Assembly (NCBI GenBank): GCA_947456805.1
Contig: CANGTN010000006.1
Location: forward strand, 1 to 64,000
Direction: 5' to 3'
Length of the DNA: 64,000 nt
Source of the DNA: Chitinophagaceae bacterium
Lineage (GTDB): Bacteria > Bacteroidota > Bacteroidia > Chitinophagales > Chitinophagaceae
Below, in pieces: positions 1-64,000 of this stretch. Below the pieces are notes generated by a model. It saw nothing but the letters and a program-made list of their open reading frames with translations, was not told where the DNA came from and made no database searches. The position numbers and the translations under genes are program-made. Within the stretch, counting starts at the first letter, position 1. Every line of letters starts with the position of its first letter.

Positions 1-1
1 C

Positions 2-745
2 TGGTTTGTATTACCTGCTGATTTTGGTAAACTTGTAACAAGACCATGGACTATTATTTCTTACATGTTTTCAACGTATAGCGTTTGGATGCTGATCAGC
101 AACATGCTTTGGTTATGGGCTTTCGGGTATATTTTGCAAGACCTTGCTGGTAATAAAAAAATATTACCGGTTTATTTGTATGGAGGATTTGTAGGTGCAT
201 TGGTTTTTATTGGCAGTATTCATTTAATTCCATACTTACATAAGCCGGAACTTCTTAATTCATCCTTTATTGGAGGTGGTGCTGCGGTTATGGCAATAGC
301 TGTTGCAACCTCAACACTTGCGCCGGACTACAGAATTTTTCCATTTATTAACGGAGGAATTCCATTATGGATAGTTACGGTAATTTTTGTAGCAATTGAT
401 TTTGCTAGTGTTTCAGGGAACAATGGTGCAATTGCATTGGCACATTTATCAGGTGGTGCAATTGGATATGTATTTATGAAACAATCAGCTAAAGGAAATG
501 ACTGGGGCGAATGGATGTATTCATTTGCAAACTGGTTGAATGATTTATTTCACCCTGAAAAGAAAATAAAATCGAAAAAAGAACAGCATTTTTATAAAAC
601 AGATAGACCTCCCTTTACCAAAAAACAAAATTTTACACAACAAAAGTTAGATGCTGTTCTGGATAAAATAAATACAAAAGGCTATGATATGCTTACATCA
701 GAAGAAAAAGATTTTTTAATTAATGTAAGTAAAGAAGAACTATAG
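2..745 (+). CDS. Rhomboid-like membrane protein, 5' truncated, catalytic residues apparently lost
   Basis: The reading frame is open from the window edge, so the N-terminus is missing. About five hydrophobic segments are followed by a charged cytoplasmic tail of about 80 residues. The NMLWLWAFG segment and the later AHLSGGAIGY segment match the rhomboid intramembrane serine protease fold. Active rhomboids carry HxxxN in the second helix, GxSG with the nucleophile in the fourth, and a His in the sixth. Here the His of HxxxN is Met (MLISN) and the Ser position reads GGGAA, while the last His (AHLSGG) remains. It may therefore be a non-proteolytic rhomboid relative. A tandem active copy just upstream, outside the window, is possible. 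It lies 25 bp before the first exo/endonuclease/phosphatase gene on the same strand. Confidence 0.8.
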   Translation, partial: WFVLPADFGKLVTRPWTIISYMFSTYSVWMLISNMLWLWAFGYILQDLAGNKKILPVYLYGGFVGALVFIGSIHLIPYLHKPELLNSSFIGGGAAVMAIAVATSTLAPDYRIFPFINGGIPLWIVTVIFVAIDFASVSGNNGAIALAHLSGGAIGYVFMKQSAKGNDWGEWMYSFANWLNDLFHPEKKIKSKKEQHFYKTDRPPFTKKQNFTQQKLDAVLDKINTKGYDMLTSEEKDFLINVSKEEL

Positions 746-770
746 CTGTTATGGCTGTTTATCAAAAAAA

Positions 771-1880
771 ATGAAACAAATAATTTTCATCTTAGGAAAT
801 ATTTTTGCAGTCTTGTATGGGTTATCATGTTTAACACCGTTTATTCATCCAAAATATTTTTGCGGGTTTACTTTTTTGGCTTTATTATTTCCATTTTTAT
901 TTGTCGGAATGTTGTTATGGCTGTTGATTGTTTTTGTATTCTACCGAAATAAAATTTGGATTTACATTTTGCTATTATTCTTGGGCTGTAAAAATATTTT
1001 TTCTGTTTTTTCTTTTCATTCCAAACAAACATTTACAGAAGTCAAACAAAACAATAGCATTCGTTTACTTTCTTGGAATGTAAAAGATTTTATAGATTCA
1101 CAAATTACTTCTGACACACCGGGAAATCCAAGAAGGGAAATCATCAATTTCATTAAAAATTCAAATGCAGATATTTTGTGTATTCAAGACTACAGTGAAT
1201 TTAAAGGACCTGGTCTTTATTCTTCAATGATAGATATTAAAAATGCAGGAAATTTTAGAGAACTTTATTTTAGTATAGATTTTGAGAAACAATATTTTTA
1301 TGGATTACATCAATACGGTACAACAATTTTCTCTAAGTTTCCAATTATCCATTCGGGTATTATAAGTTATAGTCCAATTAAAATGAAAGAATCATTGGCT
1401 TTTGCAGATTTGAAAATTGGCAATGATACTGTAAGGGTTTTTAATACACATCTTCAATCGATGAATTTAAATTTTGATGCTACAAAAGAAACTGCGGATG
1501 GCTTAGTAACTTATGAATTTACATTTTTAAGCACCCATCCTACAAAATGGGAACGAATAAAATATTATGATGAAAGGCATGCAAATCAGGCAGTATATAT
1601 CAAATCTGTTTTGGATACTACTAAATATTCATTTGTTTTTTGTGCAGATTTAAACAGTGTTCCGTCGAGTTACGTGTACCATACTTTACAAAAGGGATTA
1701 ACCGATGCTTTTATTGCCAAAGGTTCAGGATTAGGTCAAACATATGAAAGCATTTCACCAACACTAAGAATTGATGTAGTGTTGATGAGTAAATCATTAA
1801 TGCCTGTTCAATACAGTTCTCCACAATTACACTACTCCGATCATTTCCCAATTGTTACAGATATACAGTTGAAGCAGTAA
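771..1880 (+). CDS. Membrane-anchored endonuclease/exonuclease/phosphatase family protein (copy 1)
   Basis: This 369-residue protein has two to three N-terminal membrane segments (about residues 1-85) and then an EEP (DNase I/AP-endonuclease-like) domain. Visible motifs are SWNVKDF near 101, IQDY near 138, NTHLQS near 224, ADLNSVPSS near 291 and SDH near 355. These are the metal-binding and catalytic blocks. In most family members the second block is QE and the fourth is GDxN; here they are QD and ADLN, so metal binding may be altered. It lies 18 bp before a paralogue with canonical residues, which suggests a tandem duplication with divergence. Substrate (nucleic acid, phosphoinositide or other phosphodiester) cannot be told. 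Confidence 0.85.
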   Translation: MKQIIFILGNIFAVLYGLSCLTPFIHPKYFCGFTFLALLFPFLFVGMLLWLLIVFVFYRNKIWIYILLLFLGCKNIFSVFSFHSKQTFTEVKQNNSIRLLSWNVKDFIDSQITSDTPGNPRREIINFIKNSNADILCIQDYSEFKGPGLYSSMIDIKNAGNFRELYFSIDFEKQYFYGLHQYGTTIFSKFPIIHSGIISYSPIKMKESLAFADLKIGNDTVRVFNTHLQSMNLNFDATKETADGLVTYEFTFLSTHPTKWERIKYYDERHANQAVYIKSVLDTTKYSFVFCADLNSVPSSYVYHTLQKGLTDAFIAKGSGLGQTYESISPTLRIDVVLMSKSLMPVQYSSPQLHYSDHFPIVTDIQLKQ

Positions 1881-1898
1881 TTTTATTACATTTATAGC

Positions 1899-3023
1899 AT
1901 GGGAAAACCAATTATCAGACGTGCCTTTAAAACTGTAATGATTATTGTAAATGCAATTATCATCCTGTTTTATTTAATGGCATGTTTGTCTGGTTATCTT
2001 AACCCAAGCAATTGGTGGTTAATAAGTTTGATTGGCTTAACATTTCCGTATTTAATAATCACACTTTTGTTATTTGTAATCTTCTGGCTTATTGCAAAGC
2101 CAAAGTTAGCTTGGGTTTCATTAATAGTGCTATTAGTAGGGTGGAAACAGTTCTCTGTTTATTTTGCAACAAAAAGTACTCCACTTTTCAGCATGTCTAA
2201 ATCAAATCGTAGTATCAGGATTGTAGATTGGAACGTGCAAAGCTTTAATGGTTTAGCCAGAAGTAAATCTGCCAAAAAACTAATTCGAACCGACATCGAA
2301 AATGCTATCAATAATTATCAGCCTGATGTTGTTTGTTTACAAGAGTTTAATACCTCTGGTAACAATAGTGATGAATCAGATAACATTGCATTATTTTCTA
2401 AAAACTTTCCCTACCATTTTTTTTCAGAAGATTATCAGAGAGTAAAAGGAAAGTATAAAAGTGGTTGTATTATTTTTTCCAAAATTCCCATCATTGCCAC
2501 AGGTAAAATAAAATTTCCGGTAGCGGAAAGTTTAATTTATATAGACGTTTTAAAGGACTCTGACACTATTAGGATTTATAATACACATCTTCAATCATTC
2601 AAATTTAAAAAAGAAGATTATGATGGAATAGATAATTTGGGCAATACCAACGATGAAGCAATTGTTGCATCAAAAAATGTTGTAAAAAAAATGAAGCTGG
2701 CATTTACCCGACGTAGCAAACAAGTTGAATTGGTAAAAGAAAGTATCAATCAATCGCCCTATCCAAATATTCTTTGCGGCGATTTTAATGATGTGCCTTA
2801 CAGCTATACTTATTTTATGCTGAAAGAGAACAGAAAAGATGCATTTTTAGAAAAACAATTTGGCATCGGCAAAACCTTTATAGGCTTGGCTTACAGCCTA
2901 CGAATAGATTATATTTTACCTGATAATCATTTCAACGTTCAGCAGTTTGATTTGATAGATGAAAATCTGAGTGATCATCTGATGCTTGTATCCGATCTGG
3001 TATTAATTCCATCCGATAAATAA
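1899..3023 (+). CDS. Membrane-anchored endonuclease/exonuclease/phosphatase family protein (copy 2)
   Basis: This 374-residue paralogue of the preceding gene has the same layout: two to three hydrophobic helices within the first 95 residues, then an EEP domain. All catalytic blocks look canonical: DWNVQSF near 109, LQEF near 146, NTHLQS near 229, GDFNDVP near 293 and SDHLM near 358. The membrane helices suggest a domain displayed at the inner membrane. It is probably co-transcribed with copy 1 and the rhomboid-like gene. Exact substrate is unknown. Confidence 0.88.
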   Translation: MGKPIIRRAFKTVMIIVNAIIILFYLMACLSGYLNPSNWWLISLIGLTFPYLIITLLLFVIFWLIAKPKLAWVSLIVLLVGWKQFSVYFATKSTPLFSMSKSNRSIRIVDWNVQSFNGLARSKSAKKLIRTDIENAINNYQPDVVCLQEFNTSGNNSDESDNIALFSKNFPYHFFSEDYQRVKGKYKSGCIIFSKIPIIATGKIKFPVAESLIYIDVLKDSDTIRIYNTHLQSFKFKKEDYDGIDNLGNTNDEAIVASKNVVKKMKLAFTRRSKQVELVKESINQSPYPNILCGDFNDVPYSYTYFMLKENRKDAFLEKQFGIGKTFIGLAYSLRIDYILPDNHFNVQQFDLIDENLSDHLMLVSDLVLIPSDK

Positions 3024-3096
3024 ATTTTTTCAAAATACCAGGTTGCTTATCTTCGATACTGATGAAAAACTACATTACATATCAATATAATTGCTG

Positions 3097-3124
3097 TTGT
3101 TGATTTAGCTATGTTCTACTTTTG
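3097..3124 (+). promoter_or_regulatory. Bacteroidota-type promoter of cysS
   Basis: TTG at 3097-3099 and TACTTTTG at 3117-3124 fit the Bacteroidota consensus TTG-N17-20-TAnnTTTG. The box ends 51 bp before the cysS start. Confidence 0.6.
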
Positions 3125-3175
3125 CTGCCAAATGGCATTTTTTAGTTTTCATTTTTTATTTCAAATTATTCAATC

Positions 3176-4675
3176 ATGTCGCTTAAAGTTTATAATTCAT
3201 TAACCAGAACGAAAGAAGATTTTATTCCGTTAACTGCAGGCCATGTGGGTATGTATGTTTGTGGTCCAACAGTAAGTGGCGAAAGCCATTTAGGACATGC
3301 AAGACCTTATATTACGTTTGATATTATTCATCGTTATTTTTTATACCTAGGGTATAAAGTTCGTTACGTTCGCAATATTACTGATGCCGGACATTTTGAA
3401 GAAGAAGGAAGACAAGCCGAAGATAAAATAAGTTCAAAAGCATTATTAGAAAGATTAGAACCTATGGAATTGGTTCAAAAATATACCAATCTTTTTCATT
3501 GGGCAATGAATGAATTTAATACTATTCCACCAAGCATCGAACCTACTGCAACCGGACATATTGTAGAACAAATTGTAATGATTGAAAAAATTATTGCAGA
3601 CGGTTATGCATATGTAGTAAATGGGTCTGTGTATTTTGATGTGAACAAATACAATGATGATTTTTTACCAAAGGGATTGCCTTATGGAATGCTTAGCGGA
3701 AGAAATCTGGAAGATCAGTTAGATACAACAAGAACATTAGACAATCAGGATGAAAAAAGAAATAAAGCAGATTTTGCTTTATGGAAAAATGCACCACCCG
3801 AACACATCATGCGCTGGAAAAGCCCATGGGGCGAGGGCTTCCCAGGTTGGCATATAGAATGTAGTGCAATGGCAACAAAATATTTGGGTGGAAAATTTGA
3901 CATTCATGGAGGTGGTATGGACTTACAATTTCCTCATCACGAATGTGAAATTGCACAAAGTGCTGTATGCAACCATACTGCACCAGCTAATTACTGGCTG
4001 CACAATAATATGATTACAATTGATGGAAGAAAGATGGGCAAGAGCTACAACAACGTTATTAAATTAACGGAGTTATTCAGCGGAAGTCATGAAATTCTAG
4101 AACAGCCATATCATCCAATGACAATTCGTTTTTTCATACTTCAATCGCATTACAGAAGTACATTGGATTTTAGTAATGAAGCTTTACAAGGAAGTGAAAA
4201 AGCATTGAAAAGATTGTGGGAAGCGTATGAAAATTTACAAAAATTAGAAATAGGAAATTGGCAAGCAACAGATATTGAATTGAATGAAAAAGTAAATGCT
4301 TTGGTTGCAGATTTTGGTGTATTTATGGACGATGATTTCAGCACAGCAAGAGTAATTGCAAACATGTTTGAAATTGCTCCGATAATCAATTCTTTAAAAC
4401 ACAAACAAATACCTGTCGAAAGTATCAGCAGTGATACAATTGCTTTGCTCCAACAACAGTTTAAAGTGTATTTGGAAGATGTTTTTGGATTGAAAATTCA
4501 GCAGGAAAGCAGTAATAAGCTGGAAGGTGTTTTACAAGTATTGATTGATTTGAGAAGTAAAGCAAAAGCTAACAAAGATTTTCTTACAAGTGATACTATT
4601 CGCAAAGAATTACTCAGCTTAGGCATTCAGTTGAAAGATGAAAAAGATGGCAGTGTGAGTTACAGTTTTATTTAG
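3176..4675 (+). CDS. cysS: Cysteinyl-tRNA synthetase
   Basis: Class I aminoacyl-tRNA synthetase of 499 residues that charges tRNA-Cys. The HIGH-type signature is HLGH near residue 38, just after the zinc-ligand region YVCGPT. WHIECSAM and HHECEIAQS supply the other zinc ligands, and KMGKS near 286 is the KMSKS loop. A C-terminal DALR-like helical domain follows. Its stop overlaps the stop of the convergent glutathione peroxidase gene by 8 bp. Confidence 0.97.
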   Translation: MSLKVYNSLTRTKEDFIPLTAGHVGMYVCGPTVSGESHLGHARPYITFDIIHRYFLYLGYKVRYVRNITDAGHFEEEGRQAEDKISSKALLERLEPMELVQKYTNLFHWAMNEFNTIPPSIEPTATGHIVEQIVMIEKIIADGYAYVVNGSVYFDVNKYNDDFLPKGLPYGMLSGRNLEDQLDTTRTLDNQDEKRNKADFALWKNAPPEHIMRWKSPWGEGFPGWHIECSAMATKYLGGKFDIHGGGMDLQFPHHECEIAQSAVCNHTAPANYWLHNNMITIDGRKMGKSYNNVIKLTELFSGSHEILEQPYHPMTIRFFILQSHYRSTLDFSNEALQGSEKALKRLWEAYENLQKLEIGNWQATDIELNEKVNALVADFGVFMDDDFSTARVIANMFEIAPIINSLKHKQIPVESISSDTIALLQQQFKVYLEDVFGLKIQQESSNKLEGVLQVLIDLRSKAKANKDFLTSDTIRKELLSLGIQLKDEKDGSVSYSFI

Positions 4676-5342
4676 TTACAGCAGTCACAACTTCTTTATC
4701 CAAAGGCGAAGTGCTTGTTGCAAATACATGTGTCAAAATACCATTTTCATTCACTAAAAATTTGGTGAAATTCCATTTAGGTGGAGTATTATTCCATCCG
4801 TTTAAATTGCTGTTGGTTAGCCATTTGAACGCTTCATTTTGTGCATTATTTTTTATTACAATACTTTTTTGCATGATTGGAAAACTAACGCCATAATTTA
4901 TTTTACAGAACTCCGCAATATCAGCATCTGTACCTTTTTCCTGCTGCTTAAAATCATTGGCAGGAAAAGCAAGAATAATAAGCTTTTCCTTGTGTTGCTG
5001 GTACAATTTTTCCAACTCAGCATATTGAGCTGTAAAGCCACAATCACTTGCAGTATTGACCAACATAATTTTCTTGCCTTTGTATTGTACCAAAGAAAAA
5101 CGTTTGCCCGAATTATCTGTAACAGTTAATGCGTACAAAGATTGCGATGGAGCTGCATTATTTACATTTTCCAATACTGCATTTTTTTTATTTGCTAGAT
5201 GGCTGCCCCACATGATTACAGCATAGAAATTTTTTAAAACAGATTGCTTTAAAGTCATGTTTTTTTGTTTTAGAAAGAACAATGCAACAGCTACAGTAAG
5301 ACCGGTAATAATTACTTTTTTAATCCATTTATTTTTTAGCAT
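4668..5342 (-). CDS. Glutathione peroxidase family protein, membrane anchored
   Basis: A 224-residue thiol peroxidase with an N-terminal hydrophobic segment (about residues 8-25), so it is probably anchored in or exported across the inner membrane. The active-site block NTASDCGFTAQY carries the peroxidatic Cys near 101. The later WNFTKFLVN block supplies the Trp and Asn of the catalytic tetrad. In the middle block the usual FPCNQF reads FPANDF, so the Cys of that block, which resolves in thioredoxin-dependent members, is absent. It likely reduces peroxides with another reductant. Confidence 0.9.
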   Translation of the reverse strand: MLKNKWIKKVIITGLTVAVALFFLKQKNMTLKQSVLKNFYAVIMWGSHLANKKNAVLENVNNAAPSQSLYALTVTDNSGKRFSLVQYKGKKIMLVNTASDCGFTAQYAELEKLYQQHKEKLIILAFPANDFKQQEKGTDADIAEFCKINYGVSFPIMQKSIVIKNNAQNEAFKWLTNSNLNGWNNTPPKWNFTKFLVNENGILTHVFATSTSPLDKEVVTAVTK

Positions 5343-5382
5343 AGCGCTGTATTCGTTGTTACTTAAAATGTAAAAATATTCA

Positions 5383-6738
5383 TTAACGTAACAACAGTTT
5401 TATCCACTTTAATTTGTTTTTGAAAGGAGGATATTTTATTGCAGGATCCATCCATGTGGGTGTTTTCATTACCGGCTTGGCATGCGTAAATGTGTAAAAA
5501 CTTTGTTTGCCATGATAACTACCAATGCCACTATTTCCAATGCCTCCAAAGTGTAAATTGTCATTTGCAAAATGATAAACAGTATTGTTAATGCAACCTC
5601 CGCCAAATGGAATTGTTTGCAACCAGTTCTCTTCTTTTTCAATTGAAGAAGTAAAAACATAAAACGATAACGGGTTGGGATTTTTGTTAATTAACTCAAC
5701 AGCTTCGGCTTTTGTATTGAAGGTAAAAACAGGTAAAACCGGACCAAAAATTTCTTCCATCATAACAGCACTATTGATATTTACATTGTCTAAAATTGTA
5801 GGTTCAATAAACAAACTTTCTTTGTTGTATTTACCACCATATATAATAGTTCCCTGCTGTAAATAACTTACTAATGTTTCAAATCTTTTTGTATTGATGA
5901 TTCTTCCGTAGTCTTCGCTTGTTGCAGCTTCATTTGTATAAAACGTTGCAATACTTTCTTTTAAAAAATCTAAAAACCGATCTTTTACCGATTCATGAAT
6001 CAATAAATAATCAGGTGCAATACATGTTTGACCTGCGTTTAAAAATTTACCAATAGCAATTCTTTTTGCAGCAACTTTAAGGTTGGCATCGGCTTCAATG
6101 ACACATGGACTTTTACCGCCAAGTTCCAACGTTACAGGCACCAAATCTTTTGCTGCCAATTGATACACGGCTTTCCCTACAGCAATACTGCCCGTGAAAA
6201 AAACATGATCAAACCTAAATTCATTCATCAGTTCTGGCACAACGACTGCACCATCACCTGTTACCACTCGAATATAGTTTGTATCAAAAATTTCATGAAT
6301 AATTTTTTCTGTTATGGCAGTTGTCGCCGGTGTATATTCACTTGGTTTTAACACTACACAATTGCCACCTGCAATAGCACCTGCGAGTGTTGTAAATAAT
6401 AATTGAAAAGGATAATTCCACGGAGAAATAATTAATACAACACCTAGCGGGTCGTAATATATTTTACTCTTGCTTGGTAAATTCATCAAATTGGTAGCAA
6501 CTGATTTTGGCTGCATCCATTTTTTTAAATCTTTCAGCATCAAACGAATCTCGGTTAATACCATACCCGTTTCTGTAATATACGCTTCGGCTTTGCTTTT
6601 GCCCAAATCCTGGTACAGTGCTTCGCTAATTTCAGATTCATATTTTTTGATGGTGCTCTGTAAAAGTGACAATTGTTGTTTTCTGAACTCATAACTTTTG
6701 GTTGCACCTGAGTTAAAATAATTTTTGATGGCTTGCAT
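5383..6738 (-). CDS. Aldehyde dehydrogenase, ALDH3-like
   Basis: NAD(P)-dependent oxidation of aldehydes to acids. The 451-residue length is typical of the short ALDH3 class. Visible are PWNYPFQL (substrate/cofactor region), FTGSIAVGK (Rossmann loop), LELGGKSP (general-base Glu) and GQTCIAPDY with the catalytic Cys. The terminal IGSYHGKQSFYTFTH block is typical of ALDH3. No membrane anchor is evident. A TAACTTTG box at 6751-6744 on the minus strand lies only about 6 nt from the ATG, so the mRNA may be almost leaderless. Confidence 0.93.
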   Translation of the reverse strand: MQAIKNYFNSGATKSYEFRKQQLSLLQSTIKKYESEISEALYQDLGKSKAEAYITETGMVLTEIRLMLKDLKKWMQPKSVATNLMNLPSKSKIYYDPLGVVLIISPWNYPFQLLFTTLAGAIAGGNCVVLKPSEYTPATTAITEKIIHEIFDTNYIRVVTGDGAVVVPELMNEFRFDHVFFTGSIAVGKAVYQLAAKDLVPVTLELGGKSPCVIEADANLKVAAKRIAIGKFLNAGQTCIAPDYLLIHESVKDRFLDFLKESIATFYTNEAATSEDYGRIINTKRFETLVSYLQQGTIIYGGKYNKESLFIEPTILDNVNINSAVMMEEIFGPVLPVFTFNTKAEAVELINKNPNPLSFYVFTSSIEKEENWLQTIPFGGGCINNTVYHFANDNLHFGGIGNSGIGSYHGKQSFYTFTHAKPVMKTPTWMDPAIKYPPFKNKLKWIKLLLR

Positions 6739-6855
6739 AATTTCAAAGTTAATATCGAATTATTTTTTGTAAGAATTTATTTCAGAAAAATCTAACAACT
6801 TATAAAAAATTACTTCAAATCGGTATTTTTTTTGTTACCTGATTTTTCTCAAAAA

Positions 6856-8709
6856 TCACCCCATCAAACTTCCCGCACACAAGCACCACCAATCTAAATT
6901 ATTTCCTGCATGTGCTGAAATTGCTTGCAGAGGTTGAGTTAAAATTTCTTTTTTCAAAATGCCGTTTGCTACTAGTTTTTGTTTTGCTGCTTGAGTAAAG
7001 GCTAATGCTTCCGCGTATTGCATCCATTGTGCTTGCGGTGGCTCAAAACCAATTTTATCTGTTCGCCAAACAATGGATGAAGGCAATACATTGTTCATGC
7101 TCAATCGCAATAAATGTTTCCTAAAGCCATTTTGTATTTTCATTGAGGCAGGCAGAGAAAAAATAAATGTTATCAGTTCATGACTTAAAAATGGTAGCCT
7201 TACTTCTCTTCCATGAGCCATACTATTTCTATCTGCATAACGCAATAAATCTTCTAAGCCCAATTGCATGGTATCAAAATATAAAATATCATTCAGCTTT
7301 TCTACAGTGGGTTTATAGATTGTTTTTTTATCAGAAAAAACCTCAATAAAATCTCTTTGTAAGAAGGGATGATGTTGCTGCTTTTGCCAAACACTTTTTT
7401 CTAATTGCTTGCTGGATATAGCTGGCAATAATGCTGCTGCATAATTTTTAATTCCCCACGGAACATTTGCTCCATGTTGGTTGGTTTGCTTTATTTCAGA
7501 ACGAAGTGTTGTAAACTTTTTTTCAGCAATTAATTCTTGCCAGTACCAATGATAATATTTTGCATACCCTGCTAATGTTTCATCTGCTCCTTGTCCATCT
7601 AATAAAACTGTTACCCCATGCTGCTTTGCCAATTCGTACACTTTGTATTGGGCATAAATACTGCTTGATTGAAATGGCTCTTCCTGATGGTACAATAACT
7701 TCTCAAAATCATCAATAAAATCAATCGCTGTAGGCGAAGTTGTTACATTTTCAATACCAAATTTTGCTGCTACTTCGCGAATGTATTTTGATTCGTCTTT
7801 TTCAAAACCCGGAAAAGTGGTAGAGAAAGTTTTGAGTTCTGAATTTGAATTATTTAGTTTTGAAATAATCGCTACAATGCTTGAACTGTCTAATCCTCCG
7901 CTTAATGAAGTGCCAACAGATATATCACTTCTTAATCTTCTGCTAACAGATTGTTGTAATAGTTCCACAAACTTTTCTTGTATTTCATGAATGTTTGTTA
8001 AAGCTGTTTTTGATTCTTTATCAATATCCCAATACCTTTCTACACTTAGTTTTTTTGTAGTGGGTGAATAATATAAATATGATGCTACCGGTAATTTTAA
8101 AATATTGTTATAAAATGTAGTTTCTCCAGATGTTGGATTACTTACAAAACCATGTGATAAATAATTTAATAGTTGGGTATTATTGATAGACTTGTCAATA
8201 CCATTTGCCCATAACGCTTTCATTTCACTGGCAAAAACAAATTGTTCATTATCAATAAAATAATAAAATGGTTTTTCACCAAAACGATCTCTTGCTGCGA
8301 ATAATTGATGTGTTTGATTGTCCCAAATAGCAAACGCAAACATACCGTCAAAGTATTGTAAACATTGATGTTGATAATAATCGTATGCTGCTAGTATTAC
8401 TTCTGTATCAGATGCTGATTTAAACTTGTACCCTTGTTGTTGTAAGGTTATCTTAAGTTCTAAGTAATTATAAATTTCACCATTATACGTGATTGTGTAA
8501 CGACCTAAATAATGCATAGGTTGTGCTGCATCATTGCTTAAGTCAATTACAGATAATCTTCTGTGTGCAAAGCCAACTTGTTGTTGTTCATTGATAAAAA
8601 ATCCTTCTCCATCCGGACCACGATGTTGCAATGCATTTGCCATCAGCTGCAACTTGTATTGTTGTACTAATGACGGGTTATTGGAAACAATGCCTGCAAT
8701 GCCGCACAT
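6856..8709 (-). CDS. asnB: Asparagine synthase (glutamine-hydrolysing)
   Basis: The 617-residue protein starts MCGIAGIV, placing the class II glutaminase Cys at position 2 after Met removal; this fixes the start. The N-terminal Ntn amidotransferase domain (to about residue 200, with QHRGPDG and NGEIYNY) is followed by the ATP-pyrophosphatase synthetase domain with SLSGGLDSSS. It makes asparagine from aspartate, ATP and glutamine. Family members in exopolysaccharide clusters can amidate other substrates, and a GT2/polysaccharide deacetylase operon lies 1.6 kb away, so an envelope role cannot be excluded. Confidence 0.92.
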   Translation of the reverse strand: MCGIAGIVSNNPSLVQQYKLQLMANALQHRGPDGEGFFINEQQQVGFAHRRLSVIDLSNDAAQPMHYLGRYTITYNGEIYNYLELKITLQQQGYKFKSASDTEVILAAYDYYQHQCLQYFDGMFAFAIWDNQTHQLFAARDRFGEKPFYYFIDNEQFVFASEMKALWANGIDKSINNTQLLNYLSHGFVSNPTSGETTFYNNILKLPVASYLYYSPTTKKLSVERYWDIDKESKTALTNIHEIQEKFVELLQQSVSRRLRSDISVGTSLSGGLDSSSIVAIISKLNNSNSELKTFSTTFPGFEKDESKYIREVAAKFGIENVTTSPTAIDFIDDFEKLLYHQEEPFQSSSIYAQYKVYELAKQHGVTVLLDGQGADETLAGYAKYYHWYWQELIAEKKFTTLRSEIKQTNQHGANVPWGIKNYAAALLPAISSKQLEKSVWQKQQHHPFLQRDFIEVFSDKKTIYKPTVEKLNDILYFDTMQLGLEDLLRYADRNSMAHGREVRLPFLSHELITFIFSLPASMKIQNGFRKHLLRLSMNNVLPSSIVWRTDKIGFEPPQAQWMQYAEALAFTQAAKQKLVANGILKKEILTQPLQAISAHAGNNLDWWCLCAGSLMG

Positions 8710-8758
8710 GTTTTTGTTTTAGGATTTTTAAAATCGAAGAAGTTACATCTTATCTGTC

Positions 8759-9322
8759 TTACAAGCCAATTGGCAATGTTGCTTTTACATCATCCCATAA
8801 TATCAGCAAGTTTGCTCCTGTTTTTGTTTCTTCAAAATACAATGTCAGTGATTCAATTGTTTCAGTATTTTTTTCAATTGCAATATCTGTACGCAACAAG
8901 TCTTTTTTACTGTCGTAAATAAAACTGCCCCAGGCAAAATTGTCTTTGTTTAAAATGATGGTCCATTTGTTCGCTTGAGGAATACAATACAAGGTATATC
9001 TGCCTTTGAGAACTGGTTTTCCTGCAATTTTTATATTTTTAAAAAACTCAATTTCTGTTGCTTCATTAGCACCCATACGCCACACTTCATTGTATTTGAT
9101 GATGCCATCAAAAATGACACGATTACTTTTTTGCGGACGACCATAAATGATTCTCGCAGTTAATGAAATATCTTTCATTTTCCCATTCATTTTTAATAAT
9201 GGAAAATCTTTTGGCCAATAGCTCATATCCATTGGACTTTTATCTAGTTCAGTTGGCTTTTGTTGTGCAATAATTATAGTGCAAAATAAAATGGCGTAAG
9301 AAAATAAAATGATTTTTTTCAT
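8759..9322 (-). CDS. DUF2911 domain secreted protein
   Basis: 187 residues with an N-terminal signal peptide ending near AQQKP. The core, with LTARIIYGRP, GANEATEIEF, GKYTLY-like and WGSFIYD segments, matches DUF2911, a family common in Bacteroidota and of unknown function. It ends 49 bp upstream of the asnB start on the same strand. Confidence 0.85.
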   Translation of the reverse strand: MKKIILFSYAILFCTIIIAQQKPTELDKSPMDMSYWPKDFPLLKMNGKMKDISLTARIIYGRPQKSNRVIFDGIIKYNEVWRMGANEATEIEFFKNIKIAGKPVLKGRYTLYCIPQANKWTIILNKDNFAWGSFIYDSKKDLLRTDIAIEKNTETIESLTLYFEETKTGANLLILWDDVKATLPIGL

Positions 9323-9354
9323 ATCATGATTTGTGTATGCGAATATAATCTGTG

Positions 9355-10284
9355 TTAATGTTTATTAATAAAATTTACAATAGTTTTTGCAAATTCCTGA
9401 TTCAATGCTAAAGAAGGGTCGATATATGTTTTTCTGTTTTTGTCCGCACAATCAGCATTTGTACTTTTTAAGGTGTGCGTCATAAAATCAATCACCTTTA
9501 TCTTACTTTTAGGATTCGCTTCATGAAGTTGGGTTGCTTGTTCTGTTTTCACTTGAACATCACAAGTGCCCTGAATGATAAGTACAGGAATAGCTAACTT
9601 TTTTATTTCAACTGCCGGATTGTATTGCAACCAAGAAATCATATAGGGTTGTACACTTGGTCTGAACAAACTGTATAAATATTTTGGAACACTATCAACT
9701 ATTTTTTTTTGATGAAGTTGTTCCATAATGGTTTTCACTTCTTCTCTTATTTTTTCTGGTTGTGTTTTTACTTGTTCATTGATAATTACATCAATTGATT
9801 GTGCTGCGCCGCTGATAGAAATATAACCTGATGCAGAAACGCTTTGTGCAGCAACCATTCCAATCAGTGAACCTTCGCTATGCCCTGCAAAATATATTTT
9901 TTTATAGCCAAGGCTATCTTTTGCATAATTGAAAATAGTAACTGCATCACTGATGAAATCTTCAAATGTCATTTTGCTTTCATCCATTACCAATAATTTG
10001 CTTTTTGCAATGCCTCTTTTATCATAACGAATGCTTGCAATATTTGCCTTGTTAAAAGTATCTGCTAATAGTTGATATGAATTACATTTTACTCCCAAAG
10101 GGTTATTACCGTTTCTGTCTGTTGGCCCGGAGCCTGCAATGATGATGACTAATTTTTTTGATTTTTCAGGTTGATTGAAAGTGCCTTCAATATTACCGCC
10201 TTTGATTGCGATAGTGATATTTCTTTCTTGTGCATGTATGAAAAGCGAAGTGGCTAATAGCAAAACGCAAAATAGTTTTTTCAT
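9355..10284 (-). CDS. Secreted alpha/beta hydrolase
   Basis: A 309-residue serine hydrolase. The signal peptide (LLLATSLFIHAQ) directs export. The oxyanion region is IIIAGSGPTDRNG, the nucleophile elbow is GHSEGS, and the likely acid and His are in QGTCDVQV and MTHTLK near the C-terminus. I start it at the ATG at 10284, not at the TTG two codons upstream, because that TTG abuts the preceding gene's stop. It is the last gene of a three-gene run with a GT2 and a polysaccharide deacetylase. Substrate unknown. Confidence 0.88.
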   Translation of the reverse strand: MKKLFCVLLLATSLFIHAQERNITIAIKGGNIEGTFNQPEKSKKLVIIIAGSGPTDRNGNNPLGVKCNSYQLLADTFNKANIASIRYDKRGIAKSKLLVMDESKMTFEDFISDAVTIFNYAKDSLGYKKIYFAGHSEGSLIGMVAAQSVSASGYISISGAAQSIDVIINEQVKTQPEKIREEVKTIMEQLHQKKIVDSVPKYLYSLFRPSVQPYMISWLQYNPAVEIKKLAIPVLIIQGTCDVQVKTEQATQLHEANPKSKIKVIDFMTHTLKSTNADCADKNRKTYIDPSLALNQEFAKTIVNFINKH

Positions 10285-10290
10285 AACCAA

Positions 10291-11058
10291 CTAATTATTT
10301 GAAAGAAAATTTTCGATAGTTGTAAATGCTGCCTCTTGTTTTAAATCAGTAATTAAACGATATAATCTTTCTTGCAAACCCTTACCACACAATCGTTTCA
10401 TGTAATTAGGCAAATTGTAATGATTGATTTCAGTAAACTCCCACGGATGAAAATACAAGCAGATGTATCCATCTTTTTTCAATGTTTGTAAAGCTAATTT
10501 TTTAAACAAACTGTAAGGATAATTTTTAAATCCCAACCAAAATAAAGGTAATCGCAAATTGGGCGAAACACTTGCCGGCAAACGCATCATGCCTTTGTCT
10601 ACATATTTTGTACGGGGTAAATGAAAGTTGTTGTATCTGCCGGGCACCCATGTAGGATTGATAGATGAATCATATCTGTAGCCTGCTTTTATTACTTCTT
10701 CCATGGCTACGTAACGCATACGGGGCATACGCAAGCCTATTACTTTTTTCCCGGAAATTTTTTCTAAAGTAATTTTTGATTGCAACAAATCTTCATTCTT
10801 AAAAGCAGTATGATAAAAAGTATGAGAAGCTATTTCATGATGCTTGCCAAGTTGTTGTATTGCTTCAGGAAAATGCAATGCAAAATTTGCAGTGGTAAAT
10901 AACGTAGTTGCAATTTGATGTTCATTTAAAATTGGCAACAATGCATCAAGACCTTCTTTGCCTTTTTGCATTTGTTCATTTGCATCAATAATGTAGTTGT
11001 ATTCTAAAGGAATATCAAATTCTTCCACATCAAAACTCATCAACACCAATGGGTTCAT
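10291..11058 (-). CDS. Polysaccharide deacetylase family protein (NodB-like)
   Basis: 255 residues, no signal peptide. SFDVEEFD near the N-terminus is the NodB motif 1 with the catalytic/metal Asp residues. HEIASHTFYH is motif 2 with the metal-binding His pair. LRMPRMRY, tryptophan-poor motifs and LYFHPWEF complete the fold. It deacetylates N-acetyl groups on a glycan or lipid-linked sugar. Its ATG overlaps the GT2 stop (ATGA), so the two are translationally coupled; a GT2 plus deacetylase pair suggests modification of a lipid-linked sugar. Confidence 0.88.
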   Translation of the reverse strand: MNPLVLMSFDVEEFDIPLEYNYIIDANEQMQKGKEGLDALLPILNEHQIATTLFTTANFALHFPEAIQQLGKHHEIASHTFYHTAFKNEDLLQSKITLEKISGKKVIGLRMPRMRYVAMEEVIKAGYRYDSSINPTWVPGRYNNFHLPRTKYVDKGMMRLPASVSPNLRLPLFWLGFKNYPYSLFKKLALQTLKKDGYICLYFHPWEFTEINHYNLPNYMKRLCGKGLQERLYRLITDLKQEAAFTTIENFLSNN

Positions 11059-11981
11059 GATAAATTACTTTCTTTAATGACGTAATGCGGTCTCTGCTTG
11101 CTTTGTATAAATAATTTGCCTAAGTACATTCCAATAATTCCCAAAATCATTAATTGTAAGCCACCAAAAAATGCAATCGTTACAATTACAGAAGCCCAGC
11201 CATTAATGGCATGTCCAAAGAATAATGCATAGATGGTGTAGGGTATATATAGTAAAGAAAGTATGGAGAATGTGAATCCTAAATAAATAGCAATGCTCAA
11301 TGGTTTGATACTAAAAGACGTAATGCCACGAAGTGCAAACTGCATCATTTTTTTATACGTGTATTTACTTTCTCCAAACTTGCGTTCTGCGGGTTCATAT
11401 TCAATTCCCACTTGTGTAAAGCCAATCCATTTTACCAGTCCTCGCCAAAACAAATCCATTTCATTAAAGGTTCTGCAAATATTCACCACACGCTTGTCCA
11501 TTAATCTAAAGTCTGCAGTACCGGCTTCTAATTCAATATCCGAAAGTCTGTTCATAAGGTTGTAAAACATATTGCTTGTTTTACGTTTCATCATTGGTAT
11601 TTCCTGATGATCTTTTCTAATGGTATAAACAATATCATTGCCAGCTTCCCAATGTTTAATCAATTCAGGAATTAACTCTGGCGGATGTTGCAAATCACCA
11701 TCCATACTTATAACAGCATCAGCATCACTTAAATCCAATCCAGCTTTTAGTGCATTTTGGTGACCGAAATTTCTTGATAAAGAAATATAAAAAACTTTAT
11801 TATTGAGCAGGGCTGTTTCTTTTAAAGTTTCTATTGTGCCATCGTTGCTTCCATCGTCAACAAATGTGATTGAATAATCGTAAAGCAATGTGTTCATTAC
11901 ATTGCAAAGAGCATCAGCCATTAAAGTGATATTTCCTTTCTCGTTGCAAACGGGTATTACAATGGCAATTTTTTTACTCAT
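11055..11981 (-). CDS. Glycosyltransferase family 2, polyprenyl-phosphate type
   Basis: 308 residues with a GT-A domain (VIPVCNEKGN, VDDGSNDGT, SMDGDLQHPPE with the DxD-like metal site) and two C-terminal membrane helices. This is the GtrB/ArnC/DPM1 architecture, which loads a sugar onto undecaprenyl phosphate. It is the first gene of the operon with the polysaccharide deacetylase and hydrolase. The sugar is unknown. Confidence 0.92.
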   Translation of the reverse strand: MSKKIAIVIPVCNEKGNITLMADALCNVMNTLLYDYSITFVDDGSNDGTIETLKETALLNNKVFYISLSRNFGHQNALKAGLDLSDADAVISMDGDLQHPPELIPELIKHWEAGNDIVYTIRKDHQEIPMMKRKTSNMFYNLMNRLSDIELEAGTADFRLMDKRVVNICRTFNEMDLFWRGLVKWIGFTQVGIEYEPAERKFGESKYTYKKMMQFALRGITSFSIKPLSIAIYLGFTFSILSLLYIPYTIYALFFGHAINGWASVIVTIAFFGGLQLMILGIIGMYLGKLFIQSKQRPHYVIKESNLS

Positions 11982-12136
11982 AGTGATGCTTACCTGTTTT
12001 TATTTGTTGACGATATTTTAAAATTCAACATAGTATAAACACAAATACAATGCAATAGTTTAAGCGAAAATAGAACAATTCAAGGCTTTTAAATACGATA
12101 TATTGAAGGTTTAATTTTTTGGTGCGTTAAAAAAAT

Positions 12137-12144
12137 TACATTTG
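12137..12144 (+). promoter_or_regulatory. -7 box TACATTTG of the deoxyhypusine-synthase-like gene
   Basis: TACATTTG matches TAnnTTTG and sits 61 bp before the start codon in the divergent region with the GT2 operon. Confidence 0.5.
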
Positions 12145-12205
12145 CAACCGAAAAGTGGACTATCAATTAAAACCCAAATTTTAACGAATACCAATACCAA
12201 TTATT

Positions 12206-13180
12206 ATGAGTAAAGGACCAGTATCACAGTTTATTGAACATCATTATCGTCATTTCAATGCTGCGGCATTGGTAGATGCAGCGAAAGGTTATGAAACACA
12301 TTTATTAGAAGGTGGAAAAATGATGGTAACCCTTGCTGGTGCGATGAGTACAGCAGAATTGGGCATTTCTTTTGCCGAAATGATTCGTCAGGGTAAAGTA
12401 GATATTATTAGTTGTACGGGTGCTAACCTAGAGGAAGATGTGATGAACTTAGTAGCACATACACATTATAAGCGTGTGCCTAATTACCGTGATTTAACGC
12501 CACAAGACGAGTGGGATTTATTGGAGAATCATTACAACCGTGTTACAGATACTTGTATTCCCGAAGAAGAAGCATTCAGAAGATTACAAAAGCATTTGGT
12601 ACAACAATGGAAAGATGCTGAAGCAAATGGAGAAAGATATTTTCCGCATGAATTTTTGTACAAAGCAGTGTTGAGTGGTGACTTAAAACAGTATTATGAA
12701 ATAGATCCTAAAAACAGCTGGATTGTAGCTGCTGCCGAAAAAAATATTCCAATTGTAGTGCCGGGTTGGGAAGACAGCACAACGGGTAATATTTTTGCGA
12801 GTTATGTAATAAAAGGCGAATTGAAAGCAAGCACTGTTAAAAGTGGTATTGAATACATGGTTTGGCTTACAGAATGGTACAGAGCCAACAGTGGCGGTAA
12901 AGGTGTTGGGTTTTTTCAGATTGGTGGTGGTATTGCCGGAGATTTTCCCATTTGCGTAGTGCCAATGATGTACCAGGATTTAGAATGGCATGATGTTCCT
13001 TTCTGGAGTTATTTCTGTCAAATCAGCGACAGCACTACTTCTTACGGTTCTTATTCGGGTGCTGTGCCTAATGAGAAAATTACCTGGGGCAAATTAGATA
13101 TAGCTACACCAAAGTTTATTGTAGAAAGTGATGCTACGATTGTTGCACCATTGATGTTTGCATGGATTTTGGGCTGGTAA
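12206..13180 (+). CDS. Deoxyhypusine synthase family protein, probable homospermidine-type polyamine synthase
   Basis: 324 residues along the whole deoxyhypusine synthase fold: LAGAMSTAELG (NAD-binding start), IISCTGANLEED, VPGWEDSTTGN, FQIGGGIAGDFP, and TTSYGSYSGAVPNE followed by WGKL. In the eukaryotic enzyme the Lys of the WGK motif forms the imine intermediate; it is present here (Lys 296). Bacteria lack eIF5A, so deoxyhypusine is not a likely product. Transfer of an aminobutyl group onto putrescine, giving homospermidine, is the best inference. The aguB-aguA putrescine genes lie in the same window. Confidence 0.88.
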   Translation: MSKGPVSQFIEHHYRHFNAAALVDAAKGYETHLLEGGKMMVTLAGAMSTAELGISFAEMIRQGKVDIISCTGANLEEDVMNLVAHTHYKRVPNYRDLTPQDEWDLLENHYNRVTDTCIPEEEAFRRLQKHLVQQWKDAEANGERYFPHEFLYKAVLSGDLKQYYEIDPKNSWIVAAAEKNIPIVVPGWEDSTTGNIFASYVIKGELKASTVKSGIEYMVWLTEWYRANSGGKGVGFFQIGGGIAGDFPICVVPMMYQDLEWHDVPFWSYFCQISDSTTSYGSYSGAVPNEKITWGKLDIATPKFIVESDATIVAPLMFAWILGW

Positions 13181-13274
13181 TTATTTGTCACCTTGAGTTC
13201 ATCGATTGGAATTCGTTATTTTACCAATTTTTAAAATTAACACCCAGAAAGTTTTTTTTAGAACTAACATCTGT

Positions 13275-13282
13275 TAATTTTG
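13275..13282 (+). promoter_or_regulatory. -7 box TAATTTTG upstream of the lipocalin-like gene
   Basis: TAATTTTG matches TAnnTTTG and lies 18 bp before the ATG at 13301. No clear -33 TTG was seen at the right distance. Confidence 0.45.
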
Positions 13283-13300
13283 AAATAATAAAAATAAATT

Positions 13301-13792
13301 ATGAAAAAAATCTTGTTTTCTTTAGTATTAATCGTTGCTGTATTTGCAACAAATGCACAAACAAAAGTTTCTAAAACTACTGTGGTTGGAAAATGGAGTT
13401 TAGCTGCAATGGATATTGATGGTATGTTGTTTTATGATATTGACAAAGATTCATTGGCTCTTGGATCAGCTATTATGACGCAATTGGCTGCAGCAGGGCA
13501 AGACAGTGCAGGTGCTGTTGATATGATGAAGGAGCAATTAGGTGCGGTTAAAGATTTGGGTTTTGAATTTTTAGCTGATGGAACCTACAAAGCAAATGGC
13601 GGACCACAAGGTTCAGAAGGTGGAACATACGCTATTGATGAATCTACTGAAACTATTACCATGACTAGTAAAAAGTCGGGTGAGAAGAAAGAAATTGTTG
13701 CTTCTTTTAAAGATGGAAAATTGATGTTCAATATTCCTGCTGAAGGACCTGGTCCTAAGCAAGTGTTATACTTGAAAGTTTCAAAAGATTAA
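13301..13792 (+). CDS. Secreted lipocalin-like protein
   Basis: 163 residues. A signal peptide (LVLIVAVFATNAQ) is followed by a beta-rich domain opening with VVGKWSLAAMD and continuing FLADGTYKANG, GGTYAIDEST and KLMFNI. This pattern matches small lipocalin-like domain proteins that are common and poorly characterised in Bacteroidota. It has its own promoter and terminator, so it is a monocistron. Confidence 0.7.
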   Translation: MKKILFSLVLIVAVFATNAQTKVSKTTVVGKWSLAAMDIDGMLFYDIDKDSLALGSAIMTQLAAAGQDSAGAVDMMKEQLGAVKDLGFEFLADGTYKANGGPQGSEGGTYAIDESTETITMTSKKSGEKKEIVASFKDGKLMFNIPAEGPGPKQVLYLKVSKD

Positions 13793-13810
13793 GACAAATG
13801 AATACATTAA

Positions 13811-13846
13811 AAAAGCTCAACTGATTGAATTGGTTGAGCTTTTTTG
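13811..13846 (+). terminator. Rho-independent terminator after the lipocalin-like gene
   Basis: GCTCAAC (13815-13821) pairs with GTTGAGC (13833-13839). An A-run precedes it and a T-run follows, so it can also serve the convergent acyl-CoA synthetase gene. Confidence 0.85.
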
Positions 13847-13869
13847 TTTTTGGGAGATTTATTTCATCA

Positions 13870-15663
13870 TTAGCTGTATATTTTTTCAATTACATCTTTT
13901 AGTTTATCCATCACTACTTTTCTTTTTACGCTGAGTTTTGGTGTCATTTCTCCTGTTTCAACTGTCCATTCGTCGGGTAGTAATTCAATTTTTTTCACTT
14001 GCTCTACATGATTGAACAACTGATTGAACTCTGTAACAATTGTATTAAACAGTTCCAACACTTTGGGTTCTTGTATAGAAGCGGTATTGGTAGTAAATGG
14101 TATGCCCTCTGTTTTCATCCATTCTTTTAATGCAGGGAAAGAAGGCACAATTAATGCTGCTACAAATTTTTTATCGGCGCCTACAACAATTACTTGCTCA
14201 ATAAAAGCACTTTCTTTTAATTTGTTTTCTATGGGTTGCGGGGCAACATATTTACCACCACTTGTTTTAAACAATTCTTTTTTACGGTCGGTAATTTTTA
14301 AGTATTTATTGTCTACCCAAATGCCAATATCGCCGGTGTATAACCAGCCATCTTTCAGCACTTCGGCAGTTAAATCGGGGCGTTTGTAATAGCCATCCAT
14401 TACGGTTGGGCCTTTTACCAATATTTCTCCATCTTGGGCAAGCTTTACTTCAATTCCGTTCATTGGTGGCCCTACGGTGCCGTATTTGCTGCCGCCTTTC
14501 TCTCTTCTGTTTACAGAAATGACCGGGCTATTTTCTGTAGGCCCGTATCCTTCATACACAGGTATTCCTGCGCCATTGAAAATGCGTAACAATTTTTCCT
14601 GACAAGCTGCACCACCGGTAATGATGAAGTTGATATGTCCGCCCAAAGCTTCTTTCCATTTTACAAAAACCAATTTTCGGGCAATTGCCAATTGAAGATT
14701 GTAGAAGAAACCACCATCTACCAAATTGTCATATTTTTCAGCCAGGCCTACACTCCAGAAAAATAATTTTCTTTTGATGCCTGAGAGTTCATTGCCTTTC
14801 AGCATAATTTTTTCATATACTTTTTCCAACAAACGAGGTACGGTGCTGAAACCATCAGGTTGCACTTCTTTTAAATTATCGCCAATCGTTTCCATATTTT
14901 CAGCATAATAAATACTGATGCCACTAAACATATAAATATAGCTTGCAGCTTTTTCAAAAATGTGATTCAGTGGCAAGAAACTCAACACCTTACTTTGCGG
15001 ATTATCTGCAAAAGGAAAACTTGCTTTGGCAAGAAATACACAGCTTACAATATTGGTATGGCTTAATACCACTCCTTTCGGAACGCCTGTTGTGCCTGAT
15101 GTGTAGATGATGGTAGCGGTGTGTGATGTAGGAATTCCTTTTTTTATTTCGGCCACTTTTTCTAAAGAGGCTGCATCTGCGAGTTCAATTACTTTGGTAT
15201 AATGGTCTGCATTTTCTACTTCATCGAACGTGTAAATATTTTGCAGTGACGGAACATTGTGTTTGATACCTTTTACTTTTTCGTACAAAGCTGCATCACC
15301 GGTAAAAATAAATTTTACCTGTGCATCATTTAAAATAAATTCCAGTTCCAAAGAATTGGTAGTTGGATAAATTGGTACAAAAACTGCTCCTAATTGCTGT
15401 ACTGCAAAATCGGCAAACAACCACTCGGGGCGGTTGGCACTGATGATAGCAACTTTATCGCTGCCTTCTGCGGTGCAATCGTTGCAACGAACGCCCAATT
15501 TATAAAGTCCTGCAGATAATTTATTTACGGTATCTGCTACTTCGTTTGTACTGTGGTGTTGCCAAATGCCTTTCACTTTTGCATTCAACATATCACTTTT
15601 TGGAAATTTGTCCAGTTGGTATTCCAACACATCAAATAATCTGAAATTTGGATAGTCTGCCAT
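13870..15663 (-). CDS. Long-chain acyl-CoA synthetase (AMP-forming)
   Basis: 597 residues of the ANL superfamily. TIIYTSGTTGVPKG is the P-loop motif, YEGYGPTENSP the A5 motif, YTGDIG and ITDRKKELFKTSGGKY the A7/A8 hinge and the C-terminal domain with the catalytic Lys region. It activates fatty acids to acyl-CoA through an acyl-adenylate. It is a single gene, with a convergent terminator at its 3' side. Confidence 0.93.
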   Translation of the reverse strand: MADYPNFRLFDVLEYQLDKFPKSDMLNAKVKGIWQHHSTNEVADTVNKLSAGLYKLGVRCNDCTAEGSDKVAIISANRPEWLFADFAVQQLGAVFVPIYPTTNSLELEFILNDAQVKFIFTGDAALYEKVKGIKHNVPSLQNIYTFDEVENADHYTKVIELADAASLEKVAEIKKGIPTSHTATIIYTSGTTGVPKGVVLSHTNIVSCVFLAKASFPFADNPQSKVLSFLPLNHIFEKAASYIYMFSGISIYYAENMETIGDNLKEVQPDGFSTVPRLLEKVYEKIMLKGNELSGIKRKLFFWSVGLAEKYDNLVDGGFFYNLQLAIARKLVFVKWKEALGGHINFIITGGAACQEKLLRIFNGAGIPVYEGYGPTENSPVISVNRREKGGSKYGTVGPPMNGIEVKLAQDGEILVKGPTVMDGYYKRPDLTAEVLKDGWLYTGDIGIWVDNKYLKITDRKKELFKTSGGKYVAPQPIENKLKESAFIEQVIVVGADKKFVAALIVPSFPALKEWMKTEGIPFTTNTASIQEPKVLELFNTIVTEFNQLFNHVEQVKKIELLPDEWTVETGEMTPKLSVKRKVVMDKLKDVIEKIYS

Positions 15664-15909
15664 ACGATTTAAATTAAAATAATACTACAAATACAGTAAA
15701 AATTGGTTGTCTACAACCCTATTGTGTATTGGGATGTGGTATAAACAAGCAAATTCGTGTTACAAAATAAACAATTACAACCAAATAATAACTTTTTGGT
15801 GTCGATCAATTTATTTTAAAATGCTAATATACAAAGCGTTGAAGCAAGATTTAAGTTTCGATAAACGAAAAAGCAAATAAAACTTACCCTGTAAACTGAA
15901 GCAATTGTT

Positions 15910-15917
15910 TACTTTTG
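15910..15917 (+). promoter_or_regulatory. -7 box TACTTTTG of the NifU-family gene
   Basis: TACTTTTG lies 22 bp before the ATG at 15939. It overlaps an in-frame TTG at 15915, which therefore cannot be the start codon. Confidence 0.6.
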
Positions 15918-15938
15918 CGTATAATAAAATGTACGATT

Positions 15939-16538
15939 ATGATTAAAACCGGCAATCCAATTATTAGTATTTATACCGAAATGACTCCCAATCCGGAGAC
16001 AATGAAGTTTGTTGCCAATAAATTATTGTATCCCGGCAAGAGTATAGATTTTGCAGATGAAAGCTATGCACAACCTTCGCCATTGGCAAAAGAGTTGTTT
16101 AGTTTTCCGTTTATCAAAAGTGTATTTATTGCAAGCAATTTTATTACACTTACAAAAACTGCTGATACCGATGATTGGCAGGATGTGATACCAACAATCA
16201 AACAGTTTTTAAAAGATTATTTAGAAAACAATGGTGTTGTTGTAAATGATGATGAAGTTGCTAAAATAAAACAAGAGGCTAGCAATATTGTAAGTGCAGA
16301 TGATGATGATATTGTAAAGCGCGTAAAAGAATTATTGGAAAATTATGTAAAGCCTGCGGTTGAAATGGATGGCGGTGCGATACAATTTAAAAGTTACCAT
16401 GAAGGCACTGTAAATCTCATGTTACAGGGAAGTTGCAGTGGTTGTCCGAGCAGTATGATTACTTTAAAAGCAGGTATTGAAGGAATGATGAAGCGGATGA
16501 TTCCGGAAGTAAAAGAAGTAGTGGCTGAGGCTGAATAA
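15939..16538 (+). CDS. NifU/Nfu-type iron-sulfur cluster scaffold protein
   Basis: 199 residues. The N-terminal Nfu domain begins IYTEMTPNPETMKFVANK and the C-terminal NifU domain carries CSGCPSS, with Cys 166 and Cys 169 binding a transferred Fe-S cluster. It delivers clusters to client proteins. I chose the ATG at 15939 because the promoter box overlaps the longer frame's TTG. It has no obvious operon partner here. Confidence 0.92.
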   Translation: MIKTGNPIISIYTEMTPNPETMKFVANKLLYPGKSIDFADESYAQPSPLAKELFSFPFIKSVFIASNFITLTKTADTDDWQDVIPTIKQFLKDYLENNGVVVNDDEVAKIKQEASNIVSADDDDIVKRVKELLENYVKPAVEMDGGAIQFKSYHEGTVNLMLQGSCSGCPSSMITLKAGIEGMMKRMIPEVKEVVAEAE

Positions 16539-16698
16539 TATTTGAATGATCTATTGAATGTATTTTTGGTAGCTGATGATTTAACGATACTTTAATGATA
16601 TTTTTTGTTTGAGTTGGGGTTTAAATAATGAGACTTCAGTACTTTCATTTTTGTAAACTTGTAACAAGCAGGAAATCATTCACCAAAAACTAAAAAAG

Positions 16699-17070
16699 AT
16701 GAAATACTTTTTACTATTCTTTTTTACGACAGCTGTTTATATAGCAAATGCACAATCACAATTAGTGCCTGATCAAAATCCAAATTATATTGTTAGCCAA
16801 CAGCATTACACCAGAATTTTAGATTCTTTGGAAATTACTATGAATACTACTATCCAGAACACATACAAAGCTTATGACTGGTATGAAGCTAAGTTGGAAA
16901 AAAAACAAAATAGAGTTAATACCCGTTATCAGGCAAGATTAATAAGAGCCCAAAACAGTAATTTTTTATACAATAATGGTTTTAATTTCAACAACAATTG
17001 GGATTGGGGTTGCCAACGCTTTTTTCCTTCTATGGCCTACAGAACAGGCAATTGGTGGTTTAGATGGTAG
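16699..17070 (+). CDS. Small secreted protein of unknown function
   Basis: 123 residues with a signal peptide (FFFTTAVYIANAQ). The mature part has a short helical stretch with many Lys/Arg/Gln and an aromatic, Asn-rich tail (NNGFNFNNNW, GNWWFRW). I do not recognise a family. It lies 86 bp upstream of an LpoB-like lipoprotein gene on the same strand, so the three genes to 19200 may form one unit. Confidence 0.65.
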   Translation: MKYFLLFFFTTAVYIANAQSQLVPDQNPNYIVSQQHYTRILDSLEITMNTTIQNTYKAYDWYEAKLEKKQNRVNTRYQARLIRAQNSNFLYNNGFNFNNNWDWGCQRFFPSMAYRTGNWWFRW

Positions 17071-17156
17071 AAAAATTATTTCTGTTATCTAACACGATAC
17101 ACCGTTTCAGTTTCAAGTTTATACAATAAAAAAATACATCACCAAAACATAACCAA

Positions 17157-17738
17157 ATGAAAAAAATCGCCATTCTTTTTCTTGGATTTACTTTAGTACT
17201 TGCATCTTGCAGCAATCGTAAAGTATCCCGTATTGATCCTTCTGAAACACCTGATATCAGTGGCAGCTGGAATAATACTGACAGTAGATTAACCGCTGAA
17301 GAAATGATTAAACAATCATTGTCTGAAAAATGGTTGTCTAATCATCTGATGGAAAAAAGTAAAAAGCCTGTGGTTATTGTAGGAATGGTAACCAATAAAA
17401 GTCATGAACATATTGAAGCGGAAACTTTCATGAACGATTTGGAAAGAAGTTTTATCATGACTGGTAAAGTTGGATTGGTACAAAGCGGTAAAAAGCGTGA
17501 ACAAATGCGTGCTGAAAAAGCCGATATGCAAACCAATGCATCTGTGAGTACTATGAAAAAATTTGGCTTGGAAAAAGGTGCTGATTATATTTTACAAGGA
17601 AGCATCAACTCTATTGTAGATGCCTATAAAAGAAAGAAAACTGTTACTTATCAAATCAATTTAGAATTGACCAATATTGAAACCAATGAAGTGGTTTGGA
17701 TTGGCGAAAAGAAAATTGCTAAGCTCGTTAAGAATTAA
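17157..17738 (+). CDS. LpoB-like penicillin-binding-protein activator lipoprotein
   Basis: 193 residues with a lipobox (LVLASC) after a short signal. The body, with PVVIVGMVTNKSHEHI, the MREQMRAEKAD-like segment and GADYILQGSINS, matches the LpoB family. In Escherichia coli LpoB is an outer-membrane lipoprotein that activates PBP1b. Here it is 14 bp upstream of a COG3014 gene, the conserved partner of LpoB-like proteins in many genomes. Activation of a Bacteroidota PBP is inference. Confidence 0.85.
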   Translation: MKKIAILFLGFTLVLASCSNRKVSRIDPSETPDISGSWNNTDSRLTAEEMIKQSLSEKWLSNHLMEKSKKPVVIVGMVTNKSHEHIEAETFMNDLERSFIMTGKVGLVQSGKKREQMRAEKADMQTNASVSTMKKFGLEKGADYILQGSINSIVDAYKRKKTVTYQINLELTNIETNEVVWIGEKKIAKLVKN

Positions 17739-17751
17739 TTTAAGCTGAATA

Positions 17752-19200
17752 ATGCGGATAAAAAATTACAGCAAACAGGCATTTATAGTTGGGCTATTGA
17801 TGCCTGTTTTGTTGTGTAGTTGTGCCAGTTATAATACTAGGGTTGCAGATTATTACAGTAATGTACAAAACGGACAATATGCAAAAGCGCTGCATTTGCT
17901 TGAAAAAAATTCATTGCTAAAAAAAGAAAGAAACAAGCTGCTTTACCTTCTTGAAAAAGGAAAATTGTATCACCTAATGCAATCATACGACAGCAGTAAT
18001 GCATGTTTTAATAATGCTGATTATTTTATAGAAACAACCCGAAAATCTTTGGGAGATGTAAGCAAAAGCTATCTCTTAAATCCAATGATGCAAACCTATT
18101 TGGGTGAAAGCTTTGAAAGGCTGATGATTCATTATTACAAAAGTTTGAATTATGTAGCTTTGAATAAAATAGAGGATGCAATAGTTGAAGCAAGAAGAAT
18201 ATCACTTTCTAACAATAGACTATCTGACCAACAAACGAATAAAAACAAATACAACAAAGATGCATTTACAACAAACTTGCAAGGTATGTTGTATGAACTG
18301 AATGGCGATATTAATAATGCATTTATTGCATACAGAAATGCAGCTGATATCTATTTAGCCAATGACAATAGTTATTATGGTGTAGCAATACCCAATCAAT
18401 TAAAACAAGATGTATTAAGAACGGCAAGCCAAATGGGTTTTGACAATGAAGTACAACGATATGAGCGATTGCTGAATACTACATTAAATACTACAAAAAC
18501 AAATGGCGGTTCATTGATTGTATTTGTTGAAAAAGGAACAGCACCTGTAAAGAAGGAACAAAACTTTACACTTACACAAAATAAAAATGGCATAAATGGA
18601 TATTATTATTTTGACGAATATGGCAATCAGGTGAATGTGCCATTTGATTATGGATATTATTCAATTAATCGCTACAATAATAACACACTTCAAAACTTTA
18701 GAATATTCAGAGTGGCGGTTCCTTATTATGAACTTACATATGCCAATAAAACGCCGATTGGTTTTACAGTTCAACAAAAAACATACACAACAGAAACTGC
18801 ACAGGATTTTAATACACTCGCTGTAAAGGTTTTAAAAGAGAGGTTCTTAACAGAAATGGCAAATGCAATTGCAAGGCAAATGACAAAGCGATTGACTGAA
18901 TATGCTACACAAAAAGGCACAGAGTCTGCTTCAAAAAGCAACAGCAAAGAAAAAGATGAAAAGAAAAAAGAACAGAAAGCAAAATCAGATGGAGAAATTG
19001 CAGGCTTGGTTATGAACTTAATTAACAATGCTACCGAAAAAGCAGATACCCGCAATTGGCAAAGTTTACCGGCTTATATAGACTACATCAGAATACCATT
19101 ACAAAAGGGTGAAAACCAAATTTCAATGTTGGGTAATGCACCACAAAGCTTTATTGTTAATGGAAATGGCGGCTTGCAAATAATGAGTATCAAAAAATAA
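17752..19200 (+). CDS. COG3014 family lipoprotein
   Basis: 482 residues. A lipobox (LLCSCAS) follows the signal peptide. The N-terminal half is TPR-like, with repeated helix pairs (YSNVQNGQYAKALHLLEK, GKLYHLMQSYDSSNACF); the C-terminal half is beta-rich. A Lys/Glu/Ser-rich low-complexity stretch lies near residues 385-415. COG3014 proteins co-occur with LpoB-like genes; function in envelope assembly is inferred from that context. Confidence 0.8.
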   Translation: MRIKNYSKQAFIVGLLMPVLLCSCASYNTRVADYYSNVQNGQYAKALHLLEKNSLLKKERNKLLYLLEKGKLYHLMQSYDSSNACFNNADYFIETTRKSLGDVSKSYLLNPMMQTYLGESFERLMIHYYKSLNYVALNKIEDAIVEARRISLSNNRLSDQQTNKNKYNKDAFTTNLQGMLYELNGDINNAFIAYRNAADIYLANDNSYYGVAIPNQLKQDVLRTASQMGFDNEVQRYERLLNTTLNTTKTNGGSLIVFVEKGTAPVKKEQNFTLTQNKNGINGYYYFDEYGNQVNVPFDYGYYSINRYNNNTLQNFRIFRVAVPYYELTYANKTPIGFTVQQKTYTTETAQDFNTLAVKVLKERFLTEMANAIARQMTKRLTEYATQKGTESASKSNSKEKDEKKKEQKAKSDGEIAGLVMNLINNATEKADTRNWQSLPAYIDYIRIPLQKGENQISMLGNAPQSFIVNGNGGLQIMSIKK

Positions 19201-19227
19201 AGTTCAAGAATATTTTATTGCTCAGGT

Positions 19228-19695
19228 TTATTTCATTTTCCAGGCTTCAATAATTTCTTCGGCGTGTTGTTTACTTTTGGGTTTGTGAAATATTTTTTGA
19301 ATAATACCTTTTTCATCAATTAAAAATGTAGTGCGTAATAAGCCCATGTATTTTTTTCCGTACATCTGCTTTTCGCCCCAAACCCCATATTTTTCAATGA
19401 TTTCATTATTTGTATCTGCAATTAAAGTGAAAGGCAGGTTGTGTTTTGTCTGAAATTTTTTGTGTTTGGTTTCATCATCCGGGCTTACACCAATAACTGT
19501 AAATCCTTCTTTTTGCAATAAGGCATAATTGTCTCTCAAATTACAAGCTTGTACCGTACAAGTCGGTGTATCATCTTGCGGATAAAAATAAAGGACCACT
19601 TTCTGACCTTTAAAATTGGCAAGGGAAATTGTTTTTCCTGCTTCGTTTTTTCCTTTAAATGCCGGGGCTTTCATGCCTTCTGTTAATGTTGCCAT
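19228..19695 (-). CDS. bcp: Thioredoxin-dependent peroxiredoxin (Bcp/PrxQ)
   Basis: 155 residues, cytoplasmic. PTCTVQACNLRD contains the peroxidatic Cys 46 and the resolving Cys 51 in the PrxQ C-x4-C arrangement. FYPQDDTP precedes it, and Arg in LLRTTFLID completes the site. It reduces peroxides using thioredoxin. It lies 4 bp after the stop of the M23 peptidase gene, so the two are likely co-transcribed. Confidence 0.95.
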   Translation of the reverse strand: MATLTEGMKAPAFKGKNEAGKTISLANFKGQKVVLYFYPQDDTPTCTVQACNLRDNYALLQKEGFTVIGVSPDDETKHKKFQTKHNLPFTLIADTNNEIIEKYGVWGEKQMYGKKYMGLLRTTFLIDEKGIIQKIFHKPKSKQHAEEIIEAWKMK

Positions 19696-19699
19696 TGTA

Positions 19700-21574
19700 T
19701 TATTTTTTTGAAGTCTTTTTTCTTTTAATCACTTTACTTTTTTTATGAGTTGTTTTTACGATTGGTAAGCCTTTTGTAAACTCAAATTGTTGTTCACTTG
19801 TATTGCCACATTCATCTGTAGCTGAAATTTTTAATTCATGTTTGCCTACAGTGCAATGTTCATCAAAAGTATAGATAAAGTAACTGTTTTTTCTGCTGAA
19901 CATCAACCATTTACTATCTAACGCTGCGCTGAATTTTTTGATGCCACTATTGTTATCCGTTACTTTTAAAATTATTTGCTGCTCATTATTAAACAACATT
20001 TTTTTAGGAAAGTTCACAGGTGTTATTACAGGTGGAATTGTGTCTATAATGACTTCTACATCTCCGAAAGCATCTAATGTTGTATTTGCTACAAGTATTG
20101 AACTTGATTTTCCTTTGTTTTTTTCAGTAGGACTTTCTTTTGAAATAATGACTTTTTTAGTTTGTCCGCCAACTGGGTTTTTTACTTTCACCAATAATTT
20201 ATTTTCATATTTCAATGCAATTGAATCCAATGGAATGCTGATTTGGTAAGGATCTTCGACGGGTATATGATAATCGCCAATGTGTAATAAATTGGAAGCG
20301 TATGGAAATCCATTTTTTGTTTCTTGTGTAATTGCAATCAATGCGGTATCAAATAAAGTTGTGGTTTGTTCGCTGCTCCAGACTTTTACATTGGCAATGC
20401 TTGCATCAGAATTTATATCAGGATAATAAGTATTGAAATATTTTTTAGTTCCGTATGGAATTTTGCTTTCCGTTTTTTCGTTGTCTATTTCAGGTTGGTA
20501 TTGCATGAAAAAATGGATATTGGAATTGTTTCCTGTAATGTCTTTTACATCAATTGTTACTGTATGAACTAGTGTATCTTTTAGTTCAATAAAAAAAGGA
20601 TTGGTAATGAACCTATTTTTTTGCAAGAGCTCATCATACAAAATATTTTTACCAATTTTTGCAATATGTTGAATGCCTTTTTGGGTATGAATTAAAAAAG
20701 GGTAATCGATGGATCCATTGATGTAGCTGCTTTTGGCGGTATTGATGGTGTTGAATTCAAATCCGTTTTGAACAATGCTATCTACAGAAATAACAGCACT
20801 ATAAATACCATAATAATTGGGAGAAATATCTGTCTTGTCATCGGCATTGATACCGAAACTAATTTTATTGCTTCCAATTTTTACAATAGAATCATCGGCA
20901 ACAAAATCACCGCCTTCTTTATGCAAAGCAATTACATGATTCTTTGTAAAATAACTGCTGTATCTCCTGTCGTACCAATACAAGCCTTTGATTCTTGGTG
21001 CAATATGGTCTGCCACATCAAAGCCAAATAAAAGGGGGTTTATGTTTCTGGTGGTATTATCTATATTTTCCCGAATTTCAAAATGCAAATGTGGTCCCCG
21101 ACTGCCGCCGGTATTACCGCTCCAAGCAATGAATTGACCTTTGTTTACCGGAAATTGATTGGGTAAAAACGTAATGTCTTGTTCCCATTTTTCTGTTTCA
21201 TATTGTTTGTTTTTTACAAAATGATTCAGGGTATCATAAAAACTATTCAAATGTCCATAAACACTGGTATATCCATTGTTGTGGGTAATATATATTGCCC
21301 TGCCGTAGCCGTAATGTTCTATTTTAATTCTGCTAATATAGCCTGCAGCCGCAGCATAAACCGGAAGGTTTTCTTTTTGTTGCGTTCTTAAATCTAGTCC
21401 CATATGAAAATGGTCTTTTCGTAAATGCCCAAAATTTCCGGATAACTGAATAGGAATCCCCAAAGGGTTACTGAAAAAGTTTTGTGGGTAGGGGTGATTG
21501 GATAAAGATTGGGCTTGTGTAATAGCAATACTAACACAGCAAAAAAGTATATAAACCAATACCAACTTACGCAT
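19700..21574 (-). CDS. Secreted M23-family metallopeptidase (LytM domain)
   Basis: A signal peptide (VYILFCCVSIAITQAQ) precedes the LytM domain, which has the zinc ligands HFHMGLDL near residue 55 and HLHFEI near 166. A long beta-rich C-terminal region follows, with an Ig-like segment and a Lys/Ser/Thr-rich end. It likely cleaves peptidoglycan cross-bridges or acts as a hydrolase activator. I place the start at the ATG at 21574. A TACATTTG box (21585-21578, minus) overlaps the upstream TTG, which leaves a leader of only a few bases, so the mRNA may be leaderless. Confidence 0.9.
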   Translation of the reverse strand: MRKLVLVYILFCCVSIAITQAQSLSNHPYPQNFFSNPLGIPIQLSGNFGHLRKDHFHMGLDLRTQQKENLPVYAAAAGYISRIKIEHYGYGRAIYITHNNGYTSVYGHLNSFYDTLNHFVKNKQYETEKWEQDITFLPNQFPVNKGQFIAWSGNTGGSRGPHLHFEIRENIDNTTRNINPLLFGFDVADHIAPRIKGLYWYDRRYSSYFTKNHVIALHKEGGDFVADDSIVKIGSNKISFGINADDKTDISPNYYGIYSAVISVDSIVQNGFEFNTINTAKSSYINGSIDYPFLIHTQKGIQHIAKIGKNILYDELLQKNRFITNPFFIELKDTLVHTVTIDVKDITGNNSNIHFFMQYQPEIDNEKTESKIPYGTKKYFNTYYPDINSDASIANVKVWSSEQTTTLFDTALIAITQETKNGFPYASNLLHIGDYHIPVEDPYQISIPLDSIALKYENKLLVKVKNPVGGQTKKVIISKESPTEKNKGKSSSILVANTTLDAFGDVEVIIDTIPPVITPVNFPKKMLFNNEQQIILKVTDNNSGIKKFSAALDSKWLMFSRKNSYFIYTFDEHCTVGKHELKISATDECGNTSEQQFEFTKGLPIVKTTHKKSKVIKRKKTSKK

Positions 21575-21675
21575 AATCAAATGTACAAAACGATTTTTGT
21601 TGTTTTGATGATCTTATTTTTTTAATTTTTGATGCTGATTGCCAAATAAAATTCTATTCAAAAGTTTACAGAGCT

Positions 21676-21683
21676 TACATTTG
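21676..21683 (+). promoter_or_regulatory. -7 box TACATTTG upstream of carB
   Basis: TACATTTG precedes the carB ATG by about 150 bp, giving a long leader. The leader holds an inverted repeat GTTCAA (21703-21708)/TTGAAC (21713-21718) and the repeat-like GGGTGCGACGCAACAG at 21777-21792. Confidence 0.45.
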
Positions 21684-21832
21684 CTCAATTTGTTTTACAG
21701 AGGTTCAAGGAGTTGAACTAGTTGGAAGAGTTTAGTGATGTTTAAACTTTTTGTTCAATAAAGTGATACAGTTGAAGGGTGCGACGCAACAGAAGCAAAA
21801 TAGATATTCTACAGTTGATTAAAAATAATATT

Positions 21833-23479
21833 ATGCCAAAAGACAATTCAATAAAATCGGTTTTAATTGTAGGTTCAGGGCCCATCATTATTGGTCAAGC
21901 TTGTGAGTTTGATTACAGTGGTTCACAGGCTGCTAGAAGTTTGCGTGAAGAAGGCATAAAGGTGTATTTAATCAACAGCAATCCTGCTACGATTATGACC
22001 GATCCGATGATGGCAGATAAAGTGTATTTATTGCCATTGACCGTAGAAAGTATTGAGCAAATTTTGCAGGAAAATCAAATAGATGCGGTATTACCAACTA
22101 TGGGCGGACAAACTGCTTTGAACCTTTGCAAAGAAGCTGATGAAATGGGCATTTGGGAGAAATACAATTGCAGAATGATTGGTGTGGATGTGGCTGCAAT
22201 TAACACTGCTGAGGACAGAGATTTGTTTAGACAATTGATGGTGAAAATTGGTATTGAAGTAGCACCAAGCCATGTTGCCAACAGCTTTTTAGAAGGAAAA
22301 GAATTTGCCCAACAAATTGGGTTTCCTTTGGTAATTCGTTCTTCATTTACATTAGGCGGAAGTGGTGGTGGATTTGTACATGATAAAAGCGAGTTGGATG
22401 AAGCTTTGAAACGGGGATTGGAAGCAAGTCCTATACATGAAGTGCTGGTAGAAAAAGCAGTTTTGGGTTGGAAAGAATTTGAACTGGAATTATTGCGTGA
22501 TCAAAATGATAATGTAGTTATTATTTGTACAGTAGAAAATTTAGACCCTATGGGTGTGCATACCGGAGATAGTATTACAGTTGCTCCGGCTATGACACTT
22601 AGTGACACTGCATTTCAGGACATGCGCAATAAAGCAATTTTGATGATGCGCAGCTTAGGAAATTTTGCCGGTGGCTGTAATGTGCAATTTGCATTAAACC
22701 CCGAAACTGAAGAATTGATTGCGGTAGAAATTAATCCAAGGGTTAGCCGTTCTTCAGCATTGGCAAGTAAGGCTACAGGATATCCGATTGCAAAGATCGC
22801 TGCGAAGTTGGCAATTGGTTACAGTTTAGATGAATTGAAAAATCAAATTACACAAACTACTTCTGCTTATTTTGAACCTGCATTGGATTATGTAATTGTA
22901 AAAATTCCTCGTTGGAATTTTGATAAATTTAAAGGAGCGAATGATACTTTGGGCTTGCAAATGAAAAGTGTTGGTGAGGTAATGGCTATTGGCAGAAGCT
23001 TTACTGAAGCTATCCAAAAAGCTTGTCAGAGTCTGGAAAACAACGCTGTGGGGCTTGGATATTATGGCAAAAGCTTGATGAAGACCGAAGAGATTTTAGA
23101 ATACATTAAGGTGCCGAAATGGGATAGAATATTTAGAATTAAAGATGCATTAATGCAAGGTGTTACTGTAAAAACAATTGCGCAGGCAACCGGAATAGAC
23201 AGATGGTTTTTGTACCAGATTCAAAAAATATGCACCATTGAAAAAGAGCTGGGTAAATATTTTTTAGACAGCTTACCAGATGATTTAATGAAAGAAGCAA
23301 AACGCAATGGATTTGGCGATGAGCAAATTGCAAAAATATTAAGTGGCGATTGTACCGAAGATGAAGTATATGAAAAACGCAAAGCAGCAGGTATTACCAG
23401 GGTTTATAAAATGGTAGATACTTGTGCTGCTGAGTTTGAAGCCAAGACACCTTATTTTTATAGTACGTTTGAGGGGTAA
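21833..23479 (+). CDS. carB: Carbamoyl-phosphate synthase large subunit, N-terminal half only
   Basis: 548 residues from the ATG at 21833 (MPKDNSIKSV is the usual CarB start). It covers the first ATP-grasp (carboxyphosphate) domain: VGSGPIIIGQACEFDY, LPTMGGQTALN, SSFTLGGSGGGF and AVEINPRVSRSSALA. The oligomerisation domain follows and the protein ends TPYFYSTFEG. A full CarB has about 1,070 residues and continues here into the second ATP-grasp (carbamate) half and the allosteric domain. The stop falls exactly at that boundary and none of the second half is downstream. Either the enzyme is encoded as two genes with the C-half elsewhere, as in some other lineages, or the gene was cut by rearrangement at the repeat-rich gap that follows. 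Confidence 0.9.
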   Translation: MPKDNSIKSVLIVGSGPIIIGQACEFDYSGSQAARSLREEGIKVYLINSNPATIMTDPMMADKVYLLPLTVESIEQILQENQIDAVLPTMGGQTALNLCKEADEMGIWEKYNCRMIGVDVAAINTAEDRDLFRQLMVKIGIEVAPSHVANSFLEGKEFAQQIGFPLVIRSSFTLGGSGGGFVHDKSELDEALKRGLEASPIHEVLVEKAVLGWKEFELELLRDQNDNVVIICTVENLDPMGVHTGDSITVAPAMTLSDTAFQDMRNKAILMMRSLGNFAGGCNVQFALNPETEELIAVEINPRVSRSSALASKATGYPIAKIAAKLAIGYSLDELKNQITQTTSAYFEPALDYVIVKIPRWNFDKFKGANDTLGLQMKSVGEVMAIGRSFTEAIQKACQSLENNAVGLGYYGKSLMKTEEILEYIKVPKWDRIFRIKDALMQGVTVKTIAQATGIDRWFLYQIQKICTIEKELGKYFLDSLPDDLMKEAKRNGFGDEQIAKILSGDCTEDEVYEKRKAAGITRVYKMVDTCAAEFEAKTPYFYSTFEG

Positions 23480-23671
23480 AATATTTATAAAAAGCAGAAG
23501 TATTTTTGAGAAATTATCCGGTTTATAAGGTTAATACAAATTTTAGTTACTTTCTCATTTGTAGTAAATCAATTTGCTTGATTTCAATAATTCTATTTGA
23601 GATAGAGATATCGCAGACTATACAAATGATGTCAAGCGCCTTCAAGTGTTTCTGACAACTTTATGCCAAAC
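23480..23671. other. Non-coding stretch after carB
   Basis: AT-rich DNA with no reading frame of note and no homology to a CarB C-half that I can see. It leads into a repeat block. Confidence 0.6.
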
Positions 23672-23774
23672 AACGCCAAGCCATGGCGTTCCCCCGTGTT
23701 GCGGGGTCGGGCTTTTCATTCCAAGTCCGTTGGCCGTTGCGGCCATACGGGCTTTCCATTGCAATCCCTAACGC
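23672..23774 (-). repeat. Structured interspersed element, copy 1 (inverse of 27044-27131)
   Basis: Read on the minus strand the element runs GCGTTAGGGATTGCAATGG ... AACGC. It has a terminal GCGTT/AACGC pair, a hairpin GGCCG-CAA-CGGCC and a hairpin CCCCG-n5-CGGGG. About 90% of its bases match copy 2, which lies in the opposite orientation 3.3 kb away. An extra inverted repeat AACGCC/GGCGTT (23672-23677 and 23685-23690) borders one end. The core element is 23686-23774. Confidence 0.85.
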
Positions 23775-23835
23775 AAAGGAATACTAACGGGCAAATAGGG
23801 TACAAATTTTTGAAATACAAATAACAGATTTGTTG

Positions 23836-23913
23836 ACGCTGTGACGTAGTCGTGGAGACTACGCCAAGCTGGGGGTTAACGCCGTGATTTAGTCGCAGAG
23901 ACTATGCTAAGTC
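23836..23913 (+). repeat. Two tandem 35-nt hairpin units
   Basis: Unit 1 (23836-23870) and unit 2 (23879-23913) are about 75% identical with a 43-bp period. Each has a hairpin: CGTAGTC/GACTACG in unit 1 and TAGTC/GACTA in unit 2, with a 5-nt loop. Unit 2 ends just before the stop codon of the TIR-like gene, which reads towards it. Confidence 0.75.
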
Positions 23914-23920
23914 GATAGCT

Positions 23921-24850
23921 TTATATTATTCCCTTGTCTTTCATCCATTTTTCTAATTGGTCTGGCAATGTTTTTCCCACATCTTGCGGGTCAAACTCTT
24001 TATACAATTTACCTATAAGGTCAGTTGGTAAGTTTTTTAATGTTTGGTCTTTAAGTAAACAAACATTTTTTCTAAGTCCCATCATATAGCCAACTTCAAT
24101 TGAAACATTCGGATTAAAGTTGTCTTCTAATATTCTTTCAAAAACACTAATTCCAAAGTCGCAACAGTGCATATAAGTTTTTATGTTAGCGAATAAATTA
24201 TCTGCATATTCTTTGTCGTCAGCTCTAAGTCCAACAATACCGTGATTATTTAATGTGTCCTTAATTGTTTGAACAATTTTATCGTGAGCATTTGTCTTTG
24301 AAAATTGCATAATTATAAATGCAGTTTTCTTGCCTTTATGGTCAGCATTGAAAGCTTCTATTTCTTTTGCTATTTCAGGAATGGTAATTGCGTCATCCGA
24401 AATCTTTTCTGTTTTTTGTTTCATAGCTTCCAAAATCGCTTTTACATATTGACTTGCTAACTCTTCTATTTTGTCGTCAGAGATCTTAGAAACTGTGGTT
24501 ACGGGAATCGAAGTTGCCCAATGAACTTCTCCTACTTCAATTCTAATTTGATGAATAAGCTGCTCAGTTGAAACTTTGCCAAAACCTGTCAAGTTTTTGT
24601 AATTTATTTGGTTTCCACCAGTTTTATCAACGAATACAAAATGATAATCAGAAGTATCCTTTCCAATAAAAAGGAAATTCATTTTGAATATTGCAAGTTG
24701 ACTTGCAGGTATTTGATAGCTTCGTCCAAGTTTTGCAAGATTCTTTCCAAACTTTTTTACAAAGTGGTTACAAAGTTGTTGTTCGTTGTCTGAGAGGTCA
24801 CCACCTGTAGATGCCATTCCTCCGTTCATTATAAATTCTATTGCTGACAT
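23921..24850 (-). CDS. TIR/nucleoside-deoxyribosyltransferase-like domain protein, possible defence effector
   Basis: 309 residues, soluble. Residues 1-165 form an unrecognised N-terminal domain. Residues about 175-305 look like a TIR-type or nucleoside 2-deoxyribosyltransferase-like fold: TAFIIMQFSKTNAHDKIV as the first beta strand and helix, DFGISVF as a central strand, and NVSIEVGYMMGLRKNVCLL. In that last block the Glu (252) sits where the catalytic Glu of NAD-cleaving TIR and related enzymes lies. Such domains degrade NAD+ in anti-phage effectors. It sits alone, next to repeats and between housekeeping genes. Sure of the fold class only moderately; the defence role is inference. No SD or TAnnTTTG box was seen. 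Confidence 0.6.
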   Translation of the reverse strand: MSAIEFIMNGGMASTGGDLSDNEQQLCNHFVKKFGKNLAKLGRSYQIPASQLAIFKMNFLFIGKDTSDYHFVFVDKTGGNQINYKNLTGFGKVSTEQLIHQIRIEVGEVHWATSIPVTTVSKISDDKIEELASQYVKAILEAMKQKTEKISDDAITIPEIAKEIEAFNADHKGKKTAFIIMQFSKTNAHDKIVQTIKDTLNNHGIVGLRADDKEYADNLFANIKTYMHCCDFGISVFERILEDNFNPNVSIEVGYMMGLRKNVCLLKDQTLKNLPTDLIGKLYKEFDPQDVGKTLPDQLEKWMKDKGII

Positions 24851-25189
24851 ATTTTTCTATTTAGTATTGTTGTTTGTTAAGCTTGCGCATAAATGGTAAA
24901 TATATACATGTTGTTAAAAATTATATATTGTCTGAGTTATTACAATTAATTAGTTTTTTACTAAAAAAATTATTTCAAAAAATCAATTCAACTATTGCAG
25001 TAAATATTATTTTTTCATTTGTTTTTATTAAACAGCTAAACGCTGCCATTCACGTAAAAGTTTCAATTGACGCCTCAAATATATACAAGCTTTATTATAT
25101 ACCAAAAAAATTAACTAATTTTTTTTTTAAATATTTTTTAATGTGGCTATGTAGGTTTTTTACAATTCGCTTCATCTGCGGTTCAATCG
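24851..25189. other. AT-rich intergenic region
   Basis: 339 bp with runs of A and T. A plus-strand frame of 112 codons spans most of it but its translation is low-complexity, hydrophobic and runs over the end of the GH25 gene, so I do not call it a gene. No hairpin, repeat or promoter was clear. Confidence 0.55.
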
Positions 25190-25972
25190 CTATTTCATCA
25201 GCAAATCATTAAATGCAGCTTCATCGCCGTTAAATACATTGAAGTCAACTTTTGCATGAATGCCATTTACCCTGCCCTGATCGCTGTGTTGCCAAAATAA
25301 AAATGGTCGGTTAATGCGGGGTCCTTCTATTGCAAAATAATGCGCTACCCACAAAGGATAATCATCAAATATTTTGCCTAAATAATTTTTATAAAACGCC
25401 GCACTGCTGTATATAATTGGCTTTACATGATATACTTGTTCTAATGCCTGTAAGCAATCCTGCAATTCTTTACGCATGGCGTTGGGAGCAGTGCCATACA
25501 ATTCTTCTACATCTACAACGGGTGGCAGATCTCCTTTTTGTAATTGTGCATTTCTGATAAAATGATTGGCTTGTTCTTTTCCATTTTTGGCTGCAATAAA
25601 ATAATGATACGCTCCAACAGGAAAACCAATTTCTTTTGTTTTGATTCTGTTGCGCTGGTATTGTTTGTCTGTTTTATCCAACCCCTCAGTTGCTTTTAAA
25701 AATGCAAACTGCAATCGTATATTGTTTACCTGCATTGCCTGTACAGCTGGCCAGTGAATTGTTTTCTGATAAAAACTAACATCAATCCCATGAATGGCGT
25801 AACTAGTGGGTATTGCAATCCCAAAGCTGTTGTATTTAGCTTCCATTGGATTGCTTTTTTGAATATAAATGGAATATAGAATAAACAGATTAATCACCAC
25901 ACCAATAACAATGGCAACAATCCATATCCATTTCTTGTTTTTGCTTTTGTTTTTTTTGCCTTGTTTTTTCAT
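25190..25972 (-). CDS. GH25 family lysozyme, membrane anchored
   Basis: 260 residues. A Lys-rich N-terminus and one transmembrane helix (WIWIVAIVIGVVINLF) anchor it. The GH25 barrel has HGIDVSFYQ, FLKATEG, PPVVDVEE (catalytic Asp/Glu region), PLWVAHY and VDFNVFNG. It likely hydrolyses peptidoglycan beta-1,4 bonds in the periplasm. It is transcribed away from the arginine operon leader. Confidence 0.92.
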   Translation of the reverse strand: MKKQGKKNKSKNKKWIWIVAIVIGVVINLFILYSIYIQKSNPMEAKYNSFGIAIPTSYAIHGIDVSFYQKTIHWPAVQAMQVNNIRLQFAFLKATEGLDKTDKQYQRNRIKTKEIGFPVGAYHYFIAAKNGKEQANHFIRNAQLQKGDLPPVVDVEELYGTAPNAMRKELQDCLQALEQVYHVKPIIYSSAAFYKNYLGKIFDDYPLWVAHYFAIEGPRINRPFLFWQHSDQGRVNGIHAKVDFNVFNGDEAAFNDLLMK

Positions 25973-26121
25973 GAATGTGCTACCGTAAAAATAAAATGTT
26001 TGACTAAAGTATTACATGCACATGATAAGTTAATATTAAAATACTGTCATTCATTTTTCGCCATGCAAAGTACTCAAATATTCAGGCGATTTTTGTAATG
26101 TATTCGCTTCTAAAAAAATTC

Positions 26122-26151
26122 TTGCAAATTTTATAAACAATACTACTTTTA
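26122..26151 (+). promoter_or_regulatory. Promoter of the arginine operon leader
   Basis: TTG at 26122-26124, 19 bp spacing, then TACTTTTA at 26144-26151; the last base of TAnnTTTG is A rather than G. The leader ORF starts 10 bp downstream. Confidence 0.5.
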
Positions 26152-26160
26152 CGCCTCAAA

Positions 26161-26223
26161 ATGGAAAAGAATCAATTACATAAACCGCATCCTTATTTGC
26201 AACTGCTGCGACGTGGTTGCTGA
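26161..26223 (+). CDS. Putative 20-codon leader peptide of the arginine operon
   Basis: The ATG lies 10 bp after the promoter box. The peptide has 20 residues and ends LLRRGC, followed by TGA and then TAG. The tandem Arg codons CGA-CGT are at 26209-26214. The peptide overlaps the 5' arm of one of two alternative helices described in the next entry. Leader peptides rich in the regulated amino acid are the hallmark of transcription or translation attenuation, and the genes downstream make arginine. I know of no described arginine leader of this form in Bacteroidota; function is inferred from position. Confidence 0.5.
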   Translation: MEKNQLHKPHPYLQLLRRGC

Positions 26224-26272
26224 TAGGACGAGCAGTTGGCAATTGCCCCTATCAGTGAAATTCTCCCGCAAC
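26199..26272 (+). promoter_or_regulatory. Alternative-helix leader RNA, candidate arginine attenuator
   Basis: Helix A pairs CAACTGCT (26200-26207) with AGCAGTTG (26231-26238). Helix B pairs CTGATAGG (26220-26227) with CCTATCAG (26248-26255). Both are perfect over 8 bp. Each lies partly inside the loop of the other, so they are exclusive or form an H-type pseudoknot. A third set, GCAAC (26199-26203), GTTGC (26216-26220) and GCAAC (26268-26272), adds competing pairings. A T-rich run at 26289-26301 follows, and GNAT begins at 26319. A ribosome paused on the Arg codons would cover one arm of helix A. Confidence 0.55.
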
Positions 26273-26318
26273 ATTTTAGCAAAGCCAATTTTTCTTTTTT
26301 TATTTAATTGATCAAACC

Positions 26319-27005
26319 TTGGAAACCAATAATATTATTATTCGTGTAGCAACAAACCTTGATACGCACTACGCTAAACGTATTACCGACGAAATGGAGT
26401 CAAGTGCGAAAGCAAGGGGCACGGGTATCGCTAAAAGAACACCCGAATATGTTGCTTCTAAAATGCTGGAAGACAAAGCAGTGATTGCTGTTACCAATAC
26501 CGGACTATGGGTGGGCTTTTGTTATATAGAAGCCTGGCAACATGGTGCATTTGTTGCAAACAGCGGTTTAATTGTTGCTCCTGAATATAGAAAAAGCGGC
26601 ATCGCCAAATTGATTAAGAAAAAAATATTTGAACTAAGCAGAGAGAAATATCCGAACAGTAAAATATTTGGACTGACAACGGGATTGGCTGTAATGAAAA
26701 TCAATAGTGAACTGGGTTACGAGCCGGTAACCTACAGTGAACTTACCAAGGATGAAGAGTTTTGGGCGGGTTGTAAAAGCTGTGTGAATTATGATATTTT
26801 GATGAGTAAGGAAAGAAAAAACTGTATGTGTACGGCAATGTTATTTGACCCCGCAGACCATTACGAACCGAAAGAAACAAAAGCGTATTTCGAAAAGAAA
26901 AGAAAAGTGTTTGAAAGACTACAGCGATTGAAAGAAAAAAACTTTTTGAAGCGTTTCATTAAAAAAGAAGAGGGTAAAGTTGCTAAAGGAAGGAAATCTT
27001 TGTAA
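26319..27005 (+). CDS. GNAT-family acyltransferase in the arginine operon
   Basis: 228 residues from a TTG start; upstream in-frame alternatives hit a stop at 26277. IIIRVATNLDTHYAKRITDE opens the domain, and the acetyl-CoA loop region is VAPEYRKSGIAKLI, typical of GNAT. A Lys-rich tail follows. It is first in the operon with argG, argC and argD. Bacteroidota use N-succinyl or N-acetyl intermediates for ornithine but often lack a recognisable argA. A role as the N-acylglutamate synthase of this pathway is plausible and unproven. Confidence 0.8.
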   Translation: METNNIIIRVATNLDTHYAKRITDEMESSAKARGTGIAKRTPEYVASKMLEDKAVIAVTNTGLWVGFCYIEAWQHGAFVANSGLIVAPEYRKSGIAKLIKKKIFELSREKYPNSKIFGLTTGLAVMKINSELGYEPVTYSELTKDEEFWAGCKSCVNYDILMSKERKNCMCTAMLFDPADHYEPKETKAYFEKKRKVFERLQRLKEKNFLKRFIKKEEGKVAKGRKSL

Positions 27006-27043
27006 GCGTATTTTCATTGAAAAGTGCAGTTGAATTGAAACCT

Positions 27044-27131
27044 GCGTTAGGGATTGCAATGGAAAGCCGGGATGGCTGCATCAGCCAAAGGACTTGGAAT
27101 GAAAAGCCCGACCCCGCACCACGGGGGAACG
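27044..27131 (+). repeat. Structured interspersed element, copy 2
   Basis: Same 88-89-nt element as 23686-23774 but in the opposite orientation. The first hairpin reads GGCTG-CAT-CAGCC where copy 1 has GGCCG-CAA-CGGCC: a C-G pair changed to T-A in both strands. The second hairpin is CCCCG-CACCA-CGGGG. It lies inside the transcribed gap between the GNAT gene and argG. Confidence 0.85.
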
Positions 27132-27177
27132 TCCAACTAAATTTTGAAAAAAAATTGGAACGCATAAATTTATTTAG

Positions 27178-28380
27178 ATGAGTAAAAAAGTTGTCTTAGG
27201 ATTTTCGGGTGGATTGGATACGAGTTTTTGTGCAAAATATTTGTCGGAAGACATGGGTTATGAGGTGCATAGTATTGTGGTAAATACAGGTGGTTTTTCT
27301 GATGAAGAATTAGTACAAATTGAAGCACATGCCTACAAGTTGGGCGTTCAATCGCATACTGCTATTAACGCTGTAAAGCCATACTACGACAGTATTTTGA
27401 AGTATTTGGTTTTTGGAAATGTACTGAAAAATAATACATATCCACTAAGTGTAAGTGCCGAAAGATTGGCGCAGGCTTTGCACATTGCAGCACATGTAAA
27501 AAAGCTGGAAGCAAATGCTGTAGCGCATGGCAGTACGGGTGCAGGAAATGATCAGGTACGATTTGATATGGTGTTTCATATCGAAATTCCGGGAGTAGAA
27601 ATTATAACGCCAATTCGTGATTTAGAATTAAGTAGAGAAGCCGAGATTGAATATTTGAAAGGCAAAAATGTGGATATGAATTTTGAAAAGTCTGCCTACT
27701 CTATCAACAAAGGATTGTGGGGTACAAGTGTTGGCGGCAAAGAAACATTGAGCAGCAAAGGTGCTTTACCGGAATCGGCTTGGCCTACACAAATTTCAAA
27801 GCATGGAGAAGAAGAAGTAACCTTATATTTTGAAAAAGGGGAGTTGAAAAAAGTGAATGGAGTTGCGTTCAATCATCCATCCGAAGCAATACAATATTTA
27901 CAAACGATTGCTGGCGCTTATGCCATAGGAAGGGATATACATATTGGTGATACGATCATTGGAATAAAAGGAAGAGTAGGATTTGAAGCTGCTGCTGCAA
28001 TGGTAATAATTAAAGCACACCATGCATTGGAAAAGCATGTGTTAACCAAATGGCAATTACAATGGAAAGATACATTATCGCAGTTTTATGGCAACTGGCT
28101 GCATGAAGGACAAATATTAGATCCTGTGATGAGAGATATTGAAGCATACTTGCAACAAAGCCAACAAAATGTAACCGGCGAAGTGTTTGTACAATTACAA
28201 CCCTATCGTTTTCAGATTTTAGGAATTGCAAGTGCGCATGATTTAATGAGTGCCAAATTTGGAAAATATGGTGAAATGAATACAGGTTTTACCGGAGCCG
28301 ATGTAAGAGGCTTTAGTAAAATTTTTGGTAATCAAACTTCCATTTATCATCAGGTAAATAAAACAACAAATGAAGATTAA
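27178..28380 (+). CDS. argG: Argininosuccinate synthase
   Basis: 400 residues. LGFSGGLDTSFCAKYL is the ATP-pyrophosphatase P-loop. AHGSTGAGNDQVRFD is the family signature with citrulline and aspartate contacts, and ITPIRDLELSREAEIEY follows. It condenses citrulline and aspartate. Its last codons overlap argC by 11 nt (ATGAAGATTAA), which couples the two genes. Confidence 0.97.
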   Translation: MSKKVVLGFSGGLDTSFCAKYLSEDMGYEVHSIVVNTGGFSDEELVQIEAHAYKLGVQSHTAINAVKPYYDSILKYLVFGNVLKNNTYPLSVSAERLAQALHIAAHVKKLEANAVAHGSTGAGNDQVRFDMVFHIEIPGVEIITPIRDLELSREAEIEYLKGKNVDMNFEKSAYSINKGLWGTSVGGKETLSSKGALPESAWPTQISKHGEEEVTLYFEKGELKKVNGVAFNHPSEAIQYLQTIAGAYAIGRDIHIGDTIIGIKGRVGFEAAAAMVIIKAHHALEKHVLTKWQLQWKDTLSQFYGNWLHEGQILDPVMRDIEAYLQQSQQNVTGEVFVQLQPYRFQILGIASAHDLMSAKFGKYGEMNTGFTGADVRGFSKIFGNQTSIYHQVNKTTNED

Positions 28381-29347
28381 AGCCGGAATTCTTGGTGCTG
28401 CAGGATATACAGGAGGAGAATTGATTCGAGTGTTAATCAATCATCCGAATGTTGAGATTGCTTTTGCACAGAGTAAGAGCAATGCAGGAAAATATTGTTA
28501 TGAAGTTCATGGCGATTTAATTGGAAGTACAGAACTGGTTTTTGATGCACAACATCATTTAGATATTGATGTGATTTTTTTGTGTGCCGGACATGGTGAA
28601 GGGAAAAAATTTGTAACTGAAAATGAAATTCCGGCCCATGTGAAAGTAATTGATATTGGCAATGATTTTAGATTACAAGCTGATGCACATTGCAATGGAA
28701 GAACATTTATTTATGGCTTGCCGGAAATAAATAGTGCACTAATTAAAACTGCCAACAGTATTGCCAATCCGGGTTGTTTTGCAACTGCTATTCAGTTAGG
28801 ATTATTGCCTTTGGCAAAAGCAGGGTTGTTGCAGGAAGTATATACTACTGGTATTACAGGAAGTACAGGTGCCGGACAAAGTTTAAGCGCAACTTCACAT
28901 TTTAGTTGGAGAGCCAATAATATACAGGCTTATAAAACCATGTCGCACCAGCATTTGGGAGAAATTGGCGAAACATTATTGCAATTGCAACACAATGAAA
29001 AAATTGCGATAAATTTTGTTCCCTGGAGAGGCGATTTTACAAGAGGTATTTTTGTAAGTTCTACTGTAGACTGTGATTTATCTGCTGAAGTACTGAACGA
29101 AATCTACGCATCTTTTTATGCTGAATATTTTTTTACAACGGTTAGTAAAATTCCTATTCACTTAAAGCAAGTCGTTAACACCAATAAGTGTGCGATACAA
29201 TTAGAAAAAGTTGGTGGTAAATTGGTGATACATTCTGCGATTGATAATTTGTTGAAAGGTGCATCCGGACAAGCTGTTCAGAATATGAATTTGATGTTTG
29301 GACTGGAGGAGTCGGCGGGACTTAATTTGAAAGCGGTGGGGTTTTGA
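28370..29347 (+). CDS. argC: N-acetyl(or N-succinyl)-gamma-glutamyl-phosphate reductase
   Basis: 325 residues. AGILGAAGYTGGELIR is the NADP-binding loop and NPGCFATAIQLGL holds the catalytic Cys near 137. It reduces the acyl-glutamyl phosphate to the semialdehyde. It overlaps argG and is followed by an unrelated four-helix-bundle gene within the operon. Whether the substrate is acetylated or succinylated cannot be told. Confidence 0.96.
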   Translation: MKIKAGILGAAGYTGGELIRVLINHPNVEIAFAQSKSNAGKYCYEVHGDLIGSTELVFDAQHHLDIDVIFLCAGHGEGKKFVTENEIPAHVKVIDIGNDFRLQADAHCNGRTFIYGLPEINSALIKTANSIANPGCFATAIQLGLLPLAKAGLLQEVYTTGITGSTGAGQSLSATSHFSWRANNIQAYKTMSHQHLGEIGETLLQLQHNEKIAINFVPWRGDFTRGIFVSSTVDCDLSAEVLNEIYASFYAEYFFTTVSKIPIHLKQVVNTNKCAIQLEKVGGKLVIHSAIDNLLKGASGQAVQNMNLMFGLEESAGLNLKAVGF

Positions 29348-29388
29348 GTTTTAAGTAATAAGTTTTAAGTAATAAGTTGTAAGTAATA
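29347..29388 (+). repeat. Three 14-bp tandem units upstream of the four-helix-bundle gene
   Basis: AGTTTTAAGTAATA occurs twice and AGTTGTAAGTAATA once, head to tail, starting at the argC stop codon. Each unit is two heptamers of the form AGTNNTA. Confidence 0.85.
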
Positions 29389-29391
29389 GAT

Positions 29392-29745
29392 ATGCAAAAT
29401 TATAAGGACTTAAAAGTATGGGAGAAATCACATTCGTTTACTTTACAAGTTTATGCTGCTACGAAAGATTTTCCTAAAGAAGAAATGTATAGTTTAACCA
29501 ATCAAATTCGGAGATCTGCATCATCCATAGCGGCGAATATTGCAGAGGGTTGTGGTAAAAAAAGTAATCTTGAATTTGCACATTACTTGAATATAGCTTT
29601 GGGGTCGGCTAATGAATCTGAATATTTTTTATTATTATCAAAAGATTTAAAATATTTATCTGAAGAAAATTATGATTCATTGTTTTTATTGATTAATGAG
29701 ATAAAATCAATGCTGATAAAACTTATCAATAAAGTAAGATCTTGA
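29392..29745 (+). CDS. Four-helix-bundle protein (23S rRNA intervening-sequence protein family)
   Basis: 117 residues, all helical: LKVWEKSHSFTLQVYAATKDF, YSLTNQIRRSASSIAANIAEG, FAHYLNIALGSANESEYFL and a final helix. This is the S23/TIGR02436 family, a fold shared with the Avd accessory protein of diversity-generating retroelements. The product is usually annotated only by its fold. It interrupts the arg operon between argC and argD and is bracketed by inverted heptamer arrays. It may be a mobile or selfish cassette rather than a metabolic gene. Confidence 0.85.
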   Translation: MQNYKDLKVWEKSHSFTLQVYAATKDFPKEEMYSLTNQIRRSASSIAANIAEGCGKKSNLEFAHYLNIALGSANESEYFLLLSKDLKYLSEENYDSLFLLINEIKSMLIKLINKVRS

Positions 29746-29761
29746 ACTAGTGTTTTAAACT

Positions 29762-29824
29762 TACAACCTACAACCTACAACCTATAACCTACAACTTAAA
29801 ACTTACCACCTATAACCTCTCAAC
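29762..29824 (+). repeat. Heptamer array downstream of the four-helix-bundle gene
   Basis: Nine seven-base units: TACAACC three times, then TATAACC, TACAACT, TAAAACT, TACCACC, TATAACC and a diverged final unit. In reverse complement they match the upstream units (AGTTTTA, AGTTGTA), so the two arrays are inverted relative to one another. The array ends just before the argD start. Confidence 0.85.
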
Positions 29825-29825
29825 C

Positions 29826-30968
29826 ATGAAACTATTTGACGTATATCCATTGAACAACATTACTATCACAAAAGCAAGTGGCAGTTATGTTTGGGACGAT
29901 AATCAGGTACAATATTTAGACATGTATGGAGGTCATGCTGTGATAAGCATTGGTCATACACACCCACACTGGGTAAAAAGTATTGAGGAACAATTGCATG
30001 AAATTGCATTTTACTCTAACTCAGTAATTATTCCGATACAACAACAATTGGCAGATACACTGGGTAGAGTAAGTGGTAAAGATGCGTATCAATTATTCTT
30101 ATGTAATAGCGGTGCAGAAGCCAATGAAAATGCTTTGAAGCTTGCAAGTTTTCATAATGGTAAAAAGAAAATAGTTGCTTTTAGTAAATCATTTCATGGT
30201 CGTACATCTTTAGCAGTAGCGGCAACAGACAACAAAAATATTGTTGCACCAGTAAATGAAACAGACAATATTATTTTTCTTCCCTTTAACGATGAAACTG
30301 CTTTGCAGCAATGCTTTGAGCAATATGGCAATGAAATTACAGCCGTGATTATTGAAGGTATTCAAGGGGTTGGTGGAATTAATGTTGCCAATAACTCTTT
30401 TTTACAGCTCATCAGAAATTTGTGTGACACTCACAACGCAGTTTATATAGCTGATAGCGTACAATGTGGTTATGGTCGTAGTGGTAAATTTTTTGCGCAT
30501 GATTATGCCGGTGTAAATGCTGATATCTATTCAATGGCAAAAGGTATGGGCAATGGCTTTCCTATTGGCGGTATTTTAATTGCTCCGCACTTACAAGCAA
30601 AGCATGGAATGTTGGGTACTACTTTTGGCGGCAATCATTTGGCATGTGCAGCAGCACTTGCTGTTTTGGAAGTTATTGAAACAGAAAAACTCATGCACAA
30701 TGCAAATGAATTGGGAGCATATTTAATGGAGCAATTGAATTTGATTGATGGTCTTCAAAATGTTCGTGGCCGTGGGCTGATGATTGGTTTTGATTTAAGT
30801 GATGAACTGAAAGATTTGAAAAAAGAATTATTATTTGGACAACACATTTTTACCGGCGAAGCCAAACCCAACGTTATACGTTTGTTGCCATCACTTGCCA
30901 TTACTAAAACGCAAATTGATGAGTTTTTGCAAGGAATAAAAAATGCAATTAAAGCAATTAAGGGATAG
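29826..30968 (+). CDS. argD: Acetylornithine (succinylornithine) aminotransferase
   Basis: 380 residues of class III PLP aminotransferases. NSGAEANENALKLA, SFHGRT and ADSVQCGYGRSG mark the cofactor and substrate sites, and SMAKGMGNGFPIG holds the PLP Lys near 237. It forms N-acyl-ornithine from the semialdehyde made by ArgC. It is the last gene of the operon here; argB, argE and argF are not in the window. Confidence 0.95.
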   Translation: MKLFDVYPLNNITITKASGSYVWDDNQVQYLDMYGGHAVISIGHTHPHWVKSIEEQLHEIAFYSNSVIIPIQQQLADTLGRVSGKDAYQLFLCNSGAEANENALKLASFHNGKKKIVAFSKSFHGRTSLAVAATDNKNIVAPVNETDNIIFLPFNDETALQQCFEQYGNEITAVIIEGIQGVGGINVANNSFLQLIRNLCDTHNAVYIADSVQCGYGRSGKFFAHDYAGVNADIYSMAKGMGNGFPIGGILIAPHLQAKHGMLGTTFGGNHLACAAALAVLEVIETEKLMHNANELGAYLMEQLNLIDGLQNVRGRGLMIGFDLSDELKDLKKELLFGQHIFTGEAKPNVIRLLPSLAITKTQIDEFLQGIKNAIKAIKG

Positions 30969-30991
30969 GCTTTTGTTTATATTCTCTATTA

Positions 30992-31384
30992 TTATAGATC
31001 CAATAACAACTGCTGAACCTGATTTTTTATATAATCTCTTACTTCATTGAAAGCCTCGGGTTCCATGTGTTTGGGATCAGGAATACGCCAATCTACAAAT
31101 TGTTTTGCCGGCATCCATGGGCAAGCATCACCACAACCCATCGTTACTACTACATCAAATGGAGCAAAGGCCTTTACCTCTTCTAAACTTTTACTGTCAT
31201 GTGTATTAAGGTCGTAGTTAAGTTCTTTCATTGCTGCAATAGCTTTTGGATTTACAATGCCACTTGGGTTGCTTCCTGCACTGTAAGCCTCAATATTTTC
31301 ACCGCCTAACATTGTTGCAAATGCTTGACTCATTTGACTTCTATTACTATTTTCAACACAAACGAAAAGCAATTTCTTTTTCAT
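30992..31384 (-). CDS. arsC: Arsenate reductase, thioredoxin-coupled type
   Basis: 130 residues with the low-molecular-weight tyrosine phosphatase fold. CVENSNR (Cys 9, C-x5-R loop) is followed by MGCGDACPW with Cys 84 and Cys 88, the relay cysteines of thioredoxin-linked ArsC. It reduces arsenate to arsenite. It is the last gene of the ars operon, 12 bp after acr3. Confidence 0.95.
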   Translation of the reverse strand: MKKKLLFVCVENSNRSQMSQAFATMLGGENIEAYSAGSNPSGIVNPKAIAAMKELNYDLNTHDSKSLEEVKAFAPFDVVVTMGCGDACPWMPAKQFVDWRIPDPKHMEPEAFNEVRDYIKNQVQQLLLDL

Positions 31385-31396
31385 GATTTAAAAAAG

Positions 31397-32467
31397 TTAA
31401 GATTGATTCACAAAATATTTTTTCCTGAACCAAAAAGCAAGGTTAACTAATGCAATTAATGCAGGAACTTCTACCAATGGTCCAATAACACCCGCAAAAG
31501 CTTCACCGCTATTAATTCCAAATACACCAATTGCCACAGCAATCGCCAATTCAAAATTGTTGCCTGTTGCAGTAAATGCAATGGAAGTAGCACGTGAATA
31601 ATCTGCGCCAAAATATTTCCCTAAGAAAAAACTGATAACGAACATAATTGTAAAATAAAAAACTAAAGGAATGGCAATCAGCACCACATCTTTTGGAATT
31701 TGAACAATCAATTCTCCTTTCAAACTGAACATTACCAATATTGTAAATAACAATGCGATTAAAGTAATTGGGGAAATGAAAGGAACATACTTTGTTTGAA
31801 ACCATTCCTTGCTTTTCCATTTTATCAAAGCATATCTGCTAATAATGCCTGCTGCAAAAGGGATACCTAAATAGATGCCCACTGTTTTTGCAATTGATGC
31901 AATTGTAATATTTACAGCCAACCCTTTTAAGCCAAAATGCGGAGGCAATACTGTTATAAAAACGTAAGCATATACGCTGAAAAAGAATACTTGAAAAATA
32001 CTGTTCAATGCAACTAATCCTGCTGCATATTCTCTATTGCCTTCTGCCAATTCGTTCCAAACAACTACCATTGCTATACAACGAGCAAGGCCAATTAAAA
32101 TCAAGCCTATCATGTATTCGGGATAGGATTGCAAAAAAATAATGGCCAATAAAAACATTAATAACGGACCAACAACCCAATTTAAAAAAAGTGATACCCC
32201 CAACACTTTTGTGTTTTGAAATACCTTTCCCATTTGCTCATACTTAACCTTTGCTAATGGCGGATACATCATTAAGATTAATCCTATTGCTAAAGGAATA
32301 TTGGTTGTTCCAGAAGAAAATGAATTGATGAATGAGGCTGATTCAGGATAAAAATAACCAATACTTACGCCTACAGCCATTGCTAAAAAAATCCATATCG
32401 TTAAATACCGATCTAAGAAACTTAATTTCTTTCTATTGGTTGTTGGTGTGCAGTTATTGGTAGACAT
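31397..32467 (-). CDS. Arsenite efflux permease of the ACR3 family
   Basis: 356 residues with about ten membrane helices. The [14 protein letters not shown] segment contains the conserved Cys. I use the ATG at 32467 (MSTNNCTP). The longer frame adds about 20 residues and would overlap arsM. It exports arsenite made by ArsC. Operon arsR-arsM-acr3-arsC, all on the minus strand. Confidence 0.94.
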
Positions 32468-32486
32468 ACTTGAGTTATATTTTAAT

Positions 32487-33338
32487 TTAGCAACATCCAC
32501 CACCAGGTGTGCAAGCTGCATTATTCTCAACTAAAGGTTTTTCGGCAAAAACAGTGATACTAAATATTCCTGTATCGCCTTGTTTAAAATGATTGAGTTC
32601 TTCTGTACTCAAATAATTAATTAAAATATCGTCAGGAATTACAATTGGTTTTTCTTTCTGTATTACAATATTGATAAATCCGTTGGCATGAATTAATTCC
32701 ATATATACTTCTTTCTGTATTGCACCACTAATGCATCCGGCATACATTTCTGCATCTTTTCGTAATTCATCCGGAAGGTTACCAACCAATACAACATCAG
32801 AAATACTAAAGTGGCCACCAGGTTTTAATACCCGAAAAATTTCTTTCATTACCCCATTTTTATTGGGCACAAGATTCAATACACAATTACTTACAACTAC
32901 GTCTGCAATATTTGAAGTTAATGGCATTTTTTCTATATCTCCTTGTCTGAATTCTACATTATTTAATCCCCTTACTTCTGCATTGTATCTTGCTTTCTCA
33001 ATCATTGCCGGTGTGAAATCTATTCCAATTACTTTACCTGCATTACCGGTTTCAGCCCTTGCTATAAATGCATCATTGCCGGCCCCACTACCCAAATCCA
33101 CCACAACATCTCCTTGTTTTATTTTAGCAAATTGTGTTGGTAAGCCACAGCCCAAACCCAAGTCTGCATCGGGGTTATAGCCTTGAAGCGAAGTATAATC
33201 ATCACTCATAATGTTATATACTTCTGTGCTACATCCCCCTGCACCACAACATGATGATTGATTCATTGCTTTATCTTGTAATGCAATTTCACTGTATTTA
33301 TCTTGTACTATTTTTTTTAATTCAATATCTGTAGGCAT
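32487..33338 (-). CDS. arsM: Arsenite S-adenosylmethionine methyltransferase
   Basis: 283 residues. The SAM motif is [15 protein letters not shown]. Cys in SNCVLNLVP and YAGCISGAI match the arsenite-binding cysteines of ArsM. Cys-rich ends are CCGAGGC near the N-terminus and CTPGGGCC at the C-terminus. It methylates As(III) to volatile or less toxic species. Placement directly after arsR is usual. Confidence 0.93.
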
Positions 33339-33373
33339 CGTTTTGTTTTAAAAATTAGAAAATAATAAAATTA

Positions 33374-33709
33374 TTAGCAACATTTTTGTTCACGCTTTTC
33401 ATTTAAGTTACAAAATAAAAAATTGAGATTTACTTGTAATTTTTCAACGGCTTTCCAATTAATACAATAGCAACTTTTTGTGCCTTGTATGTTACCTTTA
33501 ATAAGACCTGCATCTTTTAATGCCTTTAAATGTTGGCTTACAGTTGCCTGAGCCAAAGGCAAAACTTCTACAATTTCACCACAAACACATTCATTACGAT
33601 TGGCTAATATTTTTAAAATTGCAATTCGGGCAGGATGTGAAATTGCTTTTGCAAAAGCAGCTAAATCTTGTTCTTTTTTACTAAATGATTCTGTTTTGTG
33701 TATTGCCAT
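33374..33709 (-). CDS. arsR: ArsR-family arsenic-responsive repressor
   Basis: 111 residues with a winged helix-turn-helix (LAQATVSQHLKALKDAGLI). The metalloid-binding cysteines are likely ECVCGE (Cys 41 and 43), with further CYC and CC near the end. It represses the operon until arsenite binds. Operator candidate: the palindrome at 33750-33787. Confidence 0.93.
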   Translation of the reverse strand: MAIHKTESFSKKEQDLAAFAKAISHPARIAILKILANRNECVCGEIVEVLPLAQATVSQHLKALKDAGLIKGNIQGTKSCYCINWKAVEKLQVNLNFLFCNLNEKREQKCC

Positions 33710-33749
33710 TTATTTATCGTATTTATACAATGATGTAAAAGTAAAAAAA

Positions 33750-33787
33750 ATACTTTAATAATCGCATTTTTACGATTATTAAAGTAT
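33750..33787 (-). terminator. Perfect 15-bp inverted repeat upstream of arsR: terminator and possible operator
   Basis: ATACTTTAATAATCG (33750-33764) and CGATTATTAAAGTAT (33773-33787) pair perfectly around an 8-nt loop. On the minus strand the second arm is followed by eight T residues, so it is a terminator for the AIM24 gene ending at 33821. A TACTTTTA promoter-like box for arsR lies directly after the T-run, so the same palindrome could also be the ArsR operator. Confidence 0.75.
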
Positions 33788-33820
33788 CATTAATTTGTTA
33801 ATTTTTTAAAAATGGACTGC

Positions 33821-34615
33821 TTATTTCCATCCATCGCCATCCAGCATATTACCCAAACCACCTAAAATACTTCCTTCCTCTTTACGTTGGTAGGTACCAT
33901 ACGCCAATATTCTTCCTGCTAATCTGCTGATGGGTAAGCTTTGTATCCAAACTTTTCCCGGACCTCTTAATGTTGCAAAAAACAATCCTTCGCCACCAAA
34001 TAAAGTATTTTTAATTCCTCCTACAAATTGAATGTCATAATCTACTCCGGCAGTAAATCCAACAATACATCCTGTATCAATCTTTAATAATTCTCCTGGT
34101 TGTAAAACACGTTCTTGTACATGACCGCCGGCATGTAAAAAAGCCAAACCATCACCTTCTAACTTTTCCATTATAAACCCTTCACCACCAAACAATCCGG
34201 TTCCTAATTTTCGTTGAAACTCAATGCCAATACTTACACCTTTTGCTGCGCATAAAAAAGCGTCTTTCTGACAAATTACCCTGCCTCCAAGTTGCAGTAA
34301 ATCCAGTGGAATAATTTTACCGGGGTAAGGTGATGCAAAACTGATTCTCTTTTTATTTTGACCAACATTTGTAAATGCTGTCATGAATAAATTTTCACCC
34401 ACCAACATTCTTTTTCCTGCATTGAAAAGTTTGTTCATGAAGCCTCCTTGTTGCTGACTTCCATCACCAAATAAAGTTTCCATTTGAATTCCGTCATCCA
34501 TCATCATAAATGCGCCGGGTTCTGCAACTGCGGTTTCATTGGGATCTAATTCTACTTCCACATATTGCATTTCTTCGCCAAAAATGCGGTAGTCTATTTC
34601 GTGGTTGTTTATCAT
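33821..34615 (-). CDS. TIGR00266/AIM24 family protein
   Basis: 264 residues, beta-rich, soluble. [20 protein letters not shown] and [25 protein letters not shown]-like segments are typical of the AIM24/TIGR00266 family, Gly-rich beta-helix proteins of unknown biochemical role. I use the Met at 34615 ([13 protein letters not shown]); the longer frame adds 11 residues. It ends at the palindromic terminator. Confidence 0.88.
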
Positions 34616-34713
34616 ATAATTTATTTTTATTTTAAAATAATCACTCAAAATTAAATAAGTTCAATCCAAATTTATTCTTTGAATTATTTAAACGGAAAAT
34701 TAAAAGGATAACA

Positions 34714-34748
34714 GTAAAAAAGCCGCTACAAAAACTGTAACGGCTTTA
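34714..34748 (-). terminator. Terminator of the RND efflux operon
   Basis: On the minus strand the arms GCCG-T-TACA and TGTA-G-CGGC pair with one mismatch, followed by a run of six T residues (34721-34716). It closes the tolC-MFP-RND operon. Confidence 0.8.
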
Positions 34749-34767
34749 ATAATTATAACTTAAAATA

Positions 34768-37700
34768 TTATAATTTAGATTGGATAATCTTTGGCTGCCC
34801 TAACCAAACTTTCTTACCTTGCAAGGCTTTCACACCAAATAATATACCTACTGTGATGAAGAAAAATGGTCCAGTAAATCCAAGTAATGCCACAAATTTT
34901 GTTCCGTAAAATTGAATCATTGGTCTTCTTAATCGCTCACTTAAAATGTACATACTTGGCACCATGATCAGTGTTAAGAAGAATGAGAAAATTAATCCAA
35001 AAATAATTGTCCAACTTAAAGGACCCCAGAACACAACACTATCTCCACCAAAGAAAAGATGTGGATTCAAGTGTTGGAATAATGAAACAAAATCAATATT
35101 CAAACCAACTGCAAGCGGGAACAATCCTAACATTGTAGCCAATGCTGTAAGCATTACAGGAATGATACGAATTTTACCGGCTTCAATTGCTGCATGTTTT
35201 GTTTTATATCCTCTTGCTCTTAATTCATCGGTAAATTCTATCAATAAAATTCCGTTCTTAATTACGATACCTGCAAGCCCAATAATACCAACGCCAAGCA
35301 TAATCGTAGCAATCGTCATGCCGGTTACTGCATAGCCTATGAATACCCCAATAATGCTGAAGAATATTTCTGTTAATACAATAAATGGTTTACTCAATCC
35401 ATTAAACTGTAAAACCAAAATCAAGAAAATAATGAGTAAAGCAGAAATCAATGAAGTGATTAAAAATATACCGGTTTCTTTTTCTTGCTCGCCTTGCCCC
35501 GTTTGTTTAATAGTTACATCAGCAGGTATTTTTGTCTTGCTTTTAAACACCTCAATTAGCTTGGTAATTTCTTTGTTTGCAGGTCCGGCTAAAGAAGCTT
35601 CTGTAACATTAGATTGTATTTGAATGGTACGTTTTACATTCTTTCTTTTTACTGCTCCGGATGTGTTCGTGTAATCTACTGTTGCTACTGCATTCAAAGG
35701 CACTTGCTTAATTGAGTTATTGCTAAAATCTCTGAATGTAATACGCATGTTCATCAAATCGGTGATATTATTTCTTTGTAAATCGGCATAACGAATTTGA
35801 ATTTTATATTCCTCTTCTCCATCTTTTAATTTACTGGCTTCTTTACCAAAAACAGCATTGCGAATTTCCATTCCCACTTGTGCAGTGCTCAATCCTTCAT
35901 GCATTACTTTTTCTCTGTCAATTAAAATAGATATTTCAGGATTGTTCAAATCAATATCCATTTTCAAACCTTCCACACCAAAAATTCGATTGGTATCTAA
36001 ATGGTTTTGAAGTGCATAAGCAACTTTAGAAATTTCATCAAAATTATCTCCGGTAATTTCAATGTTAACCGGCGGTTCTGTTGGCGGGCCAGCATCTTCC
36101 TGTGCTACCTGAATATTTGCACCCGGAATGCCCGTCATTTGTTTTCTGATTTCTTCCATGAAAGGCTTTGTGGTTTTGCCCTCACGGTTTTCAAACTCTA
36201 CAAAACTTACCTGAATTCTTCCGAGATTACTTTGTGTACTTCTGTTATTGTCTCTTGGGTTATTGGCGCTTACCGCAACATTGGTAATAATACTTTCTAC
36301 AATGCCTCCCGGCTTACCAGGTAATTCGTTTGCTAATATTTTTTGTACACGTTTTTCTAAAATAGACGTTACAGAATCGGTGGTGGCAATTTTTGTACCT
36401 ACCGGCATTTTGATGTATACATAAATAAAACTTGGATCACCACTAGGGAAGAAGGTGCTTTTATTTCCTCTTGCAATTAATAAGATTAAAGAAATAGGAA
36501 ACAAAACAAACAATGCTATCAATGCTTTCATTGGGCGCTTTCCTACTAAAATCCATTTCAATAATGTCTCATACCGATTCATTAAATTAGGCAGCGCTTT
36601 TTCCTGAAAAAAGTGAATAATATCTCTCAATACATACCTTTCTATGATGCCTACTAATGGAATAAAAATTAAAAAATTCCCTGTTCCATGCCATCCAGCA
36701 ATATTCAATATGATGCCAAGTAATAAACATAACCAAAACCAATTTGCTTTAAAAATTTGATTCTTCGGTTTTTCAAACGCACGTCCTTCGGGCTTCATAA
36801 AGCTTACCGCAAAAACCGGATTGATGATAAAGGCAACAATAAGTGAAGCCGCTAAAGTTAAAATTAACATGGTAGGTAAGTAAATCATAAACTTACCAAT
36901 CAATCCTTTCCACAACAACAACGGAAAGAATGGAGCCAATGTAGTTAATGTTCCAGCCAATACAGGAATGAAAACTTCGCCTGCAGCTTCTTTTGCAGCA
37001 CGTTCAATTTTTACTTTTCCATTATTGTAAATACGATGTGTATTTTCTATCACCACAATGGCATCATCTACAATAATTCCTAAGCCAAAAAGTAATGCAA
37101 ATAATACAATGAAATTCAATGTTACATGTGTTCCTACAATGTAATCGGCTGCGGGTAAAAACAGGAATGCCACAAATACTGATAACGGTACACTTAATGC
37201 TACAAAGAAGGCATTATTTACACCCATAAAAAACATCAATACCAGCAACACCAAAATAAAACCAATGATAATCGTGTTGACTAAATCTTTAAATGAAGTA
37301 GCTGTTTTTTTACTTTGATCACCGGTAATTACAATATTCAATTTTCCTTTAGGAGGCAATTGCCCATTCGTTTGTAGCTCGTCAACAATTGCATTAACCT
37401 TTGTTGCTGCTTCAATCAAATTTTCTCCGCTTCGTTTTACGATATTCAGTGTAACAACATTTTTGCCGTCTAATCTGGCATAACTTTCTGTTTCTTTTAC
37501 AGTGTCAATAATCTGTGCTACATCACGCAAATAAATAGGTCCGCCCTGTAAGTTTTTTACAATAATATTTTGCAAATCCAGTGCCGATGTAAACTGCCCC
37601 TTCACACGAATACTTCTCTTCATATTGCCCACTTCAACCAATCCACCACTGATGTCTCTGTTTTCATAATTGATGGCATTTCCAATATCACTAAATGAAA

Positions 37701-38334
37701 GTTTCGCAGCTTGCATTTTAAACGGATCTACATTAATTTGAATTTCTCTTACAGGAGCACCAACAATATCTGCACGGTTTATTTCAGTCAATTCTTCAAA
37801 CTTATCCTGCATTTTTTCTGCATACTTTTTCAAAGTAATTGCATCATAATCTCCACTCACATTTACATACATGATAGGCATTTCACTAAAGTCAAACTCC
37901 TGCACATTGGGTTGTTGTGTCAGGTCGTTTGGCAAATCAGTTCTTGCTTTATCAACAGCATCTTTTACTTTCTGTTTTGCAATTTCAGTTTTCACATCGG
38001 TATCAAACTCAACAATAATCAAACTAAAATCTTGTTGAGAAGTACTCTGAATTTTTTTCACCTTTGCCCCACTAATTCCCTTCAATTGTTTTTCAATGGG
38101 CCTTGTAACAAGGTTCTCCATGTCTTTAGCAGAGTTCCCAAAATAAATCGTATTGATACTAATCGTAGGTACCACAATATCCGGAAACTGTTCCTTGGGT
38201 AATGTGTTGAACTTAGTTAGCCCATACAACGAAATCAAAATCGTAATAATATAAGTAGCTGTTCTGTTGTCTATCGCCCAGCTCGTGGGTTTAAACTGTT
38301 TAAATTTTGCAGCTACATCTTTTAATATTTGCAT
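34768..38334 (-). CDS. RND-family efflux transporter permease
   Basis: 1,188 residues, longer than the usual about 1,030-1,050. The N-terminus (ATYIITILISLYGL), two large periplasmic loops and repeated helix bundles match HAE1/AcrB-type permeases. Extra membrane segments between the first helix bundle and the second half (about residues 535-600) account for the extra length. It pumps substrates through the MFP and TolC partners encoded next to it. Substrate is unknown. Confidence 0.92.
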   Translation of the reverse strand: MQILKDVAAKFKQFKPTSWAIDNRTATYIITILISLYGLTKFNTLPKEQFPDIVVPTISINTIYFGNSAKDMENLVTRPIEKQLKGISGAKVKKIQSTSQQDFSLIIVEFDTDVKTEIAKQKVKDAVDKARTDLPNDLTQQPNVQEFDFSEMPIMYVNVSGDYDAITLKKYAEKMQDKFEELTEINRADIVGAPVREIQINVDPFKMQAAKLSFSDIGNAINYENRDISGGLVEVGNMKRSIRVKGQFTSALDLQNIIVKNLQGGPIYLRDVAQIIDTVKETESYARLDGKNVVTLNIVKRSGENLIEAATKVNAIVDELQTNGQLPPKGKLNIVITGDQSKKTATSFKDLVNTIIIGFILVLLVLMFFMGVNNAFFVALSVPLSVFVAFLFLPAADYIVGTHVTLNFIVLFALLFGLGIIVDDAIVVIENTHRIYNNGKVKIERAAKEAAGEVFIPVLAGTLTTLAPFFPLLLWKGLIGKFMIYLPTMLILTLAASLIVAFIINPVFAVSFMKPEGRAFEKPKNQIFKANWFWLCLLLGIILNIAGWHGTGNFLIFIPLVGIIERYVLRDIIHFFQEKALPNLMNRYETLLKWILVGKRPMKALIALFVLFPISLILLIARGNKSTFFPSGDPSFIYVYIKMPVGTKIATTDSVTSILEKRVQKILANELPGKPGGIVESIITNVAVSANNPRDNNRSTQSNLGRIQVSFVEFENREGKTTKPFMEEIRKQMTGIPGANIQVAQEDAGPPTEPPVNIEITGDNFDEISKVAYALQNHLDTNRIFGVEGLKMDIDLNNPEISILIDREKVMHEGLSTAQVGMEIRNAVFGKEASKLKDGEEEYKIQIRYADLQRNNITDLMNMRITFRDFSNNSIKQVPLNAVATVDYTNTSGAVKRKNVKRTIQIQSNVTEASLAGPANKEITKLIEVFKSKTKIPADVTIKQTGQGEQEKETGIFLITSLISALLIIFLILVLQFNGLSKPFIVLTEIFFSIIGVFIGYAVTGMTIATIMLGVGIIGLAGIVIKNGILLIEFTDELRARGYKTKHAAIEAGKIRIIPVMLTALATMLGLFPLAVGLNIDFVSLFQHLNPHLFFGGDSVVFWGPLSWTIIFGLIFSFFLTLIMVPSMYILSERLRRPMIQFYGTKFVALLGFTGPFFFITVGILFGVKALQGKKVWLGQPKIIQSKL

Positions 38335-38384
38335 ACAGTCAAATTATTTTTTTTAGTAACAAACAAGTGAACAACATTCAACAC

Positions 38385-38413
38385 CTGTTGCGTCGCACAC
38401 TTGTGCGGTTGAT
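38385..38413. repeat. Palindromic element between MFP and RND genes, shared with the carB leader
   Basis: CTGTTGCGTCGCAC at 38385-38398 is the exact reverse complement of 21779-21792. It is followed by a hairpin CGCAC/GTGCG. The rest of the 101-bp gap has no other feature I can support. Confidence 0.6.
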
Positions 38414-38435
38414 GCTATATTCAGCAATAACCAAC

Positions 38436-39614
38436 TTATTGAATTTTTAAAACTTGTCCTTCATAAATATCCTGATACCCATCAGTAATTAATTTATCAC
38501 CCGCAGCCAATCCGCTTTTCACTTCAATCATTTGATTGTACAATTCGCCAATGATGATATTCTTTTTACGGGCAACTGTTTTATTTCCTTCTGTAACTGC
38601 AACATATACGTACTTTCCTTTTTCATCAGTGTTCACAGTATTTACAGGGATTGCGATTGCATTTTTAGAAGCATAATCTTCAATACGAACTTGCGCATTT
38701 TGATTGGGTCTTAACAATCCATCAGCAGGTAATTTTGCTTCGGCTGTAAAGCTTCTATTACTTGGATTAATTACTTTTCCTGATATAGAAATGTTGGTGT
38801 TGTATGATTTATTTACATCAGGCAAATTCACAATTACTTTACTGCCTACTTTTACTTTTGAAGCATAATTTTCAGGAACATCAGTAATTACTTTTAGTGT
38901 ACTTGTGTTTACAATTTTTATTTGCGGACCCATTGCACCCATCCCACTAAAGGTTTCCCCAACTCTTATATTTACTTCATCTGCAACACCATCTACATCG
39001 CTGTAAATATTTGTAGCACTCGCTTGTTCCTGAATGGTTTTAATATTTTCTTCACCGGCACGTAATTGTTTTTCAATAGTTTCAACATTTGTTTTTGCGC
39101 CAATCAATTGCACTTCTGTTCCAATGCCTTGTTTCCATAAATTACTTTGACGATTATAAATATCTTTTGCATAAATAAGTTGAATTTTTGCACTTTCTAA
39201 ACTTTGTTTTGCAGCTGCTATGCTTTGTTGAATTATAGCATCGTCCAATTTTAGCAACAACTGACCTCTTTTTACATTGTCGCCTTTTTTTACATACAAC
39301 GCTTTCACCTGACCCGGACCTAAACGTGGAGAGATATAAGAAATATTATCCGCATCAACCCTGCCTTGTAAATCGATATAATGAAAAAAGTCTTGTGTAA
39401 CAACGGGTTGAACCGCAACCAACTTTGCAATATCTTCTTTAGCTGCAGAGGTATCTAACTTTAAAATTTCCTGTTCAAGTGTTTTAATTTTATCTGCTGT
39501 TTTTACTTGCTCTGATTTTAATTTTTCTAATTCTGCTTTTTTCTTAGATAGCTCATCTTTTGCAGAACATGCAACCAAAGAAACAATAAGCATTAACGCA
39601 GCGATTTTGTTCAT
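38436..39614 (-). CDS. RND efflux periplasmic adaptor lipoprotein (MFP)
   Basis: 392 residues from the Met at 39614. A lipobox (SLVAC) follows the signal peptide. A coiled-coil start (ELSKKKAELEKLKSEQV) precedes the lipoyl half (YVKKGDNVKRGQLLLKLDD), a second coiled coil and beta-barrel domain (PNQNAQVRIEDY). It links the permease to TolC. Operon order tolC-MFP-RND, all minus. Confidence 0.93.
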   Translation of the reverse strand: MNKIAALMLIVSLVACSAKDELSKKKAELEKLKSEQVKTADKIKTLEQEILKLDTSAAKEDIAKLVAVQPVVTQDFFHYIDLQGRVDADNISYISPRLGPGQVKALYVKKGDNVKRGQLLLKLDDAIIQQSIAAAKQSLESAKIQLIYAKDIYNRQSNLWKQGIGTEVQLIGAKTNVETIEKQLRAGEENIKTIQEQASATNIYSDVDGVADEVNIRVGETFSGMGAMGPQIKIVNTSTLKVITDVPENYASKVKVGSKVIVNLPDVNKSYNTNISISGKVINPSNRSFTAEAKLPADGLLRPNQNAQVRIEDYASKNAIAIPVNTVNTDEKGKYVYVAVTEGNKTVARKKNIIIGELYNQMIEVKSGLAAGDKLITDGYQDIYEGQVLKIQ

Positions 39615-39655
39615 AGTTCGTATCATAAGGTTTGTTTTTATAAATATTAGTTGTA

Positions 39656-41062
39656 TTAAAGTTTTCCAATAGATTTTAGCAATCCAACCTTTGCAATTAC
39701 TGCATCATAAAGGCTTTGGAAATAATTATTTTGGGCATCTTGCAAGCTTTGCTCTACTTGTAACAATTCAAAACTGCTACCCAAACCTTGCTCATATTTT
39801 TTCTTGGTTAATTGGTATACTCTTTCTGCCAAAGCCACATTCCTATCTTGAATATCAAGAGAGCTTAAAGCATTTACCAACGTAATTTTTGAAACCTGTT
39901 GTTGCAAGTCAATTGCTTGTTTTACCTGACTGATGGTATTATCAGTTTTACTTAAGTTTAGTTGAGCTTGTTTAATTTTTGCCAGTCTTTGTCCGCCATT
40001 CCAGATAGGAACATTGATATTTAAGCCGATTAAGTTTGTTGTAAACCAATCGCCATTATTAAAGAAATTAAACTCCTGACGTTGAGCATTTTTATTGTAA
40101 TTCCAAAATGCTGAAATTGTAGGTATATATTGTAGTTTGTTTCTTTGAACATCTAATTTTTGTAAGTCTCTAACCGTTCCTAGCATTTTAATTTCAGGCC
40201 TGTCTTCGTACACAAAATTTTCAAATCCAAGTACACCCTTTTTAATACTTTCATTACTTAAAGTATCAACAAGTGTCAGCGTATCTTTTTGAGAAATTCC
40301 CAATACAAATTTGAGTGCTGCATAACCCAATCCAACTCCATTCTCTACTTGCTTTTGAGTGGCTTTGATGTTGTTCAGATTAACTTGTGTTTTATCCAAA
40401 TCCAATCTTTCAATAAAACCGTTTTTAAAAAGTACTTCCTGGTCCAAATATAATTTTTCCAAACGCTTAACTGCATCTTTTAAAAATCCTAAACGCTTAT
40501 TTGCAATCAACACAGCATAATAACTTCTATACACGTTACTCTTAACACTGTCTTTCATCATTCTAATATTGTTTCCTGCATAATCAAGGGATTTGTCTCT
40601 CGCTTTTAAACCAATAAACACATCCGGTTGAAATAGTAATTGACTAACTGTAAATCCTGCGCCTGCTGTCCAGGGCACACCAAATTGTGCAGGGAAACTA
40701 CCAAACGAATTAGGTATCTGAACAACATTTCCATTAACATCTTTAACCCCTTCTTTATTCAATACCGAATAAATAGATGGTGAAATAAAATCCGGCAATA
40801 CGGTTACAGGGATATTGAAAAAATGAGAAGAAGTAATGGAGCCACTTATTTGAGGCAACGCAGAACCCGTAATTTCTCTGTTTTTTTGACGCTGAATAAA
40901 AGAATCTATTTGTAGATTCTTCAGTTCTGTTACATTGTTAAATGCAACAATAACAGCACTATCTGCCGTAAGCACATAATTTTTTTGTGCATTCACTGTT
41001 GTTATTGCATGGAATAAGAAGTACATTATTCCTAATCTTTGTATTATATTTTTATTTATCAT
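39656..41062 (-). CDS. TolC-family outer-membrane efflux channel
   Basis: 468 residues. Signal peptide ends VNAQ. The long helical hairpins and the repeated pattern LERVYQLTKKKYEQGLGSSFELLQ are typical of TolC/OEP proteins. It forms the outer-membrane channel of the efflux system. It starts 6 bp before the stop of the tetR gene. Confidence 0.93.
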   Translation of the reverse strand: MINKNIIQRLGIMYFLFHAITTVNAQKNYVLTADSAVIVAFNNVTELKNLQIDSFIQRQKNREITGSALPQISGSITSSHFFNIPVTVLPDFISPSIYSVLNKEGVKDVNGNVVQIPNSFGSFPAQFGVPWTAGAGFTVSQLLFQPDVFIGLKARDKSLDYAGNNIRMMKDSVKSNVYRSYYAVLIANKRLGFLKDAVKRLEKLYLDQEVLFKNGFIERLDLDKTQVNLNNIKATQKQVENGVGLGYAALKFVLGISQKDTLTLVDTLSNESIKKGVLGFENFVYEDRPEIKMLGTVRDLQKLDVQRNKLQYIPTISAFWNYNKNAQRQEFNFFNNGDWFTTNLIGLNINVPIWNGGQRLAKIKQAQLNLSKTDNTISQVKQAIDLQQQVSKITLVNALSSLDIQDRNVALAERVYQLTKKKYEQGLGSSFELLQVEQSLQDAQNNYFQSLYDAVIAKVGLLKSIGKL

Positions 41063-41067
41063 ACGCT

Positions 41068-41682
41068 TTACTTTTTTTCTCTTTGTAATTTATATTTATC
41101 AATTAGTTTATTGCCTTTATGAGTTACAAGACCATGCAAAAAATTGGCTGTTATTTCCCAGAAGGTTTCGGTAAGATTATATTTATTAGGCGGAAATACT
41201 TCGGGATTAAAAATCAAAAAGACAGATGATACTCTAAACCTTGCCATAATATCTATATTGATATCTTTTTTATACATTTCCTCAATAATACCTCGATTTA
41301 AATTGTCACACATCATACCATAATAAAAGTTGTTCTTATGGTCTCTAAATTTTTTATATGCAGATCCATGGTATTTTTCTAAATCAAACAATATAGATGG
41401 ATTCATCCCTTTCAACATTTCCTGAATCATATCTATGGCCAAGAAAATTTCATGAACAGCATTTTCGGCAATTTGTTGTTGCTGATTAAAATTTTTTTCA
41501 TTCATCTCAATCTCAATATTCACAACACCATCTACAATTGCATCTTTATCTTCAAAATATTGATAAATTGTTTTTTTACTCATGCCTAAATGAGCAGCAA
41601 TTTCGTCCATGCTCACACTACGTATGCCATAGAGCATAAATAATTCGTGTGCTTTTGTAACAATTCTTTCTTTTGTTTCCAT
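41068..41682 (-). CDS. TetR-family transcriptional regulator
   Basis: 204 residues from the Met at 41682 (METKERIVTKA). The helix-turn-helix is VSMDEIAAHLGMSKKTIYQYF. The promoter -7 box TAGTTTTG (41702-41695) lies inside the longer upstream frame, so the earlier Met is not used. A helical ligand-binding domain follows. It likely represses the tolC-MFP-RND operon and itself. Confidence 0.92.
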   Translation of the reverse strand: METKERIVTKAHELFMLYGIRSVSMDEIAAHLGMSKKTIYQYFEDKDAIVDGVVNIEIEMNEKNFNQQQQIAENAVHEIFLAIDMIQEMLKGMNPSILFDLEKYHGSAYKKFRDHKNNFYYGMMCDNLNRGIIEEMYKKDINIDIMARFRVSSVFLIFNPEVFPPNKYNLTETFWEITANFLHGLVTHKGNKLIDKYKLQREKK

Positions 41683-41694
41683 AATTAAAGTGCG

Positions 41695-41731
41695 CAAAAC
41701 TAAGGAAACTTTTTTTGTTGCCAAAGTTTCC
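41695..41731 (-). promoter_or_regulatory. tetR promoter with palindromic operator candidate
   Basis: The -7 box TAGTTTTG is at 41702-41695 on the minus strand. Just upstream is the perfect 9-bp inverted repeat GGAAACTTT (41704-41712) / AAAGTTTCC (41723-41731), in the promoter spacer. That is where a TetR dimer would block RNA polymerase. Confidence 0.65.
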
Positions 41732-41831
41732 AATAAAATAAATTATTATTTGAAATCAATTTCATTGTTTAGTACAACGAAAATCATTGCATTTACTATT
41801 AAATCTGTTCAAGCCTTTACCTATTGTTGAT

Positions 41832-41839
41832 TACTTTTG
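41832..41839 (+). promoter_or_regulatory. -7 box TACTTTTG of the DUF502 gene
   Basis: It lies 19 bp before the ATG at 41859 and inside the longer in-frame extension, which rules out the earlier start at 41787. Confidence 0.6.
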
Positions 41840-41858
41840 CAACAAAAAAAGTAAAGTA

Positions 41859-42509
41859 ATGGATAAGCAACAGATAAAAAATGCCTATAACTTTCAACTG
41901 AAAAAAGTATTCAGGTATTTTTTTCAAGGGTTGATTGTGTTGGCACCAATCGGGATTTCTATTTGGGTAATAATTTCTTTGTTTAATATGGTGGATAGTA
42001 TTTTGCCTAATTTGCTTCATTCTGTTTTTCCAAACTGGATAAAAAAAGATGCAGATGGAAATATTGAGCGTATTCCCGGACTTGGTTTTTTAGTAGAAGT
42101 AATTATTGTTTTGATTGTAGGCTGGTTGTCTAATTTATTTGTAGTAGGAAAATTGGTTACTTTATTAGATACTGTTTTAGAAAAAACACCTGGAATAAAA
42201 TTTGTTTACAGTTCTGTAAAAGATTTTTTAGAAGCATTCACGGGCAACAAAAAAAAGTTTGACAAGCCTGTATTGGTAAATGTTGATGGACCTGATATTT
42301 GGCGAGTTGGTTTTATTACAAGGTTAGATGCATCTGAATTTGAGTTGCAGGAACACCTAATTGTTTATGTACCACATTCTTATGCTATCAGTGGTATTAC
42401 TTATATAGTTCCCAAGGAAAAAATAAAACCTTTGGTAAATGTGTCTGCAGCCGATGCGATGAAATTTACTGTAAGTGGTGGCGTTGCAGATATAAATGAG
42501 GTTAAATAA
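41859..42509 (+). CDS. DUF502 family membrane protein
   Basis: 216 residues. Two membrane helices near residues 22-45 (LAPIGISIWVIISLF) and 75-100 (LVEVIIVLIVGWLSNLF), then a cytoplasmic beta-rich domain. This matches DUF502, a widespread membrane family of unknown function. The start at 41859 is set by the promoter box. Confidence 0.85.
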   Translation: MDKQQIKNAYNFQLKKVFRYFFQGLIVLAPIGISIWVIISLFNMVDSILPNLLHSVFPNWIKKDADGNIERIPGLGFLVEVIIVLIVGWLSNLFVVGKLVTLLDTVLEKTPGIKFVYSSVKDFLEAFTGNKKKFDKPVLVNVDGPDIWRVGFITRLDASEFELQEHLIVYVPHSYAISGITYIVPKEKIKPLVNVSAADAMKFTVSGGVADINEVK

Positions 42510-42551
42510 ACAATCATTTGATAAATCACAACATTCATCCCTACAAATATG

Positions 42552-42559
42552 TAGTTTTG
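42552..42559 (+). promoter_or_regulatory. -7 box TAGTTTTG of serC
   Basis: TAGTTTTG lies 19 bp before the serC ATG, giving a very short leader. Confidence 0.6.
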
Positions 42560-42578
42560 CAGCCCTTACTAAATTACA

Positions 42579-43649
42579 ATGAGGCAACATAATTTTAATT
42601 CTGGTCCATCTATTTTACCACATCAAGTATTACAAGAAGCAGCAAAAGCAATCATTGATTTCAATGGTATTGGTTTATCATTATTAGAAGTAGGTCATAG
42701 AACAACACATTTTGTTGCGGTAATTGAAGAAGCCAAACAACTAGTAAAAGAATTGATGCAGTTGAATGATGAATACGAAGTTCTTTTTTTACATGGTGGT
42801 GCAACTACACAGTTTATGCAAATTCCGATGAACTTGCTAGACACTAATGCTACTGCGGCATACATAGATAATGGCATTTGGGGAAACAAAGCAATTAAAG
42901 AGGCAACTTTGTTTGGAAATGTCAGTATAATTGCAAGTTCTGCAGATAAAAATCACACCTACATCAACCAACATTTTGATATTCCTGCAAATGCTGCATA
43001 CTTACACATTACTTCAAACAATACTGTAGAGGGAACGCAATGGCATCAATTTCCAACTACAGATGTTCCTTTGATTGCCGATATGAGCAGCGATATTTTT
43101 AGCAGACAAATTGATTTTAATAAATTCTCATTAATCTATGCCGGTGCACAAAAAAATATGGGTGCAGCCGGGGTGAATTTAGTAGTTGTAAAAAAATCAG
43201 TTCTTGGTAAAATTGAAAGAAAAATTCCGGCAATTATGGATTATAGAAATCATATTGAAGCCGGAAGTTTATTAAATACACCACCAGTTTTTGCAATTTA
43301 TGTAGCGATGCTTACATTAAGATGGATTAAACAAGAAGGTGGTTTGGAAACAATGGAACGCAATGCCATTGCAAAATCAACTTTGTTGTATAACACAATT
43401 GATAGCTTACCTTTATTCAATTGCAGAATTGATAAAACATCTCGCAGCAATATGAATGCAGTGTTTTTTATAGACAACGAAGATCTCCAAAATAAATTTT
43501 TAGAGGAGTGTAAAGCCAACGGTATGGTTGGTGTAAAAGGTTACAGAACAGTAGGCGGTATTCGGGTAAGCATGTACAATGCATTGGCAATGGAAAGTGT
43601 GCTAGCCATTACCGATTTAATGAAAAGCTTTGCTGCAAAGCATAGCTAA
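42579..43649 (+). CDS. serC: Phosphoserine aminotransferase
   Basis: 356 residues of class V PLP aminotransferases. NFNSGPSILP opens the protein and AGAQKNMGAAG carries the PLP Lys. It converts 3-phosphohydroxypyruvate to phosphoserine. In many Bacteroidota serA follows; here the next gene is DUF1015 with no serA between. Confidence 0.96.
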   Translation: MRQHNFNSGPSILPHQVLQEAAKAIIDFNGIGLSLLEVGHRTTHFVAVIEEAKQLVKELMQLNDEYEVLFLHGGATTQFMQIPMNLLDTNATAAYIDNGIWGNKAIKEATLFGNVSIIASSADKNHTYINQHFDIPANAAYLHITSNNTVEGTQWHQFPTTDVPLIADMSSDIFSRQIDFNKFSLIYAGAQKNMGAAGVNLVVVKKSVLGKIERKIPAIMDYRNHIEAGSLLNTPPVFAIYVAMLTLRWIKQEGGLETMERNAIAKSTLLYNTIDSLPLFNCRIDKTSRSNMNAVFFIDNEDLQNKFLEECKANGMVGVKGYRTVGGIRVSMYNALAMESVLAITDLMKSFAAKHS

Positions 43650-43688
43650 GTATCACAGTATTTTTAATTCAAATCAATCAACATATTC

Positions 43689-44924
43689 ATGAGTATTATT
43701 AAACCTTTCAAAGCCTTACGACCGCAAGCACAATTTGCAAAACAAGTAGCGAGCCGTCCTTACGATGTATTAAATAGCGTTGAAGCAAAAGTTGAAGCAC
43801 AAGGCAATAATCATTCTTTTTTATACATCACCAAAAGTGAAATTAGTTTGTCCGAAAATGTAGACATACATGCACAAGAAGTATATGAAACAGCAAAACA
43901 AAACTTAGCTGCTTTTATACAGAGAGATGTTTTATTTAAAGAAAATAAAGAGTGTTATTATATCTATCAATTAATCATGAATGGTAGAAGCCAAACGGGT
44001 TTGGTAGCTGTTAGCAGTGTAGATGATTATGAAAATGATATCATCAAAAAACATGAATTTACTCGTCCTGAAAAAGAACAGGATAGAATTAATCACATCA
44101 AAACTACCGGTGCACAAACAGGAAATGTTTTTTTAGCTTATCGAAATAATGAAAGCATCGATAGTATTATTGAAAACTGGAAAAAAATAAAAAGTCCAGT
44201 ATATGATTTTGTAGCAGACGACAATATTCAACATACAATCTGGATTGTAAATGAAGATGAAACAATAGATTCAATCACTGAAATATTTGACACACAAATT
44301 CCTTGTACCTACATAGCAGACGGGCATCACAGAGCAGCATCAGCTGCAAAAGTTCGAAAAGCTTTGGGCAATGATGTTACGTATGAAAGCAATTATTTTT
44401 TAACTACTTTATTTCCTTCCAATCAATTGTACATCATGGATTACAACCGTGTTGTAAAAGATTTGAATGGCTTGGATAAGGAACAGTTTTTAGCTGAGTT
44501 AAGCAAAAATTTTGATATAGAATTAATAGGAAATGAAATTGTTACGCCTACAACATTGCATGAATTTGGAATGTACCTAGATAACAACTGGTATAAGCTT
44601 TTTGCCAAAGAAGGAATGTATACCAACGACCCGATTGGAGTGTTGGATGTAACAATTTTGTCTGATTTAATTTTGGATAAAATCTTAGGAATTGCCGACC
44701 AACGTACCGATAAACGCATTGATTTTGTTGGAGGTATCAGGGGATTAAAAGAATTGGAAAGAAGAGTTGATAGCGGTGATATGAAAGTTGCTTTTAGTTT
44801 ATATCCTGTAACAATCAATCAGTTGTTTGATATATCTGATAGTGGAAATGTAATGCCACCCAAAAGCACTTGGTTTGAACCTAAATTGAGAGATGGGTTA
44901 TTAACGCATTTGATAGATGGATAA
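43689..44924 (+). CDS. DUF1015 family protein
   Basis: 411 residues. The PFKALRPQAQFAKQVASRPYDVLN start and ADGHHRAASAAKVRKA (a ParB-like/kinase-like His-rich loop) match DUF1015. The family is linked to serine and phosphoserine genes in many bacteria. It lies 40 bp after serC and is probably co-transcribed. Biochemical role not certain. Confidence 0.88.
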   Translation: MSIIKPFKALRPQAQFAKQVASRPYDVLNSVEAKVEAQGNNHSFLYITKSEISLSENVDIHAQEVYETAKQNLAAFIQRDVLFKENKECYYIYQLIMNGRSQTGLVAVSSVDDYENDIIKKHEFTRPEKEQDRINHIKTTGAQTGNVFLAYRNNESIDSIIENWKKIKSPVYDFVADDNIQHTIWIVNEDETIDSITEIFDTQIPCTYIADGHHRAASAAKVRKALGNDVTYESNYFLTTLFPSNQLYIMDYNRVVKDLNGLDKEQFLAELSKNFDIELIGNEIVTPTTLHEFGMYLDNNWYKLFAKEGMYTNDPIGVLDVTILSDLILDKILGIADQRTDKRIDFVGGIRGLKELERRVDSGDMKVAFSLYPVTINQLFDISDSGNVMPPKSTWFEPKLRDGLLTHLIDG

Positions 44925-44982
44925 AATATCATCTAAGACCTAATATTCAAATCTATCTCCAAATAGTAGATTATTAAATTAA

Positions 44983-45017
44983 AAAACTTCTCATAAATTA
45001 TATTTATGAGAAGTTTT
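44983..45017. terminator. Bidirectional terminator
   Basis: A 16-bp near-perfect stem with a 3-nt loop, AAAACTTCTCATAAAT against ATTTATGAGAAGTTTT. It closes the serC-DUF1015 unit on the plus strand and overlaps the end of the convergent DUF2752 gene. Confidence 0.85.
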
Positions 45018-45318
45018 CTCTTAAACGACTATATGTTTTTATTTCTTTATAAAAAAGAACTCCCCAATAAGTAGCAAGTACAGGAAATGAAATAAAACTT
45101 CCCATATTGTATGCAAATGCCTCTTCAAATTCAAAGTGAATTAGATGCATGCATGCTCTTGTGAGTCCACAGGCATAACATTCCGTACTAAAAAGTAATT
45201 TTGATATACAAAGTGATTGACCATTATCGAAAAAATTAGCCGGAAGGCATAATAAAACGATAGGAACCACTGTTAAAAAAAATAATTTTAAGTATGAAAT
45301 TACTATCCTTTTTTTCAT
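45004..45318 (-). CDS. DUF2752 membrane protein
   Basis: 104 residues, two or three membrane segments. CYACGLTRACMHL is the DUF2752 signature (CxxCGxTRA). Function unknown. It follows a TM2-domain gene by 16 bp on the same strand, a pairing seen in Bacteroidota. Confidence 0.85.
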   Translation of the reverse strand: MKKRIVISYLKLFFLTVVPIVLLCLPANFFDNGQSLCISKLLFSTECYACGLTRACMHLIHFEFEEAFAYNMGSFISFPVLATYWGVLFYKEIKTYSRLRENFS

Positions 45319-45334
45319 AAATTAATAAAATGGA

Positions 45335-45844
45335 TTAAAGTTTTGAACCATATTCTCCATCTTTTGGCTTAAGATCTCCTGTAATAATTCTTATAAAATC
45401 AATCAATGCCCAAATTCCACATCCGCCTAGTGTCAATAATTGAACAACACCTTGCCATGTGTAGCCTAAATAAAATCTATGAATTCCTAAACCTCCAAGA
45501 AAGAAAGCTAAAAGCAAAGCAATTAATTGAGATTTTCCATCTCCACCAGCAGACTTTTTATCCATGAATTTATTAGAAATCTTCTTACCAAAAAGTTTAA
45601 GTGCTACTTTTTCTTTGAATGATAATTTTTCACCTTTCGCTGTAGCCACAACTTCTGAAAGTTCCTTGTTTGAAAGTTTTCCATCTTTTGAAAAATTATC
45701 ATACTTTTCATACGCAGCATCCATATTGAATTTTTTAATTGTTTCAATTTTGGATTTGTCGTACCCATTAGATGGTACTGCCGAAGTTAAAGTGATTACC
45801 AAGGCAAAAAGGGAGATCCCTGCAAAAATTTTTTTTAATTTCAT
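45335..45844 (-). CDS. TM2 domain membrane protein
   Basis: 169 residues from the Met at 45844 (MKLKKIFAG), where a signal peptide begins; the 34 residues upstream look non-coding. The TM2 domain sits near the C-terminus: LLLAFFLGGLGIHRFYLGYTWQG and GGCGIWALIDFIRI. The central part is Lys-rich. Function unknown. Confidence 0.85.
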   Translation of the reverse strand: MKLKKIFAGISLFALVITLTSAVPSNGYDKSKIETIKKFNMDAAYEKYDNFSKDGKLSNKELSEVVATAKGEKLSFKEKVALKLFGKKISNKFMDKKSAGGDGKSQLIALLLAFFLGGLGIHRFYLGYTWQGVVQLLTLGGCGIWALIDFIRIITGDLKPKDGEYGSKL

Positions 45845-46110
45845 AATCAAGTTTTGATTTTTATTTTCCCTACTCATATGGCTTTTCAGAATACGCCCCG
45901 TTTGAATGGTTTCTGGTCTCCATTTATTAATAATTAATAATAGCAATTTTAATAAATATTATTTAAAAAAAGAAAAAAATTTGCTATGTGTGTATAAAGT
46001 ATTTTTAAACTAGATTTTACAGATGAAGTGTGTACGTAAATTAAAAAATGTTGTTTCGGTTTGTAAAATTCTTAAGATTATAAGTCTAAAAGAATTCAGG
46101 AGTTTGTTTT

Positions 46111-46749
46111 TTACTCCTTATTTGGTTGCGGTATAAAACGCAAATATGGCTTTACAATTGTAACTCCTTTTGGAAATTTTTCAATGGCATCTTCTGTGCT
46201 GATTGCGGGTGCTACAATTACATCTTCACCTTGCTTCCAGTCTGCAGGTGTTGCAACACTGTAACTTGAGGTTAGTTGCAACGAATCGACTACACGAAGT
46301 ATTTCAAAAAAATTTCTTCCGGTAGAAGCAGGATAAACAATCATCAGTTTTATTTTTTTGTCGGGATCAATGATGAACAACGAACGAACGGTATGTGTTT
46401 CCGATGAATTGGGATGAATCATATCATACAATGTAGCTACTGCTTTTTTTTCATCAGCAACAATGGGAAAATTTACAGTGACTTGTTGTGTTTCGTTGAT
46501 GTCCTTAATCCAATTTTGATGGCTTTCAATATCATCTACACTTACTGCAAGAGCTTTTACATTTCTACTGGCAAATGATTCTTGCAGTAAAGCTGTTTTA
46601 CCTAATTCAGTTGTACAAACGGGTGTGAAATCTGCGGGATGTGAAAATAAAATTCCCCAGCTATTTCCAAGATATGTGTAGAAATCAATGAATCCCAAAG
46701 TAGTATCCGCCTGAAAGTTGGGAGCTATATCACCTAATCGTAAACCCAT
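46111..46749 (-). CDS. 1-Cys peroxiredoxin (Prx6 type)
   Basis: 212 residues. HPADFTPVCTTELGK holds the peroxidatic Cys near 47. The C-terminal extension (KLMIVYPASTGRNFFEILRVVDSLQL) is typical of Prx6. It reduces peroxides with a different reductant from the Bcp enzyme. Monocistronic. Confidence 0.94.
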   Translation of the reverse strand: MGLRLGDIAPNFQADTTLGFIDFYTYLGNSWGILFSHPADFTPVCTTELGKTALLQESFASRNVKALAVSVDDIESHQNWIKDINETQQVTVNFPIVADEKKAVATLYDMIHPNSSETHTVRSLFIIDPDKKIKLMIVYPASTGRNFFEILRVVDSLQLTSSYSVATPADWKQGEDVIVAPAISTEDAIEKFPKGVTIVKPYLRFIPQPNKE

Positions 46750-46833
46750 AAGAATTTATTTTTGGGGTTAAAAAAATCTGGATCAACTTACTGAATTCCT
46801 AATCCTCTTTAAACTTCTTCAACCTTTCCAACC

Positions 46834-49188
46834 TCACACCACAATTCTCAACTTGGCATAATTCAGCATAATTTTTTTTTCGCCATTGTTCTCAAAGTCA
46901 ATGGTAGCAATAGGATTGTGTGCAGAGCCTTCCATTTTTTTCACAATACCAAATCCAAATTTTTGATGCTCTACTTTTTGACCTTCTTGCAAATCGCTTG
47001 TATCACTTGGTTCAAAGTTGCTTGATGGAATATGATTAACCACTTTTTGTACGGGAGGCACTTGCGCTAAAAATACAGGCTTTGATTCTTTTTTAGAAGG
47101 CGGTGCTCCATATTTTTTTTCTGTATATGCATTGTCGTTGTAATCATTGCCACCAGAGCCTTTTTGCAATCGCTGAAATGCCGAACCCATATTGCTGAAA
47201 CCTTGATTTTTGGCTCCGCCACCAGCATAACTTTTATCTAAATATTGCTCAGGCATTTCATCTAAAAATCTACTTGGTTCATTTTGTACCAAACTCCCAA
47301 AACGATAACGGGCATTGGCATAAGTAAGCCATAACATTTTTTTGGCACGGGTAACAGCCACGTAAAATAATCTGCGTTCTTCTTCTAATTCTTCTCTTGT
47401 GTTTATGCTCATTGCATTTGGAAACAAAGTTTCTTCGATTCCTCCAACAAACACACAACTAAACTCCAGACCCTTTGCAGCATGGATGGTCATTAGTTTT
47501 ACAGCATCTGTATTTTCTTTGTCATTGTCTGTATCGGTGAGCAAAGTAATTTGTTGCAAGTAAGCTCCTAAGTTTTTACTAACGAGTTCTCCATCTTCAT
47601 TATCAGGGCTTTCGGTCCACTCTTTAATAGAGTTCAACAATTCCTGAATATTTTCATAACGAGCTAAACCTTCGGTAGTTTTATCATTAAATAATTCTTT
47701 TACAATATTGGTATGCTTGCCCACTTGTACCGCTACATCGTAAGCATTTTTATCGGTGAGCAAACTTTGAAAATAACGGTTCATGGTAACAAAATTCTGC
47801 AACGCTTCCAAAGTGCCTGCTTTAAAGCCAAACTCTCCTGCACGTTGTATTACATCGTACATTGTGATGCTTTGTTCGTTGGCAATGATTACTAATTTTT
47901 CTATTGTTGTTTTACCAATTCCACGGGCGGGATAATTGATAATTCTTTTCAGTGCTTCTTCATCTTTGGTATTTACAATCAAGCGTAAATAAGCAATTAA
48001 ATCTTTTACTTCTTTGCGTTGATAAAAGCTCAATCCGCCATAAATTTTATAAGGAATCCCTTGTCGTCGAAGGCTTTCTTCATATGCCCGGCTTTGTGCA
48101 TTCGTTCTATATAAAATAGCAAATTCGTTGTTATGAAAATGATTGCGTAATTGTTGTTCTTTGATGGTATCGGCAACAAATTTTCCTTCTTCATTGTCCG
48201 TCATGGTACGCACCACTTTTATCTTTTCACCAGGTTCATTTTCTGTCCACAATTCTTTTGGCAATTGCCCTTTGTTGTTACCAATTACTTCATTGGCAAC
48301 ATTTAAAATACTTTTTGTACTTCTGTAGTTTTGTTCCAGCTTTACCACTTTTACATCATCATAATCTTTTTGAAACTGTAAAATGTTTTCAATCGTCGCA
48401 CCTCTGAAACTATAAATACTTTGTGCATCATCACCTACTACACAAATATTTTCATGAACGGCAGATAAAAGTTTTGTAATCTGGTATTGAACGGCATTGG
48501 TATCTTGATATTCATCAATTAATACGTACTTAAACTTGTGTTGGTATTTTACCAATGCTTCATTGTGATGCTTTAAAAGTTCATACATTTTAAACAACAA
48601 ATCATCAAAATCCATTGCTCCGTTTTTAAAACAACGAGCAGCATAAGCAGCATAAATCTGAGCAATTGCAGGTCTGTTAGCCCGCATATCATCTTGTTGA
48701 ATGTAATAATCCGTTGCATATTCTGCAGCACTTACCAAAGCATTTTTTGCACCTGAAATTCTGTTGTACACTACGTTTGGTTTGTAGTGTTTATCATCCA
48801 GATTCAATTCATTGATTACCGTTTTCAGTACACTTTTGGTATCATCTGAATCATAAATGGTAAAGTTGCTGGGATAGCCCAAACGATTGGCTTCTGCTCT
48901 TAAAATTCTTGCAAAAACACTGTGAAAAGTTCCAATGTATAAATTCCTTGCTTCATTATTACCCAATATTTTTTCAATACGTTCCTTCATTTCGGCAGCA
49001 GCTTTATTAGTAAAAGTGAGTGCCAAAATATTAAATGAATCTACTCCATGCGCCATTAAGTTAGCTATACGTGTAGTTAAAACTTTTGTCTTACCGCTTC
49101 CTGCACCGGCAATAATCATCAATGGCCCGTTTATATGTGTTACAGCTTCTTTTTGCTGTTCATTTAATCCACTTAAAATATCAATCAT
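46834..49188 (-). CDS. UvrD/PcrA-type DNA helicase
   Basis: 784 residues of superfamily 1A. Walker A is IAGAGSGKTKVL, motif II is LIDEYQDTN, motif VI is FYVAVTRAK. Unwinds DNA 3' to 5' in repair and replication. The C-terminal Tudor-like region (GQKVEHQKFGFGIV) is present, as in PcrA. Confidence 0.95.
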   Translation of the reverse strand: MIDILSGLNEQQKEAVTHINGPLMIIAGAGSGKTKVLTTRIANLMAHGVDSFNILALTFTNKAAAEMKERIEKILGNNEARNLYIGTFHSVFARILRAEANRLGYPSNFTIYDSDDTKSVLKTVINELNLDDKHYKPNVVYNRISGAKNALVSAAEYATDYYIQQDDMRANRPAIAQIYAAYAARCFKNGAMDFDDLLFKMYELLKHHNEALVKYQHKFKYVLIDEYQDTNAVQYQITKLLSAVHENICVVGDDAQSIYSFRGATIENILQFQKDYDDVKVVKLEQNYRSTKSILNVANEVIGNNKGQLPKELWTENEPGEKIKVVRTMTDNEEGKFVADTIKEQQLRNHFHNNEFAILYRTNAQSRAYEESLRRQGIPYKIYGGLSFYQRKEVKDLIAYLRLIVNTKDEEALKRIINYPARGIGKTTIEKLVIIANEQSITMYDVIQRAGEFGFKAGTLEALQNFVTMNRYFQSLLTDKNAYDVAVQVGKHTNIVKELFNDKTTEGLARYENIQELLNSIKEWTESPDNEDGELVSKNLGAYLQQITLLTDTDNDKENTDAVKLMTIHAAKGLEFSCVFVGGIEETLFPNAMSINTREELEEERRLFYVAVTRAKKMLWLTYANARYRFGSLVQNEPSRFLDEMPEQYLDKSYAGGGAKNQGFSNMGSAFQRLQKGSGGNDYNDNAYTEKKYGAPPSKKESKPVFLAQVPPVQKVVNHIPSSNFEPSDTSDLQEGQKVEHQKFGFGIVKKMEGSAHNPIATIDFENNGEKKIMLNYAKLRIVV

Positions 49189-49259
49189 GGGTGCAATTTA
49201 AGATAGTACAACTTCAAAAATCAGGTAGTGAATAAGTTCATCAAAATACTGGTGCTTTT

Positions 49260-49562
49260 CTACCATTTATCTTCATTAGAATCGGTATCATCAAACCTAA
49301 AATGCTTGCGGGAATCGATTTTTTCTTTTTGTCGTTCAATAATTGCATTGACGATTATTTCTCCTGCATCGGTAGTAGATTTATTATCTAGTAACTCTTT
49401 GATTTTTTGTTCACTAACATCAATACGATACAATAAATAGACCAACTTTTCAAAATCTGTGTCTATTAAAAAACGGATATAATCTACAAACTGCTGATGC
49501 CAGTCTGAAGCCAATATAATGCCCGCTTCTTTTTCAATTCCTGATTTTATTAAATCTTCCAT
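49260..49562 (-). CDS. Conserved hypothetical protein
   Basis: 100 residues, acidic and helical, from the Met at 49562 (MEDLIKSGIEKEAGIIL). Upstream residues in the longer frame overlap the TIGR02757 gene and were dropped. It is 4 bp after that gene, so the two are probably coupled. Not recognised. Confidence 0.6.
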   Translation of the reverse strand: MEDLIKSGIEKEAGIILASDWHQQFVDYIRFLIDTDFEKLVYLLYRIDVSEQKIKELLDNKSTTDAGEIIVNAIIERQKEKIDSRKHFRFDDTDSNEDKW

Positions 49563-49566
49563 ATTG

Positions 49567-50361
49567 CTAAATATACTTTTCAACAACGCCCAAACCAAAT
49601 AATGCAAAATCATATTTCACCGGATCTGTTGCATCTAATTGTTTTAAACATTGGGTTAATTCAATTGCTGCTTGCCAATCAGTTTGTGTTCTTTGCAATA
49701 ATCCAAACCGTTTTGCAACTCTTGAAACGTGCACATCAATCGGACAGATTAATTGGCTGGGTTGTATGTTTTTCCAGATACCAAAATCTACTCCGCAATT
49801 GTCTTTCCGTACCATCCAGCGTAAATACATGTTCAATCTTTTGCAGGCAGATTTTTTAAATGGAGCTGCAATGTGTTTTTGTGTTCGGGTTGGATAATCT
49901 TCAAAAAATTCAGCATTGAAAACATAATGATAAAATCCATTCAATCCTCGCTCAATATTTTCATCATTGGGTTGTAGCCATTTACTGAAAGCTGTTTCCA
50001 AACTTTTTTCAGACTGTTTATAATAATGAAAATGTAAAAAATCCAGCAAATGCAACAGATCGGTAGCATTGAAAGTTCGATGTACAAATTTCATTAGTGG
50101 AATATAATCTTTGCCATTATCATTTTTGTTTGTGATAAAATCGTACGGAGCATTATCCATTAAATTCATCAAATGGTTACAAGAATTAATGATCGATTTA
50201 CGATTTCCCCAAGCCAGTAAAGCCGCAAAAAATCCAGCAATTTCAATGTCTTGCTGTTTTTTAAATTTATGCGGAATACAAATAGGATCATCTGCAATAA
50301 AATTGGGATGATTATATAAAAAGACCTTGCTAGTTAAAAATTCTGAAAGATTATTTTCCAT
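49567..50361 (-). CDS. TIGR02757 family protein
   Basis: 264 residues. FFAALLAWGNRKSI, HFHYYK, PIDVHVSRVAKRFGLL and YDFALFGLGV match TIGR02757 (DUF2400), which resembles the HhH DNA-glycosylase fold and is common in Bacteroidota. Function unknown. Confidence 0.86.
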   Translation of the reverse strand: MENNLSEFLTSKVFLYNHPNFIADDPICIPHKFKKQQDIEIAGFFAALLAWGNRKSIINSCNHLMNLMDNAPYDFITNKNDNGKDYIPLMKFVHRTFNATDLLHLLDFLHFHYYKQSEKSLETAFSKWLQPNDENIERGLNGFYHYVFNAEFFEDYPTRTQKHIAAPFKKSACKRLNMYLRWMVRKDNCGVDFGIWKNIQPSQLICPIDVHVSRVAKRFGLLQRTQTDWQAAIELTQCLKQLDATDPVKYDFALFGLGVVEKYI

Positions 50362-50432
50362 TTTTTCAAAATACGCAGCACTAAAAAAATGAATAGTGGC
50401 TGCTATTAAAGATAATTATTTAATATTGAACT

Positions 50433-50912
50433 ATGGATAATAACATGCTTACGATTCAAAAGTTTTACAATGCATTTCAACAAAATGATTTTACTGTAAT
50501 GAATAGTTGTTATGCAGATGATATTCCTTTTAATGATCCTGTTTTTGGTTTGTTGATTGGCAACGAAACAAAAGCAATGTGGCAAATGTTGTGTACGAGT
50601 GCTAAAGATTTTTCTTTACAATTCAGTAACATCAAAACTGATGATGGTGAATATTATACTTGCGACTGGACAGCTTCTTATCTTTTTTCAGCTACAAATA
50701 GAAGGGTTATCAATAAATGCAAAGCTTATATGCGCATGAAAGATGGTGTTATTATTGAACATTCAGATGCCTTTAATTATTATCGCTGGTGCAGGCAGGC
50801 ATTGGGTTTGATGGGATTGGTTTTTGGCTGGACCGGATTCATGCACAACAAAGTAAATAAAAAAGCAAAGCAGCGTCTGATGCATTTTATGAACCAAAAT
50901 AATATTGCTTAA
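50433..50912 (+). CDS. NTF2-like (SnoaL-type) protein
   Basis: 159 residues. FYNAFQQNDFTVMNSCYADD and the later beta strands are typical of the NTF2-like superfamily, small enzymes or binding proteins. Substrate unknown. It converges on the DUF1801 gene with 12 bp between the stops. Confidence 0.85.
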   Translation: MDNNMLTIQKFYNAFQQNDFTVMNSCYADDIPFNDPVFGLLIGNETKAMWQMLCTSAKDFSLQFSNIKTDDGEYYTCDWTASYLFSATNRRVINKCKAYMRMKDGVIIEHSDAFNYYRWCRQALGLMGLVFGWTGFMHNKVNKKAKQRLMHFMNQNNIA

Positions 50913-50924
50913 CGGGCAGCCATT

Positions 50925-51386
50925 TTATTTTGATTTGGCAACAAAACTTTTTTCATAACATGTAACCCAATCTGTAACACTCATTTTTTCGGCTAATTGT
51001 TTAAATAGTTCGTAAGGAATGGTTTCAGGTTTTTTAAAGCGAATACAACTTTTTCCCATGTCCAATTTTGCAGAAGTATGTTTGGGATATTCATCTGTAA
51101 ACCATTGTAGTAAATCAGGATTTGCATAAATACCCATATGATACACCGCAATGAAATTTTTTTGTGCAGCAATATTGATGAAAGGCAATGCCTGATTGGG
51201 TTTGCAATGATATCCTTTAGGATAAATACTAAGCGGCACTATATAACCAATCATGCCATAACACATTGCTTCTTCAAATCCCTTGGGTAAGTTTTTTCTG
51301 AAAATAGAACAAAGTTTTTCAACTGCATTTCTTTTGTCGTCAGGAATTGTTTCTAAATATGCTTGAATGCTTGCTGCTGCTGACAT
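50925..51386 (-). CDS. DUF1801 (YdhG-like) protein
   Basis: 153 residues from the Met at 51386 (MSAAASIQAYLETIPDDKR). EAMCYGMIGYIVP and the segment with AKLDMGKSCIRFK match DUF1801. The longer frame adds 16 residues that I reject. Function unknown. Confidence 0.82.
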   Translation of the reverse strand: MSAAASIQAYLETIPDDKRNAVEKLCSIFRKNLPKGFEEAMCYGMIGYIVPLSIYPKGYHCKPNQALPFINIAAQKNFIAVYHMGIYANPDLLQWFTDEYPKHTSAKLDMGKSCIRFKKPETIPYELFKQLAEKMSVTDWVTCYEKSFVAKSK

Positions 51387-51438
51387 TATATCAAAGTATT
51401 TTATACGAGCATAAAAATATAAATTAATACCCAATAGT

Positions 51439-51446
51439 TACATTTG
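51439..51446 (+). promoter_or_regulatory. -7 box TACATTTG of the aguB-aguA unit
   Basis: It overlaps a TTG at 51444, so the true start is the ATG at 51465, 18 bp downstream. Confidence 0.6.
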
Positions 51447-51464
51447 CAACTTAATTATATCATT

Positions 51465-52343
51465 ATGAGTAAAGTTCAAATAGGATTGGTGCAGATGAGC
51501 TGTTCCGCAGACAAGAGCGACAACATGCAAAAAGCCATTGTTAAAATAAAGGATGCTGCTGCAAAAGGTGCTCAGATTGTTTGTTTGCAGGAGTTGTTTA
51601 CTTCTTTGTATTTCTGTGATGTAGAAGATTATGATAATTTTAAATTAGCCGAATCAATTCCCGGTGCATCAACTGATGCATTAAGTGCTGTAGCAAAGGA
51701 ATTGGGCGTTGTAATCATTGCTTCTTTATTTGAAAAAAGAACCCAAGGACTTTACCATAATACCACAGCCGTAATAGATGCCGATGGAAATTATTTAGGC
51801 AAGTATCGCAAAATGCATATTCCTGATGACCCTGCTTATTACGAAAAATTTTATTTCACACCGGGTGATTTGGGCTACAAAGTATTCAAAACAAAATTTG
51901 CTACAATAGGTGTATTAATATGCTGGGATCAATGGTATCCGGAAGCAGCAAGAATTACAGCTTTAATGGGTGCAGAAATTTTATTTTATCCAACTGCAAT
52001 TGGATGGGCAACCGCACAAGATGACGCCACCAATACCGAACAATACAATGCCTGGCAAACAATACAACGCAGTCATGCAGTAGCAAATGGAGTGCATGTG
52101 GTAAGTGTCAATAGAGTTGGTTTGGAACAAAATGGATTAATGAAGTTTTGGGGCGGAAGTTTTGTATCAAATCCTTTTGGAAGTATTCTGTACAAGGCAT
52201 CACATGAGAATGAAGAAACTACTGTAGTGGAGATAGATACTGAAAAAACAGATCAATACAGAACTCATTGGCCATTTTTAAGAGACAGAAGAATTGACAG
52301 TTATCAGCCGATTACGAAGCGATTTATAGATGAGGAGAATTGA
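51465..52343 (+). CDS. aguB: N-carbamoylputrescine amidase
   Basis: 292 residues of the nitrilase superfamily with the Glu-Lys-Cys triad: LQELFTSLYF, YRKMHIPDDP and VLICWDQWYPEAAR (Cys near 153). It releases putrescine from N-carbamoylputrescine. It is 39 bp before aguA, so the pair is a polyamine operon. Confidence 0.95.
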   Translation: MSKVQIGLVQMSCSADKSDNMQKAIVKIKDAAAKGAQIVCLQELFTSLYFCDVEDYDNFKLAESIPGASTDALSAVAKELGVVIIASLFEKRTQGLYHNTTAVIDADGNYLGKYRKMHIPDDPAYYEKFYFTPGDLGYKVFKTKFATIGVLICWDQWYPEAARITALMGAEILFYPTAIGWATAQDDATNTEQYNAWQTIQRSHAVANGVHVVSVNRVGLEQNGLMKFWGGSFVSNPFGSILYKASHENEETTVVEIDTEKTDQYRTHWPFLRDRRIDSYQPITKRFIDEEN

Positions 52344-52382
52344 TGACTGCAGCACTTCGCAAATCTCTTAAATAAAAATTTT

Positions 52383-53495
52383 ATGAATAATAATAACGAA
52401 ATCACAAAAAACTCAAAACTTCCAGACCTCGGACTTTCTGACTTCAGCATTTCGGACTCCCCAAAAACACTTAGCTATTACTTTCCTGCAGAGTTTGCGC
52501 CACATGATGCAACTTGGTTAAGCTGGCCACACAAGGAAGCTTCCTGGCCCGGAAAAATTGATGCCATTTATCCATATTACAGCACGTTTGTAAAACATCT
52601 TGCTGAAAGCGAAAGGGTTTGTATCAATGTGAATGATGCTGCCATGCAACAATTTGCTCTGAATCATTTACAACAAGCAAATGTTGATGTTTCGAAAGTT
52701 GAATTTTTTATACATCCCACCAATGATGCATGGTGCAGAGATCATGGTCCGGCTTTTTTATTGCATCGTACCGAAAAAAAGAAAGCTATTGTAGATTGGG
52801 GTTACAATGCCTGGGGTGGAAAATATCCTCCGTTTGATTTAGATGATGTAATTCCAACTTTAATTGGAAAACATTACAATCTTCCGGTGTTTCATCCGGG
52901 AATTGTGATGGAAGGCGGCTCTGTAGAATTTAACGGAGCAGGTACTTTATTAACTTCTACAGCATGTTTGCTGAATGAAAATAGAAACCCACATTTGAAT
53001 CAGGCACAAATAGAACAATACCTTTTTCATTATTATGGCGTAGAACAAATATTATGGGTGGAAGAAGGAATTGTAGGAGATGATACCGATGGACATATAG
53101 ATGATACAGTAAGATTTGTGAATGCAGACACGGTGCTTACTGTGGTTGAACAAAATAAAAATGATGAAAATTATGGATTGCTACAACATAATTTAAAACA
53201 GCTGCAAGCCATGCGATTGTTGAATGGCAAGCAATTGAACATTGTAGAATTACCAATGCCGGATGCCGTGATTTATGAAGACCAAAGATTACCGGCTTCT
53301 TATGCCAACTTTTATATCAGCAATAAAAATGTAATTGTCCCAACATTTCGATGTGCAAAAGATGATGTTGCTTTACAAATGATACAATCTTGTTTTACAG
53401 ACAGAAAAGTAATTGGCATTGATTCTACGGAAATCATTTGGGGTTTGGGTAGTTTTCATTGCCTTAGCCAACAAGAGCCTTCCATTGTGTTGTAG
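52383..53495 (+). CDS. aguA: Agmatine deiminase
   Basis: 370 residues. The penta-beta-alpha fold shows WLSWPHKEASWPG, WCRDHGPAFL, EGGSVEFNG, GDDTDGHIDD and a C-terminal GSFHCLSQQEP with the catalytic Cys near 360. Converts agmatine to N-carbamoylputrescine, the substrate of AguB. Agmatine is usually made from arginine, whose pathway is also in this window. Confidence 0.95.
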   Translation: MNNNNEITKNSKLPDLGLSDFSISDSPKTLSYYFPAEFAPHDATWLSWPHKEASWPGKIDAIYPYYSTFVKHLAESERVCINVNDAAMQQFALNHLQQANVDVSKVEFFIHPTNDAWCRDHGPAFLLHRTEKKKAIVDWGYNAWGGKYPPFDLDDVIPTLIGKHYNLPVFHPGIVMEGGSVEFNGAGTLLTSTACLLNENRNPHLNQAQIEQYLFHYYGVEQILWVEEGIVGDDTDGHIDDTVRFVNADTVLTVVEQNKNDENYGLLQHNLKQLQAMRLLNGKQLNIVELPMPDAVIYEDQRLPASYANFYISNKNVIVPTFRCAKDDVALQMIQSCFTDRKVIGIDSTEIIWGLGSFHCLSQQEPSIVL

Positions 53496-53505
53496 CAATT
53501 TTCAC

Positions 53506-53535
53506 TTTGCTTATTCAAATGGCAGCCTATATTTG
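53506..53535 (+). promoter_or_regulatory. Promoter of the DUF5606 gene
   Basis: TTTG at 53506-53509, 18 bp spacing, then TATATTTG at 53528-53535; ATG at 53556. Confidence 0.6.
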
Positions 53536-53555
53536 CAGTCCTATAAAAACGAACA

Positions 53556-53975
53556 ATGGAATACAGTAAATTAATATCAGTTACAGGTTTGCCGGGTTTA
53601 TTTGAATTAGTAGCCAGCAAAACCGATGGTGCAATTGTAAAAAGTATAGAAGACGGTACTACCAAATTTGTGAGTAGCCGAATACATAATTTTTCGCATC
53701 TAGAGAGTATAGAAGTTTATACCATCAGAGAAAATGAAAATCTGGTAAAAGTTTTGCAGGCAATGGATGCAAGCAAAGAAAAATTACCTGATGAAAAAGA
53801 TGCAAAAGCAATAACGGCATATATGAAAAAAGTATATCCCGATATGGATTTTGACAGAGTGTATCCAAGCGATATGAAGAAAATGGTAAAATGGTTTGCT
53901 ATTTTAAAAGCACACAATGTTGAATTAAAAATTACCGAAGCTCCTGAAGAAGAAGGTGCCGATGAAGAATCATAA
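53556..53975 (+). CDS. DUF5606 family protein
   Basis: 139 residues. YSKLISVTGLPGLFELVASK and the following segments match DUF5606, found in Bacteroidota. C-terminus is very acidic. Function unknown. Confidence 0.85.
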   Translation: MEYSKLISVTGLPGLFELVASKTDGAIVKSIEDGTTKFVSSRIHNFSHLESIEVYTIRENENLVKVLQAMDASKEKLPDEKDAKAITAYMKKVYPDMDFDRVYPSDMKKMVKWFAILKAHNVELKITEAPEEEGADEES

Positions 53976-53996
53976 TTTTCTTTTTGAAAAATATAT

Positions 53997-54022
53997 AGCC
54001 ACTCTTTCAGGGTGGCTTTTTT
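53997..54022 (+). terminator. Terminator of the DUF5606 gene
   Basis: AGCCAC (53997-54002) pairs with GTGGCT (54012-54017) and a run of T follows. Confidence 0.85.
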
Positions 54023-54053
54023 ATTGCAAAAAATTAACAATCATATTTGATGA

Positions 54054-54219
54054 TTTATAACAATAATCTCCGCCTTGGTTCGTGGGGACACAAACCAATA
54101 TTTAAAAATCCTTATCTTTCAATGGTCAAATAAAAACACTTTCAATTATTTATTTTATAACAATAAACTTATATTTGAAAAATACACCGCTATGGTTCGT
54201 GAGGACAGGTACCATGGCG
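54054..54219 (+). repeat. Two degenerate structured repeats
   Basis: Each copy begins TTTATAACAATAA (54054 and 54154, 100 bp apart) and holds a hairpin with the conserved core GGTTCGTGRGGACA. Copy 1 pairs TTGGTT (54075-54080) with AACCAA (54093-54098) with an inner GTG/CAC and a GGGA loop. Copy 2 pairs CGCTATGGT (54188-54196) with ACCATGGCG (54211-54219). A short 63-codon frame across it is not called. Confidence 0.65.
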
Positions 54220-54356
54220 AGGAAAAATCAACCGGAGAATGGATTTGTATTTTTAGGAGTTATTAACAATAATGATCTTTAAAATCATCATAATTTAAGC
54301 TTTCACCTTATCGATATACAGAAAAGCAAATAATTGTTCATTAAATATTTCCCTTG

Positions 54357-55409
54357 ATGAAAAAAGTAATTTCAAAAACCATTCTCTCAGCCCTGCTACA
54401 TTTATTTCTGTTTATAGCCAACACGTTTATCGCCTATGGTCAGGGCAGCAATCATACCTGTGGTCCAGCCAATATTCACAACCCATTCATAAATTATTGG
54501 CAGGCTACAGACATTGATGGAAATAACTATAAAGCCGTTGTCATAGGCGAGCAGGTATGGTTAGCAGAGAATCTGAAAGTCACCCGCTTTCAAAATGGAG
54601 ATCCTATACCCAACGTGAGCGATTCGGCTACTTGGGCAGGATTAACGGGACCAGCTATGTGTTCGTATAAAAACGATAATGCGTTTGATTGTCCGCGTGG
54701 AAAATTGTACAATTTCTTTACGGCGGCCGATACACGAAATCCCTGCCCTGCAGGGTGGCGTGTTCCCACCATGACAGATCTCTATAAACTTATTTTCTAC
54801 CTTGACCCTAATGCGAACCCTCAGCAACCCGGTAATACACCAAATACGGCGGGCGCCGCATTGAAAAGTACTGGCTTGACGTATTGGCGATCGCCCAATG
54901 CCACCGCCACAAATTTGACCGGTTTTTCAGCCATTCCCAATGGTGGCCGAAATAATGTCGGTGCGTTCTCACTCAGTAGCGATGGATCGGCTAGCTATTG
55001 GTTATCTACGCCGGCAGGCTCCAATATGAATTTGGGATTTTTTCTGGAACTGGCTTTCAGCCAGGGTTATGCTGTTCGAAATGCGTTTTTCTCCAGATAT
55101 GGTGTCTGTATAAGATGCGTGTCGGATAAAACTGTGCTGAACTTAAACATGGGCAACGATTTAATTATTTACCCCAATCCGAATCCTGGTGCATTCAAGC
55201 TTAGATTGCCAACCGGTTTTTCAACTGGCTCGAATGCCGTTTCGATATATGACAGCAAAGGTGCAAGGGTGCATGCGCAAACAAAATCATTTGTCAACAT
55301 GGAAGCCAGTTTCAATCTTCAAAATCTTGCATCGGGTGTATATTTCATTGCCGTTTGGGACAGTAGCAACAAAGAACGCAAGACTGGTAAGATATTAATA
55401 GTTAGATAA
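54357..55409 (+). CDS. FISUMP-domain secreted protein with type 9 secretion signal
   Basis: 350 residues from the ATG at 54357; a TTG directly before it is not used. Signal peptide (LFLFIANTFIAYGQG), then the Fibrobacter succinogenes major paralogous domain (WLAENLKVTRF, NPCPAGWRVPT) and a C-terminal PNPNPGAFKL T9SS sorting tail. It is exported to the surface. Its base composition looks richer in G and C than its neighbours by eye, which may mean transfer. Confidence 0.85.
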   Translation: MKKVISKTILSALLHLFLFIANTFIAYGQGSNHTCGPANIHNPFINYWQATDIDGNNYKAVVIGEQVWLAENLKVTRFQNGDPIPNVSDSATWAGLTGPAMCSYKNDNAFDCPRGKLYNFFTAADTRNPCPAGWRVPTMTDLYKLIFYLDPNANPQQPGNTPNTAGAALKSTGLTYWRSPNATATNLTGFSAIPNGGRNNVGAFSLSSDGSASYWLSTPAGSNMNLGFFLELAFSQGYAVRNAFFSRYGVCIRCVSDKTVLNLNMGNDLIIYPNPNPGAFKLRLPTGFSTGSNAVSIYDSKGARVHAQTKSFVNMEASFNLQNLASGVYFIAVWDSSNKERKTGKILIVR

Positions 55410-55615
55410 ATACATTTGTTTTACTTGAAGAGCAACAGAAAATAAAAATTAATCTTTGATGGGTCTAAAAATCATACTTGCCATGCCAAAATTCGTTAAT
55501 AGTAAAGTCTTGTAATTAGATGCCAGCATACTTTCCCCATTAGTGCAGGTATCCCGCGACTGAAAAAGAGTTCAAAAAATATTGAATGAAAAAAATCAGT
55601 TCAATTAATTATTAC
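55410..55615. other. Intergenic region after the FISUMP gene
   Basis: 206 bp with no frame, repeat or hairpin that I can support. Confidence 0.5.
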
Positions 55616-56398
55616 TTAACTCGCTTTTTGCTTTGCCTTGAAGTTGGCAATAAAATTTTTGCTGTAATCGCTTAAAATTAATTTGCCGCTGACAGCTGCA
55701 CGTTGTAATAACAATTCATCCCAATGTTCGGTGCCTTGCCAAAATATTGATTTCAACTCTTTCATTGCTTCGGGGCTACTTTTTGCAAGCGTATTGGATA
55801 AGCGTACAATGCTTTCATCCATGCCTTCAACAGTTTCGTGCAACTCTGCAAACAATCCTTTTCTTCTTGCCCAGTCTGCCGGTCTGAAATTTCCTGCATC
55901 AATTGCCAGTTGCGAAAATGCACTCAATCCCAACTTTCTTTCTACTGCAGGCCCTACCACAAATGGTCCAATGCCAACTGCTAGTTCACTTAGTTTTATT
56001 TCTGCGCCTTCACATGCTATAGCGTAATCTGCTGCAGCTGCAAGCCCTACGCCACCGCCAATGCACTTTCCGTGCACACGTGCAATGATTAATTGCGGCA
56101 CTTTGCGCATGGCATTAATTACCTGTGCAAATCCACTAAAAAACTGAAGTCCATCGGTTTCATTTGTAATAGCTGCGAGTTCATCAAAACTTGCTCCGCT
56201 GCAAAAAATTTTTTCTCCGGCACTTTTTAAAATAATCACTTTGGTTGCTGTATTCAAACCTTCAGCATGAATATCTTTTGCCAGCGTATGTAATATTTTA
56301 CCTGGCAATGAATTGCTCTGTGGATGATAAAACTCTATCGTTACAATCCCGTGTTCATGCTCTGTTTTTACGTAGCCTTCTTTGATTTGCTCTATCAT
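55616..56398 (-). CDS. Enoyl-CoA hydratase/isomerase family protein
   Basis: 260 residues of the crotonase fold. GASFDELAAI and HGKCIGGGVGLAAAADYAIA hold the oxyanion-hole region; LSELAVGIGPFVVGPAVERKLG follows. Acts on acyl-CoA. It is 14 bp after paaZ, so it probably belongs to phenylacetate or related ring-CoA degradation. Confidence 0.88.
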   Translation of the reverse strand: MIEQIKEGYVKTEHEHGIVTIEFYHPQSNSLPGKILHTLAKDIHAEGLNTATKVIILKSAGEKIFCSGASFDELAAITNETDGLQFFSGFAQVINAMRKVPQLIIARVHGKCIGGGVGLAAAADYAIACEGAEIKLSELAVGIGPFVVGPAVERKLGLSAFSQLAIDAGNFRPADWARRKGLFAELHETVEGMDESIVRLSNTLAKSSPEAMKELKSIFWQGTEHWDELLLQRAAVSGKLILSDYSKNFIANFKAKQKAS

Positions 56399-56412
56399 AA
56401 AAATAATTTATA

Positions 56413-58461
56413 CTATTGATTTTCTTTGTTTCTTACCATGGTTAAAATAGTTGCAATACCAATCAATTCATCGGTATCATCAAACATTTCTACCAACCAT
56501 TTTACAATGCCCTTTGCAATATCTGTTTCTTCTTTTTTCTCCTGACGCATTTTTTCTTTGCAAGTAAATCGGATATACATTTCTGTACCGGGATACACAG
56601 GTTTTGTAAAACGTAATTCATCAATTCCATAATTTAACAACACCGGATTTTTTTCGTAACTGTCTACAAACAAACCCGCAGCAGCACTCATGATAAAATA
56701 TCCGTGTGCTACTTGTCCGGTAAACATTGTATCTGCAAAATCTGTTTCTTTTAAATGGGCATAAAAATGATCGCCACTTAAGTCTGCAAATTTTTCTATG
56801 TCATCGGCTGTTATCAAACGTTTGGGCGTTAGCAACTGATCGCCAATATTCAATTCTTCAAAATATTTTGTAAACGGATGAATGCCGTTATCATTGCCTT
56901 TTGCCCCCGGCTGATATACATTGCTGATTGCTGTAATCATACTAGGACTACCTTGAATAGCCACTCGTTGCATGTAATGTTTTACACCTCTCATTCCGCC
57001 CATTTCTTCGCCGCCACCCGCTCTTCCAGGTCCGCCATGGACCAATAATGGCAAAGGACTTCCGTGTCCAGTACTTTCTTTTGCACATTCATTATTCAAT
57101 ACTAAAATTCTTCCATGATAAGCTCCTGCACCCAATACATATTGTTGTGCATATTTGGGAGATGCAGTAACAATGCTGCTTACTAGTGAACCTTTGCCCA
57201 TTTTAGAAAGTGCAATAGCTTCATCAATAGACTGGTAAGGCATTAATGTGCTTACCGGACCAAAGGCTTCTACTTCATGTACTTCTTTTGCAGCAAAAGG
57301 ATGTTGATTTAATAATAAAATTGGTGAAATAAAAGCTCCTTTGTTGGCATCTGCATCTATCAATTCCACACTATCCAAACTACCATAAATAATTTGTGAA
57401 GATGCCAATAATTTTTGTACTTGGGCTTTTACTTCTTGTCTTTGTGTTTCACCTGCTAAACTACCCATTCGTACTTTTTCGTTTAACGGATTGCCAATAG
57501 TCGTTTGCCCCAAAGCCTTTCCTAGCCCTATTTGTACGTCTTCAAGTTTATTTTCGGGTACAAATATTCTCCGAATAGCTGTACATTTTTGACCACACTT
57601 GGTTGTCATTTCTTTTCTTACTTCTTTTATAAAAATATCCCACTCCGGCATTTCAGGCGTTACATCTTCACCCAAAATAATACAGTTTAAAGAATCTGCC
57701 TCCATGGTAAATGGTACATTTTCTTCGAGAATTTTTTTTCCGCTTTTAAGTTGTAAACCCGTTGATGCAGAGCCGGTAAATGTTACTACGTCCTGACTTG
57801 TTACATAATTTAATAAATCGCCTGCACTGCCACACAACAATTGCAATGAACCTTTTGGTAAAATGTTGCTGTCAATTATTTTTTTTACAACAGCCTCAGT
57901 TAGATAAGAAGTAACTGTTGCAGGTTTTACAACAGCAGGGACTCCGGCTAAAATATTGACTGCAATTTTTTCCAGCATACCCCAAACAGGAAAATTAAAA
58001 GCATTGATGTGTATGGCTACACCTTCCTTGGGCACCAATAAATGATGACCCATAAAGCTGTTTAATTTGCCTAATGCGTGATGTTCGCCATCTAAGCAAT
58101 AAGGCGTATCTGCAAATTTTCTGCGAAGTGATGCATAAGAAAAAAGATTGCCAATACCACCTTCAATATCAACCCAGCTATCAGCTTTGGTTGCACCTGT
58201 TTGATAGCTGATTGCATAAAATTCTGGAAGATGATTTCTCAAATGCAATGCCAGTGCTTTTAACAACAAACCTCTTTCTGTAAAAGTCATTTGTCGCAAT
58301 GCATTGCCCTTGCTTCTTCCATAATTTAATACATCTGCAAAGTTGATGCCTTGAGTGCTTGCGGTAGCAATTGGATTTCTGTTTACTGCATTGTACAATA
58401 ATTGACCATCGCCATCTCCGGTAATCCACGAGCCTAAAATATAATTCTGTAATTGTTGCAT
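56413..58461 (-). CDS. paaZ: PaaZ: oxepin-CoA hydrolase / semialdehyde dehydrogenase fusion
   Basis: 682 residues. N-terminal aldehyde dehydrogenase domain (FTGSASTGLQL, Cys in CGQKCTAIRR) and a C-terminal MaoC-like hydratase domain (ITADDIEKFADLSGDHFYAH). Together they open the oxepin ring and oxidise the semialdehyde in aerobic phenylacetate degradation. Only this gene and the hydratase of the paa route are seen here. A TAGCTTTG box (58512-58505) lies about 45 bp before the start. Confidence 0.95.
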   Translation of the reverse strand: MQQLQNYILGSWITGDGDGQLLYNAVNRNPIATASTQGINFADVLNYGRSKGNALRQMTFTERGLLLKALALHLRNHLPEFYAISYQTGATKADSWVDIEGGIGNLFSYASLRRKFADTPYCLDGEHHALGKLNSFMGHHLLVPKEGVAIHINAFNFPVWGMLEKIAVNILAGVPAVVKPATVTSYLTEAVVKKIIDSNILPKGSLQLLCGSAGDLLNYVTSQDVVTFTGSASTGLQLKSGKKILEENVPFTMEADSLNCIILGEDVTPEMPEWDIFIKEVRKEMTTKCGQKCTAIRRIFVPENKLEDVQIGLGKALGQTTIGNPLNEKVRMGSLAGETQRQEVKAQVQKLLASSQIIYGSLDSVELIDADANKGAFISPILLLNQHPFAAKEVHEVEAFGPVSTLMPYQSIDEAIALSKMGKGSLVSSIVTASPKYAQQYVLGAGAYHGRILVLNNECAKESTGHGSPLPLLVHGGPGRAGGGEEMGGMRGVKHYMQRVAIQGSPSMITAISNVYQPGAKGNDNGIHPFTKYFEELNIGDQLLTPKRLITADDIEKFADLSGDHFYAHLKETDFADTMFTGQVAHGYFIMSAAAGLFVDSYEKNPVLLNYGIDELRFTKPVYPGTEMYIRFTCKEKMRQEKKEETDIAKGIVKWLVEMFDDTDELIGIATILTMVRNKENQ

Positions 58462-58570
58462 AGTAACACTTTAATAGATGTTTGCAAATGAATAAAGAAA
58501 GGAACAAAGCTAATGATTGTTAGGTTGCAAAAGAAAGTATTGGAAGGGTGTTTTCTGCAGTTGGAATAAA

Positions 58571-58600
58571 TAAAAACCCCACTCTTATAAAGTGGGATTA
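58571..58600 (-). terminator. Terminator of adk
   Basis: On the minus strand CCCACT and AGTGGG pair around a 7-nt loop, followed by GTTTTTATTT. Confidence 0.85.
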
Positions 58601-58638
58601 GCAGTTGGTTTTGATTACGGAGTTATCTATGTTGTAAT

Positions 58639-59217
58639 TTAAGACATTCTCTTTTCTATTTCGCTGCAAAGACTTGAAAAGATTTCAGCTATTGTGCCTT
58701 CGCCTTTTACATTAACTACTTTATTAAACTGTTGGTAGTAGTCTGCTACTAGTTTTGTTTTGTTTTCGTATTCTTTAATTCTTGCTCTGATGACCATTTC
58801 ATTAGCATCATCACTTCTGCCACTTTTCAAACCTCTGTTCAATAATCTTTTTACAAGTTCTTCTTCACCAACTTCTAATGCAAGTACCACATGAATTGCT
58901 GTGTTTTTCAGTTCTAGTAATTTATCCAAAGCCTTACTTTGAGCTGCTGTTCTTGGAAAACCATCGAACAGAAAACCAGCAACACCTGGATTTTCATCTA
59001 ATGCACTACTAATCATGCCAATCACTACCTCATCGGGCACTAATTGACCTTTATCCATAAAATTTTTGGCTTCTAAACCCAATGGTGTTTTAGCATTAAT
59101 TTCACTTCTCAATAAATCACCAGTGCTGAGGTGTTTTAGATGAAATTTCAAAATTAATTCCTCACTTTGCGTTCCTTTGCCGCTTCCCGGAGGACCGAAT
59201 AAAATAATATTAAACAT
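58639..59217 (-). CDS. adk: Adenylate kinase
   Basis: 192 residues from the Met at 59217. The P-loop GPPGSGKGT is at residues 8-16, DGFPRT and the LID follow; the LID is short with no zinc cysteines. It interconverts ATP, AMP and ADP. A TATATTTG box at 59251-59244 overlaps the earlier TTG start of the longer frame, which confirms 59217. Confidence 0.96.
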   Translation of the reverse strand: MFNIILFGPPGSGKGTQSEELILKFHLKHLSTGDLLRSEINAKTPLGLEAKNFMDKGQLVPDEVVIGMISSALDENPGVAGFLFDGFPRTAAQSKALDKLLELKNTAIHVVLALEVGEEELVKRLLNRGLKSGRSDDANEMVIRARIKEYENKTKLVADYYQQFNKVVNVKGEGTIAEIFSSLCSEIEKRMS

Positions 59218-59369
59218 ATTGCTTGCTAACCTTGTATGAAACACAAATATAAGTCAGGATAATTAATATTCCTTTAACACCACAACGAAAACCTATTTGT
59301 TTTTGTATTGTAAAAAGAAAATAGTTTTTCTTTGAAACAACTGATTCCTTTAATTAATAAATTTTCTTC

Positions 59370-59951
59370 ATGAGTGGTTTCAACAATTTTATAAAATATA
59401 CAGCTGTAATGTTGCTATGTACAATTATTGTAACAAGTTGTAATGCCCAAAATAAAACCAATAAAAAAACGACAATGGATGCGATTAAGAAAAAGAATAA
59501 TCCCGTTTATTCTACAACCGATGTTTCTAAAGTAACACTTGCAGAAGAGGAATGGAAAAAAATATTAAGTCCTGAAGTATACGAAGTTGCTCGCCAAAAG
59601 GGGACAGAAAGACCATGGAGCAGTAAGTTTGAAAGTTTCAAAGAAGTTGGTACTTACTATTGCGCAGCTTGTGGTAATGCATTATTTAAAAGCAATACAA
59701 AATTTGAAAGTGGGTGTGGTTGGCCGAGTTTTTATGAACCAATCAGCAAATCTGCAATTATTTATACGCCAGACAATACACATGGAATGCAACGTACAGA
59801 AGTGCAATGTGGCAGATGCAAAAGCCATTTAGGACATGTGTTTGAAGATGGTCCAAAACCAACAGGATTAAGGTATTGTATCAATGGCGTGGTACTGGAT
59901 TTTGAAAAAGCGCAGGCAGCAGAAAAAAAATATAATGAGAAAAATGATTAA
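59370..59951 (+). CDS. msrB: Peptide-methionine (R)-S-oxide reductase, lipoprotein
   Basis: 193 residues. A lipobox (TSCNAQ) indicates membrane attachment. Zinc cysteines are CAACGNALF and [10 protein letters not shown], and RYCINGVVL holds the catalytic Cys. Repairs oxidised methionine in envelope proteins. Confidence 0.95.
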
Positions 59952-60013
59952 GTTATAGGTATAAAATATAGGAAAATAAGTTTATATTAAAGGTGTACAA
60001 ACTTTTTAATTTA

Positions 60014-60790
60014 CTATTCTATTTCTTCCTCTTTTTTGTACAATCCTTTAAATGGTGAGGGCTTATGTTGTTTGTATAAATCAAAACAACGTTCAATATA
60101 GTAGCCAAATTCTAAATCATTCAGTGTAAGCAAAAATTCATAGTCGGGTCTGTATGCAACCATAAAACTATCTAATGATGCCCCCGACAATCCTGTTAGT
60201 TTTATAACAAATAATTTCTTAAACCGATGGTCAATGTAAGCATCTTGTTCTTGCTGCAACAATCTTCTTTGCAATGCCAAAATTTGTCGGTTTCTTTTAA
60301 ACCGAAACATGTTGATAATCTCATTAATATCTAATCCTGCTGTAACTCCAGGCGTTGTATTATAAGTTGGATTGTTGATGATTTGTAAACTTGGTTTTCT
60401 GAAATTAAACACCTTTGCATAGTCGTTTCTGTTTTGAATTGAATCAAAACGATAATACCGATTTCTTACCGTAACCTCGGGCAATTGTGTTGCTTTAATA
60501 TGTAGCATTATATCAAACCCCGAAAGATTTGATATAGTATCTACCGCATACTTCATTGTAGTTTTTCCGATCAAAGAAAACCAGATTGAGTCGTTTTTTT
60601 TTACTGTTAAACTGTATCTTCCTGCAGAGTCGCTAATCGTTCCTCTACCCGATGTACTTAACACAGCAACTGCTTCTAAAGGGCGCCTTGCAGTAATATC
60701 ATAAATTGTTCCACTCACGGTTGTAAACTGTGCAGATGCAGCAGTTGTCAAAAAAATAAAACAGCACAAAGTGGTAAAATATTTTATCAA
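60014..60790 (-). CDS. Carboxypeptidase-regulatory-like domain protein, secreted
   Basis: 258 residues with a TTG start; the only in-frame codon upstream of it before a stop is non-start. Signal peptide (FIFLTTAASAQ), then a beta-sandwich regulatory-like domain (TVSGTIYDITARRPLEAVAV, DSAGRYSLTV) seen in outer-membrane proteins of Bacteroidota. The rest is helical. Function unknown. Confidence 0.75.
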   Translation of the reverse strand: MIKYFTTLCCFIFLTTAASAQFTTVSGTIYDITARRPLEAVAVLSTSGRGTISDSAGRYSLTVKKNDSIWFSLIGKTTMKYAVDTISNLSGFDIMLHIKATQLPEVTVRNRYYRFDSIQNRNDYAKVFNFRKPSLQIINNPTYNTTPGVTAGLDINEIINMFRFKRNRQILALQRRLLQQEQDAYIDHRFKKLFVIKLTGLSGASLDSFMVAYRPDYEFLLTLNDLEFGYYIERCFDLYKQHKPSPFKGLYKKEEEIE

Positions 60791-60917
60791 TTCAGTTGGT
60801 TATGAGGCTGTAATATTAATTAAGGCTAGGCACATTTAGCTCAGTTATAATTTTATTAACTGTTTTTTGAGAAAATTCATTTCTAAAAACCAATAGGATT
60901 TCAAACAAAAGAAAACA

Positions 60918-61970
60918 TTAAATTGGTTTACGGTTTGCATTAATTCCTCTGAACTTGTTTTGATTAACTTGGTTGATAAATTGAATTAGTCCCGGAAAAT
61001 AATGTGGTTGATCGTCCCACATGCTGCAATGACTGCCTGTTGGACAAAATAAATAATGTCCATTTTGTACTTGTGTTGCCATCCATTTCATGTGTTCGGG
61101 ATCCATCGTATCAAAAGCACCGCCGATTGTAAGTGTAGGAACAGTGATTAAATGCAAATCTTTTGTTCTGTCCCATTTGATTAATCTGCCCGCTGTTTTA
61201 AATTCACTCGGGCCTTGCATACTTACATAAATACCTTCGCTTAAATGTTTGAACATTCTGTTCACCGGTTCCGGCCACTCTGGTAATCTGCATAAATGTT
61301 TGGTATAATATTCAGAAAATACCAGTTGCTGATAGGTCGAATCTTTGAATTGTCCTCTTGCTTCATAACTTATCAGAGAATCTACCAAAGATTTTCTCAT
61401 TTGACTTCTTAAAACGCCATTGTATTTTTCATATTCCGGAATGCTCGCCATCATATTAGAAATAATAAGCCCTTTAAGATTACTTTGATATTTAAGTGCA
61501 TATTCCATTGCAAGAATTCCTCCCCAACTATGACCCAATAAATAAAAATTGTTTTTATTTAAACCCAATGCTTTTCTTACTTGTTCCACTTCTTCAACAT
61601 AATGTTCAGTAGTCCAAAGGCTGCTGTCATTGGGTTTGTCGCTGTAATATGATTCCAGTTGATCATATTCAATAATTTCAATTCCTTCTTTTTGAAAAAA
61701 GCTTTCAAAGCATTCAAATGCTTCATGTGTGCCACCCGGACCACCATGTAGTAATAAAATTTTGATGGCAGGGTTGTTGCCAATTCGTTTGGTCCAAACT
61801 TTAAAAGTTCCATTTGGTGTTTGTATTGGAATCATTTTAATACCGCCCGTTTGTATGCCGGTGTCTGTTGAAGCATGAAATTCTTTTACAGATATGGATT
61901 CTGGATTGGGCTTACAACTAAAAAAAAATATTGTTATTATAAATCCGATTATTGTTTTTAAATGTTTCAT
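60918..61970 (-). CDS. Proline-iminopeptidase-like alpha/beta hydrolase lipoprotein
   Basis: 350 residues. Lipobox (FFFSCKP). LLHGGPGGTHE is the oxyanion motif, GHSWGG the nucleophile elbow, GGAFDTMDPEH and GSHCSMWDD the acid and His. Matches the S33 proline iminopeptidase-type family. Substrate uncertain. Confidence 0.9.
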   Translation of the reverse strand: MKHLKTIIGFIITIFFFSCKPNPESISVKEFHASTDTGIQTGGIKMIPIQTPNGTFKVWTKRIGNNPAIKILLLHGGPGGTHEAFECFESFFQKEGIEIIEYDQLESYYSDKPNDSSLWTTEHYVEEVEQVRKALGLNKNNFYLLGHSWGGILAMEYALKYQSNLKGLIISNMMASIPEYEKYNGVLRSQMRKSLVDSLISYEARGQFKDSTYQQLVFSEYYTKHLCRLPEWPEPVNRMFKHLSEGIYVSMQGPSEFKTAGRLIKWDRTKDLHLITVPTLTIGGAFDTMDPEHMKWMATQVQNGHYLFCPTGSHCSMWDDQPHYFPGLIQFINQVNQNKFRGINANRKPI

Positions 61971-62048
61971 AGCAATTTTATTGGTTTAAATTGAAATTAA
62001 GTCGGTTTATAATATTGTCAAGGACTGTTGCCCATTTTTAAATAAAAA

Positions 62049-63815
62049 TTATTGCTTCTTTGCCCAATCATCCATTTTTCGTTCAATAACTTCTAAAGGC
62101 ATACAACCATCCTTTAAAAATGCATCATGAAATTTTGCGATGCTAAATTTAGTGCCTAGTTGTTGTTTGTATTTTTCTCTTAAGGCTTTTATTTTTAATG
62201 CGCCTGTTTTGTAACTCAATGCCTGTGCGGGTATTGCCATATATCTTTCAATTTCGGCAGTAGCTCCTTCTTCACTGATAGCTTCATTTCCCATCATGTA
62301 TTTAATGGCTTCTTCTTTGGTCATTTTACCAGTGTGCATTGCAACATCTACTACCAATCTCACTGCTCTGTGCATTTCGTCGCCCAATGCACCCATATAT
62401 TGAAACGGGTCAGTATAACAACCCAATTCTTTACCCAAACTTTCGCAATACAATGCCCAGCCTTCGCCATAAGCACCATACCAGCTGAATCTTCTAAAAC
62501 CTGGAAGTTGATTGTTTTCTTGTTGCAATGAAATTTGATAATGATGCCCCGGAATTGCTTCATGTAAAAACAAACTTTCCATACCACTTGTAGTATTAAA
62601 TTTTGTTGCATCTAAAATAGGTACATAAAATATTCCCGGACGTTTACCATCTGCACTTCCCTGATTGTATTCTGCACTTGCGCTTGCAGCCCTGAATGCT
62701 TCTGTTTGGCGTATTTCAAAAGGTGTTTTAGGTTTTCTGCCAAACATGTCTTTCAGTTTTGGATCTATCTTTTTTTGAATTGAAGCAAATGCAGCCAACA
62801 CCTCTGCTGGGGTTTTATACGGCATGAATTGCTTATCCGTTTTCATAAATTCAAAGAACATTTTTAAATCGCCATTAAACTTTACCTCCGCTTTTACACG
62901 TTCCATTTCATCACGAATTCTTTTTACTTCTGATAACCCAGTATTGTAAATTTCATCGCTTGATGTATTGGTAGTTGTCCAAAAGCGAACTAAAAATTTA
63001 TAGTATTTATCGCCCTCAGGCAATGCATTAATTCCTGTAGTAGTTCTTGCCTTTGGCAAATATTCATTCTTTAAAAAATCAGCTAATTTTTTGTAAGCAG
63101 GAACAAGTGTTTGGGCAATGAGTTGTTGGTATTGAAGTGCTAATTTGTTTTTATCTGAATCAAAAGGTATTTTATTGATAGGGGCATAAAATAAACTTTT
63201 GGTGGGATCTCCAACAACCATTGCTTCCATTTGCGGAATCATTTTTTGTACCAAAGCTGCCGGTAACACATAGTTTGCTGCAATACCTTTTCTGAAATAC
63301 ACAATAGCGCTATCTGCCCAAGCACCAAAAACACTTGCTCTTGAAAGCCAGTCATTATAATCCTTAATTGTTTTAAAAGGTTGATTGCCATCGCCACTGC
63401 CCAATTGCCCCATTGTTAATGGCAATCCCCAAAACTGTTGAAACGGAATATAATTATCATGAAATGAAAGACCTTCGATACTCATTTCCATTTCACGTTT
63501 GAAAATATCAAAACTAATTTTATCATTGGCGTTCAGGTATTCTCTGTCAAATGATTTAACATAGGCAAGGTACTTGCTGTAAAAGGCTTTTAGCTTATTG
63601 CGATAGCTTTCTGTAAAATCAATGTACATTTTATCGTTTAAAATACTGTCTCCATTTTGTGTGGATTCCAATGGAAATAACTCCAGCCTTTCTTTGTAAT
63701 AATTATTGAATAATGTTGCCAATTCTTTGTTGGCTTCGCCGGTAGGATTGGAGTTGCTGAGCTTACAACTTACGATGCTGCAGATAATACAAAGACCCCA
63801 AAAAAATTGTTTCAT
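62049..63815 (-). CDS. DUF885 lipoprotein, putative metallopeptidase
   Basis: 588 residues from the ATG at 63815; a TTG three codons upstream is not used. Lipobox near CSIVSCKLS. LFLHEAIPGHHYQ contains a zinc-type HExxxxxHH-like motif. The DUF885 family includes such secreted zinc peptidases; substrate is unknown. Confidence 0.88.
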   Translation of the reverse strand: MKQFFWGLCIICSIVSCKLSNSNPTGEANKELATLFNNYYKERLELFPLESTQNGDSILNDKMYIDFTESYRNKLKAFYSKYLAYVKSFDREYLNANDKISFDIFKREMEMSIEGLSFHDNYIPFQQFWGLPLTMGQLGSGDGNQPFKTIKDYNDWLSRASVFGAWADSAIVYFRKGIAANYVLPAALVQKMIPQMEAMVVGDPTKSLFYAPINKIPFDSDKNKLALQYQQLIAQTLVPAYKKLADFLKNEYLPKARTTTGINALPEGDKYYKFLVRFWTTTNTSSDEIYNTGLSEVKRIRDEMERVKAEVKFNGDLKMFFEFMKTDKQFMPYKTPAEVLAAFASIQKKIDPKLKDMFGRKPKTPFEIRQTEAFRAASASAEYNQGSADGKRPGIFYVPILDATKFNTTSGMESLFLHEAIPGHHYQISLQQENNQLPGFRRFSWYGAYGEGWALYCESLGKELGCYTDPFQYMGALGDEMHRAVRLVVDVAMHTGKMTKEEAIKYMMGNEAISEEGATAEIERYMAIPAQALSYKTGALKIKALREKYKQQLGTKFSIAKFHDAFLKDGCMPLEVIERKMDDWAKKQ

Positions 63816-63860
63816 ACAATACAATTGAATATTTAAATAAAGAAATTAAGATGCTGGTTT

Positions 63861-64000
63861 TTAATAATTATAGAAGCCCTTTCCTGTTTTTCTACCTAGC
63901 TCACCTGCTTCTACTTTTTGTTGCTGAATGATAGATGGCGTAAGCCTTTCGGGCTTACCCAATGCTTCCCAAACAATATGACTCACGCCAAAGTTGATGT
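63861..64000 (-). CDS. 3-hydroxyacyl-CoA dehydrogenase, C-terminal end only
   Basis: The frame runs into the window edge. The visible tail GVSHIVWEALGKPER and RKTGKGFYNY then stop is typical of the C-terminal domain of 3-hydroxybutyryl/3-hydroxyacyl-CoA dehydrogenases. It may work with the enoyl-CoA hydratase and paaZ genes nearby. Confidence 0.8.
   Translation of the reverse strand, partial: INFGVSHIVWEALGKPERLTPSIIQQQKVEAGELGRKTGKGFYNY

What the first reader, a model, noticed from the sequence alone, without database searches (positions are those of the whole stretch)
26122..26318. Candidate arginine attenuator: RR-containing leader peptide with two exclusive helices
A promoter-like box is followed after 10 bp by a 20-codon ORF with tandem Arg codons. 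It overlaps helix A (26200-26207/26231-26238) and is followed by helix B (26220-26227/26248-26255), both perfect 8-bp helices. They exclude each other or form a pseudoknot. A third set of GCAAC/GTTGC pairings competes. The operon below makes arginine. A Trp leader with similar logic is described in Bacteroidota; an arginine version of this form is not known to me. The link between stalling and switching is inference.
Basis: partly seen in the sequence, partly recalled or inferred. Interest (0 to 1): 0.8.

Follow-up and report, generated by a model that had tools for sequence, protein, structure and literature searches.

The report
Arginine leader peptide without a terminator
In front of arginine-making genes, many Bacteroidota bacteria carry a tiny gene that ends in arginine codons next to a conserved RNA hairpin, which looks like a sensor that lets the cell make arginine only when it runs short, and it seems to lack the usual stop signal that such sensors use.

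Summary
The short ORF (26161-26223, MEKNQLHKPHPYLQLLRRGC*) and helix B (26220-26227/26248-26255) are real and conserved; helix A is not. In the family (Chitinophagaceae, judged from named relatives), 191 of 199 regions upstream of this acetyltransferase gene hold a leader ORF with RR in its last nine residues, against 9-18 in shuffles. argG follows in 103 of 103 testable loci. The first Arg of RR is CGA in 164 of 169 distinct leaders; CGA is 7-8% of Arg codons in nearby ORFs where measured. RR lies at fixed distances from the stop. In 104 of 197 family leaders the stop codon sits in the 5' arm of a near-invariant hairpin. Outside the family 35 of 60 regions have RR, against 2-8 in shuffles. 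Strong terminators: 3 of 181 arg leaders, against 26 of 27 his leaders of the same family. After the hairpin the RNA is C-rich and G-poor (98 of 99; baseline 59 of 104), as Rho sites are. Best reading: an arginyl-tRNA-sensing leader that acts without an intrinsic terminator, working like Salmonella speF orf34. The sensor is well supported; the output is inferred. No experiment has been done.

The parts
26144..26151 (+). Promoter -7-like box TACTTTTA
   Evidence: sequence; exact TAnnTTTG 60-240 nt upstream of the leader stop in 83/104 H, 13/58 N and 6/32 V loci against 11, 4 and 3 in shuffles; looser TAnnTTT[GA] in 103/104, 56/58 and 8/32, without a shuffle control. The Bacteroidota consensus TAnnTTTG is recalled.
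26161..26223 (+). Leader peptide ORF MEKNQLHKPHPYLQLLRRGC*, stop UGA at 26221-26223
   Evidence: comparable leaders
26209..26214 (+). Tandem Arg codons CGA CGT, 12 nt before the stop
   Evidence: Codon statistics; fixed spacing
26220..26255 (+). P1 hairpin (helix B): outer stem 26220-26227/26248-26255, inner stem 26232-26234/26244-26246; the leader stop codon lies in the 5' arm
   Evidence: Alignment A1 (67 sequences); genome pattern search; fold
26236..26240 (+). P1 loop UUGGC, able to pair with 26284-26288 GCCAA (possible counterpart of the loop-loop pairing in the H3 subset)
   Evidence: Sequence; similar complementarity seen by eye in L002, L031, L032; covariation tested only in H3
26284..26288 (+). 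Downstream partner GCCAA
   Evidence: as above; inferred in the window
26258..26318 (+). C-rich relative to G (13 C, 4 G of 61) stretch between hairpin and GNAT; possible Rho loading region
   Evidence: group statistics
26319..27005 (+). GNAT-type acetyltransferase, first gene of the operon, TTG start
   Evidence: weak, below curated cut-offs; PA4794-type GNAT, E 1.5e-07
27178..28380 (+). argG, argininosuccinate synthase
   Evidence: above Pfam cut-offs; below the NCBIfam cut-offs, narrowly for TIGR00032
28370..29347 (+). argC
   Evidence: TIGR01850 above cut-off
29392..29745 (+). 23S rRNA-intervening-sequence (four-helix) protein between argC and argD
   Evidence: PF05635
29826..30968 (+). 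argD-like acetylornithine aminotransferase
   Evidence: PF00202; best TIGR00707, below its cut-off

Best explanation
This is the leader of a GNAT-argG-argC-argD operon and works as an arginyl-tRNA sensor. SUPPORTED BY COMPARISON: a leader peptide is translated and its tandem Arg codons, in the family nearly always beginning with CGA, lie at a fixed distance upstream of a stop codon that, in the window's class, is buried in hairpin P1. INFERRED: when arginine is short, the ribosome halts on CGA-CGN with its front edge at or near the start of P1, so P1 can form and the operon is expressed. When arginine is plentiful, ribosomes reach the UGA, open the 5' arm of P1, and the C-rich, G-poor RNA downstream is exposed to Rho-dependent termination or decay. 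No intrinsic terminator and no clear masking of the gene start takes part. The logic resembles the 'downstream of stop' hairpin of Salmonella speF orf34, without common descent.
For: RR in the last nine leader residues: family 191/199 vs 9-18 in shuffles; outside the family 35/60 vs 2-8. argG downstream 103/103. First Arg of RR is CGA in 45/45 N, 31/32 V and 88/92 H or other leaders, vs 6.7% (N loci) and 7.9% (H loci) of Arg codons in nearby long ORFs; V background not measured. In class N, R-5 and R-4 are CGA in 45/45 each, while R-2 uses all six codons. Share of changes at third codon positions in ungapped pairs: 0.57 H, 0.43 N, 0.38 V. RR-to-stop distance: 12 or 18 nt (H, 88/89), 15 (N, 45/45), 6 (V, 31/32). 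P1: all outer pairs kept, the inner stem covaries. The P1 pattern lies 87-127 nt before GNAT in 55 of 61 hits in 195 genomes, and beside GNAT in one more. Terminator-like dG<=-8: 0/99 H, 3/50 N, 0/32 V vs 26/27 his leaders; none in the window. C>G after P1: 98/99 H vs 59/104 baseline and 4/27 his. Own genome: tRNA-Arg ACG, CCG and CCT found; no TCG, nor TCT, so the set is incomplete.
Against: No expression, toeprint or Rho data. In V leaders (RR directly before the stop) a ribosome on RR would also cover the stop-proximal helix, so the P1 logic does not transfer unchanged. In the 12-nt spacing of the window, a footprint of 12 nt beyond the A-site codon would already cover up to four nucleotides of P1; only the 15- and 18-nt spacings leave it clear. 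CGA is 10.4% of Arg codons in the window and not its rarest. C>G is weaker in N (41/50) than in H, and it is no proof of a rut site. P1 is more invariant than a simple helix needs, which hints at an extra role. Class N also keeps P, R and I at -3 to -1, which pure codon sensing does not explain. Third-position excess is weak in V. In Salmonella speF frequent Arg codons worked as well as rare ones (PMC6386406, passages), so codon rarity is not required there. Start-region accessibility rises by more than 0.1 in 23 of 75 H loci when the leader stop is covered and falls by that much in none, which would fit a translational output.
Confidence: 0.5

Rival explanations
1. Classical transcription attenuator: alternative antiterminator and intrinsic terminator helices decide between stop and read-through.
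For: Leader peptide with cognate codons just before the stop and cognate operon. V leaders show overlapping alternatives GATAC/GTATC vs CATAGT/ACTATG by eye. The family does use this mechanism for histidine. A few arg leaders do carry terminator-like sites (3/50 N at dG<=-8; in a wider scan from -260, 6 of 99 loci).
Against: 178 of 181 distinct arg leaders lack a strong site under a test that finds 26 of 27 his terminators. Under the looser threshold H 6/99 vs 6/198 shuffles, N 6/50 vs 4/100, V 3/32 vs 7/64, so at most a slight excess in H and N. None in the window.
Confidence: 0.08
2. Arginine-sensing arrest peptide: the nascent chain itself binds or senses arginine and stalls termination at the stop codon, repressing the operon when arginine is high.
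For: Residues next to the stop are kept with free codon choice in class N: P-3 42/45 with four codons, R-2 45/45 with six, I-1 41/45 with three. Class N is defined by the ending RR[PQS]R[ILP], so the residue counts are partly built in; but only 3 of 197 family leaders fell in no class. 18 of 42 leaders picked outside the family end R-[IVA]-stop. Upstream residues look similar across families (V leaders vs L209, L217, L234, by eye).
Against: CGA is held at codon level in RR, which a peptide sensor does not need. C-terminal ends differ strongly between classes (RRGC, RRPRI, VRR, PRA).
Confidence: 0.15
3. Translational attenuator: P1 and the second hairpin, in one of two states, hide or expose the GNAT start.
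For: Weak TTG/GTG start codons of GNAT in H and N (H 47 TTG, 18 GTG, 10 ATG; N 53 GTG, 5 TTG). P2 and loop-loop pairing towards the gene in H3. Mean accessibility of the start region rises when the leader stop is covered: H 0.48 to 0.54 (gain above 0.1 in 23 of 75, such a loss in 0), N 0.54 to 0.58 (14 gain, 4 lose of 58).
Against: The effect is small and absent in V (0.50 vs 0.50; 1 gain, 2 lose of 32). Removing upstream sequence tends to raise accessibility anyway; no control for that was run. P1 ends about 60 nt before the start in the window.
Confidence: 0.2
4. Metabolite-binding RNA: P1 with its conserved internal loop and loop-loop contact is an aptamer (for arginine or another ligand) and the ORF is incidental.
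For: Near-invariant P1 sequence (20 invariant columns of 79, part of them fixed by the selection pattern) and loop-loop covariation in 42 H3 sequences.
Against: Classes N and V lack P1 but keep the Arg leader at the same place. No Rfam match in the leader of the window at gathering threshold, and only four hits below gathering scores in 7 loci at E<=1. Codon-level selection on RR.
Confidence: 0.05

Closest known systems
Salmonella speF orf34 leader (PMC6386406; abstract, passages and first part of the Discussion read)
   Same: Short leader ORF with two consecutive Arg codons; hairpin downstream of the stop whose formation depends on whether the ribosome waits at Arg codons or at the stop; arginine lowers expression; Rho and RNA decay as outputs.
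   Different: Different phylum, gene and pathway (ornithine decarboxylase against arginine synthesis). No peptide homology detected: five leaders gave no Pfam match at E<=0.2 (one chance-level DevR hit at 0.25). There RR is at codons 12-13 of 34; here RR begins 2-6 codons before the stop and, in class H, the stop is inside the hairpin. No speF-like RBS sequestration seen.
his operon attenuators of the same family (found here)
   Same: Leader peptide with cognate codons upstream of a biosynthetic operon in the same family.
   Different: his leaders have a strong terminator (26/27, median dG -14.9); nearly all arg leaders do not.
Classical trp/his/leu attenuation of enterobacteria (recalled)
   Same: Regulatory codons near the end of a short leader ORF.
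   Different: No terminator/antiterminator pair found here; arginine as the sensed amino acid.
TnaC arrest peptide (title and start of abstract of PMC8429421 seen in a search listing) and fungal arginine attenuator peptide (recalled)
   Same: Critical residues near the stop codon (recalled); the fungal peptide senses arginine (recalled).
   Different: Codon-level constraint here; no ligand stalling shown.
Leader-peptide candidates in Bacteroidota transcriptome maps (PMC9723704 and PMC7366714, passages only)
   Same: F. [quoted passage not shown] B. thetaiotaomicron: sORFs reminiscent of leader peptides.
   Different: No arginine leader is named in the passages read; supplementary tables could not be opened.

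Membership tests
Ribosome-mediated transcription attenuator (classical) | Leader ORF with regulatory codons for the operon's product | tested here: met
Ribosome-mediated transcription attenuator (classical) | Intrinsic terminator between leader stop and first gene | tested here: not met
   with his leaders as positive control; 3 of 50 N leaders are exceptions
Ribosome-mediated transcription attenuator (classical) | Conserved mutually exclusive helices | tested here: not met
   For the window's class: helix A in 2 of 92. V leaders show candidate alternatives by eye only
Ribosome-mediated transcription attenuator (classical) | Expression responds to charging of the cognate tRNA | not testable with these tools
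   needs reporters
speF orf34-type leader | Tandem Arg codons in the leader ORF | tested here: met
speF orf34-type leader | Hairpin at or just after the leader stop codon | tested here: met
   Class H: (z 18.6, but H is selected for the hairpin); N z 5.2, V z 3.3, outside the family z 1.9 (relatedness inflates z)
speF orf34-type leader | Rho-dependent termination | tested here: inconclusive
   C>G bias only
speF orf34-type leader | Homology to ORF34/DUF2618 upstream of ornithine decarboxylase | tested here: not met
   No such Pfam match for 5 leaders; the genes downstream are GNAT-argG
Known structured RNA families (Rfam 15) | Match at or above a family's gathering score | tested here: not met
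   Window (its one match lies elsewhere, at 45862-45928); 7 loci with E<=1, all below gathering scores
Ligand-sensing arrest peptide | Peptide residues conserved independently of codons next to the stall site | tested here: inconclusive
   Seen at -3 to -1 in class N, partly by class definition, while RR is held as CGA; other classes differ
Ligand-sensing arrest peptide | Ligand-dependent stall in vitro | not testable with these tools
   needs toeprinting

The most novel reading that the evidence does not exclude
A class-wide arginine leader of Bacteroidia that senses arginine twice, through CGA codons and through peptide residues at the stop codon, and passes the signal to a sequence-invariant stop-codon hairpin with a loop-loop contact, with neither an intrinsic terminator nor masking of the ribosome site; if the peptide part is real it would be, to my knowledge, the first bacterial arginine-sensing arrest peptide.
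Probability: 0.14. Interest if true: 0.85.

Novelty: new variant of a known kind. Interest (0 to 1): 0.62.

Why it matters
Little is known of how Bacteroidota sense amino acids. In one family, the his operon uses a textbook attenuator while the arg operon, on present evidence, uses a leader peptide with no terminator. That makes a paired system to ask what else a stalled ribosome can do to its transcript. The fixed spacing, the CGA bias and the stop codon inside an almost invariant hairpin each give a sharp, testable prediction.

Tried and rejected
Helix A as half of a switch: rejected. GCAAC/GTTGC as a third competing pairing: the 26268 partner is changed in L002; not tested further. Intrinsic terminator: searched from 260 nt before to 400 nt into the gene in 73 H and 26 N loci; 6 of 99 have a site upstream and 7 of 99 inside the gene at dG<=-8, the latter all near +198. 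Start-codon masking by folding with and without a ribosome on the stop: small effect. Pairing of the RR codons with downstream RNA as the reason for CGA conservation: complementarity is no longer than shuffled (3.43 vs 3.87 H, 3.40 vs 3.62 N, 3.53 vs 3.71 V). RNAalifold on whole V and N leaders gave energy 0 and no structure, probably because of gaps and variable sequence. A second small ORF starting at the GTG at the end of P1, and pairing of P1's loop with the GNAT start, were checked by eye in several loci only and did not look conserved.

Literature: searches of the open PMC library (lists capped at 20 of 250 papers, 20 of 21 and 15 of 19) listed no paper whose title or abstract start named an arginine leader in Bacteroidota. 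Subscription papers and supplementary tables were out of reach, so absence from print is not shown.

Full report
WHAT IS THERE. The window (G000:C6) holds an operon of GNAT acetyltransferase (26319-27005), argG, argC, a 23S-IVP four-helix protein and an argD-like aminotransferase. Between 26144 and 26318 lie a promoter-like box, a 20-codon ORF ending LQLLRRGC*, and the 8-bp helix B that contains the ORF's stop codon. Two perfect 8-bp helices in such a stretch arise in 5% of shuffles and one in 29%, so conservation must decide.

LOCI COMPARED. Some genomes occur twice across collections, so counts use distinct sequences where stated. Not every GNAT locus in the searched genomes was fetched.

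THE LEADER PEPTIDE. Of 200 family loci one was set aside for runs of N. Of the other 199, 191 have an ORF 20-200 nt upstream with RR in its last nine residues; dinucleotide shuffles give 9, 9, 14, 14 and 18. Of the 8 exceptions three end in PRPRPGF and one in FRPGC. Outside the family 35 of 60 have it against 2-8 in shuffles. Ends there such as VPFFPRR*, FCIRR*, SRRRPYMPRA*, RRCYFHRI* and RRMRPPFGV* differ in almost everything but arginine; the choice of ORF is automatic and some picks may be wrong. In the family 197 leaders were picked: 104 H (hairpin; RRGC*, RRGF*, RRRPVF*, RRSPGC* and similar), 58 N (RRPRI* and close variants), 32 V (mostly VRR*) and 3 in no class. argG follows GNAT in 103 of 103 loci with enough sequence, argC in 85 of the 103 within the sequence held.

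CODONS. In distinct family leaders the first Arg of RR is CGA in 164 of 169 (45/45 N, 31/32 V, 88/92 H or other). CGA is the rarest Arg codon in long ORFs around the H and N loci, at 7.9% and 6.7%; V loci were too short to measure. In the window it is 10.4% and not the rarest. In class N the two Arg of RR are CGA in 45 of 45 each, while the Arg two codons before the stop uses all six codons and the Pro before it all four. So RR is held at codon level, as tRNA sensing predicts, while residues -3 to -1 look held at peptide level. Two cautions: N is defined by its ending, so the residue counts are partly built in (codon choice is not), and outside the family Arg codons are mixed (CGA 22%, AGG 25% of those in the last nine). 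The codon constraint is not explained by pairing with downstream RNA. Changes concentrate at third codon positions, 0.57, 0.43 and 0.38 in H, N and V for ungapped pairs; I take this as evidence of translation, weak in V. The own genome shows tRNA-Arg ACG, CCG and CCT among the tRNAs found, no TCG and no TCT, so CGA is presumably read by the inosine tRNA (established knowledge), on an incomplete list.

THE HAIRPIN. In 67 distinct H sequences (from loci L001-L110) all cells of the 8-bp outer stem pair; seven pairs never vary and one covaries; the four inner pairs are 87% paired, with double changes in three. Never-varying pairs say nothing by themselves, and H was chosen by a pattern that fixes most of the outer stem, so that part is partly circular; the inner stem was not selected, and only 3 family leaders fell outside all classes. 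A stricter pattern occurs in 59 of 195 family genomes, at 61 sites: 55 lie 87-127 nt before a displayed GNAT match, one more beside GNAT (L132), three are elsewhere (G134:C44 and a two-strand palindrome in G029), one is at a contig end (L129) and one could not be placed. In a subset of 42 (H3), P1's loop is complementary to the loop of a second small hairpin some 45-50 nt on. Over both helices 86% of cells pair; the loop-loop helix has double changes in four of six pairs, one pair with six standard types but 13 of 41 unpaired; slid controls fall to 24-49%. The window has a similar loop complement, UUGGC/GCCAA, untested. Stop-proximal complementarity exists also in N and V above shuffles (z 5.2 and 3.3, inflated by relatedness), and weakly outside the family (z 1.9).

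TERMINATOR TEST. From leader stop to gene start, strong hairpin-plus-U sites occur in 0/99 H, 3/50 N and 0/32 V leaders, against 26 of 27 his leaders from the same family with the same test (his loci; 27 of 30 gave a leader by automatic choice). At a looser threshold the arg leaders show H 6/99 vs 6/198 shuffles, N 6/50 vs 4/100 and V 3/32 vs 7/64, at most a slight excess in H and N. The window shows none.

WHAT MAY REPLACE IT. After P1 the RNA is C-rich and G-poor: C>G in 98 of 99 H, against 59 of 104 ordinary 5' regions (starts taken as first ATG) and 4 of 27 his leaders; over the whole stretch N 41/50, V 30/32, outside 30/32. That fits Rho loading but does not prove it. Start-site masking has slight support in H and N, none in V.

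MECHANISM. RR begins 12 or 18 nt (H), 15 nt (N) or 6 nt (V) before the stop, nearly without exception. If the ribosome covers about 12 nt beyond the codon it reads (stated in PMC4833913, two of three parts read), one halted on the first CGA stays clear of P1 in the 18-nt spacing, reaches the stop in N, and may cover up to four nucleotides of P1 in the 12-nt spacing; one at the UGA must open P1. Salmonella speF orf34 is proposed to work with the same two positions: waiting at tandem Arg codons permits a downstream-of-stop hairpin, pausing at the stop prevents it, and Rho and RNase G provide the output (PMC6386406). I therefore favour starvation, P1 formed, operon on; plenty, P1 open, operon off through Rho or decay. 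Supported by comparison: leader, codons, spacing, hairpin, lack of terminator. Inferred: direction, role of P1, output. Class V geometry does not fit this without change.

NOVELTY. The listings and passages I saw contain no arginine leader in Bacteroidota; leader-peptide attenuation in the phylum has been suggested in general (PMC9723704, PMC7366714, passages). I file this as a new variant of ribosome-sensing leaders, not as a member of the classical attenuators (terminator tested and not met), nor as a homologue of speF orf34.

Noticed in passing
L289-L318 (upstream of hisG in the family): Textbook his attenuators: leader peptides such as MKINIHIHHHHFISNG and a strong terminator of the GGGCUUACC/GGUAAGCCC type before hisG in 26 of 27 leaders picked from 30 loci.
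   Followed up: partly
G000 and G010; G110 and G181: The window's genome and same-genus G010 have no HisG match, and same-genus G110 and G181 have no GNAT match: amino-acid pathways seem to come and go in this genus.
   Followed up: no
26319; GNAT starts in relatives: GNAT starts are mostly TTG or GTG in classes H (65 of 75) and N (58 of 58) but ATG in V (27 of 32); many leader ORFs also start TTG/GTG.
   Followed up: partly
27047-27067 (+) and 23751-23771 (-): Identical 21-base sequence at two places outside the listed long ORFs in opposite orientation, none expected by chance: probably part of an interspersed repeat, one copy between GNAT and argG.
   Followed up: partly
21779-23479: ORF of 566 aa matches only the first half (about 1-543 of 1058) of carbamoyl-phosphate synthase large subunit: a split or interrupted carB.
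   Followed up: no
45862-45928 (-): DUF805 RNA (RF03081), 74.3 bits, above the gathering score.
   Followed up: no
30992-33709 (-): From the translations, judged by eye, this looks like an arsenic cluster: ArsC-like phosphatase, ACR3-like transporter, ArsM-like methyltransferase, ArsR-like regulator, next to the arg operon.
   Followed up: no
29392-29745: A 23S rRNA-intervening-sequence (four-helix) protein gene sits inside the arg operon.
   Followed up: no
Class N and V leaders, between leader stop and GNAT: A recurring CGTGTAT(C/T) or CGTGTC motif, seen by eye, possibly complementary to the stop-codon region UGAUAC; not tested.
   Followed up: no
GNAT genes of L013, L015, L045, L058, L064, L069, L108, about +198: All seven terminator-like sites found inside GNAT lie at the same place, near base 198 of the gene; probably a by-product of conserved coding sequence.
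   Followed up: no
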